A stretch of DNA of 64,000 nt from Verrucomicrobiota bacterium (GTDB lineage: Bacteria; Verrucomicrobiota; Verrucomicrobiia; Chthoniobacterales; Terrimicrobiaceae): NCBI GenBank assembly GCA_026398275.1, contig JAPLTF010000065.1:1-64000 (forward strand), written 5' to 3'. The notes below the pieces were generated by a model. It worked only from the letters and a program-made list of their open reading frames with translations, was not told the origin of the DNA and searched no databases. The position numbers were made by a program, and so were the translations under genes. Positions 1-64,000 of the stretch are shown one piece after another. Each line of letters starts with the position of its first letter. Within the stretch, counting starts at the first letter, position 1.

Positions 1-278
1 AGCAGTTCCTGCCGAAAACGCGCAAGGGGGTAGGTCGGCACTACAAGCCCTTTTGAGGACTACCCCACTGTGTTTATGCGGGTCTGCGGGCCTCGGAGGG
101 CTGAAAATAGCTGATTTTCGCCTCCAGTCCGCGAAGTGGGGTTAGAGCCATTCGAGTCACGCCGATTCCTTGGAGGGACATCCTCCGGCATGTCCCCTTT
201 GTTTTGGCACTGTGCGGACCGATGCCTGGGGGTGGGGGTCGGCGGCCGTTTTCATGCCTCCACTTCCCAGTCTTTTTC
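1..278. other. Left-edge intergenic region
   Basis: No convincing complete gene is visible here. One plus-strand frame entering from the left edge stays open for 17 codons and ends at a TGA at 54-56. The tail is basic (it ends GRHYKPF) and could be the C-terminus of a gene lying mostly outside the window, but that cannot be tested from so short a stretch. No tRNA-like cloverleaf was recognised. Confidence 0.3.
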
Positions 279-1514
279 TCAGGCTTTCAGGCCTCCAAGC
301 AGGTAGTCGGGCCAGGAGATGGAACGGAATCCGGCGGCCTCGGCTGGCTCCTCCGCGCCGGGGTCGCAGATCACCAAGGGAGAGAATCCGGGAAATTTTG
401 TTGAGGCGACGGCGAGGCCCTTGAGATCGGCCGCCGTGTAGCGTCCGGTCTTCACCTCGACGATCCACCGTCCCCAATCTCCCTGGATGACCCCGTCCAC
501 CTCCCAGGGTTCCGCCCTCCAATAATGCACTTGCTGCCCGGCATTCCAAGCATGGGCCAGGCACGCGTTCTCGAGCCAGCGTCCCCAGCGTGAAGGATCG
601 GTCTGCGGTCCCGGTGCCGGCAGGGAAGTCCCACCAAGAAGCAGCCCGTTGTTGAGCGCGATCAGCTTCGGAGGAGACTTTCGGCGGCGGATTTCATCGC
701 CCGACCACTTCGGCACCGGTGCCACCAGATAGGCCTCCCTCAGAAGATCCAGATAGTGGGCGATGGTTTCCAATGCCCCCTTCTCCGCCAGGGATCCTGC
801 CATTTTCTCCAGCGACAGAATCTCGGCGGGATGGGCCATCGCGAGCGCGAAGATCTGCCGGAGCAGGGCAGGCTTGCGCACTTGCTCCAACTGCAGGATA
901 TCGCGTCCGATCGCCGGCTCGACAATCGCATCGCGCAGGTAAGAGCGCAGCCGCGCCTCGTCCTTCCAGAACTGGCGGGCCCCCGGATACCCCCCGCAGG
1001 TCACCACGCGCCGGGGCGCTTCCGCCCGCTTCACCCCAAGCAAATCCACCAGAGCGCCAGCTCCCCAATGGTGCAGGGACAGCTTTTCGAACCGGCCCGC
1101 CATCGTCTCGCGCGTGCCCGCGCCAAGGTCGAGCGCCGAGGAGCCCGTCGCCACCGTGTGCAGCGGGATTTTCTTGCGGACCACCTCGTCATGCCGGGCC
1201 TTGAGCCAGCGGCTCCAATCCGGCAGAAAATGCACCTCGTCAAGCAGCAGCACCGCCGGACCCGCAGAGGCATTGTCCACCGCGCGCCGCCAGATGCCGT
1301 CCGCCCAGCCCGGCAGCTCCGCCTCCGGCGCATCCGCACTCGCGAAAATGGCCCGGCCTCCCCATTCAGCGGCAATCTCGTGGAGCAACGTCGTCTTGCC
1401 CACCTGCCTCGGACCCGCCAGTAGTTGAATCTTTCCCGGAGCACGCTCCCCCAACCGGCCCATCAACAGGCCGCGAACAGAACAATAGGTGTGGCTTTCA
1501 ATATAATCAGACAT
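279..1514 (-). CDS. AAA family ATPase with DUF4143 domain
   Basis: 411 residues. The N-terminal P-loop ATPase has a Walker A motif GPRQVGKTT near residue 34 and a Walker B LLLDEVHFL near residue 90. The C-terminal part follows the DUF4143 pattern and contains a PD-(D/E)XK-like core: VDG, then WIVEVKTG near residue 355. Members of this family are common, often horizontally moved, and have poorly defined roles; several are placed in defence or stress contexts, but that is not shown here. The ATG start places the ORF directly behind a perfect 14-bp palindrome. It faces away from the duplicated PEP-CTERM locus. A second, divergent member of the same family lies about 2 kb away at 3418, so this accessory region is enriched for the family. 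The substrate is unknown. Confidence 0.85.
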   Translation of the reverse strand: MSDYIESHTYCSVRGLLMGRLGERAPGKIQLLAGPRQVGKTTLLHEIAAEWGGRAIFASADAPEAELPGWADGIWRRAVDNASAGPAVLLLDEVHFLPDWSRWLKARHDEVVRKKIPLHTVATGSSALDLGAGTRETMAGRFEKLSLHHWGAGALVDLLGVKRAEAPRRVVTCGGYPGARQFWKDEARLRSYLRDAIVEPAIGRDILQLEQVRKPALLRQIFALAMAHPAEILSLEKMAGSLAEKGALETIAHYLDLLREAYLVAPVPKWSGDEIRRRKSPPKLIALNNGLLLGGTSLPAPGPQTDPSRWGRWLENACLAHAWNAGQQVHYWRAEPWEVDGVIQGDWGRWIVEVKTGRYTAADLKGLAVASTKFPGFSPLVICDPGAEEPAEAAGFRSISWPDYLLGGLKA

Positions 1515-1517
1515 ACT

Positions 1518-1531
1518 CGAGTAATTACTCG
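1518..1531. promoter_or_regulatory. Perfect palindrome upstream of the ATPase start
   Basis: CGAGTAATTACTCG is a perfect 14-bp palindrome ending 3 bp before the ATG of the minus-strand ATPase gene (ATG at 1514-1512). Its position over the likely 5' leader suggests a repressor operator. The cognate protein is not identified. Confidence 0.4.
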
Positions 1532-1586
1532 GACACCGTGGAATGTCAATGCCGCATCCCCCCGATATGGCTCATAATCTTGCTTC

Positions 1587-1634
1587 GCTCTTAATCTTAA
1601 TCTTAATCTTACTCTTAATCTTAATCTTAATCAC
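1587..1634. repeat. Short tandem TCTTAA hexamer repeat
   Basis: Imperfect tandem copies of CTTAAT/CTTACT run directly into the start of the duplicated upstream block. A shorter relative occurs at about 6569-6603, also close to the second copy of that block. No gene overlaps it. Confidence 0.6.
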
Positions 1635-1783
1635 AATTCCGAAAACGCTCCTCATCTTGGTCCCATTCTGGGCGCACTCCCATGATCTCCGGGCGCAAAA
1701 ATAAAATGACTTGAACGCATGGTTTTATTGACATCGTGATTTTTCCCTGTAAATGCCTTGCGGTAGCACAGATGAATCTCTCC
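1627..1783 (+). repeat. Duplicated promoter block, copy 1
   Basis: About 157 bp that match 6757-6913 with scattered substitutions, starting at TTAATCACAATTCC and ending at GATGAATCTCTC. The block contains a TTGAC(A/G) hexamer, the downstream TGTAAA and the start codon of the jelly-roll gene, so it is the promoter and translation-start region of an ancestral locus that was duplicated about 5.1 kb apart. Confidence 0.85.
1728..1755 (+). promoter_or_regulatory. Candidate promoter of the jelly-roll gene
   Basis: TTGACA at 1728-1733 is followed after about 16 bp by TAAATG. The hexamers and their spacing persist in copy 2 (TTGACG near 6858, TGTAAA near 6876). Conservation between two otherwise diverged copies supports function; the -10 is only a moderate match to TATAAT. 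Confidence 0.45.
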
Positions 1784-2542
1784 CCCGCCAGTGCAAAGCG
1801 TTTGGAAAGGCCACGGTTCCCCTCGTGGGCTCTCGTTTTGCTCGCGGCCTTACCGGCATCTTTCCCATTGCAGGCCCAGTCTGCCACCCCCGTCGTTCAC
1901 AACGTTGTTCAAGAGTTTTCCAGTGCCTCCAACCCCAACGGCCCGTGGTCGTATCTGTTCGCCAGAGCCCTTGCATCCAAGGGGGAGATCAATGGGAAAT
2001 ACGCTCTTCTTGAAGTTCCCAATCCCGGCAAGAACGACACCGGGTGGGGGCCTCCTGGGCCGGACGATCAGTCCTACAGCCTTTTTCAGCTCACCGACGA
2101 CAAGGGCGGGCAGTATTGGATTCCCTCAGAGCTCACCAGCTTGGTCCTCCACGCCTCCACCTTGACCGCCGATGGAGATCACTGGCAGGCCGCCGTCCTG
2201 GCATGGACCGCGCCATCGGACGGGGTTGTTGACATCAACTACACGGTGAAAAATATCGCCACCAATCCCTCCGCCGAGATGCCCGCCGATGATCCCGTCG
2301 GCATCGAGCTGGACAAGTTCTCCGCCGGCAGCCTCGACGCCATTTATCCGCTGACCCCGCTGGCCGCCGGCGAAACCACGACCTTGAAATACCCGGGCAT
2401 CGCCGTGAAGAAAGGCGACCAGATCCAGTTCTACAGGGATGCTTACGTCAACCAGCGGGGACTGATTCTCTTCGAAGATACCAGCACGTTGACATTTTCC
2501 CCGGCCAGTTCCTCAGGAATGAACGCCAAGAAAATCCCCTAG
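1772..2542 (+). CDS. Exported jelly-roll-like protein, PEP-CTERM tail displaced
   Basis: 256 residues from ATG 1772. I prefer this start to the upstream GTG at 1736 because it gives a clean signal peptide: basic RLERPR, then a hydrophobic stretch SWALVLLAALPASFPL and cleavage after QAQSA. The body is beta-rich and resembles the PEP-CTERM protein at 7092 in order of motifs: W(T/K)APS, then KKGDQIQFYRDAY versus NAGDEIQFWRNGF, then STLTF versus GTLTF. After TLTFSP the reading frame runs into a short unrelated tail and a TAG, while a PEP-CTERM coding tail lies 44 bp further on in a different frame. The protein is therefore predicted to be secreted without its sorting signal. Its function is unknown; such folds are often carbohydrate-associated. 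Confidence 0.75.
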   Translation: MNLSPASAKRLERPRFPSWALVLLAALPASFPLQAQSATPVVHNVVQEFSSASNPNGPWSYLFARALASKGEINGKYALLEVPNPGKNDTGWGPPGPDDQSYSLFQLTDDKGGQYWIPSELTSLVLHASTLTADGDHWQAAVLAWTAPSDGVVDINYTVKNIATNPSAEMPADDPVGIELDKFSAGSLDAIYPLTPLAAGETTTLKYPGIAVKKGDQIQFYRDAYVNQRGLILFEDTSTLTFSPASSSGMNAKKIP

Positions 2543-2585
2543 CCATCTCCCGATCCTCTCAAAACCAGGTTTCCAAATCTCCGGT

Positions 2586-2666
2586 GCCGTCCCCGAGCCC
2601 TCCACATGGGCGCTGCTGGCCATCGGCCTCACGACCGTGATGGTCCTCCGTCGCCGCCGCGCCTGA
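2586..2666 (+). pseudogene. Orphan PEP-CTERM sorting-signal remnant
   Basis: This stretch encodes VPEPSTWALL, a hydrophobic segment and an RRRRA end, the standard PEP-CTERM/exosortase tripartite signal. It has no start codon and lies in a different frame from the preceding gene. It matches the 3' end of the intact gene at 7092-7883 almost base for base, including the sequence beyond the stop, so it is the surviving 3' end of a deleted paralogue. Confidence 0.85.
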
Positions 2667-2714
2667 CAACCATTCCCCTCGCAAGAGGGGGGAAATTTCT
2701 GGGGGTAAAAGCGC

Positions 2715-2746
2715 CCGCCGACACAAGTCGGCGGTCGTTTTCCTTT
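2715..2746 (+). terminator. Rho-independent terminator, copy 1
   Basis: The stem CCGCCGAC/GTCGGCGG with an ACAA loop is followed by TCGTTTTCCTTT. The same hairpin follows the paralogous gene at 7939-7971. Confidence 0.8.
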
Positions 2747-2981
2747 GGTGTCGGAACGGGAGATTCGTCCGTGGCCGGTAGGGCCGTCCGGCTTGTTGGA
2801 TCGGCCGTCCGTGGGTCACCCATATTTCCGGGCGGCCCGTTTTTCCGCTTTCCCCATTGCCGGGGTTCGCTCATCTTCCTGCTGTGAAATCCGATTACGA
2901 CGGGGCCTGGATGATGCACCTGCCCCGAACCCAGACCTTGCAATTCCGGGAGAAGATCGTAGAGTTCGATCAAGTAAAGCA

Positions 2982-3067
2982 CCTCGGGGCAAGCCCCGAG
3001 GCATTTGGAGGGACCGGCGCTGTCCGGTCCGTTGCTATCCACGGACGACACGGCGGTCGTCCCTCCA
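2982..3067. repeat. Dispersed hairpin element, copy 1
   Basis: A perfect hairpin CCTCGGGGC-AA-GCCCCGAGG is followed by a GGACCGG/CCGGTCC stem and the segment ACACGGCGGTCGTCCCTCCA. A shortened relative with the same order of motifs lies at 16473-16527, which marks this as a dispersed intergenic repeat family and not a gene-specific terminator. Confidence 0.6.
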
Positions 3068-3115
3068 GCATCAAAGCCGAAGCAAGCTTCGGGGTATCAA
3101 ACCCAAAGGGAATGA

Positions 3116-3360
3116 ACCACGGAGAACACGGAGTTCACGGAGTGTAACCAATAGAGGGGCTGTGGTTTACGAAACCTTACAAGACAAAGGGAGGTCTCAC
3201 GCAAAAGATGATATCAGTTGACACGCGCCGGCCCCGGCGTCTTGCCCTTCGGGCTGCCTTCGGCAGTCTGCCGAGCGGTTGCCCTCGCCGCCTGGCTGCA
3301 CATCAAGCCTTCGAAATCCTGTATCTTCCTCCCTCTGTGCTCTCTGTCCTCTGTGGTTAA
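3116..3360. repeat. CACGGAG-type inverted repeat, copy 1
   Basis: The left arm (3116-3145) contains three spaced CACGGAG units. The right arm (3330-3360) is its complement (CTCTGTG..TCTCTGTCCTCTGTGGTTAA). A second pair with the same units lies at 6622-6742. This is a REP/BIME-like palindromic unit with about 185 bp between the arms. Confidence 0.7.
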
Positions 3361-3417
3361 TTCCCATTTCCCCTTTTAGGTTAAATTGATTGCATTGGTG
3401 GCAGAATGGAGCCATAA

Positions 3418-4575
3418 ATGCCAATCATGTTTGCACGAAAACTCTCTCCACCGGATCATTCGTTTTTCCTGTTTGGCCCGCGCGGAACCGGGAAGTCCAC
3501 ATGGGTTCGCACGCATTTCCCAACCGCCAAGACCTACGATCTCCTAAACACGGGCGAGGCGCTGAGGCTGGCTCGGGAGCCGCACGCGTTATTCCGCGAA
3601 ACGTGCAGTCTTCCACCATCGAGCTGGGTGGTGATCGATGAAATCCAGAAGGTCCCGGCTCTCTTGGATGAAGTCCATGCCCTGATCGAGTCGCAGAACC
3701 TGCGGTTTGTGCTGACGGGATCGAGTGCGCGAAAGCTGCGGCGTGGGGCATCCAATCTGCTCGGCGGCCGCGCGGCCGTGGAGGCGATGCACCCTCTGGT
3801 TTCGGCGGAGATGGGCACCGCATTTTCAGCCGACGAAGCGATCGCGCACGGCACGTTGCCTCTCGCTGTCACCCGCAAAGCCCCCAGGGGGTTTCTCACT
3901 GCCTATGCTCAGACCTACCTCCAGGAGGAAATCCGCGCGGAGGCACTCACCCGCAACATCGGGAACTTTGCCCGCTTCCTGGAAATTGCCGCACGCCAGA
4001 ACGGGCAGGTCACCAACGTCGCCAGGGTGTCGCGCGATGCGGCGGTCAGCCGCCAGACCGTGCAAAACTATTTCGAGATTCTCGAGGACACACTGCTCGG
4101 CTTCTGGCTTCGCCCGTGGAAGCTCAAACCGGCAACCCGTCAAGTTGCCCATCCGAAGTTTTATCTGTTCGACAGCGGTGTGGCGAGGGCGCTTACAGGA
4201 CGGATTGCCTACCCGCCATCCCCCGAGGAGAAAGGCCCGCTGATGGAGACGTGGATTCTGAATGAAATCCGCGCGTATCTGAACTATGAACGCCTCGCAT
4301 ATCCGCTCCACTATTGGCGAACCCACGATGGGTCCGAGGTGGATGTGTTGCTGGAGACCCGGGACGGTCACGTCGCTGTCGAAATCAAGTCCGGCACGCG
4401 CTGGGACACCCGCTACAACCGCTCGCTCCAGAGCCTCAAGCAATTCTTCGGGGGGAAACCGCTCCGCTGCCATGGCGTGTTCCTCGGGGAGCACGCATCC
4501 CGCTGGGGGGACGTGCAGGTGCATCCGGCGCGTGAATTTTTAAGCCTGCTCTGGGCCGGAGAGATCATCCGATGA
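3418..4575 (+). CDS. AAA family ATPase with DUF4143 domain
   Basis: 385 residues (an internal ATG at 3427 is an alternative start). Walker A FGPRGTGKST lies near residue 20, Walker B WVVIDEIQKVP near residue 72 and the sensor-like RFVLTGSSARKL near residue 100. A DUF4143 region follows, and near residue 315 there is a PD-(D/E)XK-like signature (DGSEVDVLLE, then VAVEIKSG). Members of this family are typically solitary genes in accessory DNA. It shares architecture but little sequence with the ATPase at 279, so the two are not a recent duplication. It lies inside the 5.1-kb segment bracketed by the duplicated blocks. The biological role is unknown. Confidence 0.88.
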   Translation: MPIMFARKLSPPDHSFFLFGPRGTGKSTWVRTHFPTAKTYDLLNTGEALRLAREPHALFRETCSLPPSSWVVIDEIQKVPALLDEVHALIESQNLRFVLTGSSARKLRRGASNLLGGRAAVEAMHPLVSAEMGTAFSADEAIAHGTLPLAVTRKAPRGFLTAYAQTYLQEEIRAEALTRNIGNFARFLEIAARQNGQVTNVARVSRDAAVSRQTVQNYFEILEDTLLGFWLRPWKLKPATRQVAHPKFYLFDSGVARALTGRIAYPPSPEEKGPLMETWILNEIRAYLNYERLAYPLHYWRTHDGSEVDVLLETRDGHVAVEIKSGTRWDTRYNRSLQSLKQFFGGKPLRCHGVFLGEHASRWGDVQVHPAREFLSLLWAGEIIR

Positions 4576-4592
4576 ACCTCAATTCAGAGTTG

Positions 4593-4715
4593 AACCGCGG
4601 ATTACGGATAACGCGGATAAAATGAGCAACTTGCGCTTGAAATTCGAATCACCCACCGGGTGTCTGGCGGGTTTCTCTATCCTTTTCTCAGTATCCGTGT
4701 CCGTAATCCGCGGTT
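4593..4715. repeat. Inverted repeat of the CCGCGGATTACGG family
   Basis: AACCGCGGATTACGGATAA at 4593 onward has its complement TATCCGTGTCCGTAATCC at 4692-4715, with about 70 bp between the arms. It fills the gap between the converging ATPase and hipT-like genes and may act as a bidirectional terminator as well as being a mobile repeat. Confidence 0.65.
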
Positions 4716-4836
4716 TCCATTTCCGTTTTCAGGATTAAACGACGAAGATTAAGCAGGAGTATGATTCCGAAAACGTTGGGTCGGGGGCGCGGAATGGAAT
4801 CCTCCTCCACGAGCATGTGCCGCACTGCTGGGAAAA

Positions 4837-5838
4837 CTACACCGCCGCGCATGGCCGGAGCGCCAACAGGCGGTCATCGAAAATCTGGCGATAGCGGGCT
4901 TTGGCGGAGTCACTCAGAAACGATCGGGCGATCAGGTCATGCACGGCGGGTTGTTTTTCCGGCAATGAGAGAAGAAAGGCAGTCGCGTCGTCCGCAGCGA
5001 TCCCGAACCGCCGGGCCAATTCCACGAAGTCGTCGCAGCCATGGAATCCATTGGCTTGGAAGAATCGCGTGGTGAAGTCCCCTTGAAAAAGGTCGAGAGC
5101 CAGACGCGATTCGTTGGGCAGGTGCAGCGACGTGCAGAGCAGGTCGTAGGCGGGGCTGAGCGCGTGGTCGCCGGATGGCATCTCGAGCAGCGAAAAATTT
5201 TTGAGGTGGGCGTCCCCATTGCCGATCAGGTAATTGAGGACGATCTGCCGGAAGAGCCGCTCGATGGCGATCCTCCAAGCCGGGCAGAAGGTGCGAACAA
5301 GCTCCCCGCATTCCTCGTAACTTCCCTCATACTTGAAATTTCTTCCGGCGGTTTGTGCGCTCCGTCCGGAAAGTTGGCAGAAGTCCTCCTGCCGCAACTT
5401 CCGGCCGGAATCCGCACTACGGTCGAAGCGCCTCACCACGAGCGCGGGTGCGCCGTCGGGAAAAAAGATGAGCCCGCACGGGGCGGTGCTGAGGCGGAAA
5501 ACCTGCGCGGCCACTTGCATGGTCAGGTGCTCGTTGGCGGGCACGTCTTCCGGGAGTTCAAGCGCGGCGGCCATGGCAAGGGGAATCGGCTTCAGAAGGT
5601 GCGTGCCGTCCTGCGTCGTCGGCTCGAGGGCCTTGGCCACGAGGCGCAACGAGATCTTTTCCTGAATGCCCGAGATCGACATGCGATCGGAGTTTTTTCC
5701 GCGAAAACTCTGGAATGCCGCACGGTCGAAGGGAAGGGTCCAAGCGACCCTCGCCCCACCCCACAGATTCCTGCGGGCGGCGGGCGAATATCCGGAGCCT
5801 TTGATCGGCTTCAAGGTCGAGAGACAGACGGGCCTCAT
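4837..5838 (-). CDS. hipT: HipT-like serine/threonine kinase toxin
   Basis: 333 residues, the size of HipT and shorter than full HipA (about 440), because the N-terminal HipA subdomain is encoded separately by the upstream gene. The Gly-rich loop reads MSISGIQEK, with S54-I55-S56; HipT enzymes autophosphorylate at two serines of an SIS motif at this place. The catalytic motif IGNGDAHLKNF gives D208, and AYDLL gives the metal-binding D231. All kinase residues seen look intact. Known HipT phosphorylates tryptophanyl-tRNA synthetase and arrests growth; the target here is unknown. Its ATG overlaps the stop of the upstream gene by 3 bp, which implies translational coupling. A plain two-gene hipBA with a split hipA is the alternative reading. 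Confidence 0.85.
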   Translation of the reverse strand: MRPVCLSTLKPIKGSGYSPAARRNLWGGARVAWTLPFDRAAFQSFRGKNSDRMSISGIQEKISLRLVAKALEPTTQDGTHLLKPIPLAMAAALELPEDVPANEHLTMQVAAQVFRLSTAPCGLIFFPDGAPALVVRRFDRSADSGRKLRQEDFCQLSGRSAQTAGRNFKYEGSYEECGELVRTFCPAWRIAIERLFRQIVLNYLIGNGDAHLKNFSLLEMPSGDHALSPAYDLLCTSLHLPNESRLALDLFQGDFTTRFFQANGFHGCDDFVELARRFGIAADDATAFLLSLPEKQPAVHDLIARSFLSDSAKARYRQIFDDRLLALRPCAAV

Positions 5839-6164
5839 GGATCCAGCCTCCTCACGGTCACAGCACCGATGACATCGCCTCCCGCCGCCTCCAAGAGGAG
5901 GCCGAAATCGTCATCCTCATCAATCTGGTGGGTCCGGCACTGAATCTCCCGGAGCGTGCCCTCCGCCAACAAGCCCGAGAAAAAGGGGAAGAGCCGCTCG
6001 GCCTCGTAGGCCTCCGCCCGGCAGGGGAGAGTCAGGCTGATAGCGGATGGCTCCGCCCGGGCAAGAAACTCCTTCAGATACTGAAAGCGGTATCCCGTCT
6101 CGGTTTCCTCGATCAGCCCGCAGTCCCGGTTATCGAGCAGCACGATCCCGCGCCGCCCGCTCAT
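5835..6164 (-). CDS. hipS: HipS-like antitoxin (HipA N-terminal domain protein)
   Basis: 109 residues matching the N-subdomain-1 of HipA as a free-standing protein: the start RRGIVLLDNRDCGLIEE, the middle ERLFPFFSGLLAEG and the end GDVIGAVTV. In the hipBST family this small protein, not the DNA-binding HipB, neutralises the kinase. The gene starts 4 bp inside the end of the HTH gene and its stop overlaps the hipT-like start, so all three are read from one tight operon in the order B-S-T. Because both junctions are clean start/stop overlaps, this looks like a genuine separate gene and not a frameshifted hipA. Confidence 0.82.
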   Translation of the reverse strand: MSGRRGIVLLDNRDCGLIEETETGYRFQYLKEFLARAEPSAISLTLPCRAEAYEAERLFPFFSGLLAEGTLREIQCRTHQIDEDDDFGLLLEAAGGDVIGAVTVRRLDP

Positions 6165-6412
6165 GATTCCTTTCCTCCGCTCGCGGACTCCATGAAGGCT
6201 TCTGGCTTGGTGGGTTTGAGCAAGATCCCGAGCCCGAGCACCTCAACCAGTTTTAACAAAGTTTCCAGCGTGGGATTTCCTTTGCCTGTCTCGATGTCGC
6301 TCACCCCGTGAAGACCCAACCCCGAGAGCCGAGCCAAATCCGCCTGCGACACACCCAACTCGCGACGCCGCTCGCGCAATGTTTTCGAGATATCCTTTAA
6401 TGTCGCATTCAC
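6161..6412 (-). CDS. hipB: HipB-like HTH regulator of the hip locus
   Basis: 83 residues from a GTG start. The Xre-type helix-turn-helix spans LGVSQADLARLSGLGLHGVS, followed by the typical IETGKGNPTLETLLKLVEVLGL. Upstream in-frame codons back to 6532 are open but do not look like HTH protein, and the GTG lies just after the -10 element of a good promoter, so I use 6412. That makes the mRNA almost leaderless, and no Shine-Dalgarno is visible. It is probably the autorepressor of the three-gene toxin-antitoxin operon and binds the TGAAT/ATTCA sites around its promoter. Confidence 0.8.
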   Translation of the reverse strand: MNATLKDISKTLRERRRELGVSQADLARLSGLGLHGVSDIETGKGNPTLETLLKLVEVLGLGILLKPTKPEAFMESASGGKES

Positions 6413-6473
6413 TATAATGAATATCAAATCATGAAAACGGCGTGAGTCAATGGAAAAGCGCGATGAATATTCA
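6407..6473 (-). promoter_or_regulatory. hip operon promoter with paired TGAAT/ATTCA operators
   Basis: On the minus strand, TTGACT (6450-6445) and TGATAT (6426-6421) are separated by 18 bp. Two inverted repeats flank them: ATTCA-N6-TGAAT at 6407-6422, covering the start codon, and the perfect palindrome TGAATATTCA at 6464-6473 upstream of -35. This arrangement suits cooperative autorepression by the HTH protein. Confidence 0.55.
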
Positions 6474-6621
6474 CTAAGATGAAAATACGTTTTCGCCAAG
6501 AAAGGGCGGCATTCCAAAGCGACCAGCGCCATGCACGCAGGCTGCAGGACAGATTTCTGACTGCGATCTTCCTCTTCCTCTTAATCTTCCTCTTAATCTT
6601 AATCCCGGATCCGGCGATTAC

Positions 6622-6742
6622 TCACCACGGAGGACACGGAGAGCACGGAGTGAAGAGGAAAAGGGCTGAATGGCATCGGGACAGAATGATGTGGTCAAAT
6701 CTCCGGTTTTACCTCCGTGATCTCTGTGTTCTCCGTGGTTAA
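6622..6742. repeat. CACGGAG-type inverted repeat, copy 2
   Basis: The left arm at 6622-6652 (CACCACGGAGGACACGGAG and a third unit) and the right arm at 6711-6742 (CCTCCGTG..CTCCGTGGTTAA) are separated by about 58 bp. It has the same unit structure as 3116-3360. Confidence 0.7.
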
Positions 6743-6756
6743 AAACGTTTTTCGGG

Positions 6757-6990
6757 TTAATCACAATTCCGAAAACGCCCCCTCATCTTGGTCCCATACA
6801 GGGCGCACCCCCACGACCTCCGGGCGCGAAAAATAAAATGACTTGAACGCATATTTTTATTGACGTTGTGATTTATTCCTGTAAAAGTTCTGCGTATAGC
6901 ACAGATGAATCTCTCACTCACCCGGCCAGTTCCTCCGGAATGATCGCCAAGAAAACTCCCTAGCCATCTCCCGATTCTCTCAAAACCAAA
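6757..6990 (+). repeat. Duplicated block, copy 2, with collapsed jelly-roll gene
   Basis: Positions 6757-6913 match 1627-1783, including the ATGAATCTCTC start of the first locus. The sequence then jumps directly to CCGGCCAGTTCCTC and continues to CTCAAAACCA, matching 2501-2566, the 3' end of the first-locus gene. What remains of the gene here is a 12-codon ORF beginning MNLS and ending in TGA. In copy 1 the deleted part is bordered by CGCCAGT and GGCCAGT, so a deletion between short repeats is the simplest explanation. Confidence 0.85.
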
Positions 6991-7091
6991 AAACCACAAA
7001 CCCAGAAAAAACCAATACAATGAAAACCATGAATAACCGAATCTACAAAATCGTGCTCGGCACGTTTCACAACGACGACAACGTAAAAACG

Positions 7092-7883
7092 ATGTCTCGA
7101 AAATTTGGAATCTTGGCGGCATTGACTCTTGCAGTCATGGGTGTCCCCGGTGCAGCAGCGCAGGTCATTTACAACCCGGTGACGCAGTTCAATGTCTCGG
7201 GAACGAACGGCCAACTCGGCGGGTCTACGCAAACCCAGTCGGGAGCCAACGGTTGGTATTATGAATACTCGGCGTCGACCGCAGGCTTTGGCGGGCCGGG
7301 GACCAATTCCGGGAACCACACCCTGCTGACCCGGGCTTACAACCAATCCCCATACCAGACTACTGCAGGCTCCGACCCTCTTTACTCCCTCTGGGCGTTA
7401 GGAGACGGCTTCAACACGGCCTATGCCCCGATGATCTTCAACAACAATGCTGGACGCTTGGGCCTGGCCGTCGGCGGGAACTTACCTGGCGCTGCCTGGG
7501 GCGACACCATCCTGACGTGGAAAGCGCCGTCCGCAGGAACTGTCAATGTGAGCTATAACGTGTCGGCTATTAACTATTCCGGCCAAAACACTGGGCCCGT
7601 CTACGCGCAGATCGACTTGTGGAATGGCAGCACGGTTGTGAACAAGGCGGCGCGACAGAGCCTAGCTGCGGGCAACTCAACCACCTTTACCGCCACCGGT
7701 GTGAACGTCAATGCCGGCGATGAGATTCAATTCTGGCGGAACGGCTTTGCGACTCAGTCGGCCCAGTTGCTTCTCGACGGCACGCTCACGTTCACCGCCG
7801 TCCCCGAGCCCTCCACATGGGCGCTCCTGGCGTTCAGCTTCACGACCGTGATGGTCCTCCGTCGCCGCCGCTCCCGCGCCTGA
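7092..7883 (+). CDS. PEP-CTERM exported protein
   Basis: 263 residues from ATG 7092, where a signal peptide starts (MSRKFGILAALTLAVMG, cleavage after GAAAQ); an upstream in-frame ATG at 7020 would add 24 residues before it. The body is beta-rich and Asn/Gly-rich, with TWKAPSAGTVNVSY and NAGDEIQFWRNGF, resembling the protein at 1772. The C-terminus is a complete PEP-CTERM signal: VPEPSTWALL, a hydrophobic span and RRRRSRA. Such proteins are sorted and cleaved by exosortase and usually end up in the extracellular matrix or outer surface. No exosortase gene is in the window. A strong terminator follows. The specific role is unknown. Confidence 0.85.
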   Translation: MSRKFGILAALTLAVMGVPGAAAQVIYNPVTQFNVSGTNGQLGGSTQTQSGANGWYYEYSASTAGFGGPGTNSGNHTLLTRAYNQSPYQTTAGSDPLYSLWALGDGFNTAYAPMIFNNNAGRLGLAVGGNLPGAAWGDTILTWKAPSAGTVNVSYNVSAINYSGQNTGPVYAQIDLWNGSTVVNKAARQSLAAGNSTTFTATGVNVNAGDEIQFWRNGFATQSAQLLLDGTLTFTAVPEPSTWALLAFSFTTVMVLRRRRSRA

Positions 7884-7938
7884 CAACCCTTCCCCTCGCA
7901 AGAGGGGGAAAAGCATTTTTTCTGGGTGGAAAAAGCGA

Positions 7939-7971
7939 CCGCCGACACAAGTCGGCGGCCGTTTTGCTTTT
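7939..7971 (+). terminator. Rho-independent terminator, copy 2
   Basis: The stem CCGCCGAC/GTCGGCGG with an ACAA loop is followed by CCGTTTTGCTTTT. It is the homologue of 2715-2746. Confidence 0.85.
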
Positions 7972-8109
7972 GGTGCCGGAACGGGAGATTCGTCCGTGGC
8001 CGGCAGATGGCTCGCGGACCAGGCGGCCGCGGCATGGCGGCCATCGCCGAGGCAATCCGCCATGCGGACGAGCCAAAACCGGTGCCCCGGAAAGGATTTC
8101 ACGAAGCCC

Positions 8110-10128
8110 ATGAAAAACTCACCTGAGCACCACTTGAACAACACCCATTCCCTGCGCGTGCATTACCGGTCGTGGGCGGATGAGGAACGCTGCCGGGAGC
8201 AACTCGATTTGCTCCGCGAGTTTCGCGATACCATCGAAGAAGTCGCTTTTTTTACCGGCGATACCCATCCGCCACTGCCGCTCGTCGAAGTGCGTCGGCG
8301 CGCCGCTTTGCTTCAGTCCATTATTCCGGAATACAAAGCGCTCGGCTTGCGCGTAGGGATCAACCATCTGGCCACCATCGGCCATACCGACGAGAATCCG
8401 GAAAACTCCCTGAACGAACCCTGGCAGCATCTGGTGGACATGTCCGGGGCCGTGTCGAAGAGTTGTTACTGTGCGGCGGATCCGGCCGTTCAGACCTACA
8501 TCCGCGAGTGTTATGCCGCGCTGGCGGCGGCCGGTCCGGAGTTCATCTGGATTGACGACGATATTCGTCTTGAATCCCACCCCCCCGCGATTTCCTTCGC
8601 CTGTTTCTGCCCGTTTTGTCTGGCGGATTTTGGCGTCGAAACCGGTGCGACGTGGACGCGCGAGGGACTGTTGGCCGCGTTCAAGGAATTGCCTTCTCCC
8701 CAACGGATGGAGCTGCGGCGCCGCTGGCTGGAGCACAGTCGGCAGTATGTCGCGCGGATCCTACGGCTGGCGAGGGCAGGCACGGATCGTTTTGCGCCGG
8801 ACATCTGCCTGGGGCTTATGACGGGTGAGGCGATCTGCGGCTGGGGCTACGAAGACTGGACGGACGCCTTGGCCGGCTCGCAGCGGCTGAACGTGAAGTT
8901 CCGGCCCGGCGGCGGATTTTATACCGACGATAATCCGACGGCGCTGCTGGGCAAGTGCCACTCCGTCGGCCGTCAGAATGCGTTTGTTCCAGCCGCCGTC
9001 ACCGACATTCAATATGAACACGAAAACTTTCCTTACATCCCCCTGAACAAGAGCCGGGCCGCCTATTTGGCCGAGATGGCCGGGGCCATCGCTGCCGGTT
9101 GCACCGGCGCAGCGCTCAACACACTCGGAATCTCCGGCGATCCGCTGGAGGAATATCGCCCCTATTTCGACGCGGTAAAAAACGCCCGTCCGTTCTTCGA
9201 CGAACTCGTGGCAACCTGTGGCCGGAGTTCATGCGAAGGAGTCTGGACGGCATTCGGTCCCGATCACAGCGCCGCGCTGGGCCCGGATGGCGAATGGCCT
9301 GGACCGGGCGTTTGGGGGGGCGATTTCCACGCGGTCAATGAACTTTTCACTCTGGGATTGCCGGCGGCTTACACCCGTGGCGGCGCCGCGTTGACGATCC
9401 TCACCGAAGACAACGTTCTCGAATGGTCCACGGAACAGTTGCGGGAATTCTTTGCCGGCGGCGTCCTGCTCGATGGCCCGGCATTGCAACGGCTTGCGGA
9501 GCTTGGACTGGCCGGGTGGGCCGGCTTCGAAATTGTCGGCACCCGGGACGTCGACACGATTGAGCGGTTCACCGCCGACCCGCTCAACGGTCGGTTCGCC
9601 GGCTGGCACCGGGACTGTCGTCCGTCTTTCTGGCCGCGGCCGACGTATCTGCTGCGACCGACTGCAACCGCAGCACGACCGTTGGCGGAATGCGAGAACT
9701 TCACGCCCACGAATTATGGTTGTTGTGCCGGTGTCTTTGAGAATGGGATGGGCGGGCGCGTTGCTGTCTTTGGCTATTCCCCGTGGAACATGCTGGGCAA
9801 CTTGGCGAAGACCACGCAACTGCGCAACGTCACCCGCTGGCTCAGTCGCGATCGGCTGCCAGCCTACATCGAGTCCTACCATCGCATCGCCCTCTGGTGC
9901 CGGCGCGATGCGGCTGGACGCCCGGCCTATGTGCTCATCAACGCGAGCATGGATTCCGCCGAGGGTGTGGTGCTGAAGGCTTGCGACCTGACCGCGTCAT
10001 ATCACGCTCTCAATATGCAGGGCGACCGGAGCACTCTCATCGCCCCCGATACGGACGGTCCCTACCGGTCGTTGCCTCTGCCGCCATTGCCGCCGTGGAG
10101 TGCGCTGCTGGTGCAGTGCCCCGTGTGA
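8110..10128 (+). CDS. Glycoside hydrolase-like TIM-barrel protein
   Basis: 672 residues from ATG 8110, preceded by AAGGA 12 nt upstream; an upstream frame from 7996 is open but runs through repeat-derived sequence. The first 400 residues alternate like a (beta/alpha)8 barrel of the GH-A/GH42 type: VAFFTGDT, LRVGINHL, EFIWIDDDIRLE, DICLGLMTGE, TDIQYEHENFPY and AGCTGAALNTLG. A Cys cluster FACFCPFCLADF is seen in several GH42-like proteins. A Rossmann-like middle (LTILTEDNVLEWS, GGVLLDGPALQRL) resembles the beta-galactosidase trimerisation domain, and a beta-rich C-terminus follows. There is no signal peptide, so it is cytoplasmic. The substrate cannot be assigned. It stands alone, with no sugar transporter or regulator beside it. 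Confidence 0.7.
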   Translation: MKNSPEHHLNNTHSLRVHYRSWADEERCREQLDLLREFRDTIEEVAFFTGDTHPPLPLVEVRRRAALLQSIIPEYKALGLRVGINHLATIGHTDENPENSLNEPWQHLVDMSGAVSKSCYCAADPAVQTYIRECYAALAAAGPEFIWIDDDIRLESHPPAISFACFCPFCLADFGVETGATWTREGLLAAFKELPSPQRMELRRRWLEHSRQYVARILRLARAGTDRFAPDICLGLMTGEAICGWGYEDWTDALAGSQRLNVKFRPGGGFYTDDNPTALLGKCHSVGRQNAFVPAAVTDIQYEHENFPYIPLNKSRAAYLAEMAGAIAAGCTGAALNTLGISGDPLEEYRPYFDAVKNARPFFDELVATCGRSSCEGVWTAFGPDHSAALGPDGEWPGPGVWGGDFHAVNELFTLGLPAAYTRGGAALTILTEDNVLEWSTEQLREFFAGGVLLDGPALQRLAELGLAGWAGFEIVGTRDVDTIERFTADPLNGRFAGWHRDCRPSFWPRPTYLLRPTATAARPLAECENFTPTNYGCCAGVFENGMGGRVAVFGYSPWNMLGNLAKTTQLRNVTRWLSRDRLPAYIESYHRIALWCRRDAAGRPAYVLINASMDSAEGVVLKACDLTASYHALNMQGDRSTLIAPDTDGPYRSLPLPPLPPWSALLVQCPV

Positions 10129-10356
10129 TGCCCGGGTTCACCCCGCCCATCACACCATCCGTGCACCTCCGGCTTCCTGCAGGACAAAAACCGCTCCGGA
10201 AAACTGTTGGGGTTGAAAATGAAGTTGATTGATGATCGGCCACGTCTCCCGGTAAAGATCCATCGCCTCCCGCACCAGCGCCCACTGCCCGTCCGACAGC
10301 TTGTGGATATCGCCCGACAGGCATCATCCGGTTTGGATCAGGGCGCGATCAGGCTT

Positions 10357-10758
10357 TCAATCTTCCGCGAATCCGCCCCTCCCGAGCTTCGTCTTCACGC
10401 TCGCCGCGACCGGCACCACGTTGACGCAGGGTTTGCCCAACCCCTGCGCCCTTGCAGGCTCCCGCTCTCGCGGTATCTGTCTCGCACGCTCCCGGCGTGC
10501 TCGGCTGTCGATCTCCATATTCTCGTCCGCTGAATAGAGCGTATGTCGGGCGGCGTGGAATTCCTTCGTCGGCTTGAAGACCGCCTTCGCGCTGAGGGCA
10601 GCCCCGGCGTTGTGTCGGGCGAAGAGGGCTTGGAGTTTGCCGATGATCTCCTCGGCAGCGGCTTCCGGGATCAGATCGCCCTTGATCTTCAACTCGAACG
10701 ACTGCTTGAAGAACGCGGCTCCGTTGATCCGCATCCCTCCCGGTCTGGCGTCCCGCAA
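10357..10758 (-). pseudogene. Fragment of an element-encoded gene of unknown function
   Basis: The frame gives about 133 residues. Its first two thirds (ELKIKGDLIPEAAAEEIIGK and on to TKEFHAARHTLYS) look like real protein, but the rest degenerates into Arg/Glu-rich sequence. A second minus-strand frame upstream (about 10760-10980) also looks protein-like for about 60 residues (SLEAKAVDKIVRVGFSNSYR) and then breaks. Together they suggest one or two genes broken by frameshifts in a decaying element. No family was recognised. Positions 10129-10356 hold nothing supported. Confidence 0.35.
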
Positions 10759-10988
10759 AAGGCGGCTGCGCAGGAAGCGCAGTCTGTCTCAACCGACCCC
10801 ATCGGTTTCGGCTCTCGCCGGTCACGCGCAGGATGGCGGCATCGTCGGTTGTGCCACGGTAGGAATTCGAGAACCCGACCCGCACGATTTTGTCCACGGC
10901 CTTGGCTTCAAGTGACGAAGCGGCTGACAGCGGATAGGTAAAAAAAGTCTGCCCCGCGTGCAGACAGACTTTTTCGACCACGCACGGC

Positions 10989-11198
10989 TCAGTGCATGGT
11001 CATGCACATCTCTTCGATGTGCTCGATGGCTGGAACGGCCTCTTGCTTGGCATCCCCGGTGCCGCTGGAGAACCAACACCGTTCGCCCGCCACGTCCTTC
11101 CACACCACCTTCACCATGCCGTATTTCGTCCAGACGGTGGCGCGGCTCGGACGCTCCCACCGATTGAGATGGACCGAGCGGATGCGTGGGCAACTCAT
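10989..11198 (-). CDS. Small element-associated hypothetical protein
   Basis: 69 residues. The start overlaps the stop of the upstream gene by 4 bp, the same coupling seen throughout this module, which is the main reason to believe it. It contains WERPSRATVWTKYGMVKVVWKD, compatible with a compact beta fold, and ends in HIEEMCMTMH. No family was recognised. Confidence 0.5.
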   Translation of the reverse strand: MSCPRIRSVHLNRWERPSRATVWTKYGMVKVVWKDVAGERCWFSSGTGDAKQEAVPAIEHIEEMCMTMH

Positions 11199-11479
11199 AG
11201 CGAGTGCTCCAGGTGGCCGGGACAGTTGACATCGGTGCGCCCTGCCGAATACGACCGGCGACCGGACTTCATGTGCAGTATCGTGTAATACGCGACGTTC
11301 CCCGGCGTGACGGTCCTCCCCCGCTCTTCGAGGTCATGAAGCATCTTGGCCGCCACGGTCAGGGCATCCTGCAACAGCTCCTCTGTGTCTTCTGAGCCGA
11401 CTCCACGGATATACGGCATGGTGGCGCGTAGCCGGGGTTCAATCTGATCCAACAAAACAAATCCAGCTTTGGGACTCAT
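11195..11479 (-). CDS. Small sigma-region-2-like protein
   Basis: 94 residues from ATG 11479, chosen because GAAAGGA lies 8 nt upstream; the open frame further upstream is not needed. The segment SEDTEELLQDALTVAAKML, followed by NVAYYTILHMKSGRRS, resembles the acidic helix and the W-L-x-x-IAxN-x-xRR part of sigma-70 family region 2, but region 4 is missing. It could be a truncated sigma factor or an unrelated helical regulator. The downstream 69-residue gene is translationally coupled to it. The upstream gap to 11653 holds hairpins, so it probably begins its own transcript. Confidence 0.5.
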   Translation of the reverse strand: MSPKAGFVLLDQIEPRLRATMPYIRGVGSEDTEELLQDALTVAAKMLHDLEERGRTVTPGNVAYYTILHMKSGRRSYSAGRTDVNCPGHLEHSL

Positions 11480-11652
11480 TTGTATTTTCCTTTCTTTAGT
11501 TGAAAGGCGACCGCAGGACGCAGTGCGCCCGCAACGGTCACCAGTGGTTTTACTGATGGCCGCTATCGCGGCGTTTGGCCCCCGGCGGAATGCCTGGGCG
11601 TGAATGAAAGTGATGGCGGACACACACGCGTGGTGTGTGCCCGCCAGGGCCG
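11480..11652. other. Hairpin-rich spacer inside the mobile module
   Basis: It contains a 12-bp interrupted stem GGCGG-A-CACACAC/GTGTGTG-C-CCGCC (11615-11645) and two copies of the self-complementary CCGCTATCGCGG-like segment (near 11561 and 11650). No gene is seen. The stems could end transcription of the upstream minus-strand genes, although no U-tract follows. Confidence 0.4.
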
Positions 11653-12042
11653 CTATCGCGGCGGGCGTTTTTTCGTGAACTCCTTGAGCAGCGCGGTCCC
11701 GACCACGATGGCAGCAATAATCGCGGCCGCATTGAGGAGGACCTTCAGGATCAGATCCGTCCAGCCGGCGACCTGCACGAGCAGCAGGGTCACGAGCGGC
11801 AGAACCAGCAGGACCGGGAAGCCCAGGATGACTGCCAGCAGGATGCTGAGCCTGGCCACTTCCCGGACGTAGCCACCGGGCGAGAGCCAGTATTCGAACT
11901 TGGTGAGCGAATACCGGAGGACCTCCGCCACGCGCACGACCGGGTGCAGCTCGGTCAGTGCGGGGTCCACCTGTGGGCGCTGAAGGTAACGTGGCGACCA
12001 GCCGAGCTGGTAGCGGCTGGTGACCGCGAGTTCACCCGGCAT
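11653..12042 (-). CDS. Small membrane protein of the mobile module
   Basis: 129 residues with two strong hydrophobic segments (LSILLAVILGFPVLLVLPLV and ILKVLLNAAAIIAAIVVGTA) and a basic tail KKRPPR. The N-terminal 60 residues are soluble. The gene starts 11 bp inside the end of the lipoprotein gene. A lipoprotein followed by a small membrane protein next to recombination genes resembles a phage lysis or entry cassette (spanin/holin-like), but no family motif supports this firmly. Confidence 0.55.
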   Translation of the reverse strand: MPGELAVTSRYQLGWSPRYLQRPQVDPALTELHPVVRVAEVLRYSLTKFEYWLSPGGYVREVARLSILLAVILGFPVLLVLPLVTLLLVQVAGWTDLILKVLLNAAAIIAAIVVGTALLKEFTKKRPPR

Positions 12043-12340
12043 CGCGCTTGCTCATGCTGCCGAGCCCGGCACCGACGATGAGAAGCACCACGCCGCCCAG
12101 CGCGGCAAGGATGGCCATGCTGCGCCAGGACCCCGTTTCCTTTTCCTTCTCCTCGGCCTTCTGCACCGCTGCCACGATCCGCTGTTCGGCCTGTCCGGCT
12201 TTCTGCTCCGCCCGCACGCGGAGGATGCGCTCGTTGTTCAGTTCCTGCTGCTGCTGTTGCTCCTGCTGGCGGTTGTCGGCGCCGCAGCCCGGCATTGCCA
12301 GCAGGAGGGCCGCAGCTGCCGCCATGATTGCCCGTTTCAT
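12032..12340 (-). CDS. Small lipoprotein with Gln-rich coiled segment
   Basis: 102 residues. The start at ATG 12340 overlaps the stop of the nuclease gene by 4 bp and gives a lipoprotein signal, KRAIMAAAAALLLAMPGC, with C19 as lipobox Cys. After it come a Gln-rich stretch, a helical EKAGQAEQ/EEKEKE segment and a C-terminal transmembrane segment (LAALGGVVLLIVGAGLG). A lipoprotein with a second membrane span would bridge two membranes, as u-spanins do; this is inference only. Confidence 0.6.
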   Translation of the reverse strand: MKRAIMAAAAALLLAMPGCGADNRQQEQQQQQELNNERILRVRAEQKAGQAEQRIVAAVQKAEEKEKETGSWRSMAILAALGGVVLLIVGAGLGSMSKRDAG

Positions 12341-13164
12341 ACCGCACCGCCTTTCCGACACTCGGCGAAGAACTCGCACGCCGAGCACTGCAAGCCCGGT
12401 GATGGCACGTAGTCCTCCCGCTCGACTCCGTCCGTATAGGACTCGATCAGGCGGAAGAACCGCGTCTTCTGGCTTTCCGTTATGGCCGGTGCCTCACTCA
12501 CGACGAGCTTGGGCACCTTGGTTTTGACAAGGTGGTGGAGCTCGAAGCCCGCCTCGTGCTTTCCCGTGGCCTCCCGGTAGAGGAGGCCATAGGCGGTGAG
12601 CTGGGTTTCGTTCCGGTGGATCACCTGCTCGGCGTTCGGACTGGCAGCGCTTGTCTTGAAATCAACGATCCGTCCGCCGGGACGTACGAGGTCGATGATT
12701 CCGACGAGGGTGGGCAGCCCGTGCTTGGCCAGATCGGCTTCGACACGCACCTCCACCGCCTCGGGTTTTTCCTCGGCCGGGACCGGCGTATCCCTGAGAT
12801 ACATTTCGACCAGCCCCCACGCCTTGGCCTGCTGATCGTCCTCCTCCCCGGCCTCCCATGACACCGGCTCGTCCTCCTGGCCGGTCACCCAGCCCATGAG
12901 GAACCCGGCCTTGAGGGCCTCGGCATCGTGAGCCAGTCCCCGCCAGCGGACCGTGCTCCACTGTTGGAGCGCGGCGTGGACCGCCTTGCCCACGAAGAGC
13001 GCGGCGCTGCCGGGCTTCACCATTTCCAGGACGTACCGGAAGTAAAACTTCAGCCTGCAGGAGTGGAAGCAGTTGAGCCGCGAGGCGGAGACAACGCTGG
13101 TGAGGTTGTCATCCGCCGGGAACGCCCGGTTCGTTGACACCGGAGGATTGGCCAGCGCGATCAC
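12337..13164 (-). CDS. PD-(D/E)XK nuclease, RecB/Cas4-like
   Basis: 275 residues from a GTG start that overlaps the preceding stop (GTGA). Motifs of the RecB nuclease fold are in order: SRLNCFHSCRLKFYFRYV near residue 28, GKAVHAALQQW near 60, GIIDLVRPGGRIVDFKTS near 158-172 (catalytic D and D-x-K), and QLTAYGLLY near 190. The end has CSACEFFAEC which, with the N-terminal HSC, could hold an iron-sulfur cluster as in Cas4/AddB-type nucleases. No cas genes are nearby, so it is not a CRISPR Cas4. In phages such a nuclease pairs with a strand-annealing protein; the gene immediately upstream is a candidate partner. Confidence 0.8.
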   Translation of the reverse strand: MIALANPPVSTNRAFPADDNLTSVVSASRLNCFHSCRLKFYFRYVLEMVKPGSAALFVGKAVHAALQQWSTVRWRGLAHDAEALKAGFLMGWVTGQEDEPVSWEAGEEDDQQAKAWGLVEMYLRDTPVPAEEKPEAVEVRVEADLAKHGLPTLVGIIDLVRPGGRIVDFKTSAASPNAEQVIHRNETQLTAYGLLYREATGKHEAGFELHHLVKTKVPKLVVSEAPAITESQKTRFFRLIESYTDGVEREDYVPSPGLQCSACEFFAECRKGGAV

Positions 13165-13682
13165 CGGACACCTCCGTTCTGATACTGCCTGCGCGGCGGC
13201 ATGGTGCCATTGCGCGGACGACGAGCCTTGCCTCCGTTGTCCTCGATGATGCGGTCAATGAGGCCGCTGGCCTGAAGCTTGTTCAGCTCCCGGACCCCGA
13301 CGCCGAACATTTCGCGGCTGGTGTCATCAACCTGCCCCTTGTCGAGCCCGTGCTCGTCCACGAGCTTGATGATGAGGTCCCGCTGCTTGTCGCTGCAGGC
13401 CCAGGCTTCGCCGTTCGTGTGGCCGTTTCCGTTGGCACCGTTGCTGCGGTGGCCATTGCGGGTGCCTTGCTCGCTGATGCCGTATCCCTCATCCGGGACA
13501 AACCCCGTGTGCTGGATCTCGTCGTCAACGCTCTGCTGGAGCGTCTGGTAGAGGCGGGTGCTTTCCCCCGCCACGTCGTTGATGTTGCTGATCTCGGTCT
13601 CGACGGTGACCGCGAACTGGTGGCTTGAATACCCCGGCAAGCCGAGGCGTTTGCTGTAATTGGCAATGAGTTTGAGTGCCAT
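13161..13682 (-). CDS. Element-encoded protein, possible recombination partner
   Basis: 173 residues with a good GAAAGGA Shine-Dalgarno before the ATG. The N-terminal half (YSKRLGLPGYSSHQFAVTVE, then ESTRLYQTLQQSVDDEI) is followed by a Gly/Asn/His-rich linker and a C-terminal segment SDKQRDLIIKLVDEHGLDK..LNKLQASGLIDRII. That C-terminal pattern (xEKQxxxIxKLxxxxG...ASxLIDxL) occurs at the ends of several phage recombination and single-strand annealing proteins. It is coupled to the downstream nuclease gene. I infer a DNA recombination role; the exact family is not recognised. Confidence 0.6.
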   Translation of the reverse strand: MALKLIANYSKRLGLPGYSSHQFAVTVETEISNINDVAGESTRLYQTLQQSVDDEIQHTGFVPDEGYGISEQGTRNGHRSNGANGNGHTNGEAWACSDKQRDLIIKLVDEHGLDKGQVDDTSREMFGVGVRELNKLQASGLIDRIIEDNGGKARRPRNGTMPPRRQYQNGGVR

Positions 13683-13710
13683 ACTGACTTTTCCTTTCGT
13701 TGGTTGCGGG

Positions 13711-13740
13711 CACGAAAAAGCCCGGCGCGATGGCCGGGCT
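13711..13740 (-). terminator. Rho-independent terminator
   Basis: On the minus strand AGCCCGGC/GCCGGGCT is followed by TTTTTCGTG. It lies between the truncated gene at 13783 and the start of the coupled module, so it isolates the module from upstream znu transcription. Confidence 0.75.
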
Positions 13741-13782
13741 GGCTGTGTGCCGCGTTGGTGTGGTTGTTCAGGCGGCGGCCGT

Positions 13783-13989
13783 TTAGGCCGTATCCTGGTT
13801 ATCGGTCTTGCGGACCGGGATGATCTTGGCCGGTGTCTCGCAGATGCGGGAAAGCGAGTCCTCCACGAGCCGGTCGTTCAAGACCGTCATGGGGACGCGC
13901 AGATCGCGGGCCGCGAATGGAGCACAAAAGAAATGGTCCGGCTTTTTGAGGGGGCTATTGCCCACCCCGGCGCAGAGCTTTGGCCGCAA
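13783..13989 (-). pseudogene. Truncated gene end at the element boundary
   Basis: The frame encodes about 56 plausible C-terminal residues (FAARDLRVPMTVLNDRLVEDS and on to IIPVRKTDNQDTA) that begin immediately after the znuB stop codon. The first 12 codons overlap znuB in another frame and are not credible. The simplest reading is the 3' end of an element gene whose 5' part was lost when the element inserted next to znuB or decayed. An internal ATG could still give a 35-residue peptide. Confidence 0.4.
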
Positions 13990-14794
13990 GTGTCAGCAGA
14001 AAGAACCCCATCGCGACGAGGACGATCGTTGCCCCGCTTGCCGTGCCGGCGTAGTAGGAAATCAGCAGCCCGACGACGCCGGAGGCGAGCGAGACAGCCA
14101 TGGCGAGCAGGACATACTGCCGGGTGTTCCTCGCGATGTTGTGAGCGGCCACAGCCGGCAGGATGAGAAGCGAATTGATGATCAGGATTCCGACCCAGCT
14201 GAGGTTCATGGTGACGACCATCACGATCGAGGCCACGAAGAGCACCTGCGTCCACCAGGCGTTCAAGCCGCGGCTGCGGGCGAGCGAGTCATTCAGTCCG
14301 ATGAGCAGGATGCGGTTGTAATAAAACAGAATTCCCCCGCCCACGAGCACCACGGTGAGGCAAAGCCAGCCGATATCCCGGGGAGTGATGCTCAGCAAAT
14401 CGCCGATGAGGTAGTGGCTGTAGCGGTTGAAATTTCCCCCGCGCGAGAGCAGGACCACCCCGAGTGCGATGCTGAAGGACATGCTGAGGGAGATGATGGT
14501 ATCCATCGAGGCGCGCGTCAGCCGCTGCATGGTCAGGATTCCGAGTCCGAGAAGAAGCGCGAATCCGACGAGCGCCAGCAAGGGATCGGCCAGCCCGAGG
14601 AGCACGCCGAGCCCGATCCCGGTCAGCGAAGCGTGGCCGATCGCATCGGAAAAAAATGCCATCCGGTTGTTGACGACGAGCGTCCCCATCAGCGCGAAGA
14701 GCGGCGAGACGAGGATCACCGCGACCAGCGCATTGCGCATGAACTCATACCGCGCCCACTCGAACGGAAGATGGGCGAGAAGATCGATGATCAT
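13955..14794 (-). CDS. znuB: Zinc/manganese ABC transporter permease
   Basis: 279 residues. ABC-3 family integral membrane permease with about eight hydrophobic spans. Recognisable segments are FFSDAIGHASLTGIGLGVLL, LSMSFSIALGVVLLSRGG and MNLSWVGILIINSLLILPA. The ATG start overlaps the znuC stop by 4 bp, typical of the transporter operon. It imports divalent metal from the periplasm together with ZnuA and ZnuC. Its stop codon marks the edge of the neighbouring mobile region. Confidence 0.92.
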   Translation of the reverse strand: MIIDLLAHLPFEWARYEFMRNALVAVILVSPLFALMGTLVVNNRMAFFSDAIGHASLTGIGLGVLLGLADPLLALVGFALLLGLGILTMQRLTRASMDTIISLSMSFSIALGVVLLSRGGNFNRYSHYLIGDLLSITPRDIGWLCLTVVLVGGGILFYYNRILLIGLNDSLARSRGLNAWWTQVLFVASIVMVVTMNLSWVGILIINSLLILPAVAAHNIARNTRQYVLLAMAVSLASGVVGLLISYYAGTASGATIVLVAMGFFLLTLAAKALRRGGQ

Positions 14795-15576
14795 GCCGGC
14801 CTCCAGTTTTCGAGATCGAGCCCGAAGGCATGGCGGAAATCCGTATTGGCAAGGACCTCCTGGGGAGTTCCCACAGCAATCACCCGGCGGTCGAGAAAAA
14901 CGATGCGGTCGGATACGGCCGCGATCCCGGCCAGGTCGTGCGAGACCATGAGGATCGACAGGTCGAAGCGGTGGCGGAGCTCGGAGACCGTGCGGTAGAA
15001 AAGCTCCCGCCCCGGGAGATCGATGCCGGAAACCGGCTCGTCGAGGAGCAGAAGATTGGGCAGCGGCGTGAGCGACAGGGCCAGCAGCACCCGCTGGAGT
15101 TCCCCGCCGGAGAGGTTTCCCAGCCTGCGATCCAGAAGCTCGCCGGCCTCCGCATTCTCCAGCGCGGAAAGCGCGGATTTCCGGACGCTCCGCCGGCACC
15201 CGAGCGGAATCGGGATCCGGGAAGTGGACGCCGCGAAGAGGTCGGAGACGCTGAGCGGGGAAAAGCGGTCGAACTCCAGGTTCTGCGGAACATAGCCGAT
15301 GGCCGGCGCGTCTTCGCGGCCGGGCCGGAAAACGGGATGGAAATGGATGCTTCCGGTGTGGGGGACCTCCCCGAGCAGGGCGCGCAGCAAGGTGGATTTG
15401 CCGGCCCCGTTCGGCCCGACAATCGTGGTCAGCTCGCCGCAGTGAAGGTGCAGCGAGACATCCTCGATGACCGGATGCCGGTCGAGCGTGACGCTGATGT
15501 TGTCGATGTGGGTGCAGCACTGGCCGCACTCGTGCGGTGCAATTCCCTTATGGTGATCGGAAGACACTGCGCTCAC
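14791..15576 (-). CDS. znuC: Zinc/manganese ABC transporter ATPase
   Basis: 261 residues. Walker A is GPNGAGKSTLL near residue 55, the Q-loop lies in YVPQNLEF, the signature LSGGELQRVLLA near residue 155 and Walker B LLLDEPVSGID near residue 176, followed by SHDLAGI. The N-terminal CGQCCTHIDN adds a Cys/His-rich patch that could bind metal. Both ends overlap neighbours by 4 bp, so znuA-znuC-znuB are translationally coupled. Confidence 0.93.
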   Translation of the reverse strand: MSAVSSDHHKGIAPHECGQCCTHIDNISVTLDRHPVIEDVSLHLHCGELTTIVGPNGAGKSTLLRALLGEVPHTGSIHFHPVFRPGREDAPAIGYVPQNLEFDRFSPLSVSDLFAASTSRIPIPLGCRRSVRKSALSALENAEAGELLDRRLGNLSGGELQRVLLALSLTPLPNLLLLDEPVSGIDLPGRELFYRTVSELRHRFDLSILMVSHDLAGIAAVSDRIVFLDRRVIAVGTPQEVLANTDFRHAFGLDLENWRPA

Positions 15577-16448
15577 TCAGACAGGGCCTTCCGGAGGACG
15601 TCGAGATTTTTTCTCATTGTCACGATATAGGAGTCGCGGGCCTCGGCGGGATCTGCCGGGCCCGAGACAGCGGGATCGAGGATGCTGACCGGCACGCCGG
15701 TCTCGCGCTCGATGATCTCCGCGCATTTTGACGGGTATTGCGGCTCGGCAAAAATCGCGTGAATTTTGAGCTTCCTGACGGTCTCGACCGTGTCGGCCAG
15801 TTCCCTGGCGCTGGGCCCGGAGCCGGGCTCGCGCTCGATCACTCCGGCGACGTGCAAATTGAACTCGGCGGCGAAATAGGGAAACGCCTCGTGGAAAGTG
15901 ACGATGTCGCGGCTTTTCAATCCGTCCAGCGCGGCGTGCATCTCGCTCCGCAGCGCCTCCAGCTTTGCCACATAGGCCGCAGCGTTCCGGCGGTATTGGT
16001 CGGCGTGGGCGGGATCGGCCCCGGCCAGACCGTCTGAGACATTCACCGCCTGCCGGATCGCACCGGAGACCCCCACCCAGACGTGCGGGTTGTCCCCAAG
16101 GAGTGGAATGCCGCGGCTGGCATCGATCACCCGGAGCGATGGCGACTGCTTCAGGGCCTTGTTGATGAATGTCTCCATGCCGGCCCCGTTTGCGACAAAG
16201 ATGTCCGCTCCGGCAATCTTTTTCATGTCGTCCGGCGCGAGCTGATAATCGTGCAGGCACCCGACGGTCAACGGGGCGAGGCAGACGACCTCCACTCCCG
16301 GCGTGTCCCCCACCACGTTCAATGCGGCCACATACATCGGGTAGAAGGATGTCAGGATCTCCAGCGGTTTCGCATCCGCGTGGCAGACGGAAATCCATAG
16401 GGCGGCCGCAAGCCATGCCGCACGGGAGTTGGACAACCTGGGTTTCAT
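15573..16448 (-). CDS. znuA: Periplasmic zinc-binding protein
   Basis: 291 residues from ATG 16448, which gives a signal peptide (AAWLAAALWISVCHADA); an upstream in-frame ATG at 16511 lies in repeat sequence. Cluster 9 solute-binding protein. Candidate metal ligands are H66 (CLHDY), H122 (NPHVW), H186 (FHEAF) and D258 (ILDPA). Three His plus an acid is the zinc-type set; manganese-type proteins usually replace the third His by Glu. The His-rich loop of some ZnuA proteins is absent. Zinc is favoured because a zinc-free S14 gene is next to it. Confidence 0.88.
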   Translation of the reverse strand: MKPRLSNSRAAWLAAALWISVCHADAKPLEILTSFYPMYVAALNVVGDTPGVEVVCLAPLTVGCLHDYQLAPDDMKKIAGADIFVANGAGMETFINKALKQSPSLRVIDASRGIPLLGDNPHVWVGVSGAIRQAVNVSDGLAGADPAHADQYRRNAAAYVAKLEALRSEMHAALDGLKSRDIVTFHEAFPYFAAEFNLHVAGVIEREPGSGPSARELADTVETVRKLKIHAIFAEPQYPSKCAEIIERETGVPVSILDPAVSGPADPAEARDSYIVTMRKNLDVLRKALSE

Positions 16449-16472
16449 CGGGCCATACTTGATGGGAAAAAG

Positions 16473-16527
16473 CCTTGGGGCAAGCCCGGGGAATTTATCC
16501 AGAGACGGCACGGCGGTCGTCCCTCCA
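16473..16527. repeat. Dispersed hairpin element, copy 2
   Basis: GGGGCAAGCCCGGGG followed by GACGGCACGGCGGTCGTCCC, matching 2982-3067 in motif order. It lies between rpsN and znuA and could attenuate read-through between them. Confidence 0.55.
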
Positions 16528-16564
16528 CTATTGAAAACCGGCCCTGCGGAGCCGGAGGAATCTC

Positions 16565-16834
16565 CTACCAGCTCGACTTCGTCACGCCCGGAATGAGTCC
16601 GGCGGAAGCGAGTTCGCGGAAGGTGATACGTGAGATCTTGAAGCGGCGGATATAGGCATGGCGGCGGCCGGTGACCTTGCAGCGGTTGACGAGGCGGGTC
16701 GGGCTCGCGTCACGGGGAAGCTGGGCGAGAGATGCATAATCTTTTTTCGCCTTCAGTTCCGCGCGGAGGGAGGCGTATTTCGCCACCGTCGCTGCTTTGC
16801 GCTTATTGCGCTCGAGCCATGCTGTTTTTGCCAT
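16565..16834 (-). CDS. rpsN: 30S ribosomal protein S14, zinc-independent type
   Basis: 89 residues from ATG 16834. It has the S14 signature [19 protein letters not shown] and ends [11 protein letters not shown]. It is the long form without the paired CxxC zinc motifs (one Cys only), that is, the C-minus type. Outside the ribosomal operons and next to znuABC, such a copy usually belongs to the Zur zinc-starvation regulon, where it replaces the zinc-containing protein. Whether a C-plus copy exists elsewhere is not visible in this window. Confidence 0.92.
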
Positions 16835-16848
16835 AGAAGGGCGGACTG

Positions 16849-16893
16849 TATATATTCGCGGTGGATTGGCAAGCGCAATTTGAAACAAATTGC
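16849..16893 (-). promoter_or_regulatory. rpsN promoter with perfect operator palindrome
   Basis: GCAATTTGAAACAAATTGC (16875-16893) is a perfect 8-3-8 palindrome. On the minus strand it overlaps a TTGCGC -35 (16878-16873), which is 18 bp from TATATA (16854-16849) upstream of rpsN. The location suits a repressor such as Zur. It also lies 40 bp upstream of the divergent ribBA start and could control both. Confidence 0.5.
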
Positions 16894-16932
16894 AGTCGCG
16901 CTGCCGGACCGATAGGATCACCCACCTGCCAT

Positions 16933-18132
16933 ATGAAGACACCCTTTGACCCGATTGCCTCTGTAATTTCCGACATCCGACGGGGGCGAATGGTGATCGT
17001 CACCGATGATGCCGACCGGGAGAACGAGGGGGATCTTTTGATGGCGGCCGCCAAAGTGACTCCAGCCGCAGTGAATTTCATGGCCAAGCACGGGCGGGGG
17101 CTGATCTGCTCGCCGATCACCGAAGACCGTGCGCAGAAGCTCGGGCTTCAGCGGATGGTTGCGCACAACCGGGAGCTTTTTAAGACCGACTTCACGGTCT
17201 CGGTCGACGCGACGCGCGACATCAGCACCGGCATCAGCGCCAAGGACCGGGCGACAACCATCCGGGTGCTCGCGCAGGAAAGCTCGGTGCCCGTGGACCT
17301 CGTTCAGCCCGGCCATGTGTTTCCGCTGCAGGCCAAGCCGGGCGGAGTCCTCCAGCGGGCCGGACATACCGAGGCGGCCGTGGACCTGGCCCGCCTGGCC
17401 GGGCTCGACCCGTCCGGTGTCATCTGCGAAATTCTGAAGGATGACGGCTCGATGGCGAGGCTTCCGGATCTGGTGAAATTCAAGCGAAAGCACGGACTGA
17501 AGCTCTGCTCGATCCAGGATCTCATAGCGCACCGCCGGAAGAGCGAGAGGCTGATTGAGCAGGAGGAGACGATCCTCATGCCAACCGATTACGGGGATTT
17601 CGACCTCCACCTCTACCGCTCGCTCGTCGATGGCATGCACCACATCGCGCTGGTGATGGGCAAGATCTCCGATGGCAAACCCACGCTCGTGCGCGTCCAC
17701 AGCGAATGCCTGACCGGCGATGTCTTCGGGTCACGGCGGTGCGATTGCGGATCGCAATTGCACCAGGCGATGAAGCGGATCCAGGAGGCCGGGTCCGGCG
17801 TTCTGGTTTACATGCGGCAGGAAGGCCGCGGCATCGGGCTCGGCCCGAAAATCCATGCCTACAAGCTCCAGGAGCAGGGGCTCGATACCGTCGAGGCCAA
17901 CGAGAAGCTTGGCTTCCCGATGGACCTCCGCGAATACGGTCTCGGTGCCCAGATCCTCTCCGATTTGGGGGTCAGCCGCATCCGGCTCCTGACAAACAAC
18001 CCGCGCAAAGTCGTCGGGCTCGAAGGCTACGACATCGAAATTGTCGAGCAGCTCCCGATCCGCTCAACAACGAATCCCCACAACGCGAAATACCTCGCGA
18101 CGAAAAAAAAGAAAATGGGGCACAAGCTCTGA
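16933..18132 (+). CDS. ribBA: Bifunctional DHBP synthase / GTP cyclohydrolase II
   Basis: 399 residues. The N-terminal RibB half has [15 protein letters not shown], which carries the acidic Mg2+ loop, and [15 protein letters not shown]. The C-terminal RibA half has the zinc site [17 protein letters not shown] and EGRGIGL. It makes 3,4-dihydroxy-2-butanone 4-phosphate from ribulose 5-phosphate and the pyrimidine precursor from GTP, the two entry points of riboflavin synthesis. ATG 16933 is used because upstream codons are in the promoter region. No FMN riboswitch is seen. It is divergent from rpsN across the palindrome. Confidence 0.95.
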
Positions 18133-18136
18133 GTCT

Positions 18137-18664
18137 TTACAGGAGCTGACCCTGAACCGGGCGGGGTGACGGGAGATCCACCGGCTTTTCAGGCTCACGT
18201 GACGGCTTTTGCTTCGTGCCCGCCGCCCGGATCTTTGCAATTTCTTTGGCGGCCAGCTCGTCGCAGCGTTCATTTTCCGGGTGGCCGGAGTGGCCTTTGA
18301 GCCACGTCCATTTGACCTTGTGCCGGGAGGCCTCGGCATCCAGCTGACGCCAGAGATCCGCATTTTTGACCGGCTGGCTGGCGGTTCTCATCCACCCCCG
18401 CGCCTTCCATTTGTGGATCCATTCGAGGATGCCCTGCCGCACGTATTGCGAATCGGTGAAGACGGTTACCGCGCAGGGTTCCCTCAGCGACGCGAGTCCG
18501 GCGATCGCGGCGCGCAGCTCCATCCGGTTGTTGGTGGTTTCGGGTTCGCCGCCCGAAAGCTCCCTTTTCTGGGATCCGTATTGGAGGATCACCCCCCAGC
18601 CGCCGGGGCCTGGATTTCCGTGGCATCCGCCATCGGTGAAAATCGCAATCTCTTTATGGGACAT
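18137..18664 (-). CDS. rnhA: Ribonuclease HI
   Basis: 175 residues. Catalytic residues of the DEDD set are visible: D11 (FTDGG), E49 (NNRMELRAA), D71 (FTDSQYV), the helper H125 ([10 protein letters not shown]) and D135 (ERCDELA). It removes RNA from RNA:DNA hybrids. A 25-residue Lys/Pro-rich tail follows the core. It converges with ribBA with only 4 bp between the stop codons. Confidence 0.95.
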
Positions 18665-18774
18665 GGAAACCGCGGCATCATTTCCCTGTTCCTCCCGGGA
18701 GGCAAACAGTTTTCGCCGGCACGTTTGCCACGGGACGGATTTGAAATTTCCGGATGACGGGTGTATATTCCGTT

Positions 18775-18867
18775 ATGATCCTCCAGCTCATAGCATTCGT
18801 GGTTCTGGGTCTGCTCGGCCTGTCCTGCGTGGTGGCACCGTTTGTCAGCCCGAACCCTTCACGCTGA
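18775..18867 (+). CDS. Possible 30-residue membrane peptide
   Basis: ATG 18775 opens a 30-codon ORF encoding MILQLIAFVVLGLLGLSC and on to a TGA: one hydrophobic span, then a short polar end. It lies 49 bp before the multidrug-export-like gene on the same strand. Short membrane peptides are often missed, but chance hydrophobic ORFs of this length are common and no strong Shine-Dalgarno is present. Confidence 0.3.
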   Translation: MILQLIAFVVLGLLGLSCVVAPFVSPNPSR

Positions 18868-18915
18868 CGCGATTCTTCTCCCACCCGGCGGGCATTTTGC
18901 CATGATCGGTCCGAG

Positions 18916-19350
18916 ATGTTGAATATGGCCACCGGCGCAGCAGTCGCCTTCGGATTGGGTTTCCTGTATTTTATCAGTGCGATTCCGGCCGGAGCGGCGT
19001 CGGGGTCCCCTCTGTGGCTGGCGGCGGTCTCGGCGTGGGCGGGCTATTCCGCCGGGGCCCTGGTGGTCCTTCTGGCGGGCGCCCCGCTCAGGGACTGGCT
19101 GATCCGGAAACTGAAAATCCCCGTTAAAAGGGACACATCCAAATTGGTCTGGAGGATCTGGGAAAGGTGGGGGCTCGCCGGGCTGGGGCTGCTGGCACCG
19201 GTGACGATCGGGCCGCAAGCAGGGAGCATTCTCGCGCTGGCGGTCGGGGAGCGCGCGCTGAGGGTCTTCGTGGCGCTGAGCATTGGGGTGATCCCCTACT
19301 GTGTTCTTTTTGCAATACTGGTAGGGTTGGGAGTCAAGATCGCGCGTTGA
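18916..19350 (+). CDS. Small multidrug export-like membrane protein
   Basis: 144 residues with four or five hydrophobic segments and the conserved region GLAGLGLLAPVTIGPQAGSI, typical of the small multidrug export family (PF06695). The family name rests on few experiments, and the transported substrate is unknown. It is 38 bp upstream of the aminomutase gene, perhaps in one transcript. Confidence 0.7.
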   Translation: MLNMATGAAVAFGLGFLYFISAIPAGAASGSPLWLAAVSAWAGYSAGALVVLLAGAPLRDWLIRKLKIPVKRDTSKLVWRIWERWGLAGLGLLAPVTIGPQAGSILALAVGERALRVFVALSIGVIPYCVLFAILVGLGVKIAR

Positions 19351-19388
19351 CAGGCAACAACACTCGCGTAGCTTTGCGACAATTATTC

Positions 19389-20567
19389 ATGGAGCACTCA
19401 GATACCGAGGAACGCTTTGTTTCCCATGCGCCGGGATATTGGCCCGAGGCAGCCGACGAGCAATGGCACGATTGGAAGTGGCAGCTCAAGAACCGGGTGA
19501 CCACACTCGCGGGGCTGGAAAAACACCTCACGATCACGAGCGGGGAACGCGCGGGCGTCCTTCTCGCCGGCACGAAACTCGCGCTGGCGGTGACCCCGCA
19601 TTACTTCAACCTGATCGATCGCAGCGATCCCTCCTGCCCGATCCGCAGGCAGGTCATCCCGAGCATCGAGGAGGGCTACGATTCGCCTTACGACATGTCC
19701 GATCCCTGCGGGGAGGATGCCTCCATGCCGGTGCCGGGGCTGGTGCATCGCTATCCGGACCGCGTCCTCTTTCTGGTGACCGACCGCTGCGCCTCCTACT
19801 GCCGCTACTGCACGCGCAGCCGGGTGGTCAGCGGGGTCGGCGAGCAGGAGATGCATCTGGATTTTGAACAGGCCTTCGCCTACCTCGAAAAGCACAAGGA
19901 AGTCCGCGACGTGCTGCTCTCCGGCGGCGACGCCCTCGTGCTCTCCGATGACAAGCTGGAGGGCCTGCTCAGCCGACTGCGGGCGATCCGTCACATCGAG
20001 TTCCTCCGCATCGGAACCCGCGTTCCCATTTTCCTCCCGCAGAGGATCACCCCGCAGCTCTGCGCGATGCTGAAAAAATACCATCCGCTCTGGATGAGCG
20101 TGCATGTCAACCATCCGAGAGAGCTGACCACCGAGGTGCGCAATGCGCTCGGCCGGCTGGCCGACGCCGGCATCCCGCTCGGCAACCAGAGCGTGCTTCT
20201 GTCCGGCGTGAACGACAATGTGGCCACCATGAAGGAGCTCGTCCACAAGCTCCTGCTGTGCCGGGTGCGACCGTATTACCTTTACCAGTGCGACCTGATC
20301 CGGGGTTCCTCGCACCTCCGCACGTCGGTGGCCAAAGGTCTGGAGATCATCGAGGGGCTGCGGGGGTTCACCACCGGGTATGCCGTCCCGCAGTTCGTGA
20401 TCGACGCCCCCGGCGGCGGAGGAAAAGTTCCGCTCAACCCTGGCTACGTCGTCTACCATGACAAGGAGAAGGTGGTGATCCGGAATTTCGAAGGCCGGAT
20501 CTTTGAGTATCCAGAGCCCGGAGCCGCGCACGCAGTCACCCGCCACGAGGAACTCCTCCCCGCCTGA
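19389..20567 (+). CDS. kamA: KamA family radical SAM protein (lysine 2,3-aminomutase type)
   Basis: 392 residues from ATG 19389. The radical SAM cysteines are C134, C138 and C141 (CASYCRYC). The PLP-binding lysine is K346 in DAPGGGGKVP. LLSGGDALVLSD is the usual SAM-binding GGD. The family interconverts alpha- and beta-amino acids; candidate roles are lysine 2,3-aminomutase proper (beta-lysine as osmolyte or fermentation intermediate) or EpmB-like modification of EF-P. The extended C-terminus favours the KamA type, but EpmB cannot be excluded without phylogeny. The next gene starts 2 bp after its stop. Confidence 0.82.
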   Translation: MEHSDTEERFVSHAPGYWPEAADEQWHDWKWQLKNRVTTLAGLEKHLTITSGERAGVLLAGTKLALAVTPHYFNLIDRSDPSCPIRRQVIPSIEEGYDSPYDMSDPCGEDASMPVPGLVHRYPDRVLFLVTDRCASYCRYCTRSRVVSGVGEQEMHLDFEQAFAYLEKHKEVRDVLLSGGDALVLSDDKLEGLLSRLRAIRHIEFLRIGTRVPIFLPQRITPQLCAMLKKYHPLWMSVHVNHPRELTTEVRNALGRLADAGIPLGNQSVLLSGVNDNVATMKELVHKLLLCRVRPYYLYQCDLIRGSSHLRTSVAKGLEIIEGLRGFTTGYAVPQFVIDAPGGGGKVPLNPGYVVYHDKEKVVIRNFEGRIFEYPEPGAAHAVTRHEELLPA

Positions 20568-20569
20568 TC

Positions 20570-21730
20570 ATGGGAGGAATCATCGTCCGCCCGCGCTCGC
20601 GCATTCTGCACGGGCATGACTGGGTTTATTCCAGCGAGATCCTGAAAACGTTCGGGAGCCCGGAGGACGGAAGCGTCGTCTCGATCAAGGATGGGCGGGA
20701 CCAGCTGCTCGGTGTCGGAATCTACAACTCGAAGTCCCAGATCGTGGTCAGGAGGTTCTCGCGGCGGCGGCAGGATCTGGATGAGGATTTTTTCCGGCGC
20801 CGCATTGCGCAGGCGCTCGAATACCGGATCAAAGCCGGCTGCCGGACAGATCTCCTGCGTCTGGTGTGGAGCGAGAGCGACGGGCTGCCTGGCGTAATCG
20901 TTGATCGCTACGGCAATATTCTTGTGCTCCAGACACTGACGAAGGCGATGGACCTTCACAGGGAGTTGATTGCTCAGGTGCTCGTGGATTTGACGGGCGC
21001 GGCCTGCGTGATTGAGCGGAACGACGCGGCGGTCCGCGCGGCGGAAGGCCTGGAGCTCCGCTCTGGAGTTCTCACCGGGCAGGTGCCGGACCAGCCGGTC
21101 GAAGTCGAAACGTCGGGGATCAAGTTCCTTGTCGATCCGCTCGGGGGACACAAGACCGGCCTCTACCTCGACCAGATGGAATCGTATGACATCGTGGCTC
21201 CCCTCGCCCGCGGGCGCCGGGTTCTGGATTGTTTTTCCAACCAGGGCGGCTTCGCGCTCGCCTGCGCCAGGCAGGGTGCGGCATCAGTTGCCGCAGTCGA
21301 GTCCGGAGCGGACAGCGTCGCGAGGCTCCGCGAGAACGCGACGCGGAACGGGCTTGAGATCGAGGTGAAGCACGCCGACGTATTCGATGTTCTGAACCGC
21401 GGCGGAGAATACGACCTCATCATCCTCGATCCGCCATCCTTCACCAAGACCCGCGCCAAAGTGAACGAGGCGCTGCGCGGATATCGCGATCTTCATGCGC
21501 GCGCCGCCCGCCTTCTCTCGAAGGGCGGCCTGCTGGTCAGCTTCTCGTGCTCCCACCACGTCGCCGCCCATGAATTTGAAGAGGCCATCTCCGAGGGCCT
21601 CCAGGATGCCAGACGAAACATGCGCCTCCTCCGCCGGATCGGCCAACCGCTCGACCATCCGGTCATCCTGGGAATCCCCGAGACCGAATACTTGAAAGGC
21701 CTTGTGCTCGAGGCCATGCCCGGACGCTGA
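20570..21730 (+). CDS. rlmI: RlmI-like 23S rRNA m5C methyltransferase
   Basis: 386 residues. An N-terminal PUA-like domain (IIVRPRSRILHGHDWVYSSE) is followed by the class I SAM-dependent methyltransferase core: SDGLPGVIVDRYG, then GHKTGLYLDQ, VLDCFSNQGGFAL (SAM site) and LDPPSFTKTRAKV. SCSHHV near the end is the catalytic Cys region. This order is that of RlmI/YccW, which methylates a cytosine in 23S rRNA. It is nearly fused to the upstream kamA-family gene, though the two are not functionally related. Confidence 0.87.
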   Translation: MGGIIVRPRSRILHGHDWVYSSEILKTFGSPEDGSVVSIKDGRDQLLGVGIYNSKSQIVVRRFSRRRQDLDEDFFRRRIAQALEYRIKAGCRTDLLRLVWSESDGLPGVIVDRYGNILVLQTLTKAMDLHRELIAQVLVDLTGAACVIERNDAAVRAAEGLELRSGVLTGQVPDQPVEVETSGIKFLVDPLGGHKTGLYLDQMESYDIVAPLARGRRVLDCFSNQGGFALACARQGAASVAAVESGADSVARLRENATRNGLEIEVKHADVFDVLNRGGEYDLIILDPPSFTKTRAKVNEALRGYRDLHARAARLLSKGGLLVSFSCSHHVAAHEFEEAISEGLQDARRNMRLLRRIGQPLDHPVILGIPETEYLKGLVLEAMPGR

Positions 21731-21766
21731 CCCGCCCCGGAAGAAAACCGGCGCGATGGCGCGGTG

Positions 21767-22465
21767 TCAGGACGGAATAATTTCCGGACTCATTGCCATG
21801 ATGGCCAGCATGCGGCCGGTGCGGCCGTTTTCCGCGCGGTAGGAATAATATAAAGCGGGGTTGGACGCGGTGCAGGTGCCGCAATCGTGGACTTCGCCGA
21901 CTCCAAGATCCGTGAGCTGGCGGACAATTTCCGAGGCAAAATCGATCTCGTAATGCGGCGGGCGGATGCAGGGGGAAATCTGGGCAACGAGGTCCGCTGG
22001 CCCGGCTCCGGTGGCGGAGCAGAGGGCTTGTGCGGCAATCGGGGCGATCCCGAGCTCGGTGCCTTTTTTCCCCGAATGGACGAGTGCGATGCCCCGCGCG
22101 TGGCGGTCGGCGAGGAAGACGGCTGCACAATCGGCGACATAGATGCCGAGGCAGATGCCCGGCGCGGTTGTCAGAAGGCCATCGGTGCCAGGGACGGGAA
22201 AACCGGAACCGGCGGAGACCGCTGCCACCCGGTTGCCGTGCACCTGCTCCGCCGTGGCAAACGTCATTTCACCCATGCCGGCTTCGACGCGCGCCCGCAG
22301 GTGAAATGGCTTCAACTTTTCGAGCGCTTCCTCCCGCTCGACGCAAACATCCAAACCGGGAACCCGGCGGGTGAAGGCGGCGAGGATTCCGGGAATTGCA
22401 TCAAGTGAGGGAAAGGATTCGGCGATCATGTTGTGATGAAAGGGGCAGGCCTTGCTCTTTGACAT
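21767..22465 (-). CDS. pgeF: Laccase-domain protein (PgeF/YfiH family)
   Basis: 232 residues from ATG 22465. The family's metal-site motifs are present: AEQVHGNRV, YVADCAAVFLAD and ALVHSGKKGT, where most relatives have HAGWRG. Members remove mis-incorporated L-serine from UDP-MurNAc-dipeptide (PgeF) or act as purine nucleoside phosphorylases. The altered HSGKKG is unusual, but the three ligand residues (His, Cys, His) are kept. It lies just downstream of parE with 4 bp between them. Confidence 0.85.
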   Translation of the reverse strand: MSKSKACPFHHNMIAESFPSLDAIPGILAAFTRRVPGLDVCVEREEALEKLKPFHLRARVEAGMGEMTFATAEQVHGNRVAAVSAGSGFPVPGTDGLLTTAPGICLGIYVADCAAVFLADRHARGIALVHSGKKGTELGIAPIAAQALCSATGAGPADLVAQISPCIRPPHYEIDFASEIVRQLTDLGVGEVHDCGTCTASNPALYYSYRAENGRTGRMLAIMAMSPEIIPS

Positions 22466-22469
22466 TTCA

Positions 22470-22811
22470 TCATGGCTCCTCTGGAAAATGTTGTTCGAGG
22501 TCCATCGCTTCGTGGAGGTAGCGCAGAATTTCCACGTGGGTCCGAGTCGTTCGGAACAGGATGAAATGTCTGGGTCGATGCACGTGAGGATTCCGGCCCA
22601 GTGTCCGGCTGTGGCGAAGGTGATAGATAAAAAGGGCCTCAACGGCATGCTGGGATCCCGGACGCTCCGGGTCATCCGCCAGGTCCAGCAACGCCCGGCC
22701 GATCAGCCGGCTGTAGCGCTCCATCGCGGGACGGCCAAAAGACTCGAGCGTCCACTCCATAATGGACTGAAGGTCGGGATCTGCCGCCGCCGTGTGGCGG
22801 ATGGTCCTCAT
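22470..22811 (-). CDS. parE: ParE/RelE-superfamily toxin
   Basis: 113 residues. It follows the ParE pattern: an N-terminal helix pair (DLQSIMEWTLESFG and RYSRLIGRALLDLADDP), a middle strand HLRHSR, then HFILFRTTRTHVEILRYLHEAMDL. ParE proteins poison DNA gyrase; RelE-like relatives cleave mRNA. The ATG overlaps the antitoxin stop by 4 bp. No active-site damage is evident. Confidence 0.87.
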   Translation of the reverse strand: MRTIRHTAAADPDLQSIMEWTLESFGRPAMERYSRLIGRALLDLADDPERPGSQHAVEALFIYHLRHSRTLGRNPHVHRPRHFILFRTTRTHVEILRYLHEAMDLEQHFPEEP

Positions 22812-23098
22812 CGTCCTGCGGGAGCTTTGCGAAGCGTGGCCCGCGTGATTTTTTCCAGATGGCTCGAAATGTCCGCCGCTGGAAGATCCGTGAAGCGGCC
22901 CGCGGCAACATCGTCGATGCCGGCCCGTGCCGATTCGCGAAGGCGCTGAATCTTCAGCTGGCGCAACGTCTGCTCGTGCTCAAGAAGCCGGAGTCCGGCA
23001 CGAACAACTTCACTGGCATTGCCGAACCGTCCATCGCGAATATTGCCATCAATAAACTTTTTGAAATGGGGCGGAAGGTTGACGTTTTGGGTTGGCAT
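22808..23098 (-). CDS. parD: ParD-type antitoxin
   Basis: 96 residues. The N-terminal ribbon-helix-helix (NVNLPPHFKKFIDGNIRDGR, then NASEVVRAGLRLLE) binds DNA as a dimer. The C-terminal helical tail binds the toxin. Gene order antitoxin-toxin and a 4-bp overlap are standard. Two TTGNCAA half-sites lie over its promoter. Confidence 0.88.
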   Translation of the reverse strand: MPTQNVNLPPHFKKFIDGNIRDGRFGNASEVVRAGLRLLEHEQTLRQLKIQRLRESARAGIDDVAAGRFTDLPAADISSHLEKITRATLRKAPAGR

Positions 23099-23116
23099 CG
23101 TTTCAAGATGCCGGAG

Positions 23117-23133
23117 TTGGCAACAATTGTCAA
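23117..23133 (-). promoter_or_regulatory. Candidate ParD operator
   Basis: TTGGCAACAATTGTCAA contains two TTGNCAA elements 10 bp apart, about one helical turn, as ribbon-helix-helix dimers prefer. On the minus strand the second half forms a TTGACA -35 (23133-23128), 17 bp from CATCTT, just before the parD ATG at 23098. Confidence 0.45.
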
Positions 23134-23168
23134 TTTCCGGGACGCTGCACCATCTGCGGCAGGCGCGC

Positions 23169-25307
23169 TCAGGAGGTCTTCGGCTTCGGGGTCGGCTTTG
23201 CTTTGGGCGTGGGCGTGGGCTTCGGCGATTTCTTCGAGGGCTTCTCCGGCTTGGCGTTGGGGTCGAGGATCGGCTTGATGGGATCCCCGGCGCGCAGGGC
23301 TCTTGGCAGCGGAGGCTGCGGTTTGCCCGGCTCGTTCAGCTTGCTGAATTTTTTCGCCTGCGAAGGGGTGAGCGGGTCGGCGAAGCTGTCCTGGTATTGG
23401 GTGTCGAGCGAGAGAGCCTGATCGTATTGTGCCAGAGCGGAGATGTAGTCGTAGCGCGCCTGCAGAACGAACGTCTGGGACTGGAGAAGAGACACCTGGG
23501 CGTTCAAGACATCGAGCTGGGTTCCCGCTCCGGCATCGAGGCGTTCCTGGGCGAGGCGCAAGGCTTCCATGCCCTGCACGACGCTGGCCTCCTGGCTGTC
23601 GATCGTCTCCTTCGCCTGCTGGAGGTTCGAGATCGCCTGCTGGACATCGAGGATGATCTGGCGGACTGAGTTGTCGTAGTTGATGCTCGCCTGCTGGAGC
23701 TGTGCTTTCGCCTGCTGGACCTTGCCGGCGGTCGCAAGTCCATCCCAGATCGCCCAGCTTCCGGTGGCGCCGAAGAACCAGTCGTCCAACGAGTCGGAGA
23801 GGTTCATGGAAGACAGGTTGTTGGTGAACTCGTGCCCCGCAGTCGCGCTGATGGTCGGAAGGTATCCCGCGAACTGCGCGTTCACGTTGGCCGCCTGCGA
23901 GAGGATCAGCTGCCGTTGCGCCTTGAGGGACGGGTTGCGCGCGACGGCCACGCGGATCGACTGGTCGGTGTCGATCTTCCTGGGGTTGTAGGCGAGCTGG
24001 CCCACGATGTTGAACGGCACCTCGCTCGGATGGCCGCGCGGATAATCCATGCCCAGCAGCTTCACCAGCGTGTAGAGCGAGATGCGGTAGGCGTTCTGGG
24101 CCTGGATGAGCGGCGGTTTGGCATTCGCCAGCGCGACCTCCGCCTGCAGGACGTTGAAGCGCGGGACGGTCCCGGCCTCGTAGCGGTTCTGCTGGTCCTT
24201 CAGCTGCTGCTGGAGGAGCGTGACCGATTGCTCCTGGGCGACGATGAGGGCTCGGTTGAGAACGACCTGGAAAAAGTTCGTCTTCACCTGGGCGATGATC
24301 GAATCGATCGAGGCGCGGAGGGAGAAGAACGCGCTGTTCTCGCCGGCGATTGCCGAGCGGATCCCCGAAATCACGGCCCCTCCGTCGTAGATCAGCTGGG
24401 AGGCGGTGAGCTGGATGTTCCAGGTTTTGTTCTGGGTTTCCCCGCCGCCGGATTGGATCACGATCGGTTTCCCGTTGGGATTTGGGATGGTGATTGTGCC
24501 CCCTCCCCGGCCATTGTTGGCGAGATTCATGCCCTGCTGGTTGTAGGACGATGCGAGGTTGAGCTGGGGGATGGCCTGGGCGCGGACCGTGACCACCTGC
24601 CCCTGCGTGAAGCGGATCTGCTGGGCGGCGTTGAGGATCGTGGGATTTTGCTTCAGCGCGATCCGCTCGGCATCTTCGAGCGTCATGTCCGCGACGGCGG
24701 GATTTCTTTGCTGGGCGATCAGCTTGTCGAGGGACTTGAGGAAATCCGCCTGCGCCATCTTTTGCTTCATGGCCATGCTCTCGCTGTCCTTCAGCCTGCC
24801 GGTTTCCTGACCGGGAGCGAGCGGCTCGGACGTCTGTGCGGGCGTCGGCAGGTTGAGCTCCTCGGAGAGCGTCTGGGCGTCCGGCAGGGGAATCGGGGTC
24901 GGCATGGGCGGCAGCGGGAGCGGCATGCTTCCATCCGGCATCGGCGTGGCGCGTCCAGCCGGGGACGGCGAGGCAACCGGCTGCGAGTTCATCAGCGGAA
25001 TCGGCGTCGGCATAACCGGCAGCGGAAGCGGCATGCTCCCGTCCGGCAGCGGAGTCGGGCTGGCGGACGGCTGGGATTTTTGACTCTGGCCGGGAGAAGG
25101 CGATGCGGCAGGCGGCATCGAGGGGAGAGCCGCAGGAGTCGGAAAGGGAGCCAGGGTCGGCAGGGGGGCCGGGGTGCCGATCGGAGCGATCGTGGGCATC
25201 GGGCCGGGCGTGGGGAACTTGGAGAGGGAGTTGTCCTGGCCGTTCGTCAAAACGATCAGAGCGAGAAAAGTCCCGCCGGCGACAAAGAGTTTTTTCAATG
25301 TGAGCAT
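23169..25307 (-). CDS. TolC-family outer membrane efflux protein with Pro-rich extensions
   Basis: 712 residues. The signal peptide is LKKLFVAGGTFLALIVL. Residues about 30-165 are a Pro/Thr/Met-rich low-complexity segment with repeated DGSMPLPLP-x-MPTPIPL. The TolC core (about 200-650) has two helical repeats: TLEDAERIALKQNPTI and, further on, QLDVLNAQVSLLQSQTFVLQ. The end is another Lys/Pro tail (PTPKAKPTPKPK). Standard TolC is about 470 residues, so roughly 200 are added. No inner-membrane pump is adjacent; the HlyD/ABC exporter at 60.7-63.7 kb is a possible partner. It overlaps marR by 13 bp and is probably repressed with it. Confidence 0.85.
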   Translation of the reverse strand: MLTLKKLFVAGGTFLALIVLTNGQDNSLSKFPTPGPMPTIAPIGTPAPLPTLAPFPTPAALPSMPPAASPSPGQSQKSQPSASPTPLPDGSMPLPLPVMPTPIPLMNSQPVASPSPAGRATPMPDGSMPLPLPPMPTPIPLPDAQTLSEELNLPTPAQTSEPLAPGQETGRLKDSESMAMKQKMAQADFLKSLDKLIAQQRNPAVADMTLEDAERIALKQNPTILNAAQQIRFTQGQVVTVRAQAIPQLNLASSYNQQGMNLANNGRGGGTITIPNPNGKPIVIQSGGGETQNKTWNIQLTASQLIYDGGAVISGIRSAIAGENSAFFSLRASIDSIIAQVKTNFFQVVLNRALIVAQEQSVTLLQQQLKDQQNRYEAGTVPRFNVLQAEVALANAKPPLIQAQNAYRISLYTLVKLLGMDYPRGHPSEVPFNIVGQLAYNPRKIDTDQSIRVAVARNPSLKAQRQLILSQAANVNAQFAGYLPTISATAGHEFTNNLSSMNLSDSLDDWFFGATGSWAIWDGLATAGKVQQAKAQLQQASINYDNSVRQIILDVQQAISNLQQAKETIDSQEASVVQGMEALRLAQERLDAGAGTQLDVLNAQVSLLQSQTFVLQARYDYISALAQYDQALSLDTQYQDSFADPLTPSQAKKFSKLNEPGKPQPPLPRALRAGDPIKPILDPNAKPEKPSKKSPKPTPTPKAKPTPKPKTS

Positions 25308-25750
25308 GTGATGTGCGCGTGAATTTTTTCGTAGATGTGAAGCCAGGTTGTTTGTTCCTCCGGCTCCAGGATTCCTGTGACAAGAGCGAGCTTCGCAACG
25401 ATGTCCTGACGGATCCGGCCCACGAGGTCGAGGCCTTTGGGCGTGATGCGGACCAGGACCTTCCGGCGATCGCTGGACGCATGCGTGCGCTGGACGTAGC
25501 AGAGGTTCTCCAGGCGGTCGACGAGCCCGGTCGCCGCCGCCGTCGTGTGCGTCATCCTGTCCGCGATCTCCGTCATGGAGAGCGACTCGCTGGCCGAGAT
25601 GTGGCCGAGGAGGAAAAACTGGGGAAAAGAAACCTGCCCCCGCGAAAGCTCCTCGGACAAGTGCTGCACAAAGCACCTCTGCATTGACATGATGATATCC
25701 GCCAGGCGTTCGATTTCCAGATGTGAGAGACCAGGCGATGGCGGGTTCAT
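25295..25750 (-). CDS. MarR family transcriptional regulator
   Basis: 151 residues. The winged helix is seen in SFPQFFLLGHISASESLSMT, TEIADRMTHTTAAATGLVDRL and SDRRKVLVRITPKGLDLV. MarR proteins repress efflux genes and release DNA on binding phenolic or other small ligands. The gene is upstream of, and overlaps, the tolC-like gene, so the pair forms a self-regulated efflux unit. An 18-bp palindrome lies between its own -35 and -10. Confidence 0.92.
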   Translation of the reverse strand: MNPPSPGLSHLEIERLADIIMSMQRCFVQHLSEELSRGQVSFPQFFLLGHISASESLSMTEIADRMTHTTAAATGLVDRLENLCYVQRTHASSDRRKVLVRITPKGLDLVGRIRQDIVAKLALVTGILEPEEQTTWLHIYEKIHAHITCSH

Positions 25751-25765
25751 TAGTTAAGGCTGTTG

Positions 25766-25794
25766 ACTATTAATTCCATTGAATAAAATGTCAA
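25766..25794 (-). promoter_or_regulatory. marR-tolC promoter and MarR operator
   Basis: TTGACA (25794-25789) and AATAGT (25771-25766) are 17 bp apart. The imperfect palindrome TATTCAATGGAATTAATA (25785-25768) fills the spacer, a typical place for MarR to block RNA polymerase. The stop codon of the upstream lipoprotein gene lies inside this promoter. Confidence 0.6.
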
Positions 25795-26357
25795 TGCCCG
25801 GCTGCAGGCTGCGGGATGGGAGAAGCGGTTGTGGAAGGTGACGTCTTCGGGGTTGGCTTCGGTTTGGGGGTGGGCTTCGGCTTGGGGGTGGGCTTCACCT
25901 TCGGTGTTGGCGAGGGGGCTGGAGCGGAGGAGGGATTGGGAAGATAGATTTTATCCCCTGCGGAAGGCGAGCCGGAGAGGATATCCGCGATGAGGAACGG
26001 CGGGTTCTTGAGTGAGGTCATGCGGAGCGAGGCGGTCTCGACGCCTTTTCCGACGGCGAGGTAGGTTTCGCCGGGGACCACCGAGGACATGGCCCCGGAT
26101 TCAATGAGGACAAAATTCTCCGCCGAGTTGACCATGCGGATCACTCCGGTCCACTGCGGGGTCAGGGCCGTCGGGGTCTTGTGCTTTTTGGGAAAGAGGT
26201 TTGTGATTTTTCCCAAGCAGATTTGGAGGAGCGAAGGTTTGGGGGGAGTTGCGGCGCGCGAGGTGAACGGGTTTGCGGGCGCTTCCTTTTTGGAGGCGCA
26301 GGATGGCAGCACGGCGGGGAGGGCGCACAGAAGGAGGAGCAACAAAAATCGTCTCAT
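25791..26357 (-). CDS. Lipoprotein with Lys/Pro-rich tail
   Basis: 188 residues from ATG 26357. The lipoprotein signal is RRFLLLLLLCALPAVLPSC, with Cys20 as lipid site. A central beta-rich domain (WTGVIRMVNSAENFVLIESG, YLAVGKGVETASLRMTS) looks like a small OB/SH3-like barrel. The last 55 residues are PTPKPKPTPK repeats very like the TolC-family protein's tail two genes downstream. Function unknown; anchoring to the wall or complexing with that protein are possibilities. Confidence 0.7.
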   Translation of the reverse strand: MRRFLLLLLLCALPAVLPSCASKKEAPANPFTSRAATPPKPSLLQICLGKITNLFPKKHKTPTALTPQWTGVIRMVNSAENFVLIESGAMSSVVPGETYLAVGKGVETASLRMTSLKNPPFLIADILSGSPSAGDKIYLPNPSSAPAPSPTPKVKPTPKPKPTPKPKPTPKTSPSTTASPIPQPAAGH

Positions 26358-26392
26358 GGCTTCCCAAGACAAGGCAGCGCCGACGGAATTTA

Positions 26393-27073
26393 TCAAGCTT
26401 GAACGAGCAGGACCGTGAGTTTTTTCGGCCCGTGGGCACCGAGAACAAGGATCCTCTCGATGTCTCCGGTGCGGCTGGGGCCGGTGATGAACGAGACGAA
26501 GGCCGGAGGGGCCCCGCCATTTTTCCTGAGAACGCCGAACGCGTCGGCCAGGTCGCCGACCATCTGGGAGACCGAGGCGATGACCACGTGGTGCGGAGGC
26601 AGCACGGAGAGCACCCTTCCGCCCGAAGATGCCGATGTGACAAGGATCCCGCCGGTCTGCGCGACGAGACATTCGCAGCCGCTCACCCCGGCGTCGCACT
26701 TCTCAAGGGCGGCTGTGCTGTATTCGCGATCAGTGAGGACAACCGGCAGCCCGAGGCTGCCCACGGCGGCGTTGCCCAACTCAAAATCGTGCGATCCGAT
26801 GGATTTCCACCCGTGCTCGCGGGCCAGCGAGGCGAGCTCCGCCGCCGCTGCGGCGGCATCGGCGCAGCGGCGGACCTCGGTCTTGAGGCCGAGGGAATTT
26901 TTTTCGAAAAGCGCGACGAGTTCATCCGCAGACGATGGCACCGGAGGCAGCCAGTCCTGGGGCTGGTGGCCGGATGGCGACGGGCCCGCGCCGACCAGAT
27001 GGCGGGCCGGGGCCTCGACCGACAGGGCCTCTCGAATTCTCCGAAGGATTTTTTCCCGGCTATCGTTTTGCAT
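26393..27073 (-). CDS. lutC: Lactate utilization protein C
   Basis: 226 residues from ATG 27073. LUD domain: GWKSIGSHDFELG, then GVSGCECLVAQTGGILVTSA and PPHHVVIASVSQMVGDL. LutC works with LutA and LutB to oxidise L-lactate to pyruvate. It overlaps lutB by 14 bp at the end of a lutA-lutB-lutC operon. No lactate permease or lutR regulator is adjacent. Confidence 0.92.
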   Translation of the reverse strand: MQNDSREKILRRIREALSVEAPARHLVGAGPSPSGHQPQDWLPPVPSSADELVALFEKNSLGLKTEVRRCADAAAAAAELASLAREHGWKSIGSHDFELGNAAVGSLGLPVVLTDREYSTAALEKCDAGVSGCECLVAQTGGILVTSASSGGRVLSVLPPHHVVIASVSQMVGDLADAFGVLRKNGGAPPAFVSFITGPSRTGDIERILVLGAHGPKKLTVLLVQA

Positions 27074-28463
27074 TCCTGTGCCTCCAGTATTCTTTGAACG
27101 ATTGCGGCGGTGCCGGTGGCAGGTCGCGCGTGCCGGTCCACACCCGGGCCGGGTCAAAAAACTTTCCGCGGATCGCGTGCAGGAACGGCGCGCCGAGGCG
27201 CAGGAGCGGTGCGGCAAAACGGTAGAGCGCGGGCCGGCACATGAACCAGGCGAAGCCGGCAAAGATCGGCTTTTCCCACCACACCGGCTTCTCCGCGATG
27301 GCGTTGCGGCGGTTTTGGAGGAGGTGGTGGTGCAGGTCGATTTTGACCGGGCAGGCCTCGTGACAGGCCCCGCAGAGAGATGAGGAGAACGACAGGTGCT
27401 TCCACGATTGGAGGCCGCGGAGGTGCGGGGTGATGACCGATCCGATCGGCCCCTGATAGGTGGTCCCGTAGGAATGCCCGCCGATATTTTTGAAGATCGG
27501 GCAGACATTCAGACAGGCCCCGCAGCGGATGCAGTGGAGCGCGTCGCGCTGCTCGGGATCGGCAAGGAGCGAGGTCCGCCGGTTGTCCAGAAGCACGACA
27601 TGAAATTCTGTGGGGCCATCCGTCTCGCCCGGCTGGCGCGGCCCGCCGAGCAGCGTGTTGTAGCACGTCATGTTCTGTCCCGCGCCCGCTGTGGCGAGCA
27701 TCGGGAGCAGGACGGCCAGGTCATCGAGTTTCGGCACGACCTTTTCAATGCCCACGATGCTCACCAGCACCCTGGGAAGAGATGTGCTGAGACGCGCGTT
27801 GCCTTCGTTCTCGGTGATCGAAATATGCCCGGTCTCGGCCACGGCGAAGTTTGCACCGCTGATCCCCATGTCCGCCTCGCAATATTTCTGCCGCATCACG
27901 TTGCGCGCGATCATGGTCAGCTCCTCGGGGGTGTCCGCGTGCGGGCTGCCGAGCTTCTTTTGAAACGTCTCGTCGATTTCGCCCCGCGTGAGATGCATCG
28001 AAGGGAAGACGATGTGGTAGGGGGGCTCGCCGCGAAGCTGCACGATGAACTCCCCGAGGTCGCTCTCGACGACCTCCAGGCCCGCCTTCTCCAGCGCCTG
28101 GCCGAGATGGATCTCCTCGCCGGTCATCGTCTTGGATTTGATGATCCGTTTCACGCCCGCATCCCGCGCCACCGATGCGATGTAGTCCGCCGCCTCGGGT
28201 CCGTCTGCCGCCCAAAAAACTTTCGTCCCCCGCGCGGCCAGCTTGTCCGAAAGCTCGACCAGGTATTTGTCGAGGTGGTTGACCGCCTCGTATTTTGCGG
28301 CGGCCGCCGAGGCGCGCGCCTGCTGCCAGTCGGTGTATTTCGCCTTCTGCTCGTCGCGCTTGACGTAGTAGCCGCCGAGCGCCTTCTGGATCAGCGCGCG
28401 GTGGCGCAGGTCGTGCGTGAGACGATCCGCGTCGTGATGGAACTGGACGGATTCTGTGGACAT
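27060..28463 (-). CDS. lutB: Lactate utilization iron-sulfur protein B
   Basis: 467 residues. An N-terminal LUD domain (AVAETGHISITENEGNARLS) is followed by two [4Fe-4S] motifs: CIRCGACLNVCPIF near residue 310 and CGACHEACPVKI near residue 365. The C-terminal helical part includes RRNAIAEKPVWWEK. It carries electrons between LutA and LutC in the lactate oxidase complex. The start is immediately next to the lutA stop. Confidence 0.95.
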   Translation of the reverse strand: MSTESVQFHHDADRLTHDLRHRALIQKALGGYYVKRDEQKAKYTDWQQARASAAAAKYEAVNHLDKYLVELSDKLAARGTKVFWAADGPEAADYIASVARDAGVKRIIKSKTMTGEEIHLGQALEKAGLEVVESDLGEFIVQLRGEPPYHIVFPSMHLTRGEIDETFQKKLGSPHADTPEELTMIARNVMRQKYCEADMGISGANFAVAETGHISITENEGNARLSTSLPRVLVSIVGIEKVVPKLDDLAVLLPMLATAGAGQNMTCYNTLLGGPRQPGETDGPTEFHVVLLDNRRTSLLADPEQRDALHCIRCGACLNVCPIFKNIGGHSYGTTYQGPIGSVITPHLRGLQSWKHLSFSSSLCGACHEACPVKIDLHHHLLQNRRNAIAEKPVWWEKPIFAGFAWFMCRPALYRFAAPLLRLGAPFLHAIRGKFFDPARVWTGTRDLPPAPPQSFKEYWRHRNAKR

Positions 28464-29180
28464 CTAAAAATGCGCGAGCACCTCGGCGAGGTGCATGCTT
28501 TTGATTTTTTGGCCCTGCCGGTCGAACAGCCCCTGGATCTGCATCAGGCAGCTCGAGTCGTTCGAGATCACGAGCTCGGCCCCGGTCTCGAGGATCGACG
28601 CGCATTTGACCTCGCCCATCGCCGTGGAAATCTCCGGGAACTTCACCGAAAACGTTCCGCCGAATCCGCAGCACGTTTCCGCCTCCTTCATCTCGACCAG
28701 CTCGAGCCCGCGCACATGCTTCAGCAACTCCCGCGGCTCGCGCTTGATCCCGAGCTCGCGCAGCCCGTGACAGCCGTCGTGAAATGTTGCCTTCGCCGGA
28801 AAGCTCGCGCCGATGTCCCCCACCCCGAGAACATTCACGAGAAAGGAGGAAAACTCATGCGTCTTCGCCGCGAGCGCCTTCGCCTCGGCCTCGCGCGGCT
28901 TTCCATGAAAAAGCTCCGGATAAAAAACCTTGAGCATCGCCCCGCAAGATCCCGAAACCCCGACCACAACCTCCGCATCCCGGAACGCATCCAGCATCGT
29001 CTCCGCCACCGAACGCGCCTCGTCCCAGTAACCGGAATTGAAAGCCGGCTGTCCGCAGCACGTCTGCGATTCCGGATAGTCCACCGTGTGCCCGAGCTTC
29101 TCCAGAATCCGCACCATCCCAATTCCCGCACCGGGATAATACTGGTCGATGAAACACGGGATAAAGAGAGTGATTTTCAC
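28464..29180 (-). CDS. lutA: Lactate utilization protein A (cysteine-rich CCG domains)
   Basis: 238 residues. Two CCG domains are seen: SQTCCGQPAFNSG and the later AETCCGFGGTFSVKF. The start is placed at GTG 29180 because family members begin MK(I/V)xLFxPCF; a TTG two codons upstream is the alternative. It is the first gene of lutABC, divergent from the FAD monooxygenase across about 90 bp. Confidence 0.92.
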   Translation of the reverse strand: MKITLFIPCFIDQYYPGAGIGMVRILEKLGHTVDYPESQTCCGQPAFNSGYWDEARSVAETMLDAFRDAEVVVGVSGSCGAMLKVFYPELFHGKPREAEAKALAAKTHEFSSFLVNVLGVGDIGASFPAKATFHDGCHGLRELGIKREPRELLKHVRGLELVEMKEAETCCGFGGTFSVKFPEISTAMGEVKCASILETGAELVISNDSSCLMQIQGLFDRQGQKIKSMHLAEVLAHF

Positions 29181-29270
29181 GGGCAAAAGATATGATCATT
29201 TTCCTCCATTTAAGTCTTTTGGCAAGACAATCCCCCACTGGCAATAAGTGCGCTTGGCTTTTCCATCTGA

Positions 29271-30758
29271 TTGCCCGAGACTCCAGCCGTGCCGGGCAAT
29301 ATTGAAACGTCGGTTTTGATCATTGGCGGAGGCCCCTGCGGGCTGCTGACCGCGCTGCTCCTCGCGAGGGCCGGGGTTCCTTGTGTGATCTGCGAGCAGC
29401 ATGCGGGGATCTCGACGCACCCGAAGGCGATGGGGATCACGAGGCGCACGGCGGAGATCTTCCGGCAGTGCGGGCTGCTGAATGAGATGAAGGCGCTTGA
29501 GTTCGCAACGCCGGAGACCCAGCTCATTATCTGGGGCGGGACACTGTGCGGGGAGGAATACGGCCGGGCCGCGCTTCCCGATCCGAACACGCGCCTGAGC
29601 CCGTGCCGGCCATTTCATTCGCCACAGCCCCACACGGAGCAGGTATTGCTCAACGCCCTGATGGCCGAACCGCTGGCGAGCGTGCTTTTCGAGCACCGGG
29701 TGCGGCACCTGCGGACGCTTCCGCAAGGGGTGGAGTTGGAGTTGGAGACTCCAGGGGGGCCGGTGATGGCACGGGCGGAATGGGCTGTGGCCGCCGACGG
29801 CGCGGGCAGCCACACCAGAAAATCGCTGGGAGTCGAGGCGGATGGGCCGGGCGATCTCGGGCATTTTCTCAACGTCTTTTTCCACGCGGATTTCGGAGCG
29901 GGGCTGGCTGGGAAGTCCGCGCTGCTCTACAACATTCTCCGCGAGGATCTCGTGGAGTTCTTTGTCTCGGTGAATGGCCGGGATCTGTGGCTGATGCACC
30001 ACTTCCTGCAATCGGACAACGAGGTGCCAAAGGAGGATGACCTTGTGGGCATCATCCGGTCCGCTGCGGGAATTCCGGACCAGAGGGTGAAAGTTCTCAG
30101 CGTGGTGCCGTGGGTGATGAGCCCGAAGGTCGCCGCCCGGTTCCGCTCGGACAGGATTTTTTTCACGGGGGACGCCGCCGCCCGCCTGAGCCCCGCAGGC
30201 GGGATGGGAATGAACACCGGCCTGCAATCCGCCCACAATCTCGCGTGGAAGCTGGCTGCGGTGATCCAGGGCCGCGCGCAGGAATCCCTGCTGGACAGCT
30301 ACGAAAAGGAACGGCGCGGCCTGTCGGTGGCGGTGATGCGCCACACGAATGACAACTCGGGCGAAGTTTTCCAGCAGGTCAACTGCGCACTGAGCGGAGA
30401 TATTTCCGGGTTGAAATCCCTGCTCCAGCGCTCGCACAGGAGAGAGGAGGATCTGCGGTTCGACATCGGCGCCTTCTATGGCGACCACGTCCGGTTTCCC
30501 CATGCTGCGACTAATGGAAACGGAAGCTCGACGCTGGACTGGTTTGGAAACGGCTTCGTTGTCGTCGCAGGCCCGCAGGCTGCGGTGGGAGCGCCCGACC
30601 TCCCACGCGTGGAGGTGCTGGCTGAGTTTTCTCCGGAGCTGGGATGCGGTCCCGACGGGGCGGTCCTGGTTCGCCCGGACGGGTTCATCGCGTGGAAAAA
30701 GGTGAGCGGAGCAACCGACGAGGACATCCGGACCGCGTTGGACGCCGCGCTGCGCTGA
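29271..30758 (+). CDS. FAD-dependent aromatic-type monooxygenase
   Basis: 495 residues if started at TTG 29271; GTG 29289 is an equally good start, and neither has a clear Shine-Dalgarno. The Rossmann motif VLIIGGGPCGLLTALLLARAG binds FAD. The conserved DG motif is AVAADGAGSHTRKSLG. The second FAD motif FFTGDAAARLSPAGGMGMNT lies near residue 295. It belongs to the PheA/TfdB group of flavin hydroxylases, which act on phenols, polyketides or tetracyclines. The substrate is not deducible, and no aromatic pathway genes are near. Confidence 0.82.
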   Translation: MPETPAVPGNIETSVLIIGGGPCGLLTALLLARAGVPCVICEQHAGISTHPKAMGITRRTAEIFRQCGLLNEMKALEFATPETQLIIWGGTLCGEEYGRAALPDPNTRLSPCRPFHSPQPHTEQVLLNALMAEPLASVLFEHRVRHLRTLPQGVELELETPGGPVMARAEWAVAADGAGSHTRKSLGVEADGPGDLGHFLNVFFHADFGAGLAGKSALLYNILREDLVEFFVSVNGRDLWLMHHFLQSDNEVPKEDDLVGIIRSAAGIPDQRVKVLSVVPWVMSPKVAARFRSDRIFFTGDAAARLSPAGGMGMNTGLQSAHNLAWKLAAVIQGRAQESLLDSYEKERRGLSVAVMRHTNDNSGEVFQQVNCALSGDISGLKSLLQRSHRREEDLRFDIGAFYGDHVRFPHAATNGNGSSTLDWFGNGFVVVAGPQAAVGAPDLPRVEVLAEFSPELGCGPDGAVLVRPDGFIAWKKVSGATDEDIRTALDAALR

Positions 30759-30816
30759 CAACCCGGCGGCGGGAGTTTCTTGATCCGGCAAACCCCGCGA
30801 ACTACACTCGTCCGGA

Positions 30817-31734
30817 ATGCAAGCCAAACTCAAAGTCCGCCCGTCGGAGGGAGCGCCGTTCGACGTCGAGGTCGGAAACACGGCCACGATCGGACGGGGG
30901 AAGGACAACTCCGTCTGCCTGCCCACGAACCCGCATGTTTCCCGGCAGCACGCCATCGTCCGCTGCCACAACGCCTGGCAATACCAGATCATGGACCTCG
31001 GCAGCCGGAACGGGACATTTGTCAACGGCCGCCGCGTCATCACGCCGGTCCTCCTCGAGCACGGCGCGACCATCCGCATCAGCAACAACGAAATTGTCTT
31101 TGAGCAGACGGAAGGCAGCACGCCGGACTCGACTTACGATGTCACGCTCGCGACCGGAACCGATGCCAACCACGAGGAAACGGCCGTGGTGGCGATCATG
31201 GTCTGCGACATCCGCGGCTTTTCGACGATGTCCGAGATCCTGCCTGAAGACAGCCTGGCGAGGACGCTGGGCGAATGGTTCCGCGTGGCCGGGAACCTCG
31301 TGCAGGACAGCGGCGGGACGATCGACAAATTTATCGGCGACGCGGTGCTGGCCTACTGGGTCGGCGGAGCGCAGGAGGGCGAGGAGGTTGCCAAGGCGTT
31401 CGCCACGGGCACAATCCTTCTGGAAAAATCCCTCGCCCAGCGCTGGCCGGACCACCCGGACAAGCCGTTCAAAATTGCCGTCGCCCTCCACCATGGGACG
31501 GTGACCTGCGGCAACATCGGGCTCGTCGCCCAGCGCGATGCCACGATCATCGGCGACGCGGTCAACACGGTCTTCCGCATGGAGGGCCTGATGAAGCAAC
31601 TCGGGCAGAGGCTCGCCACATCCGGAGACTTTCACGCCCTGCTGCCCGACGCCGCGAAGCCCGCCTTCGACGATCTCGGGGAACACCAGCTCAAAGGAAA
31701 GAACCAGCTCGTGCGGATGTTCGGGCTCAAGTAG
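30817..31734 (+). CDS. FHA-domain class III adenylate/guanylate cyclase
   Basis: 305 residues. The FHA domain is at 1-95 with IGRGKDN, S42-R43-Q-H45 and GSRNGTFVN, enough to bind phosphothreonine. The cyclase domain is at about 120-305. Metal-binding aspartates are D131 (CDIRGFSTMSE) and D175 (KFIGDAVLAYW), and GDAVNTVFRME is the catalytic Asn/Arg region. It has no transmembrane segment. A phosphopeptide-gated soluble cyclase fits. A Crp-family regulator in this window (51005) could read the product. Confidence 0.9.
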   Translation: MQAKLKVRPSEGAPFDVEVGNTATIGRGKDNSVCLPTNPHVSRQHAIVRCHNAWQYQIMDLGSRNGTFVNGRRVITPVLLEHGATIRISNNEIVFEQTEGSTPDSTYDVTLATGTDANHEETAVVAIMVCDIRGFSTMSEILPEDSLARTLGEWFRVAGNLVQDSGGTIDKFIGDAVLAYWVGGAQEGEEVAKAFATGTILLEKSLAQRWPDHPDKPFKIAVALHHGTVTCGNIGLVAQRDATIIGDAVNTVFRMEGLMKQLGQRLATSGDFHALLPDAAKPAFDDLGEHQLKGKNQLVRMFGLK

Positions 31735-31788
31735 GGAGTTCCTCATTGCCTCGGCGCGGGGCAATGTGTTCACTGTGCGGGTTCATTC

Positions 31789-32778
31789 ATGCTGGCCGTT
31801 CACGAAGTCATTGATCACACGATGGAAAAGTTCCCTGGTTACGAGCCTGGAGACTTTGAAGTCACCGCCGTCGAGAAGGGCGGTTCGGATCGGAAGTTCT
31901 ACAGGATCCGGGCGGCCGACCGCTCGATGATCCTGGTGAAATATTCCAGCCGCAGGGAGGAGAACCGGCACTACGTGGACATCGCGCGGTTCCTCGCCTC
32001 GGCAGGCGTTCAGGCCCCCCACATGTATCTGCACGACCCCGCGGAGGGTTTGATCTGGATGCAGGATCTCGGGGAAGTGGATCTCTGGTCCCACCGTCTC
32101 GATCCGTGGAGCACGAGGCGGCCGCTCTACGAATCCGCATTGATCGAGGTCTTCAAGATCCACTCCGCCGCCACCAGGAAACTCCCCGGCTGCGGGCTCA
32201 CGCTCGAACGCGAATTCAACGAGCAGCTCTATCTCTGGGAGCAGGGGTATTTTTTTGAGCACTGCCTCGGCAACTATTTCAAGCTTCCGGCCAACGAGGT
32301 ACGCCGGCTGGCCGGGCTCGCCGCCCTGCAATCCGCCGCCGTGCGCCTGGCCGCCCTCCCCCGCGTGCTGGTCCACCGGGATTTCCAATCCCAGAACATC
32401 CTGATCCGCAACGGCACCGCCTGGCTGATCGATTTTCAGGGGATGCGTCCCGGTCTGGCGCAGTATGACGTCGCCTCGCTGCTCATGGATCCCTACGTGA
32501 CATTGGAGCAATCCGAGCGGAGCGAGTTGCTCGGGTTCTACCAGCGGCTGGCGCGGCGCTCGGGCGTCGAGGTTCCGGCGGATTTTGAGGAGGTCTTCCA
32601 CTGGTGTGCGCTGCAGCGCCTCATGCAGGCGCTCGGTGCCTATGGGTTTTTGGGACTGCAAAAAGGCCGCACTCAATTTCTGGCGCACATCCCTGCCGCC
32701 AGGCAGTCGCTTCGCGAAACCGCCGCGCACCTCGACGGGCTCGATGAATTTGTCCGCGCACTGGATTCTCTGCCATGA
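31789..32778 (+). CDS. APH-family small-molecule kinase, coupled to glgE
   Basis: 329 residues. Aminoglycoside phosphotransferase fold: GGSDRKFYRI (nucleotide loop), LVHRDFQSQNIL with catalytic D198, and IDFQGMRPG with metal-binding D215, then YDVASLLMDP. The pattern is closest to COG3178 sugar kinases such as the MurNAc/GlcNAc kinase AmgK. Its stop overlaps the glgE start by 4 bp (ATGA), so the two are translated together. A role in making a sugar 1-phosphate for GlgE is attractive but unproven; cell-wall sugar recycling is the alternative, and a murU gene is not seen. Confidence 0.78.
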   Translation: MLAVHEVIDHTMEKFPGYEPGDFEVTAVEKGGSDRKFYRIRAADRSMILVKYSSRREENRHYVDIARFLASAGVQAPHMYLHDPAEGLIWMQDLGEVDLWSHRLDPWSTRRPLYESALIEVFKIHSAATRKLPGCGLTLEREFNEQLYLWEQGYFFEHCLGNYFKLPANEVRRLAGLAALQSAAVRLAALPRVLVHRDFQSQNILIRNGTAWLIDFQGMRPGLAQYDVASLLMDPYVTLEQSERSELLGFYQRLARRSGVEVPADFEEVFHWCALQRLMQALGAYGFLGLQKGRTQFLAHIPAARQSLRETAAHLDGLDEFVRALDSLP

Positions 32779-34766
32779 ACAAACAGCCTGAAACCGCCAT
32801 CATCCGGCGCATCACCCCCTCGCTCGACAACGCGCGTTACGCCATCAAGCGCGCCATCGGCGGGGAGATCGTCGTGGAGGCGGACATCTTCAAGGAGGGG
32901 CACGACGAGGTCACGGCGGTGCTGAAATGGCGTCCGGCAGGAGCGGCAGCCTGGCGCGAGACGCCGATGAAGCCATTGACCAACGATCGGTGGACGGGAT
33001 CGCTCCGTGTCACGGCCCCGGGTGCATGGGAATTCACGATCGAGGCCTGGGGGGATGTCTTCTTCTCGTGGCAGCACGAGCTGGAAAAAAAATTTGCCGC
33101 CGGGCTCCGCGATCTCCAAAGCGAGATCCTCGAGGGGGCCGGGTTTGTGGAAGCCGCTGCCGCCCGCGCGGGCAAGCCCGATGCCGCCGCCCTAAAAAAA
33201 TTTGCGGCCGGATTGCGCAAGGCCGCCGCCGAGGAAGCCCATGCGACCGCCCATGATCCCGTGCTCTGTGCGCTGATGACGGTTTATGCCGACCGCTCGC
33301 TCGCGACGTCCGCTGAGCCGCATCCGGTGTGGGTCGATCGCGAGCGGGCGACGTTCGCGGCCTGGTATGAATTTTTTCCGCGCTCCGCAGAGGGCAAACC
33401 CGACTCCGGATCAAAATTCCGCGACTGCCTCGGGCGGATTGATGACGCGAAGGCGATGGGGTTTGACGTGATCTATTTTCCGCCGATCCACCCGATCGGC
33501 ACGACCAACCGGAAAGGCCGCAACAACTCGCTGAGGTGCGAGCCCGGCGAGCCCGGAGTTCCTTACGCCATCGGAAACAACAAGCAGGGAGTCAATGGCG
33601 GCGGACACAAGGACGTCGCCCCGGAGCTGGGAACGCTCGAGGACTTTGACTGGCTGGTCGGCGAGGTGAGAGCCCGCGGGCTCGAGATCGCGCTGGATTT
33701 TGCGATCAACTGCTCGCCCGACCACCCCTACGTGAAGGCCCACCCGGAGTGGTTCTTCAAGCGCCCCGACGGCACGATCAAATATGCGGAAAACCCTCCG
33801 AAAAAATACGAGGACGTGTATCCGCTGAACTTTCACAACGACGACTGGCGCGGGCTTTGGGACGAGCTTCGCGACGTGATCCTCTTCTGGTGCGGCCACG
33901 GGGTCCGGATCTTCCGCGTGGACAATCCCCACACGAAGCCCGTCTCATTCTGGGAATGGGTCATCGCCGAGGTCACGGCGAAATTTCCGGACACCGTCTT
34001 CCTCAGCGAAGCCTTCACCCGCCCGAAGATGATGCAGGAGCTCGCGAAGGCCGGGTTCAACCAGAGCTACACGTATTTCACCTGGCGGAACTCGAAGGCC
34101 GAACTCGCAGAATACCTCACCGAGCTGACGCAGTCGGACCTCAAGGAATTCTTCCGCGCGAACTTTTTCACGAACACGCCGGACATCCTGCCGGAGTTCC
34201 TTCAAAAGGGCGGCCGCCCGGCGTTCCTCATCCGGGCCGTGCTGGCCACGATGGCCTGCCCGGTCTATGGCATCTACAGCGGGTTCGAGCTCTGCGAAAA
34301 CTCCCCGATCCCCGGACGCGAGGAATACGCCGACTCGGAGAAATACCAGTTCAAAGGCCGCGACTGGAACGCGCCCGGCAACATCAAGGAATTCCTGACC
34401 CGGCTGAACACGATCCGGCGCCAGAACCGTGCGCTTCAGGAATATTCCAACCTCCGCATCCAAACTGCGGAGAACGACAACCTCCTCTGCTTCAGCAAGG
34501 CGACCGCCTCGCTCGACAATTTGATCCTGGTGATCGTTACCGTGGATCCCTGGCAGCCGCAAACCGCCTTCGTCCACGTTCCGCTGGCGGAATTCGGGAT
34601 CGGCGAAAACGACGCCTATGTCGCCGAGGACCTGCTCACCGGCGAGCGATTCACCTGGCGCGGCAACCGCAACTTCGTTGCCCTGAACCCGCACACCCGC
34701 CCGGCCCATGTCTTCCGGATCCGCCGCTGGCTGGACCGCGAGGATGGTCAGGATATCTTTGCGTGA
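32775..34766 (+). CDS. glgE: Maltose-1-phosphate maltosyltransferase GlgE
   Basis: 663 residues. The N-terminal beta domains (about 1-200) are followed by a GH13_3 barrel. The nucleophile D383 lies in RIFRVDNPHTKP and the acid E412 in FLSEAFTRP, a spacing of 29, identical to characterised GlgE (394/423). HPIGTTNRKGRNN and GVNGGGHKDVAPELG are GlgE-specific blocks. It extends alpha-1,4-glucans using alpha-maltose 1-phosphate. TreS, maltokinase and GlgB are not in the window. It converges with the giant secreted-protein gene. Confidence 0.95.
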   Translation: MNKQPETAIIRRITPSLDNARYAIKRAIGGEIVVEADIFKEGHDEVTAVLKWRPAGAAAWRETPMKPLTNDRWTGSLRVTAPGAWEFTIEAWGDVFFSWQHELEKKFAAGLRDLQSEILEGAGFVEAAAARAGKPDAAALKKFAAGLRKAAAEEAHATAHDPVLCALMTVYADRSLATSAEPHPVWVDRERATFAAWYEFFPRSAEGKPDSGSKFRDCLGRIDDAKAMGFDVIYFPPIHPIGTTNRKGRNNSLRCEPGEPGVPYAIGNNKQGVNGGGHKDVAPELGTLEDFDWLVGEVRARGLEIALDFAINCSPDHPYVKAHPEWFFKRPDGTIKYAENPPKKYEDVYPLNFHNDDWRGLWDELRDVILFWCGHGVRIFRVDNPHTKPVSFWEWVIAEVTAKFPDTVFLSEAFTRPKMMQELAKAGFNQSYTYFTWRNSKAELAEYLTELTQSDLKEFFRANFFTNTPDILPEFLQKGGRPAFLIRAVLATMACPVYGIYSGFELCENSPIPGREEYADSEKYQFKGRDWNAPGNIKEFLTRLNTIRRQNRALQEYSNLRIQTAENDNLLCFSKATASLDNLILVIVTVDPWQPQTAFVHVPLAEFGIGENDAYVAEDLLTGERFTWRGNRNFVALNPHTRPAHVFRIRRWLDREDGQDIFA

Positions 34767-34804
34767 CCGTATCCGCCCTGGGCCGGAGGAAATCCACCGC
34801 CGCG

Positions 34805-37800
34805 CTACGGGGATTGGGTGGTATAGCTGTAGGTGTTGGATTCCGTCCAGACCCCACCGAACATTGTCCAGAGCGCGACGTAGATCGTGCGCCCATCGGT
34901 CGGGAGCGTGAGGGTTTTTGAAAGTCGGAGAGCTTCGCTTCCGGCATAGATGTCGGAGGCTCCCGGGCTGCTTCCGACCCAAAGTCTGTATTGCTCGGCC
35001 CGGCTCCCGGCGTTCCAGCTAAAGGTGACAGATGACGATGTGAGAGCCGAGAGGTTGGCAGGGGCCAGCATCTGCGCCTTGGCCCGGGCGGGCGCTATTG
35101 ATGTCACATAGGTGTAGGAATGGTATGTCTTCCAGACACCGTTAAACATCGACCAGAGCCTCACGTAAACAGGACGGCCATCCGCAGGCAGCGGGAGCGT
35201 CTTCGAACGGTTTGTGCCTTCGTCGGAGCGGTAGAGGTCATATCCGTCGGGTGTGCTGCCCACCCAGAGCGCATATTTCTGAACTCCTGTGCCCGCGTCC
35301 CATGCGAAAAGGGTGGGGCCGGTCGGCAGCGGACCTGTGTTCGCCGGAGTCACCAACCTGGCTTTGACCTGCGAGGCCGGGCTGGATGCGGTGAACCTGT
35401 AATTATTGTATTGCTCCCACTTCCCGTTGAACATCGTCCACAAGCGCACGTAGAGCGGACGCCCGTCCGCCGGCAGCGTGATGGTCCTGCTTGTTGCCAG
35501 TCCTTGTGAAGCGCCATAGATGTCGTAGGCGCCCGGAGAACTGCCGATCCACAGCAAATATTTTTGGGCATCCGTTCCTGCATCCCATGTGAAAGTTGTC
35601 GTCGCCGACGGCAGCGTGCATCCGTTGGCCGGACTCGTGAGTCTGGCCTTGGGGCCCGCCGCAATCGGGCATGTGTAAATGTAGTCGTTGTATTGCTGCG
35701 AGCCCCCGCTGAACACGGTCCATAGCCGCACGAAGATCGGCCGGCCGTCGGTTGGCACGCTGAGTGTCCGGGAAGTATTTATTCCTTCATCCGCCCGGTA
35801 GAGGTCGGAAGTTCCCATGGCCGACCCGACCCATAATGTATATTTTTGGACCCCATAACCGGCACTCCAAGTGAACGTCACGTTGGCGGATGGCAGCGTG
35901 GTGCGGTTTGCAGGAGCCAGCATCTGAGCCTTGGAAGGCCCCGGGGCGATCGACGTGGTATAGCTGTAGCTCCGGAACCTCTCCCACTTTCCTTTATACA
36001 TCGACCAAAGCCGCACGTAGACAGGTCTTCCGTCTTCCGGAAGCGGGACGGTCCTCGAGAGATTCGTTCCCAGGACGGCATTATAAAGATCCGAAGCGCC
36101 GGGACTGGATCCGATCCAGAGCGAGTATTGCTCCACGTTGGCGCCGGCATCCCAAGTGAAGGTGGTCGGTCCAAGAGCCAGTGTGGTTCCATTGGTTGGC
36201 CCAAGCATTTCGGCATCCTCGCTGGGCACATATTGGCAGGCGTAGGTGTAGGTGTTGAATTGCTGCCACCTGCCGTTGAACATGGTCCACAACCGCACAT
36301 AAATGTTGCGCCCATCGGTGGGCAGCAGGAGGGTTTTTGACAGGGCCAGCCCCTCATCGCCGTTGTAGATGTCCGAGGCCCCGGGGGCATTCCCGATCCA
36401 AAGGGAATACTTTTGGGCCCCTGTCCCGGCGTCCCACGTAAAGGTCGTGCTTGCTGCGGCGAGCGGGCTGTTGTTCGCCGGGCTGAGCATCTGCGCCTTG
36501 ACGCTGCCCCCCGGGGCACGCTGGGTCGTGAAGGAATACGAAAAATACTGCTCCCATGTCCCATTGAAAATCGACCAAAGTCTCACGTAGATCGGACGCC
36601 CATCCTTGGGGAGAATGATGGTTCTCGAACGATTCAGACCCTCGTCAACACGGTAGATATCCGATCCGCCTGGTTCGCTTCCCACCCACAACCCGTATTT
36701 TTGAACTCCGGTGCCGGCATCCCAGGTGAACGTGGTAGTGGCGGCGGCAAGCGTGGTTCCGTTAGCCGGAGCGATCAGTTTTGCCTTCGGGTCGCTCATC
36801 GCCTGCCATCCCGCAAACAGAATCAGCCCTCCGTCGTTCGCCGAGCCGACCGTCCAGAAATACGTCGATGATGCCCCGAGAGCGGCCGCAATATCGTTCC
36901 ACTCGGACGCCGTCAGCAGGAACGAACCGCTGCCGTTGAGGGATTTCGAGCCTCCGACAATTAAACCCGGCGTGGCGCTGGAGGCGAAGTAAACCCGTGC
37001 GGGAGCGCTTGTGTTCATCGACCAGCGGAAGGTCTGGGGAAATGTGGCCGCCGCTCCCGCCGGAGGCTGGGCGAGCGTGGCCATATCCCCGCCGGGCGAT
37101 CTCCCCTGCCCGCTTGCTGCGATCGTTGCAAACCCCGCGGTTTTATCTGAAGCCAGAACGACCGCCCCGCCGAAGCTGGTGACAGCCGTTGGGGAGAAAG
37201 TCACCGTCACGTTCTGAGATCCGCCCGGCGCAACCGTCCCCCCCGACCAATTCCCGCTGAACCCAGGCGGGAAAGTGATGCCGCTCACGGTCAGCGCTGA
37301 ATTCCCGGTATTGGTGATCACCATCGTGCTTGTTGCCGGGGAACCGATATTTACCGCGCCAAAGGCCAGGTTTCCACTGAGCGAGGGGATTCGGGTCGGG
37401 GTCGCAAAATTGTCGATATTGACCGATGGGAAGGTTTTCCAGGTCGGTGACGTGAACCCCGTCTTTCCATTGTGGTAGTAGATGGTGAAGTTGCTTGCCG
37501 CCGCCCCGAACACATTCGCTTCAAGCTGAGGGGCGTCTCCCAGAAAGTCCGCAATTTTCAAGCTGCTGCAGCCGGCGAAGGCAAAGTCGCCAATACTTGT
37601 TACCGAGGGCGGAATGGCCAGGCTTGCCAGCCCGGTGCAGTTGCGGAATGCCTGATACCCGATGGTGGTCACGCCGGGGGGGATTGTGATTGCTGTGAGC
37701 CCGCTGCAGCCCGCAAAAACCGCCCCTCCCAAGGTGAGCAGATTCGGAGGAATGATCACGCTGGCCAGCCCGCTGCAACCCGCGAATGCCGCGCCTCCAA

Positions 37801-40384
37801 TCCGCGTCACTCCGGAAGGAATGGTCACGCCGGACAAGCCGCTGCACCCGGTGAATGCCCCGGTTCCGATGCTCACAACCGTGGATGGAATGGTGACGGT
37901 CTTCAGCCCGCTGCATCCGGAAAATGCATAGTCGGGGATGACTGATACGCCCGGTGGAATCACGACGCTGGTCAGCGCCGGACAGGCGGAAAATGCGTAA
38001 TTTCCCAGCGAAGTGACGCCGGTGGGAATGGTCACCCCAGCGAGTCCGGCGCAGCCGCGAAAGGCGTCGTCGCCGATGCCGGTGACGGATGACGGGATCA
38101 CATAACTGCCGGAACGGCCGCCCGGGAAGTCGATGAGAAGGCTCTGGGACTTGTTGAAGAGCACACCGTCCAATGAGGAGTAGTTCGCATTGCCGCCGTG
38201 GACATTGATCGCCGCAAGCTTATCACAGCTTTCAAAGGCATTTTTTCCGATCGCCGTAACGCCCGCCGGAATCGAGATGCTTGTCATTTCACTGCAATAA
38301 TAGAATGCCCCGTCCTCAATTCGGGCGACCGGTTTTCCGTTGATGAGTGCGGGGATGGCCACATCGCCGACGAACTTCGTGAGGTAGCCGGTGATCGTGA
38401 TCTCTGTCCCGCTGTCAACAAACGTGAAGTTGCCGAAGGAACTCTCCCCAACGGACGGCGTGGGGGCGGGTGTTGGCGTGGGCGTCGGAGAGGTTGTCGG
38501 AGTTGGAGATGGAGTGACTGCGGCCGTCGAGCTTTGGAACGCGAAATCGAACGGCGGCTGCGTGATGCCGCCGGGAGTGCCTTGGAATCCGAACGTGACC
38601 TTCCCGCTCGCCGGCACGTCCTTGTTCCATACGAAATTCTGGGCGTTGAAGGTGTAGAGGTTGCCGGTTTGGGAGGCAATTTGAGCGCTCCATGGAGTGC
38701 CGATCACCGCATCGAAGCGATAAGCGAGGCTCCAGTTTTTCAGCGCCACAGCGGTTTTGTTCTGGATATTGACCTCGGCGTCATACCCGTCGCCCCAATC
38801 GCTCTTGATCTTGAAGGTCACAATGACCTTGTCGTTTTCAAACTTGGCATCGCCGGAATTTGGGACCGGGGTTGGACCTGGTGTTGGTGTCGGGGTGGCC
38901 GTCGGCGTCGGGGTCGGCGTCGGGGTCGGCGTCGGGGTATACGGGACGGTTGAGACAAAAAAGGCGAAATCCGATGGTGGCTGCGAAATTCCCCCCGGAG
39001 TGCCCTGGAACCCGAAGGTCACCTTTCCGCTTGCTGGCACGTCCTTGTTCCACACGAAATTCTGGGCATCGAAGGTGTAGCGGTTGCCGGTTTTCGAGGT
39101 GAGCCGCGCGCTCCACGGGTCGCCAATGCCGTAATTGAAGGCAAACGAAAGGCCCCAGTTTTTCAGCGCCACAGCGGTTTTGTTTTGAATGCTGACTTCG
39201 GCGTCATACCCATCGCCCCAATCGGTCTTGACCTTGAATGTCACGATGACCTTGTCGTTTTCGAACCGGGCATCACCGGAATTTGGGGTCGGCGTTGGGG
39301 TGGCCGTCGGGGAAGGCGTCGGCGTAACAGTGGGGGTTGGGGTGGCCGTTGGGGTCGGCGTTGGGGTGGCCGTCGGGGAAGGCGTCGGCGTAACAGTGGG
39401 GGTTGGAGTGGCCGTCGGGGTCGGCGTCGGCGTTGGGGTCGGCGAGCCGACCGTGATCCGCCGTGAGAAGGAATCGCTCAACGTCCCGTTGGAGACCGTT
39501 TGAGTCAGGTCGTAGGCGCCTGTGACCGCATAGGTATGGCTTCCCATCCGGGTGGCCTCGCTGCCCTGACCGATGCCATAGTTGACCTCCCAATAGCTTT
39601 GATCCCAGGAGTTCCCGCCGATCGAAAGGTCATACACGGCCACCGCCAGCGGCGGTTGCCCGGACGTGCGGGAAACGATCGTGTAGGCGTATGGAAGACC
39701 GGACAACGAAGTGGACCATGCACCGTTTCGAAATCCGAACGTTCCGCCAACCCAGTCGATCGTGCCAGCGCTGATCTGAATTTGATCACGGGTATTCGGC
39801 CCCACCCCGTCGGAATTGGAGACCTGTTCGACCCACGCTTTGTTCCGCGCATCGTAGACAAGCGCCCGCGCGGTGTAGATCGTGGAAGCTTGGAACCCGA
39901 CCCCCACTTCAACCAGACACAGGATGCCGTCTTTAAGCTGGTAGAGATACGTGGTGTGCGGGCCGGTTGCGGTTCCCGCGGCCGGGCCAAAGTCCCGCGC
40001 TCTCCAGGAACCTGTCTCCAAATCGTAATAGCGGCAATGAAACTCCCTGGAAACAGAGGCGCCGATGGCGACTTCCGACTGCCACACGACCATGCCGTCG
40101 GAAATTTCAGGGACGCTGGCGGAGTAGGTTCCAAACCCGCTGTTGATGCCTGCGCTCCAGGCGGTTTCAACCGTGGTTTTGCGAATCGGATCCTGCGCCG
40201 AACACTTGACGATGACTCCCGGGTTCGTTCCTGCAGGGACCGTTTCATGGACGATCTCGGCCGTGATCTGGCCCGGCGGAAGGTAGACAACCGCTTGCGC
40301 CTGGCAGGCAAACGCCAGAACGGAGGCGCTCCCAACGGCAACTGCTTTCAACGCGCAATTCATTCTGAATATTGAAAAATTCAT
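34805..40384 (-). CDS. Giant secreted CBM2 / LRR / tandem-repeat protein
   Basis: 1,859 residues. The signal peptide ends near QAQA. The order is: an N-terminal beta domain (about 30-310) ending in a PKD-like segment; a PT linker (about 311-367); CBM2-like domain 1 (about 369-478); a PT linker; CBM2-like domain 2 (about 510-620), nearly identical to the first; a third PT linker; a BspA/LRR5 array (about 646-965; units like VTIPSGVTRIGGAAFAGCSGL); an ASH/choice-of-anchor-like Ig domain (about 996-1088); one divergent unit; and seven tandem units of about 95 residues each with FTWDAG, LWVG and DGR-x-(I/V)-YVRLW. No catalytic domain is recognised. It is most likely an extracellular polysaccharide-binding adhesin. 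The C-terminus has no PEP-CTERM or transmembrane anchor; the last repeat might serve in export. Confidence 0.88.
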   Translation of the reverse strand: MNFSIFRMNCALKAVAVGSASVLAFACQAQAVVYLPPGQITAEIVHETVPAGTNPGVIVKCSAQDPIRKTTVETAWSAGINSGFGTYSASVPEISDGMVVWQSEVAIGASVSREFHCRYYDLETGSWRARDFGPAAGTATGPHTTYLYQLKDGILCLVEVGVGFQASTIYTARALVYDARNKAWVEQVSNSDGVGPNTRDQIQISAGTIDWVGGTFGFRNGAWSTSLSGLPYAYTIVSRTSGQPPLAVAVYDLSIGGNSWDQSYWEVNYGIGQGSEATRMGSHTYAVTGAYDLTQTVSNGTLSDSFSRRITVGSPTPTPTPTPTATPTPTVTPTPSPTATPTPTPTATPTPTVTPTPSPTATPTPTPNSGDARFENDKVIVTFKVKTDWGDGYDAEVSIQNKTAVALKNWGLSFAFNYGIGDPWSARLTSKTGNRYTFDAQNFVWNKDVPASGKVTFGFQGTPGGISQPPSDFAFFVSTVPYTPTPTPTPTPTPTATPTPTPGPTPVPNSGDAKFENDKVIVTFKIKSDWGDGYDAEVNIQNKTAVALKNWSLAYRFDAVIGTPWSAQIASQTGNLYTFNAQNFVWNKDVPASGKVTFGFQGTPGGITQPPFDFAFQSSTAAVTPSPTPTTSPTPTPTPAPTPSVGESSFGNFTFVDSGTEITITGYLTKFVGDVAIPALINGKPVARIEDGAFYYCSEMTSISIPAGVTAIGKNAFESCDKLAAINVHGGNANYSSLDGVLFNKSQSLLIDFPGGRSGSYVIPSSVTGIGDDAFRGCAGLAGVTIPTGVTSLGNYAFSACPALTSVVIPPGVSVIPDYAFSGCSGLKTVTIPSTVVSIGTGAFTGCSGLSGVTIPSGVTRIGGAAFAGCSGLASVIIPPNLLTLGGAVFAGCSGLTAITIPPGVTTIGYQAFRNCTGLASLAIPPSVTSIGDFAFAGCSSLKIADFLGDAPQLEANVFGAAASNFTIYYHNGKTGFTSPTWKTFPSVNIDNFATPTRIPSLSGNLAFGAVNIGSPATSTMVITNTGNSALTVSGITFPPGFSGNWSGGTVAPGGSQNVTVTFSPTAVTSFGGAVVLASDKTAGFATIAASGQGRSPGGDMATLAQPPAGAAATFPQTFRWSMNTSAPARVYFASSATPGLIVGGSKSLNGSGSFLLTASEWNDIAAALGASSTYFWTVGSANDGGLILFAGWQAMSDPKAKLIAPANGTTLAAATTTFTWDAGTGVQKYGLWVGSEPGGSDIYRVDEGLNRSRTIILPKDGRPIYVRLWSIFNGTWEQYFSYSFTTQRAPGGSVKAQMLSPANNSPLAAASTTFTWDAGTGAQKYSLWIGNAPGASDIYNGDEGLALSKTLLLPTDGRNIYVRLWTMFNGRWQQFNTYTYACQYVPSEDAEMLGPTNGTTLALGPTTFTWDAGANVEQYSLWIGSSPGASDLYNAVLGTNLSRTVPLPEDGRPVYVRLWSMYKGKWERFRSYSYTTSIAPGPSKAQMLAPANRTTLPSANVTFTWSAGYGVQKYTLWVGSAMGTSDLYRADEGINTSRTLSVPTDGRPIFVRLWTVFSGGSQQYNDYIYTCPIAAGPKARLTSPANGCTLPSATTTFTWDAGTDAQKYLLWIGSSPGAYDIYGASQGLATSRTITLPADGRPLYVRLWTMFNGKWEQYNNYRFTASSPASQVKARLVTPANTGPLPTGPTLFAWDAGTGVQKYALWVGSTPDGYDLYRSDEGTNRSKTLPLPADGRPVYVRLWSMFNGVWKTYHSYTYVTSIAPARAKAQMLAPANLSALTSSSVTFSWNAGSRAEQYRLWVGSSPGASDIYAGSEALRLSKTLTLPTDGRTIYVALWTMFGGVWTESNTYSYTTQSP
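34810..36795 (-). repeat. Seven tandem ~285-bp coding repeats
   Basis: Unit starts (Ala-x-Leu-x-x-Pro-x-Asn) fall at about 36785, 36500, 36215, 35930, 35650, 35365 and 35080, so the period is close to 285 bp. Units differ by many substitutions, so they are old, but every unit keeps TFTWDAG-type, LWVGS and YVRLW blocks. Confidence 0.8.
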
Positions 40385-40529
40385 GAGCCCTCTCGTCTAG
40401 GCCAAACGACCTGTTGCATTTAGCACGCTTCTTGATGCATATCAAGCTTTTTGAACCCGTGCTACGTCAATTCCAAGCTATGTTGCCCGGGAGGGCTGCA
40501 GGAGGCGGATTTGATTCTCTATCCAACTA

Positions 40530-41141
40530 CTACTGCCGCATGGCGCGCCGCCTGCCGAGCCAGACGATCGCGTAGCCGGCCAGCGCACCGCCGAGGTGGG
40601 CGGCATTTCCCACGTTTCCCATCAGCCGGGTCAGGATAAGGAAGGCCGACAGGATCACGATGATCCTGCCCAGCCATTTCGCGCGCATCCGGACCGGCAC
40701 GACAAAAAACAGCAGCGCGGTGATCGGCATCTCCGGATAGAGCGCGGAGAAGGCGGCGATCACCCCGCAGACGGCACCGGAGGCTCCGATGAGGATCGGG
40801 CCCGGGCTTACCACGAGTTGCAAAATGCCGCCGGCAATTCCGCATGAAAGATAGAACAAAAGGAACCTCCAGCCCCCGAGGAGGTTTTCCAAGATCCGAC
40901 CGGCGAACCAGAGCCCGAGCATGTTCACGAGCAGGTGGAAAATGCTGGCGTGCAAAAACTGGTAGGTGAGGAACTGCCAGAGCATCCCGCCCGAAATCCC
41001 CCGGGAGCTTAGCCCGAAGAGGCCATCCACGCGGATGTGTCCCATGGGAGTCAGCAGTGATCCCAAAAGAAAAATCACGACGTTCGCCGCAACCAACAGC
41101 CTCAGAACCGACAACCGGCCATCCTGCCTCAAACTCAACAT
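40530..41141 (-). CDS. Rhomboid family intramembrane serine protease
   Basis: 203 residues from ATG 41141. About six transmembrane segments. The catalytic serine lies in IGASGAVCGV and the histidine in NAAHLGGALAGY; HLLVNMLGLW is the conserved HxxxN loop. Rhomboids cleave transmembrane substrates. The substrate is unknown; the neighbouring giant secreted gene is a loose candidate only by position. Confidence 0.9.
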   Translation of the reverse strand: MLSLRQDGRLSVLRLLVAANVVIFLLGSLLTPMGHIRVDGLFGLSSRGISGGMLWQFLTYQFLHASIFHLLVNMLGLWFAGRILENLLGGWRFLLFYLSCGIAGGILQLVVSPGPILIGASGAVCGVIAAFSALYPEMPITALLFFVVPVRMRAKWLGRIIVILSAFLILTRLMGNVGNAAHLGGALAGYAIVWLGRRRAMRQ

Positions 41142-41190
41142 GCCGGGACCATAGGCACGCAAGGCAGTCCTGTCCACCCGTGCACCATCC

Positions 41191-41252
41191 CGGGAGGGCG
41201 AAGCTCCGCCTGAGCCGAAACATATGGGTTCGGGCGGAGCCTCACCCTCCCG
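41191..41252. repeat. Long imperfect hairpin (REP-like) between glgP and rhomboid
   Basis: The arm CGGGAGGGCGAAGCTCCGCC (41191-41210) pairs with GGCGGAGCCTCACCCTCCCG (41233-41252) with few mismatches around a 22-nt loop. It lies downstream of the rhomboid promoter side and 15 bp beyond the glgP stop; a terminator and a REP element are both possible. Confidence 0.65.
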
Positions 41253-41266
41253 CATGCTGGGACCAT

Positions 41267-43714
41267 TTACGGGATCCGCACCGGATCGAGCTTCCAGATG
41301 TCGCGCGCGTATTCGGAGATCGTGCGGTCGCTGGAAAACTTTCCGACGCGGGCGGTGTTGAGGATCGCCATTTTGGCCCAGCGGGCCTTGTCCCGGAATG
41401 CGATGGAAACTTTTTCCTGGGCCTGGCTGTAGGACTCGAAGTCCGCGAGGCAGAGGAACGGGTCGTGGTAGAGCAGGTTATCGCGAAGCGGCTGGAGCAC
41501 GCCCGGCGCTTCGTCGGCAGTGAAATAGTTCGAGCCCACCCAGTCGACCACCGCGCGCAGTTCCTCGTTCGCGTTGCAATAGTCCCCGGGTTTGTAGCCT
41601 TTGGCGAAGAGCGCGTTCACCTCCTCGACCGTGTTTCCGAAAATGAAGATATTCTCCCCGCCGACCTCTTCGAGAATCTCAACATTCGCCCCGTCAAGCG
41701 TTCCGATGGTCAGCGCCCCATTGAGGGCGAGCTTCATATTGCCCGTGCCCGAGGCTTCCTTGCCGGCGGTGGAAATCTGCTCCGAGAGATCCGCCGCCGG
41801 AACGATCCGCTGCGCGAGAGACACGCGGTAGTTCGGGAGGAAGACGACTTTCAGCTTTCCGTCGATCCTCGGATCCGAGTTGATTTTTGCCCCGACGGCA
41901 TTGATCGCCTTGATGATGAGCTTCGCCATGTCGTATCCGGGCGCGGCCTTCGCCGCAAAGACGAACACCCGCGGGGTGACGACGGCGTCGGGATTTTGCA
42001 GGATCCGCCGGTAGAGGGCGAGAATGTGAAGGAGATTCAGATGCTGGCGCTTGTATTCGTGCAGCCGCTTGATCTGCACATCGAAGAGGGCTGTGGGATC
42101 GACCTCGACGCCGCAGTCGTGAAGGATCACCTTTGCGAGCTCGACCTTGTTGGCCTGTTTCACCGCCATGAAGTCGCTCTGGAACTGCGGATCGTCCGCA
42201 AAGGCCTCCAGGCCGCGGAGCTTGTCCAGATCGCGCTCCCAGCCATGGCCGAGTTTCGATGTGACCAGCCCGCTGAGGAGCGGGTTGCATGCGAGCAGCC
42301 AGCGCCGCGGGGTGATGCCGTTGGTCTTGTTGTTGAATTTTCCGGGATACAGGGCGTCAAACTCGGGAAAGAGCTCGCTCTTGAGAAGGCGGGTGTGCAG
42401 GGCGGCCACGCCGTTCACCGAGTGGCTTCCGACCACCGACAGGTGAGCCATTCGCACCATCTGGCTGCCGCCTTCCTCGATCAGCGAGAGCACCCGCTTC
42501 TTTTCGACGTCTCCCGGCCATCTGGCCTCGACCGTCTCAAGAAATCGCTTGTTGATTTCAAAAATGATCTGCAGGTGCCGGGGCAGGACTTTTTGAAAGA
42601 GCCCGACGCTCCATTTTTCAAGCGCCTCCGGGAGCAGGGTGTGGTTCGTGTAGGCGAACGTGCGGGTGACGATCCCCCAGGCCTCGTCCCACGGCATCTT
42701 GTATTCGTCGTGGAGCAGGTGCATGAGCTCGACGATCGCGATCGCCGGGTGCGTGTCGTTGAGCTGGACGGCCACCTTGTCCGGAAAGGTTGCCCAGTCG
42801 GTGTTGCTCTTGTGGAAACGCCGGATGATGTCCCGCAGCGAGCAGGCGACAAAAAAGTATTGCTGGACAAGCCGGAGCTCCTTCCCGCTCTCGGTCTTGT
42901 CGTTCGGATACAGAACCTTCGAGACCGTCTCGCTCCTGTTCTTTTCGTGGACCGCCTGCTCGTAGCCGCCGCTGTTGAAGGCTTCGAGGTTGAATTCCTC
43001 GGAGGCGCGGGATTCCCAGAGCCGCAGGAAATTGACCGTCTGCGTGCCGAATCCCGGAATCGGGATGTCGTAGGGGACGCCAAGCAGCTTCTGCCATCCC
43101 ACCCACTTCGTCACGTAGTTCCCCAGATCGTCGAAAATGTTTTCCACATGCCCGTAGATCGGGATCTCGATCGTGTATTCCGGACGGACGATTTCCCACG
43201 GAGTCCCGTATTGCATCCACGCGTCGGGAAGCTCGACCTGGTGGCCGTTCCGGAACTCCTGCTTGAACAGGCCGTATTGATAATGGATGCCGTATCCGAC
43301 CGCCGGCAGGTCGAGGGTGGCCAGCGAATCCAGAAAGCAAGCCGCCAGGCGCCCGAGGCCGCCATTCCCGAGCCCCATGTCGTATTCCTCCCGCCGGAGC
43401 GTATCCATGTCGAGGCCGAGCTTGTCGAGCGCGGCGAGGACGTCCTGATAAATCCCCGCGCTGTACATGCTGTTGACGAACAGCCGCCCCATGAGAAATT
43501 CCAGCGAGAGGTAGTAGACCCGCTTGACGTTGCCGTGGTGATGGACCGACTGCGTGGCGATCATCCGCTCGATGATGATGCTCTGCACCGCCTTCGAGGT
43601 CGCGATCCACCAGTCGCGGGGGGTCGCGGACTCGGCATCCCGCGCCAGCGCGAATTTGAGCTGGTTAAGGATATAGTGATCGATCGGCAGATTGTGAGGG
43701 TCTTCGGTGTTCAT
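41267..43714 (-). CDS. glgP: Glycogen/maltodextrin phosphorylase
   Basis: 815 residues, the usual family length, from ATG 43714. It starts [13 protein letters not shown] and continues [15 protein letters not shown]. The PLP-site region reads [16 protein letters not shown] followed by [11 protein letters not shown], with the Schiff-base lysine in GNMK. It releases glucose 1-phosphate from alpha-1,4-glucans and so opposes GlgE. It is preceded by 49 bp and the ACP gene on the same strand. Confidence 0.97.
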
Positions 43715-43763
43715 GACGTGTGGTTCCTGTTGGTGGAGCAAAATCCGGGCCAGAGGCGGGAGC

Positions 43764-44030
43764 TCAGGCGGATGGCTTTTGCGCGCGGATGTAGGCGGCG
43801 ATCGTGTGGACGCTGACGAAGGCATTCCTCGCCACCTCGGCGCTCGGCGTGGCAACGCCGAAATTCTTTTCGATCGCCACCGCCAGTTCGAGCGCATCAA
43901 TCGAGTCCAGGGCGAGGCCCTCGGGACTGAAGAGAAGGGTCTCATCTCCGATCGAGCCGGGGGCCACTTTCAGCATGAGGCTGGAGACAAGCATTTGCTT
44001 GATGCGCGTGTTCAAATCTTCTTCTGGCAT
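43764..44030 (-). CDS. Acyl carrier protein
   Basis: 88 residues. The 4'-phosphopantetheine attachment serine is in [19 protein letters not shown], the classical DSxxxxEL motif. It lacks fab neighbours, so it may serve a specialised pathway and not general fatty acid synthesis. It is divergent from tlyA over 48 bp. Confidence 0.85.
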
Positions 44031-44078
44031 AAAAAATCGTTACGAATCGCTCGGACTTGGCCAGACTGACAGGACTTC

Positions 44079-44813
44079 ATGAGTTCTGGCAAGTCCCGCT
44101 TGGATGTGGCGCTGGTCGAGCGCGGTCTTTTTGATTCGCGCGAGAAGGCGCGTCGCGCGATCATGGCCGCACAGGTATTCGTCGACGGCCAGCCGGCCAC
44201 GAAAGCGGGCACCCTCATCCTCCCGCATGCCAGGCTGGAGGTGGCCGCGAAGGAGAAATTCGTCGGCCGGGGAGGGTATAAAATCGAGGCGGCCCTGGAT
44301 TTTTTCCAAATCGATCCCGCCGGGCGGGTCTGCGCGGATATCGGGGCCTCGACCGGCGGCTTCACCGACTGCCTGCTGCAGCGCGGGGCCACGAAAGTTT
44401 TTGCCCTCGACGTCGGCCACGGCCAGCTCGACTGGCGGCTTCGGCAGGATCCCCGCGTCGATGTGCGCGAGGGGGTGAACGCACGTTATCTGCAGCCCGG
44501 CGACTTCGACGCCCCCCCCACCCTGGTCGTCGCCGACGTGAGCTTCATCTCGTTGACATTGATTTTTCCGGCCGTCTTTGCATTACTGCCGTCGGAATCC
44601 GACATGGTTGTTCTCATCAAACCGCAGTTTGAACTCAGCAAGGCAGAGGTCGGGCGTGGCGGCATCGTCCGCGAGGAGTCGCTCCGGCTCCGGGCCGTGG
44701 AAAAAATTCACACATTCATCGAAAACTCCGGACACCGCTGGGCCGGCTCCATCACCTCCCCGATCACCGGCCGCGACGGGAATGTGGAATTCCTCGCCCA
44801 CCTGAAGCCATGA
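44079..44813 (+). CDS. tlyA: TlyA family rRNA 2'-O-methyltransferase
   Basis: 244 residues. An N-terminal S4 RNA-binding domain (RLDVALVERGLFDSREKARR) is followed by an FtsJ-like methyltransferase with the SAM motif CADIGASTGGFTDCLLQRG and VLIKPQFE. TlyA methylates 16S and, in some lineages, 23S rRNA ribose. The stop overlaps nadK by 4 bp. Confidence 0.93.
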   Translation: MSSGKSRLDVALVERGLFDSREKARRAIMAAQVFVDGQPATKAGTLILPHARLEVAAKEKFVGRGGYKIEAALDFFQIDPAGRVCADIGASTGGFTDCLLQRGATKVFALDVGHGQLDWRLRQDPRVDVREGVNARYLQPGDFDAPPTLVVADVSFISLTLIFPAVFALLPSESDMVVLIKPQFELSKAEVGRGGIVREESLRLRAVEKIHTFIENSGHRWAGSITSPITGRDGNVEFLAHLKP

Positions 44814-45664
44814 TCGGACTCATCGCCCACTCCGAAAAGCCGGCCGCCGCCACGGTGGTGAGAGCGATGGCCATGGAGCTGAAGAAACACGGCCTGCCAT
44901 TTCTCGTGGAGCAGAACACCGCCCCGCTGGCAGGCATGGTCTCGGATCTCGATGTGCACGACCTGGCCGCGCGGTGTGAGCTTCTGGTTGCCATGGGAGG
45001 CGACGGGACGATCCTCCGCGTCGTGCACAAGCTCCGCGACGTGCTCCCGCCGATCTTCGGAATCAACATCGGCTCGCTCGGGTTCCTGACCTGCCTCGGC
45101 CCCGGTGAGATTTCCCGGGCGGTGGCCAGCATCCGCGACCGCGATTACATTCTGAGCAACCGGCCGCTCCTCGAAGCCCGCCTCACGCCCAGCGGCGGAG
45201 AGACCCGCGTCTTTCACGGCCTCAACGATGCGGTCATCAGCCGCGGAGAACGCTCCGAGCTGGTGAAAATCCGCGTGCGGCTGGGAGATACTCCGCTGAC
45301 CGAATACAACGCGGACGGACTCGTCGTTTCCACCCCGACGGGCTCGACGGCATATTCCCTGTCCGCAGGCGGTCCGATTCTGATGCCGGACTCCGGCGGG
45401 TTTGTCATCACGCCGATCTGCCCGCACGTGCTGACAAACCGTTCCGTTGTCGTCAGCGACGCCTCGCAGATCCACGTGGAAGTCTCCGAGAAGGGCCACG
45501 TGGTTTTTGTCACGGTCGACGGGCAGGAATCCTGCGCGATGCGGATCGGCGACTCGCTGGCCATCACAAAAAGCGCCCGCAATCTTCCTCTCGCCATGCT
45601 CCCGGAACGCTCGTTCAGCGAGGTGCTCCGGCAAAAGCTGAAGTGGTCGGGAACCAACATATGA
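44810..45664 (+). CDS. nadK: NAD kinase
   Basis: 284 residues. The GGDGTILR motif lies near residue 62, followed by INIGSLGFLT and the later NADGLVVSTPTGSTAYSLSAGG, all diagnostic. It makes NADP from NAD and ATP. It overlaps tlyA upstream and the PTS gene downstream by 4 bp each, forming a tightly coupled operon. Confidence 0.97.
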   Translation: MIGLIAHSEKPAAATVVRAMAMELKKHGLPFLVEQNTAPLAGMVSDLDVHDLAARCELLVAMGGDGTILRVVHKLRDVLPPIFGINIGSLGFLTCLGPGEISRAVASIRDRDYILSNRPLLEARLTPSGGETRVFHGLNDAVISRGERSELVKIRVRLGDTPLTEYNADGLVVSTPTGSTAYSLSAGGPILMPDSGGFVITPICPHVLTNRSVVVSDASQIHVEVSEKGHVVFVTVDGQESCAMRIGDSLAITKSARNLPLAMLPERSFSEVLRQKLKWSGTNI

Positions 45665-46122
45665 TTCCCATTTCCGAAATTCTCACCCCCGTGCATGTCA
45701 ACCTCGCGCTCGCCGCCACTGACCAGGTCGGCGGAGTGGACGAGGTGCTCTCCAAGCTCAACGGGGATCCCCGGATTCTGGATTGGGATGCGCTGAAACA
45801 ATCGATCACCGAGCGGAATGCCCCCGCGATCTCCTGCGGGGCCTGCGGGATCTGCATCGCGCACGGGAGGACAAATGCCGTGCAGTCGCTGGTGATGGCC
45901 GCCGGCCGGTCCACGGCGGGCCTCACCTCCTCGCACGTCAAGGAACCGGTCCGCCTGGTTTTCGTGGCCGGCATCCCCGCAGCTTTCCACTCCGAATATC
46001 TCCGGATCGTCGGAGCCATCGCCCGCCTTTGCAGTGACAAGGCGCTCCTGGGCAAACTCCTTTCCACTCAGGATCCGGAAAAATTTGTCGGCCTCCTCAG
46101 CTCGGGCGAAACAAAACTCTAA
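45661..46122 (+). CDS. PTS EIIA (PtsN-like) domain protein
   Basis: 153 residues from ATG 45661. It has the EIIA(Fru/Ntr) fold: DEVLSKLNGDPRILDWDALK, then the phosphorylatable His in CIAHGRTNAVQSLV and KEPVRLVFVAGIP. The sequence around the His (GACGICIAHGRT) is unusually Cys-rich, where relatives have AIPHGR. Such free EIIA proteins regulate nitrogen, potassium or cell-wall functions. No EI or HPr gene is in the window. Confidence 0.82.
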   Translation: MIPISEILTPVHVNLALAATDQVGGVDEVLSKLNGDPRILDWDALKQSITERNAPAISCGACGICIAHGRTNAVQSLVMAAGRSTAGLTSSHVKEPVRLVFVAGIPAAFHSEYLRIVGAIARLCSDKALLGKLLSTQDPEKFVGLLSSGETKL

Positions 46123-46215
46123 AGGTCATTCGGGGGCGGAATCGGCAAAACATGCTCAAAAACAAGGAAAAGCGACGCCCAGAAGAGATCGTGGGAATCT
46201 GGGAGAAAGCACTAC

Positions 46216-46248
46216 ATATGGTGGTCAGTGAATAAATAACCACCATAT
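46216..46248 (+). promoter_or_regulatory. Perfect inverted repeat upstream of nrdB
   Basis: ATATGGTGGT and ACCACCATAT form perfect 10-bp arms around a 13-nt A/T-rich loop. TTGACG follows at 46261. It lies about 135 bp upstream of nrdB in an otherwise empty 260-bp leader. It could be a regulator site or a hairpin ending the tlyA-nadK-ptsN transcript; a weak T-run follows. Confidence 0.45.
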
Positions 46249-46381
46249 AAAGGATTTTTATTGACGTTCCGCCCTCCAAAATAGATGTTTTGAAAACGTC
46301 GCAGGCAAGGAAAATAACGGACAAAAGTCCTGTGTCAAACCACCCCCGGTCTGCTTTCGTAAAAATAAAGGAAAATTCAGC

Positions 46382-47473
46382 ATGGCAACAACCACGATTA
46401 CCATCGGAGATCGTCAATTCATTTTGGACAAGGACAAGGCGGAGGCCGCGTTTGCCGCGAAGAAGGTCATCAACGGCCGGCAGACGATGTTCTTCAACAT
46501 TCTGCCGCTGAAATACCAGTGGGCCTACGACCTCTACAAAAAGATGAAGGCGAACCACTGGGAGCCGGAGGACATCCAGATGCAGAAGGACTGCGAGCAC
46601 TGGCGCGACACCACCGGGTATATCTCCGAGGTCGAGCGCTGGATCATCAAGATGGGGATCGGCTATTTTTCGGCGGCGGAGGGGATCGTCGGGGACAACA
46701 TCCTGCATGTCGTCCGCGAGTCCGTGACGGCTCCGGAGCTCAAACTGGTTCTCGGCCGCCACGCGCATGAGGAGAACATCCACGCCGACTCGCTGGTCTA
46801 TATGATCAGCTCGCTCGGGATCAACCCGCACGAGTGCGAGGCCATGTTCGAGGACGTGGAGACGATCAAGAACAAGACGGATTTCGTGGTGAGCAACAGC
46901 CGGGCGCTGCGCCGGGACACCGACCTCACGCTCACGGAGAACAAGCAGGCGCTGGCAAAAAACATGTTCCTGTTCGGCCAGTGCATGGAGGGGACCCAGT
47001 TCTACGGGCTCTTCGGCATGGTCCTCGCGCTCTACCGCCAGAACAAATTTCCGGGCATCGGCCAGATGTTCAGCTACACCCTGCGCGACTAGTCGAACCA
47101 CATCGAGCTGCTCCGCCAGCTCTTCCAGGATCTCGTGGATGAAAACCCCGATGTCTGGACCGAGGAATACCGCGAGGACCTCCGCAACACCATGCGCGAG
47201 GCGGTGAGGCTCGAGAAGCAGTTCATCCTCGACTGCCTCCCGGTTTCCGCCGTCGGTCTCACGGCGGATGAGTTCACGAGCTACATCGACTACATCGGCG
47301 ACCGCCGCCTCGAGGGCGTCGGCCTCGAGCCGCTGAACCCGCCGATCACAAACCCACTTCCCTGGCTCTCGGAGATGATGGAGATCAAAAAGGAAACCAA
47401 TTTCTTCGAAGGCCGGGTCACCGAATACCGCCGGGCCGTCGACCTCTCCGGAGTCTCGGACGACGATCTCTAG
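46382..47473 (+). pseudogene. nrdB: Ribonucleotide reductase small subunit interrupted by in-frame amber codon
   Basis: A single frame of 363 codons broken only by TAG at 47090-47092. Metal ligands can be read by comparison with E. coli R2: D70 (MQKDCEHW), E131 and H134 (HEENIH), E203 (CMEGTQFY), then RD-stop-SNH, where RDExxH is expected. The stop replaces exactly the fifth ligand, glutamate (GAG to TAG is one change). Downstream protein is intact and well conserved (NPDVWTEEY, PWLSEMMEIKKETNFFE). The radical-tyrosine position (H134+4) is L138, so this is a tyrosine-less, class Ic-like R2. A sequencing error, a real mutation or suppression are all possible; I label it a pseudogene because it cannot be translated normally. 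Confidence 0.88.
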
Positions 47474-47481
47474 GAACGAGT

Positions 47482-47597
47482 TTTAAGGTTTAAGAATCAA
47501 GTCTTAAGCTCACCATTCGAAGACTGAACCCCAAAGTTACCGCAATTTCCACTGCAAGCCTGCCGCCTCTTTAACCTTAATACTTAAACCTTAAGAC
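47482..47597. repeat. Inverted repeat between nrdB and nrdA
   Basis: TTTAAGGTTTAAGAATCAAG (from 47482) and its complement ending CTTAAACCTTAAGACT (47571-47597) flank about 62 bp. It resembles the other dispersed inverted repeats in arm-and-loop design but has its own sequence. In the nrdBA transcript it could form a large hairpin just before the nrdA start. Confidence 0.6.
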
Positions 47598-47602
47598 TCC
47601 TC

Positions 47603-50600
47603 ATGATCCGACACATCACCCTCGACGAAGACATCGCCCTCAAGCGCCTGGTCACCACCCCCCGCGAACAGAAGCCCGGCTTCGCCTGGAGGGATTCCCT
47701 GAATCAGGACACCGCCCCTCATCCGGAGATTCTGGTTTACAGGAGCTCGGGCGAGGAGCACGCGTTCAACCTTGCGGACGTGGCGGACCAGATCGGTGAG
47801 GCGCTGACCGACCTCCTTCTCTCCCGCGAGGAGAAGGATATCTTCAACGAGGAGAACCGCGGGTTCGTGGCGAACGTCGCCCACTCCGTGGCAACCCGCC
47901 TGCTTGAGCAGGTCCGCGAAGGGAGCGGCCTGAAACTTTCCGAGAACGATCTCTCGCTGCTCATCGAGAAGGCGCTGATCGAAAATGATGCCCACGACGT
48001 GGCGAAGAGCCTCGTCTTCAAGCGCTCGATCCACTCGATGGACTCCACCCCTTCGGGCGGAACGCTTTCGACACCGATCAACGTGCGCCTGATCCGGCGC
48101 AACGGATCGGTCGTCCCGTGGATCGAGGCAAAAATTGAAACCGCCTGCCGGAAGGCGTTTCTCTCGTCCAAGGAGCATGCGGAGGCGGCTGCCGCAATTT
48201 CCCGCGCAGTGACCGACCGCGTCCGCTTCCGCGACCAGGCGTTCGTCCACATTGAGGATGTCCAGGACATGGTCCAGGAGGAGCTGATGCGCCAGGGGTA
48301 TTACAAGGTTGCCGAGAGCTATATCCTCTACCGCGCCCAGCGCACCCGCCTCCGCGAGGAATCCGGCCCGGGGCCGGACGAGTCCGCGCCCCAGCAGGAG
48401 TCGCTCATCGTCGTCCGCCAGCGGGACGGGCAGAATGTTTTCTGGGACGGCAGCGAGCTGAAGCGCCGCATCCAGTTCGCGATGATCGGGCTGGACCTCA
48501 ACATGGATGCCCTCCAGATCGAGCGCGAACTCCGCCGCTCGATCGGGACCGAGGTCAGCGAGGAGATCCTGAAAAACACGATCATCCTCAACGCGCGCAC
48601 GCTCATCGAGCGGGATGCGGATTTTGCGAAGTTCGCTGCGAGGATCATGCTCTCCTACATCTATGAGGAGGTCCTCGACTGGAAGATCACGCGCGACGGG
48701 ATCGAAGGCCTGCGCGCAGCGCACAAGAAGGCGTTCAAGAGCTACCTGCGGCACGGGGTCGCGATCGAGCGCCTCTCGCCGAAGCTCCTGTCATTCAACT
48801 TCGATGTCCTCGCCGACGCCATCGACCCGACAGCGGACATGGATTTCGACTTTCTCGGCATCCAGACCCTCTACGACCGGTATCTCATCGTGGACAAGAC
48901 CCGCAAGCAGGCCCGCCGGCTCGAAACGCCGCAATTTTTCTGGATGCGGGTGTCGATGGGGCTGTTCATCGACGAGCCGTCCGACCGCGAGGCGTGGGTG
49001 GTCCGCCTCTACAATCTTTATAAGAGCCGCCGGTTCTGCTCGAGCACGCCGACGCTCTTCAACGCCGGAACCCTCCACAGCCAGCTCTCGAGCTGCTACC
49101 TCTACAAGGTCGACGACTCGATCGAGTCGATCATGCAGCGAGGCATCGCCGACAATGCCTACCTCTCCAAATGGGCGGGCGGGCTCGGCGGCTCATGGAC
49201 CGCGGTGCGCGGCACCGGCAGCTACATCAAGGGCACGAACGGCGAGAGCCAGGGCGTGATCCCGTTCCTCAAACTCCACAACGACCAGCTCGTCGCCGTG
49301 AACCAGGGCGGCAAGCGCCGGGGCTCGGGCTGCGCGTATCTGGAGTCGTGGCACAACGACGTGGAGGATTTCCTCCAGCTCCGCCGCAACACCGGCGACG
49401 ACCGCCGCAGGGCGCATGACCTGAACACCGCGAACTGGGTTCCCGACCTTTTTATGAAGCGCATGGAGGCCCGCGAAAACTGGACCCTCTTCCGCTCGAA
49501 CGAGGCCCCCGACCTGCACGATCTCTACGGGCAGAAGTTCGAGGAAAAATACCTGCACTACGAGGCGCTCGCGAAGGAGGGCAAGATCACCGGACGGGAA
49601 GTCCCCGCCATCGACATGTGGAAGCAGATGCTCAAGATGCTCCTCGAGACCGGCCATCCGTGGATCACCTTCAAGGACCCCTGCAACCTCCGCAGCCCGC
49701 AGGATCATGCCGGCGTGATCCACTCCTCGAACCTCTGCACGGAGATCACCCTGAACACCAGCGAGGACGAGACGGCGGTCTGCAACCTCGGCTCGGTCGT
49801 CCTCGACACCCACATGAAGGAGGACGGCTCGCTCGACCATGACATGCTCCGCGAGACGATCCTCGTCGCTGTCCGCGCCCTCGACAACGTCATCGACATC
49901 AACTTCTATCCGACGGAATCCGCCAAGCGCTCGAACTTGCGCCACCGGCCGATCGGACTCGGGGTCATGGGCGTCCAGAACGCGCTTTTCAAGCGGGGTC
50001 TGGATTTTGCGAGCGACGCGGCCGTCGAGTTCAACGACGAATTCATGGAGGCGATCGCCTACTACGCCTACTCGTCCTCGAGCGATCTGGCGGCGGAGCG
50101 CGGAGTTTACAGCTCCTACATGGGCTCCCAGTGGGACCGCGGGCTCCTGCCGCAGGATACCATCGACATCCTCGAGCGCGAGCGCGGGCTCGAGATCGAC
50201 GTCCCGCGCGGAGGCTCGATGGACTGGACGCCGGTGCGCGAAAAGATCAAGGCCCAGGGGATGCGGAACTCGAACGTTCTCGCCATCGCCCCGACCGCGA
50301 CGATCTCGAACATCATGGGGACCACGCCGTGCATCGAGCCGAACTACAAAAACCTCTACGCCAAGGAAAACCTCGGCGGAAAATTCACCATCCTCAGCAC
50401 CGAGCTCGTCCGCGACCTCAAAAAGCTCGGCAAATGGGACGGCGACATGCTCGAGCAGCTCAAGTATTTCGAGGGCGAGCTCGCGAACATCGAGGGCATC
50501 CCGGAAGAGCTGCGGCGCAAGCACCTCACGGTATTCGGAATCCCCTACCAGTTCGTGATCGACGCCGCGGCCAGGCGCCAGAAATGGATCGACCAGTCGC

Positions 50601-50860
50601 AGTCTGTCAACCTCTTCATCAGCGAGCCCGACCTCAAGATCCTGAGCCACATGTATCGCCGGGCCTGGCATACCGGGCTCAAAACCACCTACTACCTACG
50701 CACCCTCGGCGCTTCGAGCATCGAAGGGCCGACGACAAATGTGAAAAAGGAGCTGCGGGGGGTTGTTCTGGCGGCGAAGAAGGAATTCGATGCCGAGGAA
50801 AAGCTGGCCTGCTCATTGGAGGCCATGCGCAACGGCGGAGAGTGCGAGGCGTGCCAATAG
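47603..50860 (+). CDS. nrdA: Ribonucleotide reductase large subunit with multiple ATP-cones
   Basis: 1,085 residues, far longer than E. coli NrdA (761). The first 350 residues hold an ATP-cone-like region (about 35-140) and two clearer ATP-cones (about 150-250, starting LIRRNGSVVPWIEAKIETAC, and about 265-360, IVVRQRDGQNVFWDGSELKR). The catalytic core has C498 (LSSCYLYKVDDS), N710-L-C712-T-E714 and C727 (AVCNLGS). The C-terminal shuttle cysteines are CEAC near the end. Repeated cones are known in chlamydial NrdA and fit the class Ic partner. It is presumably cotranscribed with nrdB. Confidence 0.96.
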   Translation: MIRHITLDEDIALKRLVTTPREQKPGFAWRDSLNQDTAPHPEILVYRSSGEEHAFNLADVADQIGEALTDLLLSREEKDIFNEENRGFVANVAHSVATRLLEQVREGSGLKLSENDLSLLIEKALIENDAHDVAKSLVFKRSIHSMDSTPSGGTLSTPINVRLIRRNGSVVPWIEAKIETACRKAFLSSKEHAEAAAAISRAVTDRVRFRDQAFVHIEDVQDMVQEELMRQGYYKVAESYILYRAQRTRLREESGPGPDESAPQQESLIVVRQRDGQNVFWDGSELKRRIQFAMIGLDLNMDALQIERELRRSIGTEVSEEILKNTIILNARTLIERDADFAKFAARIMLSYIYEEVLDWKITRDGIEGLRAAHKKAFKSYLRHGVAIERLSPKLLSFNFDVLADAIDPTADMDFDFLGIQTLYDRYLIVDKTRKQARRLETPQFFWMRVSMGLFIDEPSDREAWVVRLYNLYKSRRFCSSTPTLFNAGTLHSQLSSCYLYKVDDSIESIMQRGIADNAYLSKWAGGLGGSWTAVRGTGSYIKGTNGESQGVIPFLKLHNDQLVAVNQGGKRRGSGCAYLESWHNDVEDFLQLRRNTGDDRRRAHDLNTANWVPDLFMKRMEARENWTLFRSNEAPDLHDLYGQKFEEKYLHYEALAKEGKITGREVPAIDMWKQMLKMLLETGHPWITFKDPCNLRSPQDHAGVIHSSNLCTEITLNTSEDETAVCNLGSVVLDTHMKEDGSLDHDMLRETILVAVRALDNVIDINFYPTESAKRSNLRHRPIGLGVMGVQNALFKRGLDFASDAAVEFNDEFMEAIAYYAYSSSSDLAAERGVYSSYMGSQWDRGLLPQDTIDILERERGLEIDVPRGGSMDWTPVREKIKAQGMRNSNVLAIAPTATISNIMGTTPCIEPNYKNLYAKENLGGKFTILSTELVRDLKKLGKWDGDMLEQLKYFEGELANIEGIPEELRRKHLTVFGIPYQFVIDAAARRQKWIDQSQSVNLFISEPDLKILSHMYRRAWHTGLKTTYYLRTLGASSIEGPTTNVKKELRGVVLAAKKEFDAEEKLACSLEAMRNGGECEACQ

Positions 50861-50964
50861 GCACGATCCAGTCTGCGCGGATCTCCCGACTCCCGGCAGG
50901 GACAAACCCTGCCGGCAACCCCGGTTGCCAGGACACATCCCCGAAAAAGGAATGAAGCGCCTGC

Positions 50965-50994
50965 TTGATTTGTTTGGGCATTCCCTGGCATAAT
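50965..50994 (+). promoter_or_regulatory. Promoter of the Crp-family gene
   Basis: TTGATT (50965-50970) and CATAAT (50989-50994) are separated by 18 bp. The predicted start of transcription is only a few bases before ATG 51005, so the transcript would be nearly leaderless. Confidence 0.5.
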
Positions 50995-51004
50995 TAGCCG
51001 ATTC

Positions 51005-51733
51005 ATGTCCAGCCCTCACGAAACCCTAAGAAATACAGCGATTGTTTTCTCATTGAGACGGACGCCGGTATTCGCGGGTCTTCCCGATGATGATCTGGCG
51101 ATGGTGGCGGAGTTTTCGCTGTTGAAGACGTTCCGCAAAGGCGAGTATCTGTTCCGCCAGCGCGAGCAGGCGCACGGGTTCTATATCGTCCGACGCGGCA
51201 TCATCAACGTCCACCGCGTGGCCCCGGACGGCCGCGAGCAGGTGATCCACCTTTTCCGGCCCGGGGAGTCATTCGCCGAAAACTCCCTCGTCAACGACGG
51301 CGGCTATCTGACCGACGCGCGCTCCGTCGCGGAGAGCGAAGTGATCCTCGTTCCCAAATGGGAGTTTCTCCAGATCCTCCGCCAGCGGGCGGACATCGGC
51401 CTGCGCATTCTCGCGTCCATGAGCCAGCACATGAGGGGGCTGATCACCTCGCTCGAGAGCGTCACTCTGAAGGACTCGGAGACGCGCCTCATGAACTGGA
51501 TCCTGCGCCGTTGCCCGCACCCGCTCACGCACAAGCCGGTCGAGGTCGCCATCGGCATGACCAAGACCATGCTCAGCGGCGAACTCGGAACGCGGCAGGA
51601 AACCCTCTCCAGAACCCTGGCCAAGCTCCGGGAATCCGGACTCATCGCGGTGCGCGGCAGGACGATCAAAATCCCCGACCCGCTCAAGCTCCGGAAGGCA
51701 TTCCGGGAACATCTGGCCGGAAGCAAGGATTAG
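51005..51733 (+). CDS. Crp/Fnr family transcriptional regulator
   Basis: 242 residues. The cyclic-nucleotide-binding beta roll spans about 18-140 (GEYLFRQREQAHGFYIVRRG, then RPGESFAENSLV), a dimer helix lies near 140-160, and the C-terminal HTH is GTRQETLSRTLAKLRESGLI. No N-terminal Cys cluster is present, so it is not an oxygen-sensing FNR. FAENSL replaces the FGExxL-R-x-A-x phosphate-binding motif of CRP, so cAMP binding is uncertain. Confidence 0.9.
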   Translation: MSSPHETLRNTAIVFSLRRTPVFAGLPDDDLAMVAEFSLLKTFRKGEYLFRQREQAHGFYIVRRGIINVHRVAPDGREQVIHLFRPGESFAENSLVNDGGYLTDARSVAESEVILVPKWEFLQILRQRADIGLRILASMSQHMRGLITSLESVTLKDSETRLMNWILRRCPHPLTHKPVEVAIGMTKTMLSGELGTRQETLSRTLAKLRESGLIAVRGRTIKIPDPLKLRKAFREHLAGSKD

Positions 51734-51772
51734 CTTTCAGAAGCAACCCGGTGATCCGGTTACCGCTCGGAT

Positions 51773-52123
51773 TTACGAATCCAGCGACACCCGCCTGGCA
51801 TCGCTCCACAGGTTTTCGAGGTCGTAAAACTCCCGCTTTTCCCCGTGGAAGAGGTGGCAGATGACATCGCCGAAATCGAGCACCACCCACTGGCTGGCCG
51901 GATACCCATCCTCGGCAAGGGGGCGCTGGCCGAACTCCTCGCGGATCGATTCGCGAATCGAGGACGAAATCGCCTTGAGCTGTGGCTCGGACGTGCCGGA
52001 GCAAATCAGAAAAAAGTCGGTGAAGCCCGAAACTCCCCGGAGGTCCAACAAAACGAGATTCTCAGCTTTCTTGTCGGCGGCCGCCCGGGCGCAGGCGCGG
52101 GCGATGGTCTCGGAATCAGTCAT
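51773..52123 (-). CDS. rsfS: Ribosomal silencing factor RsfS
   Basis: 116 residues from ATG 52123. Typical RsfS/Iojap blocks: KKAENLVLLDLRGVSGFTDF, FLICSGTSEPQLKAI and WVVLDFGDVICHLFH. It binds L14 and blocks subunit joining in starvation. It overlaps nadD by 8 bp; this nadD-rsfS pair is common. Confidence 0.95.
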   Translation of the reverse strand: MTDSETIARACARAAADKKAENLVLLDLRGVSGFTDFFLICSGTSEPQLKAISSSIRESIREEFGQRPLAEDGYPASQWVVLDFGDVICHLFHGEKREFYDLENLWSDARRVSLDS

Positions 52124-52688
52124 TCCGGTAGAGTCGGTGTTGGGAAATAATCTCGCATGCAGCTTCGGGGACAAGATACCGCACAGAGAGGCCTCTGGCA
52201 ATGCGATTCCGGATCTCCGTGGACGAAATGTCCACCGGCTTGCAAACGACCGGAAACTCCTGGTGCGGCACCCCGCAGCCTCGCGACATCACGACAAAAC
52301 TCACCAGCGCCCTGAGCTCGGCAATATCCTTCCACGTGTGCAGGCTCGCAAGGTTGTCCTCGCCGATGAAAAAATACAGCCCGGCCCCCGGATGCCGCGC
52401 CGCCATTTCCCGGACGGTATCAATCGCGAATGACGGCCCCGGGCGGCGGATTTCGCAATCGTCCCAATCGAAGCCCTCCTCATCCCGCACGGCGGCTTCC
52501 ACCATCCGGCACCGGAGTTCAGCGGGTGCGGGCGGGCGGGCGAGCTTGTGGGGAGAGATCCCGTTGGGGATGAAAATCACGCGGTCGAGCCCGAGCGACT
52601 CCAGGGCCTCGCGGCCGAGGATCAGGTGCCCGTGGTGGATGGGATCGAAGCTTCCCCCGAAGAGGCCGATTTTCCGGAGCGGATTCAT
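52116..52688 (-). CDS. nadD: Nicotinate-nucleotide adenylyltransferase
   Basis: 190 residues from ATG 52688. It has the nucleotidylyltransferase motif GLFGGSFDPIHHGHLI and the ISSTEIR signature near the C-terminus. It converts NaMN to deamido-NAD. Together with nadK in the same window, two NAD(P) steps are present, though far apart. Confidence 0.96.
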   Translation of the reverse strand: MNPLRKIGLFGGSFDPIHHGHLILGREALESLGLDRVIFIPNGISPHKLARPPAPAELRCRMVEAAVRDEEGFDWDDCEIRRPGPSFAIDTVREMAARHPGAGLYFFIGEDNLASLHTWKDIAELRALVSFVVMSRGCGVPHQEFPVVCKPVDISSTEIRNRIARGLSVRYLVPEAACEIISQHRLYRND

Positions 52689-52875
52689 TTGGACAGCTCG
52701 ATCATTACGCAATTTCCCAGGGTTGAACCACTAACTTTCACTAAAATTCACTAACGGACAGCCCATTCCGAATCAAACATCGGCCCGGCCGCAAAATGGA
52801 TGGCGAGGCTGATTGGATCAATCTTCCGCCTTCTTTTTCAGTGGTTTTTAGCGGCCGTTGGTGGATTCTGGGAGC

Positions 52876-53973
52876 ATGCCAAAAAACGATGCAGGCCAAC
52901 TCATCCTCGTGGGCGTGCCGGGCCCGGAGCTCGATCCCGAATCCGCGCGACTTTTTCAAAAAATCCAGCCCGGCGGTTTTATTCTTTTCGGCAGAAACAT
53001 CCAATCGCCGGCGCAGCTGCGAAAGCTGATCGATGACCTGCGCGATGTTTCCGATGTCGAGCCGGTGATCACGATCGACCAGGAGGGCGGGCGGGTTTCG
53101 CGCCTGCGGCTGATCGGCAGCGAGCCCCCGAACGCCCAGCAGTTGAGGGACCGCGCTGATCTGGATCTGATCAGGAACCACGGCGACATCACGGGCCGAC
53201 TGCTGAAGATCTTCGGGTTCAACCTCGACCTCTGCCCGGTTCTCGACATCTCCTACGATGACGAGGCCGACAATTCTCTGCGCGGACGCTGCTACGGGCG
53301 GAATGTGAAGGAGGTCATCGCTAAAGCGGGAGCCTTCAACGACGGGCTTCGCGGGACGGGAGTCCTCTCCTGCGGCAAACATTTTCCGGGGTATTCCTCC
53401 GCCGGCCTCGACCCCCACCACGAGCTCCCGAGCCTCACCCGCTCGCGGGAGGAGATGGAGGCCGAGGAACTCGCGGTTTTCCGGGCATTCTCGGATTCCG
53501 TGGACAGCATGATGATCGGCCACATCGCGATCTCCGGGCTCGATGAAATCAGCCGCCCCGCATCGCTTTCCCCCGCCATCATCAGCGATCTTCTGCGCAG
53601 GGACATGGGCTTCCGCGGGCTGGTGATGACCGACGACCTCGACATGGGGGCGATCCTGAACCACTACGGATTCGATGAGACGATGCGCCTCGGGATCGAG
53701 GCCGGGAATGACATGCTCATGATCTGCCACCGGGTGGAGATGGCGCTGGCCGCGAAAGTCGCCATCGAGACCATGGGCGACCGGCTTATGCCCGCGCTGG
53801 AATCCGTCGCCCGCTGCAAATCCCGGCTGGTGCCGCCCACGCCGTTTTCCGTGGAGGCCTTTCAAAAGATCGATGCGGAGGTCCGGGACCTGCGGATCGC
53901 CACGCTCGGCGAGGAACATGCGGACACGCGAAGCCCGGAGGACGGGAAGCGGTCGCCGGTCGAGCTGTATTGA
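52876..53973 (+). CDS. nagZ: GH3 beta-N-acetylhexosaminidase (NagZ-like)
   Basis: 365 residues from ATG 52876. The barrel opens with QPGGFILFGRNI. ITIDQEGGRVSRL is a hallmark. K168 starts KHFPGYSSAGLDPHHELP, where the NagZ catalytic His of the D-x-H loop is kept; the preceding KHFPGH has Tyr in place of His. The nucleophile is D253 in VMTDDLDMGA. It removes GlcNAc from muropeptides during wall recycling. There is no signal peptide, so it is cytosolic. Confidence 0.88.
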   Translation: MPKNDAGQLILVGVPGPELDPESARLFQKIQPGGFILFGRNIQSPAQLRKLIDDLRDVSDVEPVITIDQEGGRVSRLRLIGSEPPNAQQLRDRADLDLIRNHGDITGRLLKIFGFNLDLCPVLDISYDDEADNSLRGRCYGRNVKEVIAKAGAFNDGLRGTGVLSCGKHFPGYSSAGLDPHHELPSLTRSREEMEAEELAVFRAFSDSVDSMMIGHIAISGLDEISRPASLSPAIISDLLRRDMGFRGLVMTDDLDMGAILNHYGFDETMRLGIEAGNDMLMICHRVEMALAAKVAIETMGDRLMPALESVARCKSRLVPPTPFSVEAFQKIDAEVRDLRIATLGEEHADTRSPEDGKRSPVELY

Positions 53974-54020
53974 AGGAATCTAGCGCGTGCAGTTTGTGGG
54001 TTTGAGTGCATAGTGGCACC

Positions 54021-54596
54021 ATGAAGCCCGCATTCCTGCTCGCGTCGATCCTCACCTTTGCCGCATGCTCGACGGCACCGAAGCGGCCGCCTCTGGAAAC
54101 CGTCAAGTCGGTGGATCTTCCGCGCTTTATGGGTTCGTGGTATGTCATCGGCACGATCCCATGGGCGGTGGAGAGGAACAATGTCGGCACGATGGACATC
54201 TACGAGCTCCGCAAGGACGGGAAAATCGACATCCGCTACGTCTTCCACAAGAAATCCCTCGATGCGCCGCGCCGCGAGATGCGGGCGGTCGGAAGGGTCG
54301 TCGACAGCAAGTCCAACGCGGAATGGGCGGTGCGCTTCATCTGGCCATTCGAAGCTCCCTATCTCGTGATCGGGCTCAGCGGGGACTATGGGAACTGCGT
54401 TATCGGGCACCCGTCGCGCGACCTTGTCTGGATCATGAGCCGCAAGCCGACGATGTCCGATCCGGAATTCAACCAGATACTCCGGGATCTGGCGAAAAAT
54501 GGCTACGACCCCAAACGGATCGTGCGCGTGCCGCAAAGAGCTGGTGGAGCGATAGGAACGCCAGAGCCTGGAATTCAAAAGCCTCTGAAGCCATAG
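54021..54596 (+). CDS. blc: Lipocalin lipoprotein (Blc-like)
   Basis: 191 residues from ATG 54021. The lipoprotein signal is KPAFLLASILTFAAC. The lipocalin motif is FMGSWYVIGTIPWAVERN, with later blocks YLVIGLSGDYGNCVIG and WIMSRKPTM. Bacterial lipocalins bind fatty acids or lysophospholipids in the outer membrane. It ends 5 bp from prfA, which points the other way. Confidence 0.9.
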   Translation: MKPAFLLASILTFAACSTAPKRPPLETVKSVDLPRFMGSWYVIGTIPWAVERNNVGTMDIYELRKDGKIDIRYVFHKKSLDAPRREMRAVGRVVDSKSNAEWAVRFIWPFEAPYLVIGLSGDYGNCVIGHPSRDLVWIMSRKPTMSDPEFNQILRDLAKNGYDPKRIVRVPQRAGGAIGTPEPGIQKPLKP

Positions 54597-54601
54597 GAGA
54601 A

Positions 54602-55684
54602 TTACAGATCCTGGATGCCGGCTTCTTTCAGGCGGTCCTCGATGTCGCTTTTTTGCAGCGCCTCGACCATCTCGCCGATCTCTCCGCCCAGAAAGCGGTC
54701 GAGGTTGTAGAGCGAGACCTTGATCCGGTGGTCGGTCACCCGGTTCTCCGCAAAATTATACGTCCGGATTTTTTCCTCCCGGCCGCCACCGCCGATCAGG
54801 CTCTTGCGGTGCGCGGAATATTTTTCCTCCTCCTCGCGTCGCTTGTCCTCGAGCAGGCGCGATCGCATGATTTTGATCGCGGCCTCCTTGTTCTTCTGCT
54901 GGCTGCGCCCGTCCTGGCAGCGGACGATCCGACCGGTCGGGATGTGCATGACCTGCACGGCGGAGTCGGTGGTATTGACGCCCTGGCCGCCGGGGCCGCC
55001 CGCGCGGCAGACCTCGATGCGGAGGTCCTCGGGTTTGAGATCGATGTCCACCTCTTCAGCCTCCGGCAGCACGGCGACGGTTGCGGTGGAGGTGTGGATC
55101 CTTCCCTGCGCCTCGGTTGCGGGCACGCGCTGCACGCGGTGGACCCCGCTCTCATAGCGGAACCGCCGGAAAACCGACGTGCCGGACACGCGGAAAACCA
55201 TCTCGCGAAATCCGCCGAGATCCGCCACGCTGGAGTCCATCTCCTCAACCTTGAGGCCCAGCGAGTCGGCGTATCGGGAATACATGCGGTAAAGATCGGC
55301 CGCGAAGAGCGCGGCCTCGGTCCCGCCGGTGCCCGCTCGAATCTCCACGATCGCATCGCGGTCCTCGTCCGGTTCGGGAGGCAGGAGCGAGACTTGGACC
55401 TCGCGTTCGAGCTCGGGAATCAGCGCCTCGAGCGCGGGGATTTCCAGCTCTGCGAGCTCGGCCATCTCCTTGTCGTCCGAAGCGGCAAGTTCCCGGTTGT
55501 CCGCATGGTCCTTCCTCGCCTTGACGAGGCGCGCCCAGACATCGAGGAGGGATTTTGTCGCAGAGTGCTCGCGGAGGACTTCCCTGGCGCGGACGGCGTT
55601 GTCGAACAGTCCGGATGACGAAATCTCGCGCTCGAGCTCCTCGAAGCGCGCGCGCTTCCTTTCGATCAGGGGTTCGAAGTCCAT
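54602..55684 (-). CDS. prfA: Peptide chain release factor 1
   Basis: 360 residues. RF1 is indicated by the PAT tripeptide (RVPATEAQGRIH), which reads UAA and UAG, and the catalytic GGQ in AGGPGGQGVNTTDSA. The length is standard. Its intact presence means UAG is a normal stop in this organism, which bears directly on the amber codon in nrdB. Confidence 0.97.
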   Translation of the reverse strand: MDFEPLIERKRARFEELEREISSSGLFDNAVRAREVLREHSATKSLLDVWARLVKARKDHADNRELAASDDKEMAELAELEIPALEALIPELEREVQVSLLPPEPDEDRDAIVEIRAGTGGTEAALFAADLYRMYSRYADSLGLKVEEMDSSVADLGGFREMVFRVSGTSVFRRFRYESGVHRVQRVPATEAQGRIHTSTATVAVLPEAEEVDIDLKPEDLRIEVCRAGGPGGQGVNTTDSAVQVMHIPTGRIVRCQDGRSQQKNKEAAIKIMRSRLLEDKRREEEEKYSAHRKSLIGGGGREEKIRTYNFAENRVTDHRIKVSLYNLDRFLGGEIGEMVEALQKSDIEDRLKEAGIQDL

Positions 55685-55695
55685 ATCTTAGAAAA

Positions 55696-55737
55696 CAAAA
55701 ACGGTGAATGCAGCACATGGCGCATTCACCGTTTTTT
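55696..55737. terminator. Bidirectional terminator between rpmE and prfA
   Basis: ACGGTGAATGC and GCATTCACCGT form an 11-bp perfect stem (55701-55711, 55722-55732), extended by A and T runs on both sides. On the minus strand it ends rpmE transcription before prfA. Confidence 0.85.
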
Positions 55738-55749
55738 TGGTGGGGAAAT

Positions 55750-55977
55750 CTAAGCTTTCTTAACGAGGCGGGGAGCCCGCACCGTGCCATACCGGCGCTT
55801 GAACTTGTCAACGCGCCCAGCGGTGTCGACAAACTTCTGCTCTCCGGTGAAGAAAGGGTGGCATGCGGCACAGATGCCGATCTTGATGTTTTCGCGGGTG
55901 GACCGTGTGCGATATGCCGCACCACAGGCACAAAGGATGACGGTCTCGCGGTAGTTGGGATGAATATCAGGCTTCAT
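55750..55977 (-). CDS. rpmE: 50S ribosomal protein L31, zinc-binding type
   Basis: 75 residues. The zinc ligands are seen in VILCACGAAY and GICAACHPFFTG, so this is the C-plus type. This contrasts with the zinc-free S14 at 16565: the zinc-starvation replacement in this window covers S14 and not L31. Confidence 0.95.
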   Translation of the reverse strand: MKPDIHPNYRETVILCACGAAYRTRSTRENIKIGICAACHPFFTGEQKFVDTAGRVDKFKRRYGTVRAPRLVKKA

Positions 55978-56028
55978 TCTTGAAAAGTGGGTCAGAATAT
56001 CGCGATTGTGGCTGAACGCAACAAAGAA

Positions 56029-57363
56029 ATGTCGAACCGGATTTTAAAGCGATGGAACAACATCCTCTCCGCCCACCGCGGGGAGGCGGTCTATTCCCCA
56101 TCCGGCGGGTGCTTGCGCACGTGGGCCGACATCGAGAGCGAGGCCGGGGAATTTGAGAAGCGCCTGTGCGGCAGCCCGGGCGGCGTCGCCCTGCAGACCG
56201 GCAACCATCCTTCGTTTCCCGCGCTGCTCATCGCCTGCATGCGCGCGCGGCGGACGGTGAGCCTTTTTGATGCGGATTTTTTTGGCGAGGCGAGATCGCG
56301 GATCGAGCAGCGCCTCGGAGTGACAACCCGGGTGGTAATCTTCGACGGGCAGCTATGTTTCGAAGATGGCCAGGGGAGCGCCGGCGAGGAAAACGGAGTC
56401 TGCCTCTACAAGCTTACATCAGGAACAACCTCCCTGCCGCAGGCGATCGGATTCACAGCTGACCAACTGGTCGCGGATTGCGACCAGGTCTGCGGGACGA
56501 TGGGGATCGGCGACGGGGATCTGAACTACGGGGTCATTGCCATGACCCACTCGTATGGACTCAGCAACCTTGCGACTCCGCTTCTCTGCCGGGGCGTCCG
56601 CCTCGTCGTGGCCACCGATCCCCTGCCCCGGGCGATCGAGCATGGGCTGCGCTCAACCGGGGCGACCGTCCTCGCCGCCGTGCCGGCGATGTTCCGCGGA
56701 TTGCTCACCGCCGGCCCGCTCCCGAAAAGCCTGCGCCTCTGCATCTCGGCCGGCTCCCTTCTGGACCCGGTTCTGGCCAGGGAGTTCTTTCAAAAGTTCG
56801 GCCGGAAAATCCATTCCTTCTACGGCGCATCCGAATGCGGGGGCATCTGCTACGATTCCTCGGAGGAACTCCCTGAATTGCCCGGATTCGTCGGCCTCCC
56901 GCTCGATGGTGTGGACATAGAAATCCCGGGCGATCCGGAGGGGGCGCGGATCTGGATCCGATCGGACGCGATCGGCATCGGGATGGCCGGCGCGGCCGGG
57001 GGCTTTCAGCCGACCGACCTCCTGGTTCGAGAGGCGGGAGGGTTTCGAATTGTCGGGCGGGATTCGGAGCTGATCAACGTGGCCGGAAGGAAGGTGAACC
57101 CCATGGAAATCGAGCAGGTGCTTGCGCAATTTCCCGGGGTGTGCGAGGCGGTCGTGTGCGGCGTGGAGGATCCGGCACGCGGGCAGGAAATCTGCGCGCT
57201 GATCGCCGCCAAGGAACCGCCCGACATGCTTTTGCTCAGGCACCACTGCGCGGCGGAAATCGCTTCCTGGAAAGTGCCGCGGCGGTTCGCTTTTGTGCCG
57301 GAAGTTCCCAGAAATGCGCGGGGAAAATCCAGCCGGGCGGAAATCGCCCGGACATTCTTTTAA
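56029..57363 (+). CDS. AMP-binding acyl-CoA synthetase/ligase family protein
   Basis: 444 residues from ATG 56029 (a GTG at 55987 is an alternative). The P-loop motif is LYKLTSGTTSLPQAIGF; SFYGASECGGI is the A5-like motif, PTDLLVREAGGFRIVGR contains the hinge, and PRNARGKSSR has the catalytic lysine near the C-terminus. It is shorter than typical acyl-CoA synthetases (about 550) and could charge an ACP. The orphan ACP at 43764 is a possible partner. No other lipid genes adjoin. Confidence 0.85.
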   Translation: MSNRILKRWNNILSAHRGEAVYSPSGGCLRTWADIESEAGEFEKRLCGSPGGVALQTGNHPSFPALLIACMRARRTVSLFDADFFGEARSRIEQRLGVTTRVVIFDGQLCFEDGQGSAGEENGVCLYKLTSGTTSLPQAIGFTADQLVADCDQVCGTMGIGDGDLNYGVIAMTHSYGLSNLATPLLCRGVRLVVATDPLPRAIEHGLRSTGATVLAAVPAMFRGLLTAGPLPKSLRLCISAGSLLDPVLAREFFQKFGRKIHSFYGASECGGICYDSSEELPELPGFVGLPLDGVDIEIPGDPEGARIWIRSDAIGIGMAGAAGGFQPTDLLVREAGGFRIVGRDSELINVAGRKVNPMEIEQVLAQFPGVCEAVVCGVEDPARGQEICALIAAKEPPDMLLLRHHCAAEIASWKVPRRFAFVPEVPRNARGKSSRAEIARTFF

Positions 57364-57419
57364 CGAGCTGCGGAGATTTTGATCGTATCCCGCGCGGGAA
57401 AAATTGAGAGTTTTCAGAC

Positions 57420-57692
57420 ATGTCGAACCCCACGATGAAGGAACTCAAAAGCCGGGCCCAGAAGCTCAAGCCGGCGATCCACCTTGGAAAGGCCGGGGTG
57501 ACGCCGGAATTCCTTGCCGCCTTTGGCGAGGTGCTGGACCGGATCCATCTGGTCAAGCTGCGATTCGAGGGCATGAAGGATGAGCGCAAAACACTGTCCA
57601 AGGAGCTCGCCGCGACCACCGCTTCACTCCTGGTGCAGCAGGTCGGCCACACGGCCGTCTACTTCCGCAATCAGACATCCGGACCGGATTGA
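57420..57692 (+). CDS. yhbY: YhbY-type CRM-domain RNA-binding protein
   Basis: 90 residues. CRM domain: LKSRAQKLKPAIHLGKAGVT, then HLVKLRF and TAVYFRN. The family binds pre-50S particles and helps ribosome assembly. It is preceded by the AMP-ligase gene at a 56-bp distance. Confidence 0.92.
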   Translation: MSNPTMKELKSRAQKLKPAIHLGKAGVTPEFLAAFGEVLDRIHLVKLRFEGMKDERKTLSKELAATTASLLVQQVGHTAVYFRNQTSGPD

Positions 57693-57794
57693 GCCCCGGC
57701 GATGGCGCTTTTCGCCGATATTTCTCCGGCATTTATATTGCTGTAAATCCGCCTTGACAGCGCGAATCATGCGGCGGAGCTTGCGATGCCCGAC

Positions 57795-57823
57795 TTGCCA
57801 AAAAGGCGAAGAAGTGGCATTAT
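57795..57823 (+). promoter_or_regulatory. Promoter of the 163-residue hypothetical gene
   Basis: TTGCCA (57795-57800) and CATTAT (57818-57823) with exactly 17 bp between. AAGG lies 9 nt before ATG 57851. Confidence 0.5.
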
Positions 57824-57850
57824 GCAAAAAGTCTCCCAAGGTAAATCAGA

Positions 57851-58342
57851 ATGACCGCTATCACCCAGCCGGAAAATGGTGTTTTGCAGCACGACGCGAT
57901 ATCGCTTCCGCTCCTGCGGCCTGTGTCGAAGCCCCCGTCCGCCCCTGTTCTGCCGCCATATGCCAACGGCGTTGCGCATGCACCCGCGCCGGCACCCGCT
58001 CCCGCTCCGAGTTCCCCGCCAACCGTTCAGTCGGTTCAGAAGTTGAACCTCGATCTTCTCGGGAACGGGGACAAGGTCGTGGTGAAAACCGCCAACAGCA
58101 CCTACAATTTTGAGATGGCCGACCACCATCTTTGCAAGGTGATCCCCAGCAAATCGACGGCGAGGACGGGAGCGGCCATCCTGATGGGTGGAACGAATAC
58201 CGACGCCTCGGAATACTCGCCCAACCGGATCCTCGTCGGCGGACGGGCAGCGTATCAGTTTGCGGATGAGGACACGGCGATCCTGACGTCCGCGGTCGAA
58301 TCCATTTTCTGGGTTGCGGCCCGGAAGCCGGCCCTCGCCTGA
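57851..58342 (+). CDS. Hypothetical protein with Ala-Pro linker
   Basis: 163 residues. Residues 1-60 are low-complexity, with repeated APAPAPAP. Residues about 65-160 form a compact domain (LNLDLLGNGDKVVVKTANST, NRILVGGRAAYQFADEDTAI) that is not recognised. No signal peptide or membrane span is present. It has its own promoter and Shine-Dalgarno. The next gene, a copper ATPase, starts 65 bp later and may be cotranscribed. Confidence 0.65.
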   Translation: MTAITQPENGVLQHDAISLPLLRPVSKPPSAPVLPPYANGVAHAPAPAPAPAPSSPPTVQSVQKLNLDLLGNGDKVVVKTANSTYNFEMADHHLCKVIPSKSTARTGAAILMGGTNTDASEYSPNRILVGGRAAYQFADEDTAILTSAVESIFWVAARKPALA

Positions 58343-58407
58343 GCACGTCGCCCGGCACCCAACATTTTGTTGCGGCGGAGGAGGCGAAGGCCCAGTGTGA
58401 GTTCACG

Positions 58408-60534
58408 ATGTCCTGCTGCTGCCACAACCATGCCGCTGCACCCGCCAGCGCGGATGCCTGGGGAAAATACACCTGCCCGATGCACCCCGAGGTGATCCGG
58501 GATACCGCTGGCGATTGCCCGGTTTGTGGGATGGCGCTGGAACCGGTTGGGCCGGCCCCCGAGGATGACAGGGAGGAAAAAAATCTGGCGCGAAGGTTTC
58601 TGGTGGCCGGCCTGTTTACCGTGCCGCTTTTTGTTTTGGCGATGAGCCACTGGCTGCCCGGGGGGGGATTTCAGGAATGGGCAATGAGCCGTCCGGCGCT
58701 TTGGCTTCAGGCGCTGCTGTCAGCTCCGGTCTTCCTGTGGGCAGGGTTTCCATTTCATCTGAAAGCATGGAGGTCGGTCCTCGCGCGCCGGGCGAACATG
58801 TTCACCCTCATCACGCTCGGCACGGGGGCGGCCTGGTTTTTCAGTCTTTGGACCCTCGTCCACGGGCCTGGCCACCATGCCCAGGTCTACTTCGAGGCTT
58901 CCGCAATGATCATCCTGCTCGCGCTTGGCGGGCAGTTGCTGGAGGCGCGCGGACGCCGACGCGCAGGCACGGCTGTTCGGGAGCTGCTTGATCTTGCGCC
59001 GCCGAACGCGCTTCGCATCTCCGATGACCGGGAGGAGGTGGTGGCGGTGGCTTCCCTCCACCCCGGCGACCTGATCCGAATCCGCCCTGGCGAAAAATTT
59101 CCCGTGGATGGTGATGTGCAGGAGGGGCGGAGCGATGTGGACGAATCCTCGCTGACCGGCGAACCGCTCCCTGCCCTCAAAGAGGCCGGGCTCAGCGTGC
59201 TGGCGGGAACACTCAATGGCAGCGGAACCCTGATCGTCCGCACCACCCGGGCCGGACGGGAAACGATGCTGGGGCAGGTCATCGAAATGGTGTCCGCCGC
59301 GCAGAGGAGCCGGATGCCGGTTCAAAACCTTGCGGACCGGATCGCGGAATGGTTTGTGCCCGCGGTGTTGGCGGTGGCGGTCGTGACATTCGTCGCGTGG
59401 TTTTTTCTAGCCCCGGACCATGCCCTGCCGAATGCCGTGGCCGTCCTCATCATCGCGTGCCCGTGCGCCATCGGGCTCGCTGTTCCCATGTCGGTCACGG
59501 TCGGTGTCGGCCTGGCGGCAAAGCGGGGGATCCTGGTCCGCGATGCGGCGGCCCTTCAGGCCTTGTCGAAGGTCAATCTTCTGGCTCTCGACAAGACCGG
59601 CACGCTCACCGAAGGCAGCCCCCGCGTCGTCAGCATTGAGGCCCGGCCCGGCTGTTCGGAAAATGAGATTCTGCGCCTCGCGGGAGCGGTCGAGCGCGCG
59701 AGCGCGCACCCGCTCGCAGGGGCCGTCCTGAAAGCCATGGAGGAAAGGAACCTGCCGCTGGAGAAGGTGGAGGAATTCTTTTCCGAAGCCGGCGGCGGAG
59801 TCGGCGGGCTGCTTGCCGGACGACAGGTTCTTGCCGGCTCGCCACGCTTTCTTGGAGCCCGCGGAATCGATGCGCCCGGCGGCGGAGGCATTCTGGTCGC
59901 TGCCGACGGACAATGGATGGGCACGATCGTCGTTGAGGACACGCTGAGGGCAGAAACCCCCGCCGCGATCGCGGAGATGAAACGCCTCGGGATCGATCTT
60001 CTCATGCTCACCGGCGACGGCCCGGCTGTCGCCGGGACAATCGCCTCGAAGGCGGGCATCGCCGATTGGCGGGCCGGCCTCACCCCGCTCGAGAAGGCGG
60101 AGGAGATCCGCCGGGCAAAATCCGGAGGAGCCACCGTCCTCATGGCCGGCGATGGCATCAATGATGCGCCGGCTTTTGCCGTGGCCGATGTGGCGGCTGC
60201 CATGGGAGGAGGAGCGGACATCGCCAAGGAATCCGCCGGCATCATCCTCCTCAACAACCACCTCCCCGCGCTCGTTACCGCGGTCCGGCTCGGACGCGCC
60301 ACGATGGGCAACATCCGGCAGAACCTGTTCTTCGCGTTCATCTACAACATCCTCGGAATTCCCCTGGCGGCCGGCGCGCTTTATCCGCTCACCGGCTGGC
60401 TCCTGAACCCCGTGATTGCCGGAGCCGCCATGAGCCTGAGCTCGGTGACCGTGATCGCGAGCGCCCTTACTCTCGCGAAAGGTCTTCCCGCAGCCGGCGG
60501 AGACCTTCGAGGATCTCCAGGTCGGAACGGGTGA
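58408..60534 (+). CDS. copA: Copper-translocating P1B-type ATPase
   Basis: 708 residues. The N-terminus MSCCCHNH is Cys/His-rich, followed by a heavy-metal-binding domain YTCPMHPEVIRD..CPVCGMAL; there is no HMA domain. Eight transmembrane segments are expected. C351-P352-C353 is the CPC transport site, D395 (DKTGTLTEG) is phosphorylated, SAHPLAGAV is the HP locus and GDGINDAPAF the hinge. The CPC motif and this N-domain type indicate Cu+/Ag+ export. The 3' end overlaps a small minus-strand ORF. Confidence 0.94.
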   Translation: MSCCCHNHAAAPASADAWGKYTCPMHPEVIRDTAGDCPVCGMALEPVGPAPEDDREEKNLARRFLVAGLFTVPLFVLAMSHWLPGGGFQEWAMSRPALWLQALLSAPVFLWAGFPFHLKAWRSVLARRANMFTLITLGTGAAWFFSLWTLVHGPGHHAQVYFEASAMIILLALGGQLLEARGRRRAGTAVRELLDLAPPNALRISDDREEVVAVASLHPGDLIRIRPGEKFPVDGDVQEGRSDVDESSLTGEPLPALKEAGLSVLAGTLNGSGTLIVRTTRAGRETMLGQVIEMVSAAQRSRMPVQNLADRIAEWFVPAVLAVAVVTFVAWFFLAPDHALPNAVAVLIIACPCAIGLAVPMSVTVGVGLAAKRGILVRDAAALQALSKVNLLALDKTGTLTEGSPRVVSIEARPGCSENEILRLAGAVERASAHPLAGAVLKAMEERNLPLEKVEEFFSEAGGGVGGLLAGRQVLAGSPRFLGARGIDAPGGGGILVAADGQWMGTIVVEDTLRAETPAAIAEMKRLGIDLLMLTGDGPAVAGTIASKAGIADWRAGLTPLEKAEEIRRAKSGGATVLMAGDGINDAPAFAVADVAAAMGGGADIAKESAGIILLNNHLPALVTAVRLGRATMGNIRQNLFFAFIYNILGIPLAAGALYPLTGWLLNPVIAGAAMSLSSVTVIASALTLAKGLPAAGGDLRGSPGRNG

Positions 60535-60664
60535 GCTTCGAGGACGGTAGCTGGAACTCCAGCTGCACGTGGACCGGGCGGGCCGGACGGCGGGAGTTCC
60601 AGAGGATCTTGCGGAGTGATTTGATGTTCATGACGCGCACATCCTGCCACGGTATGTAGGACAT
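60467..60664 (-). CDS. Small protein downstream of the HlyD exporter gene
   Basis: 65 residues from ATG 60664 (or 54 from ATG 60631). Basic, with KSLRKILWNSRRPARPVHV followed by a helical SDLEILEGLRRLREDL. It lies 28 bp after the hlyD stop, on the same strand, and its last 68 bp overlap the copA 3' end. It could be a small cargo or accessory of the exporter, or a chance ORF. No family was recognised. Confidence 0.4.
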   Translation of the reverse strand: MSYIPWQDVRVMNIKSLRKILWNSRRPARPVHVQLEFQLPSSKLTRSDLEILEGLRRLREDLSRE

Positions 60665-60692
60665 CCGCTGTCCTACATAAAATATTTCCCAA

Positions 60693-61874
60693 TTAGTTTT
60701 TTGCCGAGGCCTTGAGGAAGAGGAGCCTCCAGAACGGCCTGCGGTCGATGATGATTTCGGCCTGGACGATCGCGCCGATGGCGAGCGGGTAGGGGGCTTT
60801 TTCGACGGAGGCCTTGATGCGGTAGGGCGAGCGGGCGGCCGTTTTATCTTCCGCCGGGTCGAGTTCGCGGTCGAGGGCGACCTCGGTGACGCGCCCGGTG
60901 GCCAGCGGGGCGAGGCGGTCGGGATTGTTGTTGGCGCGGAACCGGACGAGCTGTCCGGGCTGGATACGATCAACGCGGTCCTCGGTGGCGTAGAGCCGGA
61001 GTTCGGTCGAAGAGGTGGAAGTGATTTTGAAGAGCGGTTCGCCGGAGCGTACTTTTTCTCCCGGAAACCGGCTGGCGGTGGCAAGGATCATGCCGGACTC
61101 CGGGGCGACGATCTCGAGGCGTTTCAGATCTTCGTAGGCGGACGCGAGGCTTTTTTCCAGGCTGTCAAGGTGTGCCGCCGCGACCTTCTGTTTGTTTCCC
61201 GCCTCGTCGCGCGCCGCATCCCCGTAGGATCCCGTGAAGAGCTGGCTCGCCTGCTGGCTCCTCTTGAGAAGGGTCTCGGATGCGATGAGCTGGAGGCGGA
61301 CATTCAGGACTTCCGTGCCCGAGGCCGCGCCGGATTTTTGAAGGTCGTTCAGACGCCGGAGATAGTTTTGCTGGATATCCTGGACTTCCTTCTGGCTTTC
61401 CACCTCGAGCGAGCTGAAGAGGAATTCCGGGGGAACCGGGGCGGCGATGACTTTGCGGGCTGTGGAGCTGGCGAGTTCGAGCTCGGCCCTGGCCTGCTCG
61501 ATCTGCCCCTGGATCTGCTCGATGGTTTTTGAAATTTCCCACGGGTCCAGCCGCGCCAGCACCTGCTTCTGCTCGACGTGTTCGCCGTCAACGACGAGCA
61601 CGGAATCCAGGAGGCCGTCGCTCCGGCTGTAAACGTAGGAGAATGCCGCCGGCCGGACCTCTCCGGGCGCATTGATGTATTCGTCCATCGGGCTGAAAAG
61701 AACCCATGCGGTGGAGAGAACGGTGGCGGCGACCACCCACACGAGACCTTGGGTCATCCACCGGGGAGGGACCACGCGGCGAAGCCCGGATGGCGGGGTT
61801 TTGAAGTCCTGCGAACACAGCGGCGAGACGGCCCGGGAGGCCTTGTTTTCCCAATTCTGGATCGACGGGCTCAT
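60693..61874 (-). CDS. HlyD-family membrane fusion protein
   Basis: 393 residues. An N-terminal soluble stretch, one membrane span (GLVWVVAATVLSTAWVLF), a barrel-sandwich region (VLVVDGEHVEQKQVLARLDP), a long coiled coil (about 140-250) and the beta-barrel end (GEPLFKITSTSSTELRLYA). It bridges the inner-membrane exporter to an outer-membrane channel. The start overlaps the ABC gene's stop by 4 bp. Confidence 0.9.
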   Translation of the reverse strand: MSPSIQNWENKASRAVSPLCSQDFKTPPSGLRRVVPPRWMTQGLVWVVAATVLSTAWVLFSPMDEYINAPGEVRPAAFSYVYSRSDGLLDSVLVVDGEHVEQKQVLARLDPWEISKTIEQIQGQIEQARAELELASSTARKVIAAPVPPEFLFSSLEVESQKEVQDIQQNYLRRLNDLQKSGAASGTEVLNVRLQLIASETLLKRSQQASQLFTGSYGDAARDEAGNKQKVAAAHLDSLEKSLASAYEDLKRLEIVAPESGMILATASRFPGEKVRSGEPLFKITSTSSTELRLYATEDRVDRIQPGQLVRFRANNNPDRLAPLATGRVTEVALDRELDPAEDKTAARSPYRIKASVEKAPYPLAIGAIVQAEIIIDRRPFWRLLFLKASAKN

Positions 61875-63718
61875 GACTGTTTGCGGGAGCGGGCCTTGCG
61901 CGTGGCCCCGCTCATCGGGATCATGCCCTCGACCTGGGCTTCGTAAAGCTGGCGGTAATGGCCGGATGCCCGCCCGACAAGTTCCTTGTGGGTTCCGGTC
62001 TCCACGAGTCGGCCCTGGTGGAGGACGAGGATCTTATCCGCTTGGAAAATCGTCGAGAGCCGGTGCGCGATCACCACCGATGTGCGGCCTGCCATGAGCG
62101 CGTCGAAGGATCGCTGGATCGCTTTTTCCGTCTCGCTGTCCAGCGCGCTCGTCGCCTCGTCGAGAATCAGCAGTGACGGGTTTTTGAGGAAGACTCTTGC
62201 GATCGACATCCGCTGCCTTTGGCCGCCCGAGAGGCGCGTCCCGTTGATTCCCACGGACTCTTCGAGCTGGTCGGGAAGAGCCCGGACGAAATCATCGATG
62301 TGTGCGGCCGCCAAAGCCGCCCAGATCCGCGCCTCCGGGTATTCCCTGCCAAGGCAGAGGTTCGTCCGGACGGTATCGTTGAACAGCGTGGCCTCCTGGA
62401 GGACAGCCCCCGTATTCGCGCGCAGCTGGCGAAGATCCCACTCCCGGATGTCCTTTCCATCCACAAGAAATTTTCCGCCGGTGGGCAGATACATCCCGAG
62501 GAGGAGGCTTGCCAGCGTGGTTTTTCCGGAGCCGGATTGGCCGACCAAAGCGACCATTTGGCCGGGCTCGATGGCGAAATTCAAATCGCGCAGGATGGGT
62601 TCGGATTCTTCATACCAGAAGGTGAGGTTCTCCGCGACGATGTGGCCCTCGAAGGTTTCCGGGGAATGGATTTTCCGTCCGGAGAGGTAGGGTTCCTGCG
62701 GCATCTCCCGGAGCTGCTCGATTTTTTCCGCGCTGGCGGTCCCGGGCTGGAGCATCTGGCCCGCGTTGAGCAGGGTCCCGATCGGGCCCCACAGCATGGC
62801 CTGGTAGGCGTAGAACGCGAAAAACGAACCGAAGGAAATCTGGCCCTGGATCGCGAGGATCCCGCCGACCAAAAGAAAAATATCTCCCCCCAGGCTGCTG
62901 AGCGTGACGAGCAGGAGATTGATCGTGTGGAACCGGGTCCAGTGGTAGTGACCCTTGAAGCGGAGCGCCTCGCATTTGTCCCGCAGGCGGTCGAGAAAAA
63001 ACGGCTCCGCACAGAACGTCCGGATCACGCGGAGAGCCCCGAAGGTCTCCGCGGCCGTCGCGTTCAGATCGGCGGAACGGTCGGATTCCTCGAGGTTGAA
63101 GGCATGCAGGCGGCCGTAGGACCAGACGGTAAGCGCGGCGGTGATTGGCATCGTGGCCAGCACGATCACCGTCAGCCACACATTCAGGAAGAGCATGAAC
63201 CCCACCACGACAAGCAGCATGAAAAAGCAGGTGAGGAACGAGCGCAGGACCGTGAAGATCGCGCCGTCCATCTGGTTCGCATCGTGCGTGAGACGCGAGG
63301 CGATCCGGCTGGCCTCGAGTTTGCCCATCGCCTCCTGCTTGCCTCCCATGAGGATGAGCGCGGTGGCGAGGCGGGTCTCGTAAAGCGACTCCCGGGTGAT
63401 CTGCAAAATGTAATGGCACTGCCAGCCGCCGAGCAGGCTGCCGAGGAGCTTCAGCAGGACCCCCAGCAGCACGATCGCCCCGATCATCCACACCGTGTGC
63501 GAAATCCCGAGCCACATGCTCACGTCGCCGGTCGCGCCGCCGCGGAAAATCAAATCGTCGATGATGATCTTTGCCAGGTAAGGCGCGGGGGCGCTGACCA
63601 AACTCGACAAAAAGGCCAGCAGGATGATGGTCCAGAGATGCCCGGGATACTGGCTGATCAAGTGGACGAGAATTCTGAGCCCGGATTTGGGGGAGACGTT
63701 GGATGCGGAATCGTGCAT
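61871..63718 (-). CDS. ABC exporter, fused permease-ATPase
   Basis: 615 residues from ATG 63718; a TTG at 63784 is a possible earlier start. Six transmembrane helices (about 20-310) precede the ATPase: Walker A GQSGSGKTTL near residue 398, signature LSGGQRQRMSIARV, Walker B LLILDEATSALDS, then IAHRLST. It has no C39 peptidase domain, so if it exports peptides they are not leader-processed by it. Coupled to hlyD, it forms a type I-like export system. The TolC-family protein at 23169 is a candidate outer-membrane partner. Confidence 0.92.
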   Translation of the reverse strand: MHDSASNVSPKSGLRILVHLISQYPGHLWTIILLAFLSSLVSAPAPYLAKIIIDDLIFRGGATGDVSMWLGISHTVWMIGAIVLLGVLLKLLGSLLGGWQCHYILQITRESLYETRLATALILMGGKQEAMGKLEASRIASRLTHDANQMDGAIFTVLRSFLTCFFMLLVVVGFMLFLNVWLTVIVLATMPITAALTVWSYGRLHAFNLEESDRSADLNATAAETFGALRVIRTFCAEPFFLDRLRDKCEALRFKGHYHWTRFHTINLLLVTLSSLGGDIFLLVGGILAIQGQISFGSFFAFYAYQAMLWGPIGTLLNAGQMLQPGTASAEKIEQLREMPQEPYLSGRKIHSPETFEGHIVAENLTFWYEESEPILRDLNFAIEPGQMVALVGQSGSGKTTLASLLLGMYLPTGGKFLVDGKDIREWDLRQLRANTGAVLQEATLFNDTVRTNLCLGREYPEARIWAALAAAHIDDFVRALPDQLEESVGINGTRLSGGQRQRMSIARVFLKNPSLLILDEATSALDSETEKAIQRSFDALMAGRTSVVIAHRLSTIFQADKILVLHQGRLVETGTHKELVGRASGHYRQLYEAQVEGMIPMSGATRKARSRKQS

Positions 63719-63829
63719 TGAGAGCCCGCGGTCGATGGGCTTCGGCTGGGACTCAACCACTGGCGGGAAAAAGCGCAAGGACAAATCGCGGATTATTGCG
63801 GTTGTGGAAAAACCCCGTTAATCTCGGGG

Positions 63830-64000
63830 ATGAATTTGAGGTTTTCCGGGCGATTTTTTTCTGTCACGGCCTTGCTGGTCCTGTTCATCGTGGGGGCGTG
63901 GCTGTATGCGGGCCATGACGAAAACTACGCCCTGCAGAAGCTGTTTTTCCGCGCCCGCTACGACCGCTACGACGAGTGGATTGTCCAGGCGGCCAACCGG
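63830..64000 (+). CDS. N-terminus of a lytic transglycosylase-like protein (partial)
   Basis: 57 codons to the window edge. There is a short basic start, one membrane span (FSVTALLVLFIVGAWLYAG), then YDRYDEWIVQAANR, which resembles the start of Slt-type transglycosylase domains (Y-x-x-x-I-x-x-A-A-x-(K/R)). A CGGGG stretch just before the ATG may serve as Shine-Dalgarno. The identification rests on this short match. Confidence 0.5.
   Translation, partial: MNLRFSGRFFSVTALLVLFIVGAWLYAGHDENYALQKLFFRARYDRYDEWIVQAANR

Follow-up and report, generated by a model that had tools for sequence, protein, structure and literature searches.

A single amber codon at a metal-ligand glutamate of a class Ic-type nrdB gene in a verrucomicrobial draft genome: probably a consensus error or rare variant

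The ribonucleotide reductase gene nrdB of a Verrucomicrobiota bacterium carries one in-frame TAG, at codon 237. We infer that it represents an isolated single-base nonsense allele (GAG to TAG), which is more probably an error of the consensus, or a rare variant, than a fixed mutation. The gene lies in the window, by which we mean the whole stretch of 64,000 nucleotides that was analysed (assembly GCA_026398275.1, contig JAPLTF010000065.1, positions 1 to 64,000 of the forward strand). The features concerned are the following:

46209..46255, + strand: probable NrdR box pair 5' of nrdB, GCACTACATATGGTGG and CCACCATATAAAGGAT, 31 bases apart, from a consensus scan only
46382..47473, + strand: nrdB, class Ic-type ribonucleotide reductase R2 (beta) subunit, with one amber codon inside
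46382..47089, + strand: part of nrdB before the stop, 236 codons, PF00268 positions 2-191
47090..47092, + strand: TAG, codon 237; GAG or GAA (Glu) in relatives; aligned to Glu227 of the Chlamydia trachomatis R2
47093..47470, + strand: part of nrdB after the stop, 126 codons, PF00268 positions 195-274 and the C-terminal tail
47603..50860, + strand: nrdA, class I ribonucleotide reductase alpha subunit, intact, 1085 aa, with ATP cones
54602..55684, - strand: prfA (RF1), intact, 360 aa, which reads TAG as stop

Translation of nrdB gave 363 codons with a single internal TAG, flanked by the residues LRD-stop-SNHIELL. The natural terminator at 47471-47473 is also a TAG and falls at the same end point as in the nrdB genes of relatives. 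A sequence-only reading had described a frame open over this length but for the one TAG, and both its coordinates and its description proved correct. Each half of the gene matched PF00268 on its own (4e-41 and 3e-17) with no gap in between, and the read-through protein was 93% identical to those of congeners over its full length, so the open frame of nrdB did not arise by chance.

The PF00268 match and the pairing with nrdA place the product in the R2 family. The position of the radical tyrosine was occupied by Leu, not Tyr, in all 82 of the loci parsed, which identifies the product as a class Ic-type R2, for which a Mn(IV)/Fe(III) cofactor would be expected. Among solved structures, the top match was indeed the class Ic NrdB of Chlamydia trachomatis (PDB 1syy and 4d8f; E about 1e-72). 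The window's protein shares with it the ligand set E100, E131, H134, E203, (E237), H240 and the lack of a tyrosine at the radical position, but it has Leu where the chlamydial protein has Phe and, in this assembly only, TAG at codon 237. Five of the six ligands are present, the codon of the sixth being TAG here and Glu in relatives. In the HMMER alignment the stop fell on the Glu of LRDETIH in 1syy, residue 227 by alignment numbering. This Glu227 is one of the six metal ligands of the chlamydial enzyme, in agreement with the earlier claim that the lost residue is a metal ligand. Since the codon is GAG or GAA in relatives, one G-to-T change suffices, and the proposed step from GAG to TAG is indeed one base. 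The exact hit on a ligand is less telling than it may seem: 116 of the 3267 possible single substitutions in nrdB create a stop (3.6%) and four of these 116 strike a ligand glutamate, so that the position of the stop is unremarkable and carries little weight.

The surroundings of the gene look functional. The nrdA gene 3' of nrdB is intact, and the predicted NrdR-like elements, 16 bases each, start 173 and 142 bases 5' of the nrdB start codon in the consensus scan. Similar elements recur at a similar distance 5' of nrdB in relatives, and together with the intact nrdA this makes operon and promoter look alive. Elsewhere in the window (34805-40384, - strand) we observed a very long ORF of 1859 aa whose start is signal-like and which contains threonine-proline runs as well as several repeated modules, among them leucine-rich-type repeats and a unit that recurs with TYTT or a similar ending; it resembles a large secreted or surface protein.

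The stop was not shared with relatives. The equivalent codon is GAA, GAA and GAG in three congeners, and Glu occupies the site in 103 of the 104 loci parsed, the sole exception being the window's own nrdB. Two surveys, covering 213 genomes from the order and 384 from the class, listed the internal stops of about 200 homologous genes, and a stop at this codon occurred in the window's gene only. One further nonsense codon was found among these listed genes, a TAA in a genome of another family of the same order (G077):

L160 (G077:C71:34000-39011): nrdB of G077 with a single in-frame TAA

Like the window's gene, nrdB of this draft genome is intact and conserved but for one stop; unlike it, the stop (YRQT-stop-FPGIG) stands at a different codon, the Lys of YRQNKFPGIG, 5' of the ligand motif, and in a different family, and is not shared by descent. 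With one stop here and a different one there, lesions in nrdB appear sporadic rather than inherited.

The comparison with congeners also bears on the age of the change. Over 362 codons, the window's nrdB departed from the state common to the three congeners in no amino acid, either before or after the stop, while it showed 10 synonymous differences before the stop and 8 after it. Each congener, by the same measure, had 4-6 amino-acid changes of its own before the site and 1-4 after it. The presence of synonymous departures and the absence of amino-acid ones argue that selection acted on the entire frame until a very recent time. We looked in nrdB for the decay of an established pseudogene and found neither extra frameshifts nor a raised rate of amino-acid change after the stop. 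Judged from these codon comparisons, the change is very recent, or absent altogether, and the earlier alternatives of a recent lesion or an error both find support in the lack of lineage-specific amino-acid change downstream.

The genome itself, of 4.66 Mb, is a draft assembly of 117 contigs with a completeness of 98.7% and a contamination of 3.8%. The number of contigs and the lack of some tRNAs suggest that this genome, of an uncultivated Chthoniobacterales bacterium, was assembled from a metagenome. A coding-potential scan for in-frame stops, about 53% sensitive in a test on intact genes, was run over 782 kb of it; it superseded a codon-usage-only scan and a first hexamer scan that were too insensitive (1% for the hexamer version). 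It flagged 27 stops that had coding sequence in the same frame to either side; on inspection nearly all were ordinary adjacent genes. At this sensitivity, nrdB was the sole clear case of nonsense in a housekeeping gene within the 782 kb, which makes such events rare single hits, as expected for sporadic base errors or rare alleles. One of the 27, a TGA (L172; G000:C102:38887), resembles a broken transposase. Since the window was picked for its stop, the nrdB case is not to be counted in a nonsense rate; the remaining 0.72 Mb or so, lacking a clear housekeeping case, would fit any number of nonsense errors or alleles per genome between zero and some tens. Our literature search found no account of nonsense codons in nrdB or of nonsense errors in metagenome-assembled genomes.

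Could the TAG be read as sense? Bypass, in which a suppressor or near-cognate tRNA would decode codon 237 at useful efficiency and yield full-length NrdB, had been raised by the sequence-only reading and would account for the intact and conserved frame after the stop. The resemblance to known stop-codon recoding (pyrrolysine, suppressor tRNAs, programmed readthrough) ends, however, with the in-frame TAG and the conserved sequence 3' of it. None of the 45 tRNAs found in the genome has a CUA anticodon, nor do four weaker candidates, one of which is tmRNA. PylS gave sub-threshold matches only in this genome, as in most control genomes. The tRNA set is nearly but not fully complete, which leaves some room for bypass, the few tRNAs missing from the assembly including Ile-GAT and Ala-TGC; these two usually lie within rRNA operons. 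A tRNA with a long variable arm near a contig end (L078:58-148; G000:C54:137-227) was considered as a misread CUA suppressor and rejected, its anticodon being UAU; by eye, an apparent partial tRNA with CAU follows 3' of it. Near-cognate readthrough would mostly place a residue other than Glu at this metal ligand. RF1 is intact, 40 of 203 long ORFs terminate in TAG, and congeners lack the stop that recoded genes share with related species. The base after the stop is moreover T (UAG-U), and +4U lowers readthrough in E. coli (PMC5289835). We consequently regard bypass as very improbable and do not uphold that suggestion. A reassignment of TAG to sense throughout the genome has nothing in its favor beyond the in-frame TAG of nrdB itself. 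The normal use of TAG as terminator, in nrdB too at the point where the genes of relatives stop, effectively refutes it already, and RF1, the absence of a cognate tRNA and the absence of any other convincing intragenic TAG in 782 kb point the same way. Its probability is practically nil, and the sequence-only reading had already called it unlikely.

If the stop is not read through, the next question concerns what else could supply deoxyribonucleotides. It had been argued that the organism would then need another ribonucleotide reductase. One was found, of class III, whereas a search of the genome yielded no second copy of nrdB, and the only large subunit of class I/II type was the NrdA of the nrdB operon, so that no class II enzyme was found either. 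The class III set on contig 32 comprises nrdD, a separate glycyl-radical gene and an NrdG2-type activase:

L079:2755-4649 (G000:C32:62754-64648): split class III ribonucleotide reductase, NrdD and a separate glycyl-radical ORF

NrdD has 572 aa and ends past the zinc finger; the glycyl-radical loop RVMGYHRPVSQFN lies in a separate ORF of 55 aa with its own ATG and in another frame. We considered this break as a second sequence error and rejected the idea, the split being conserved in relatives. NrdD is split, with different spacing, in G002, G006, G009, G012 and G032, the last from another family, and also in G077 as judged from the pattern of matches; it is in one piece in G025 and G035. The split is a conserved gene fission. 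Phage nrdD genes and class II enzymes that are split have been described in the literature, but a limited search turned up no bacterial class III enzyme reported to have a free-standing glycyl-radical subunit. With nrdD and its activase present, loss of NrdB need not be lethal without oxygen.

This leaves an erroneous consensus base, or a minor strain variant taken into the draft consensus, to be weighed against a genuine loss. If the base is an error or a minor variant, as we consider more likely than not, the population would make normal NrdB with Glu at position 237. If the base is real, RF1 would be expected to terminate at codon 237 and to release an inactive fragment of 236 residues that lacks the fourth glutamate ligand, the second histidine ligand and the tail that docks to NrdA. 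A real and recent loss of function, fixed or common in the strain and tolerated by means of an anoxic dNTP supply from NrdDG, is possible though doubtful. The joint presence of nrdD, the glycyl-radical gene and the activase on contig 32 speaks for it, as does the distribution of nrdD, which was present in only 9 of the 43 relatives searched and yet in both genomes with nrdB nonsense, G077 included. The pattern hints that loss is tolerated; there are only two cases, however, and we estimate that such co-occurrence would arise by luck roughly one time in ten among nrdB-bearing relatives. The same distribution is also a point against an error.

The control with RF1, a gene of the same length and always essential, is likewise uncomfortable for an explanation by errors and favors loss: no premature stop occurred among about 150 genes listed, versus two among about 200 for nrdB. 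Apparent RF1 stops in G060 and G038 were rejected as a nonsense base rate because they are natural C-terminal terminators. On the other side, a real loss would sit uneasily with the lack of decay after the stop, the intact nrdA and the intact predicted regulatory elements upstream, none of which gives a sign of relaxed selection. The strongest version, in which the TAG is real and fixed, the organism has just given up its sole oxygen-dependent ribonucleotide reductase and is left with the split class III enzyme, and G077 is an independent second case, seems improbable to us. An error in the consensus or a rare allele stays our preferred reading, and no biological system is required to explain the nrdB stop.

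In conclusion, the three outcomes differ in what they would mean. Were the TAG read through, recoding would determine a metal ligand in an essential enzyme, a remarkable situation against which the evidence weighs. If the stop is not real, the case is a caution that one base in a draft genome can mimic biology. If it is real, the loss of class I ribonucleotide reductase would be under way in a bacterium that keeps the class III enzyme.
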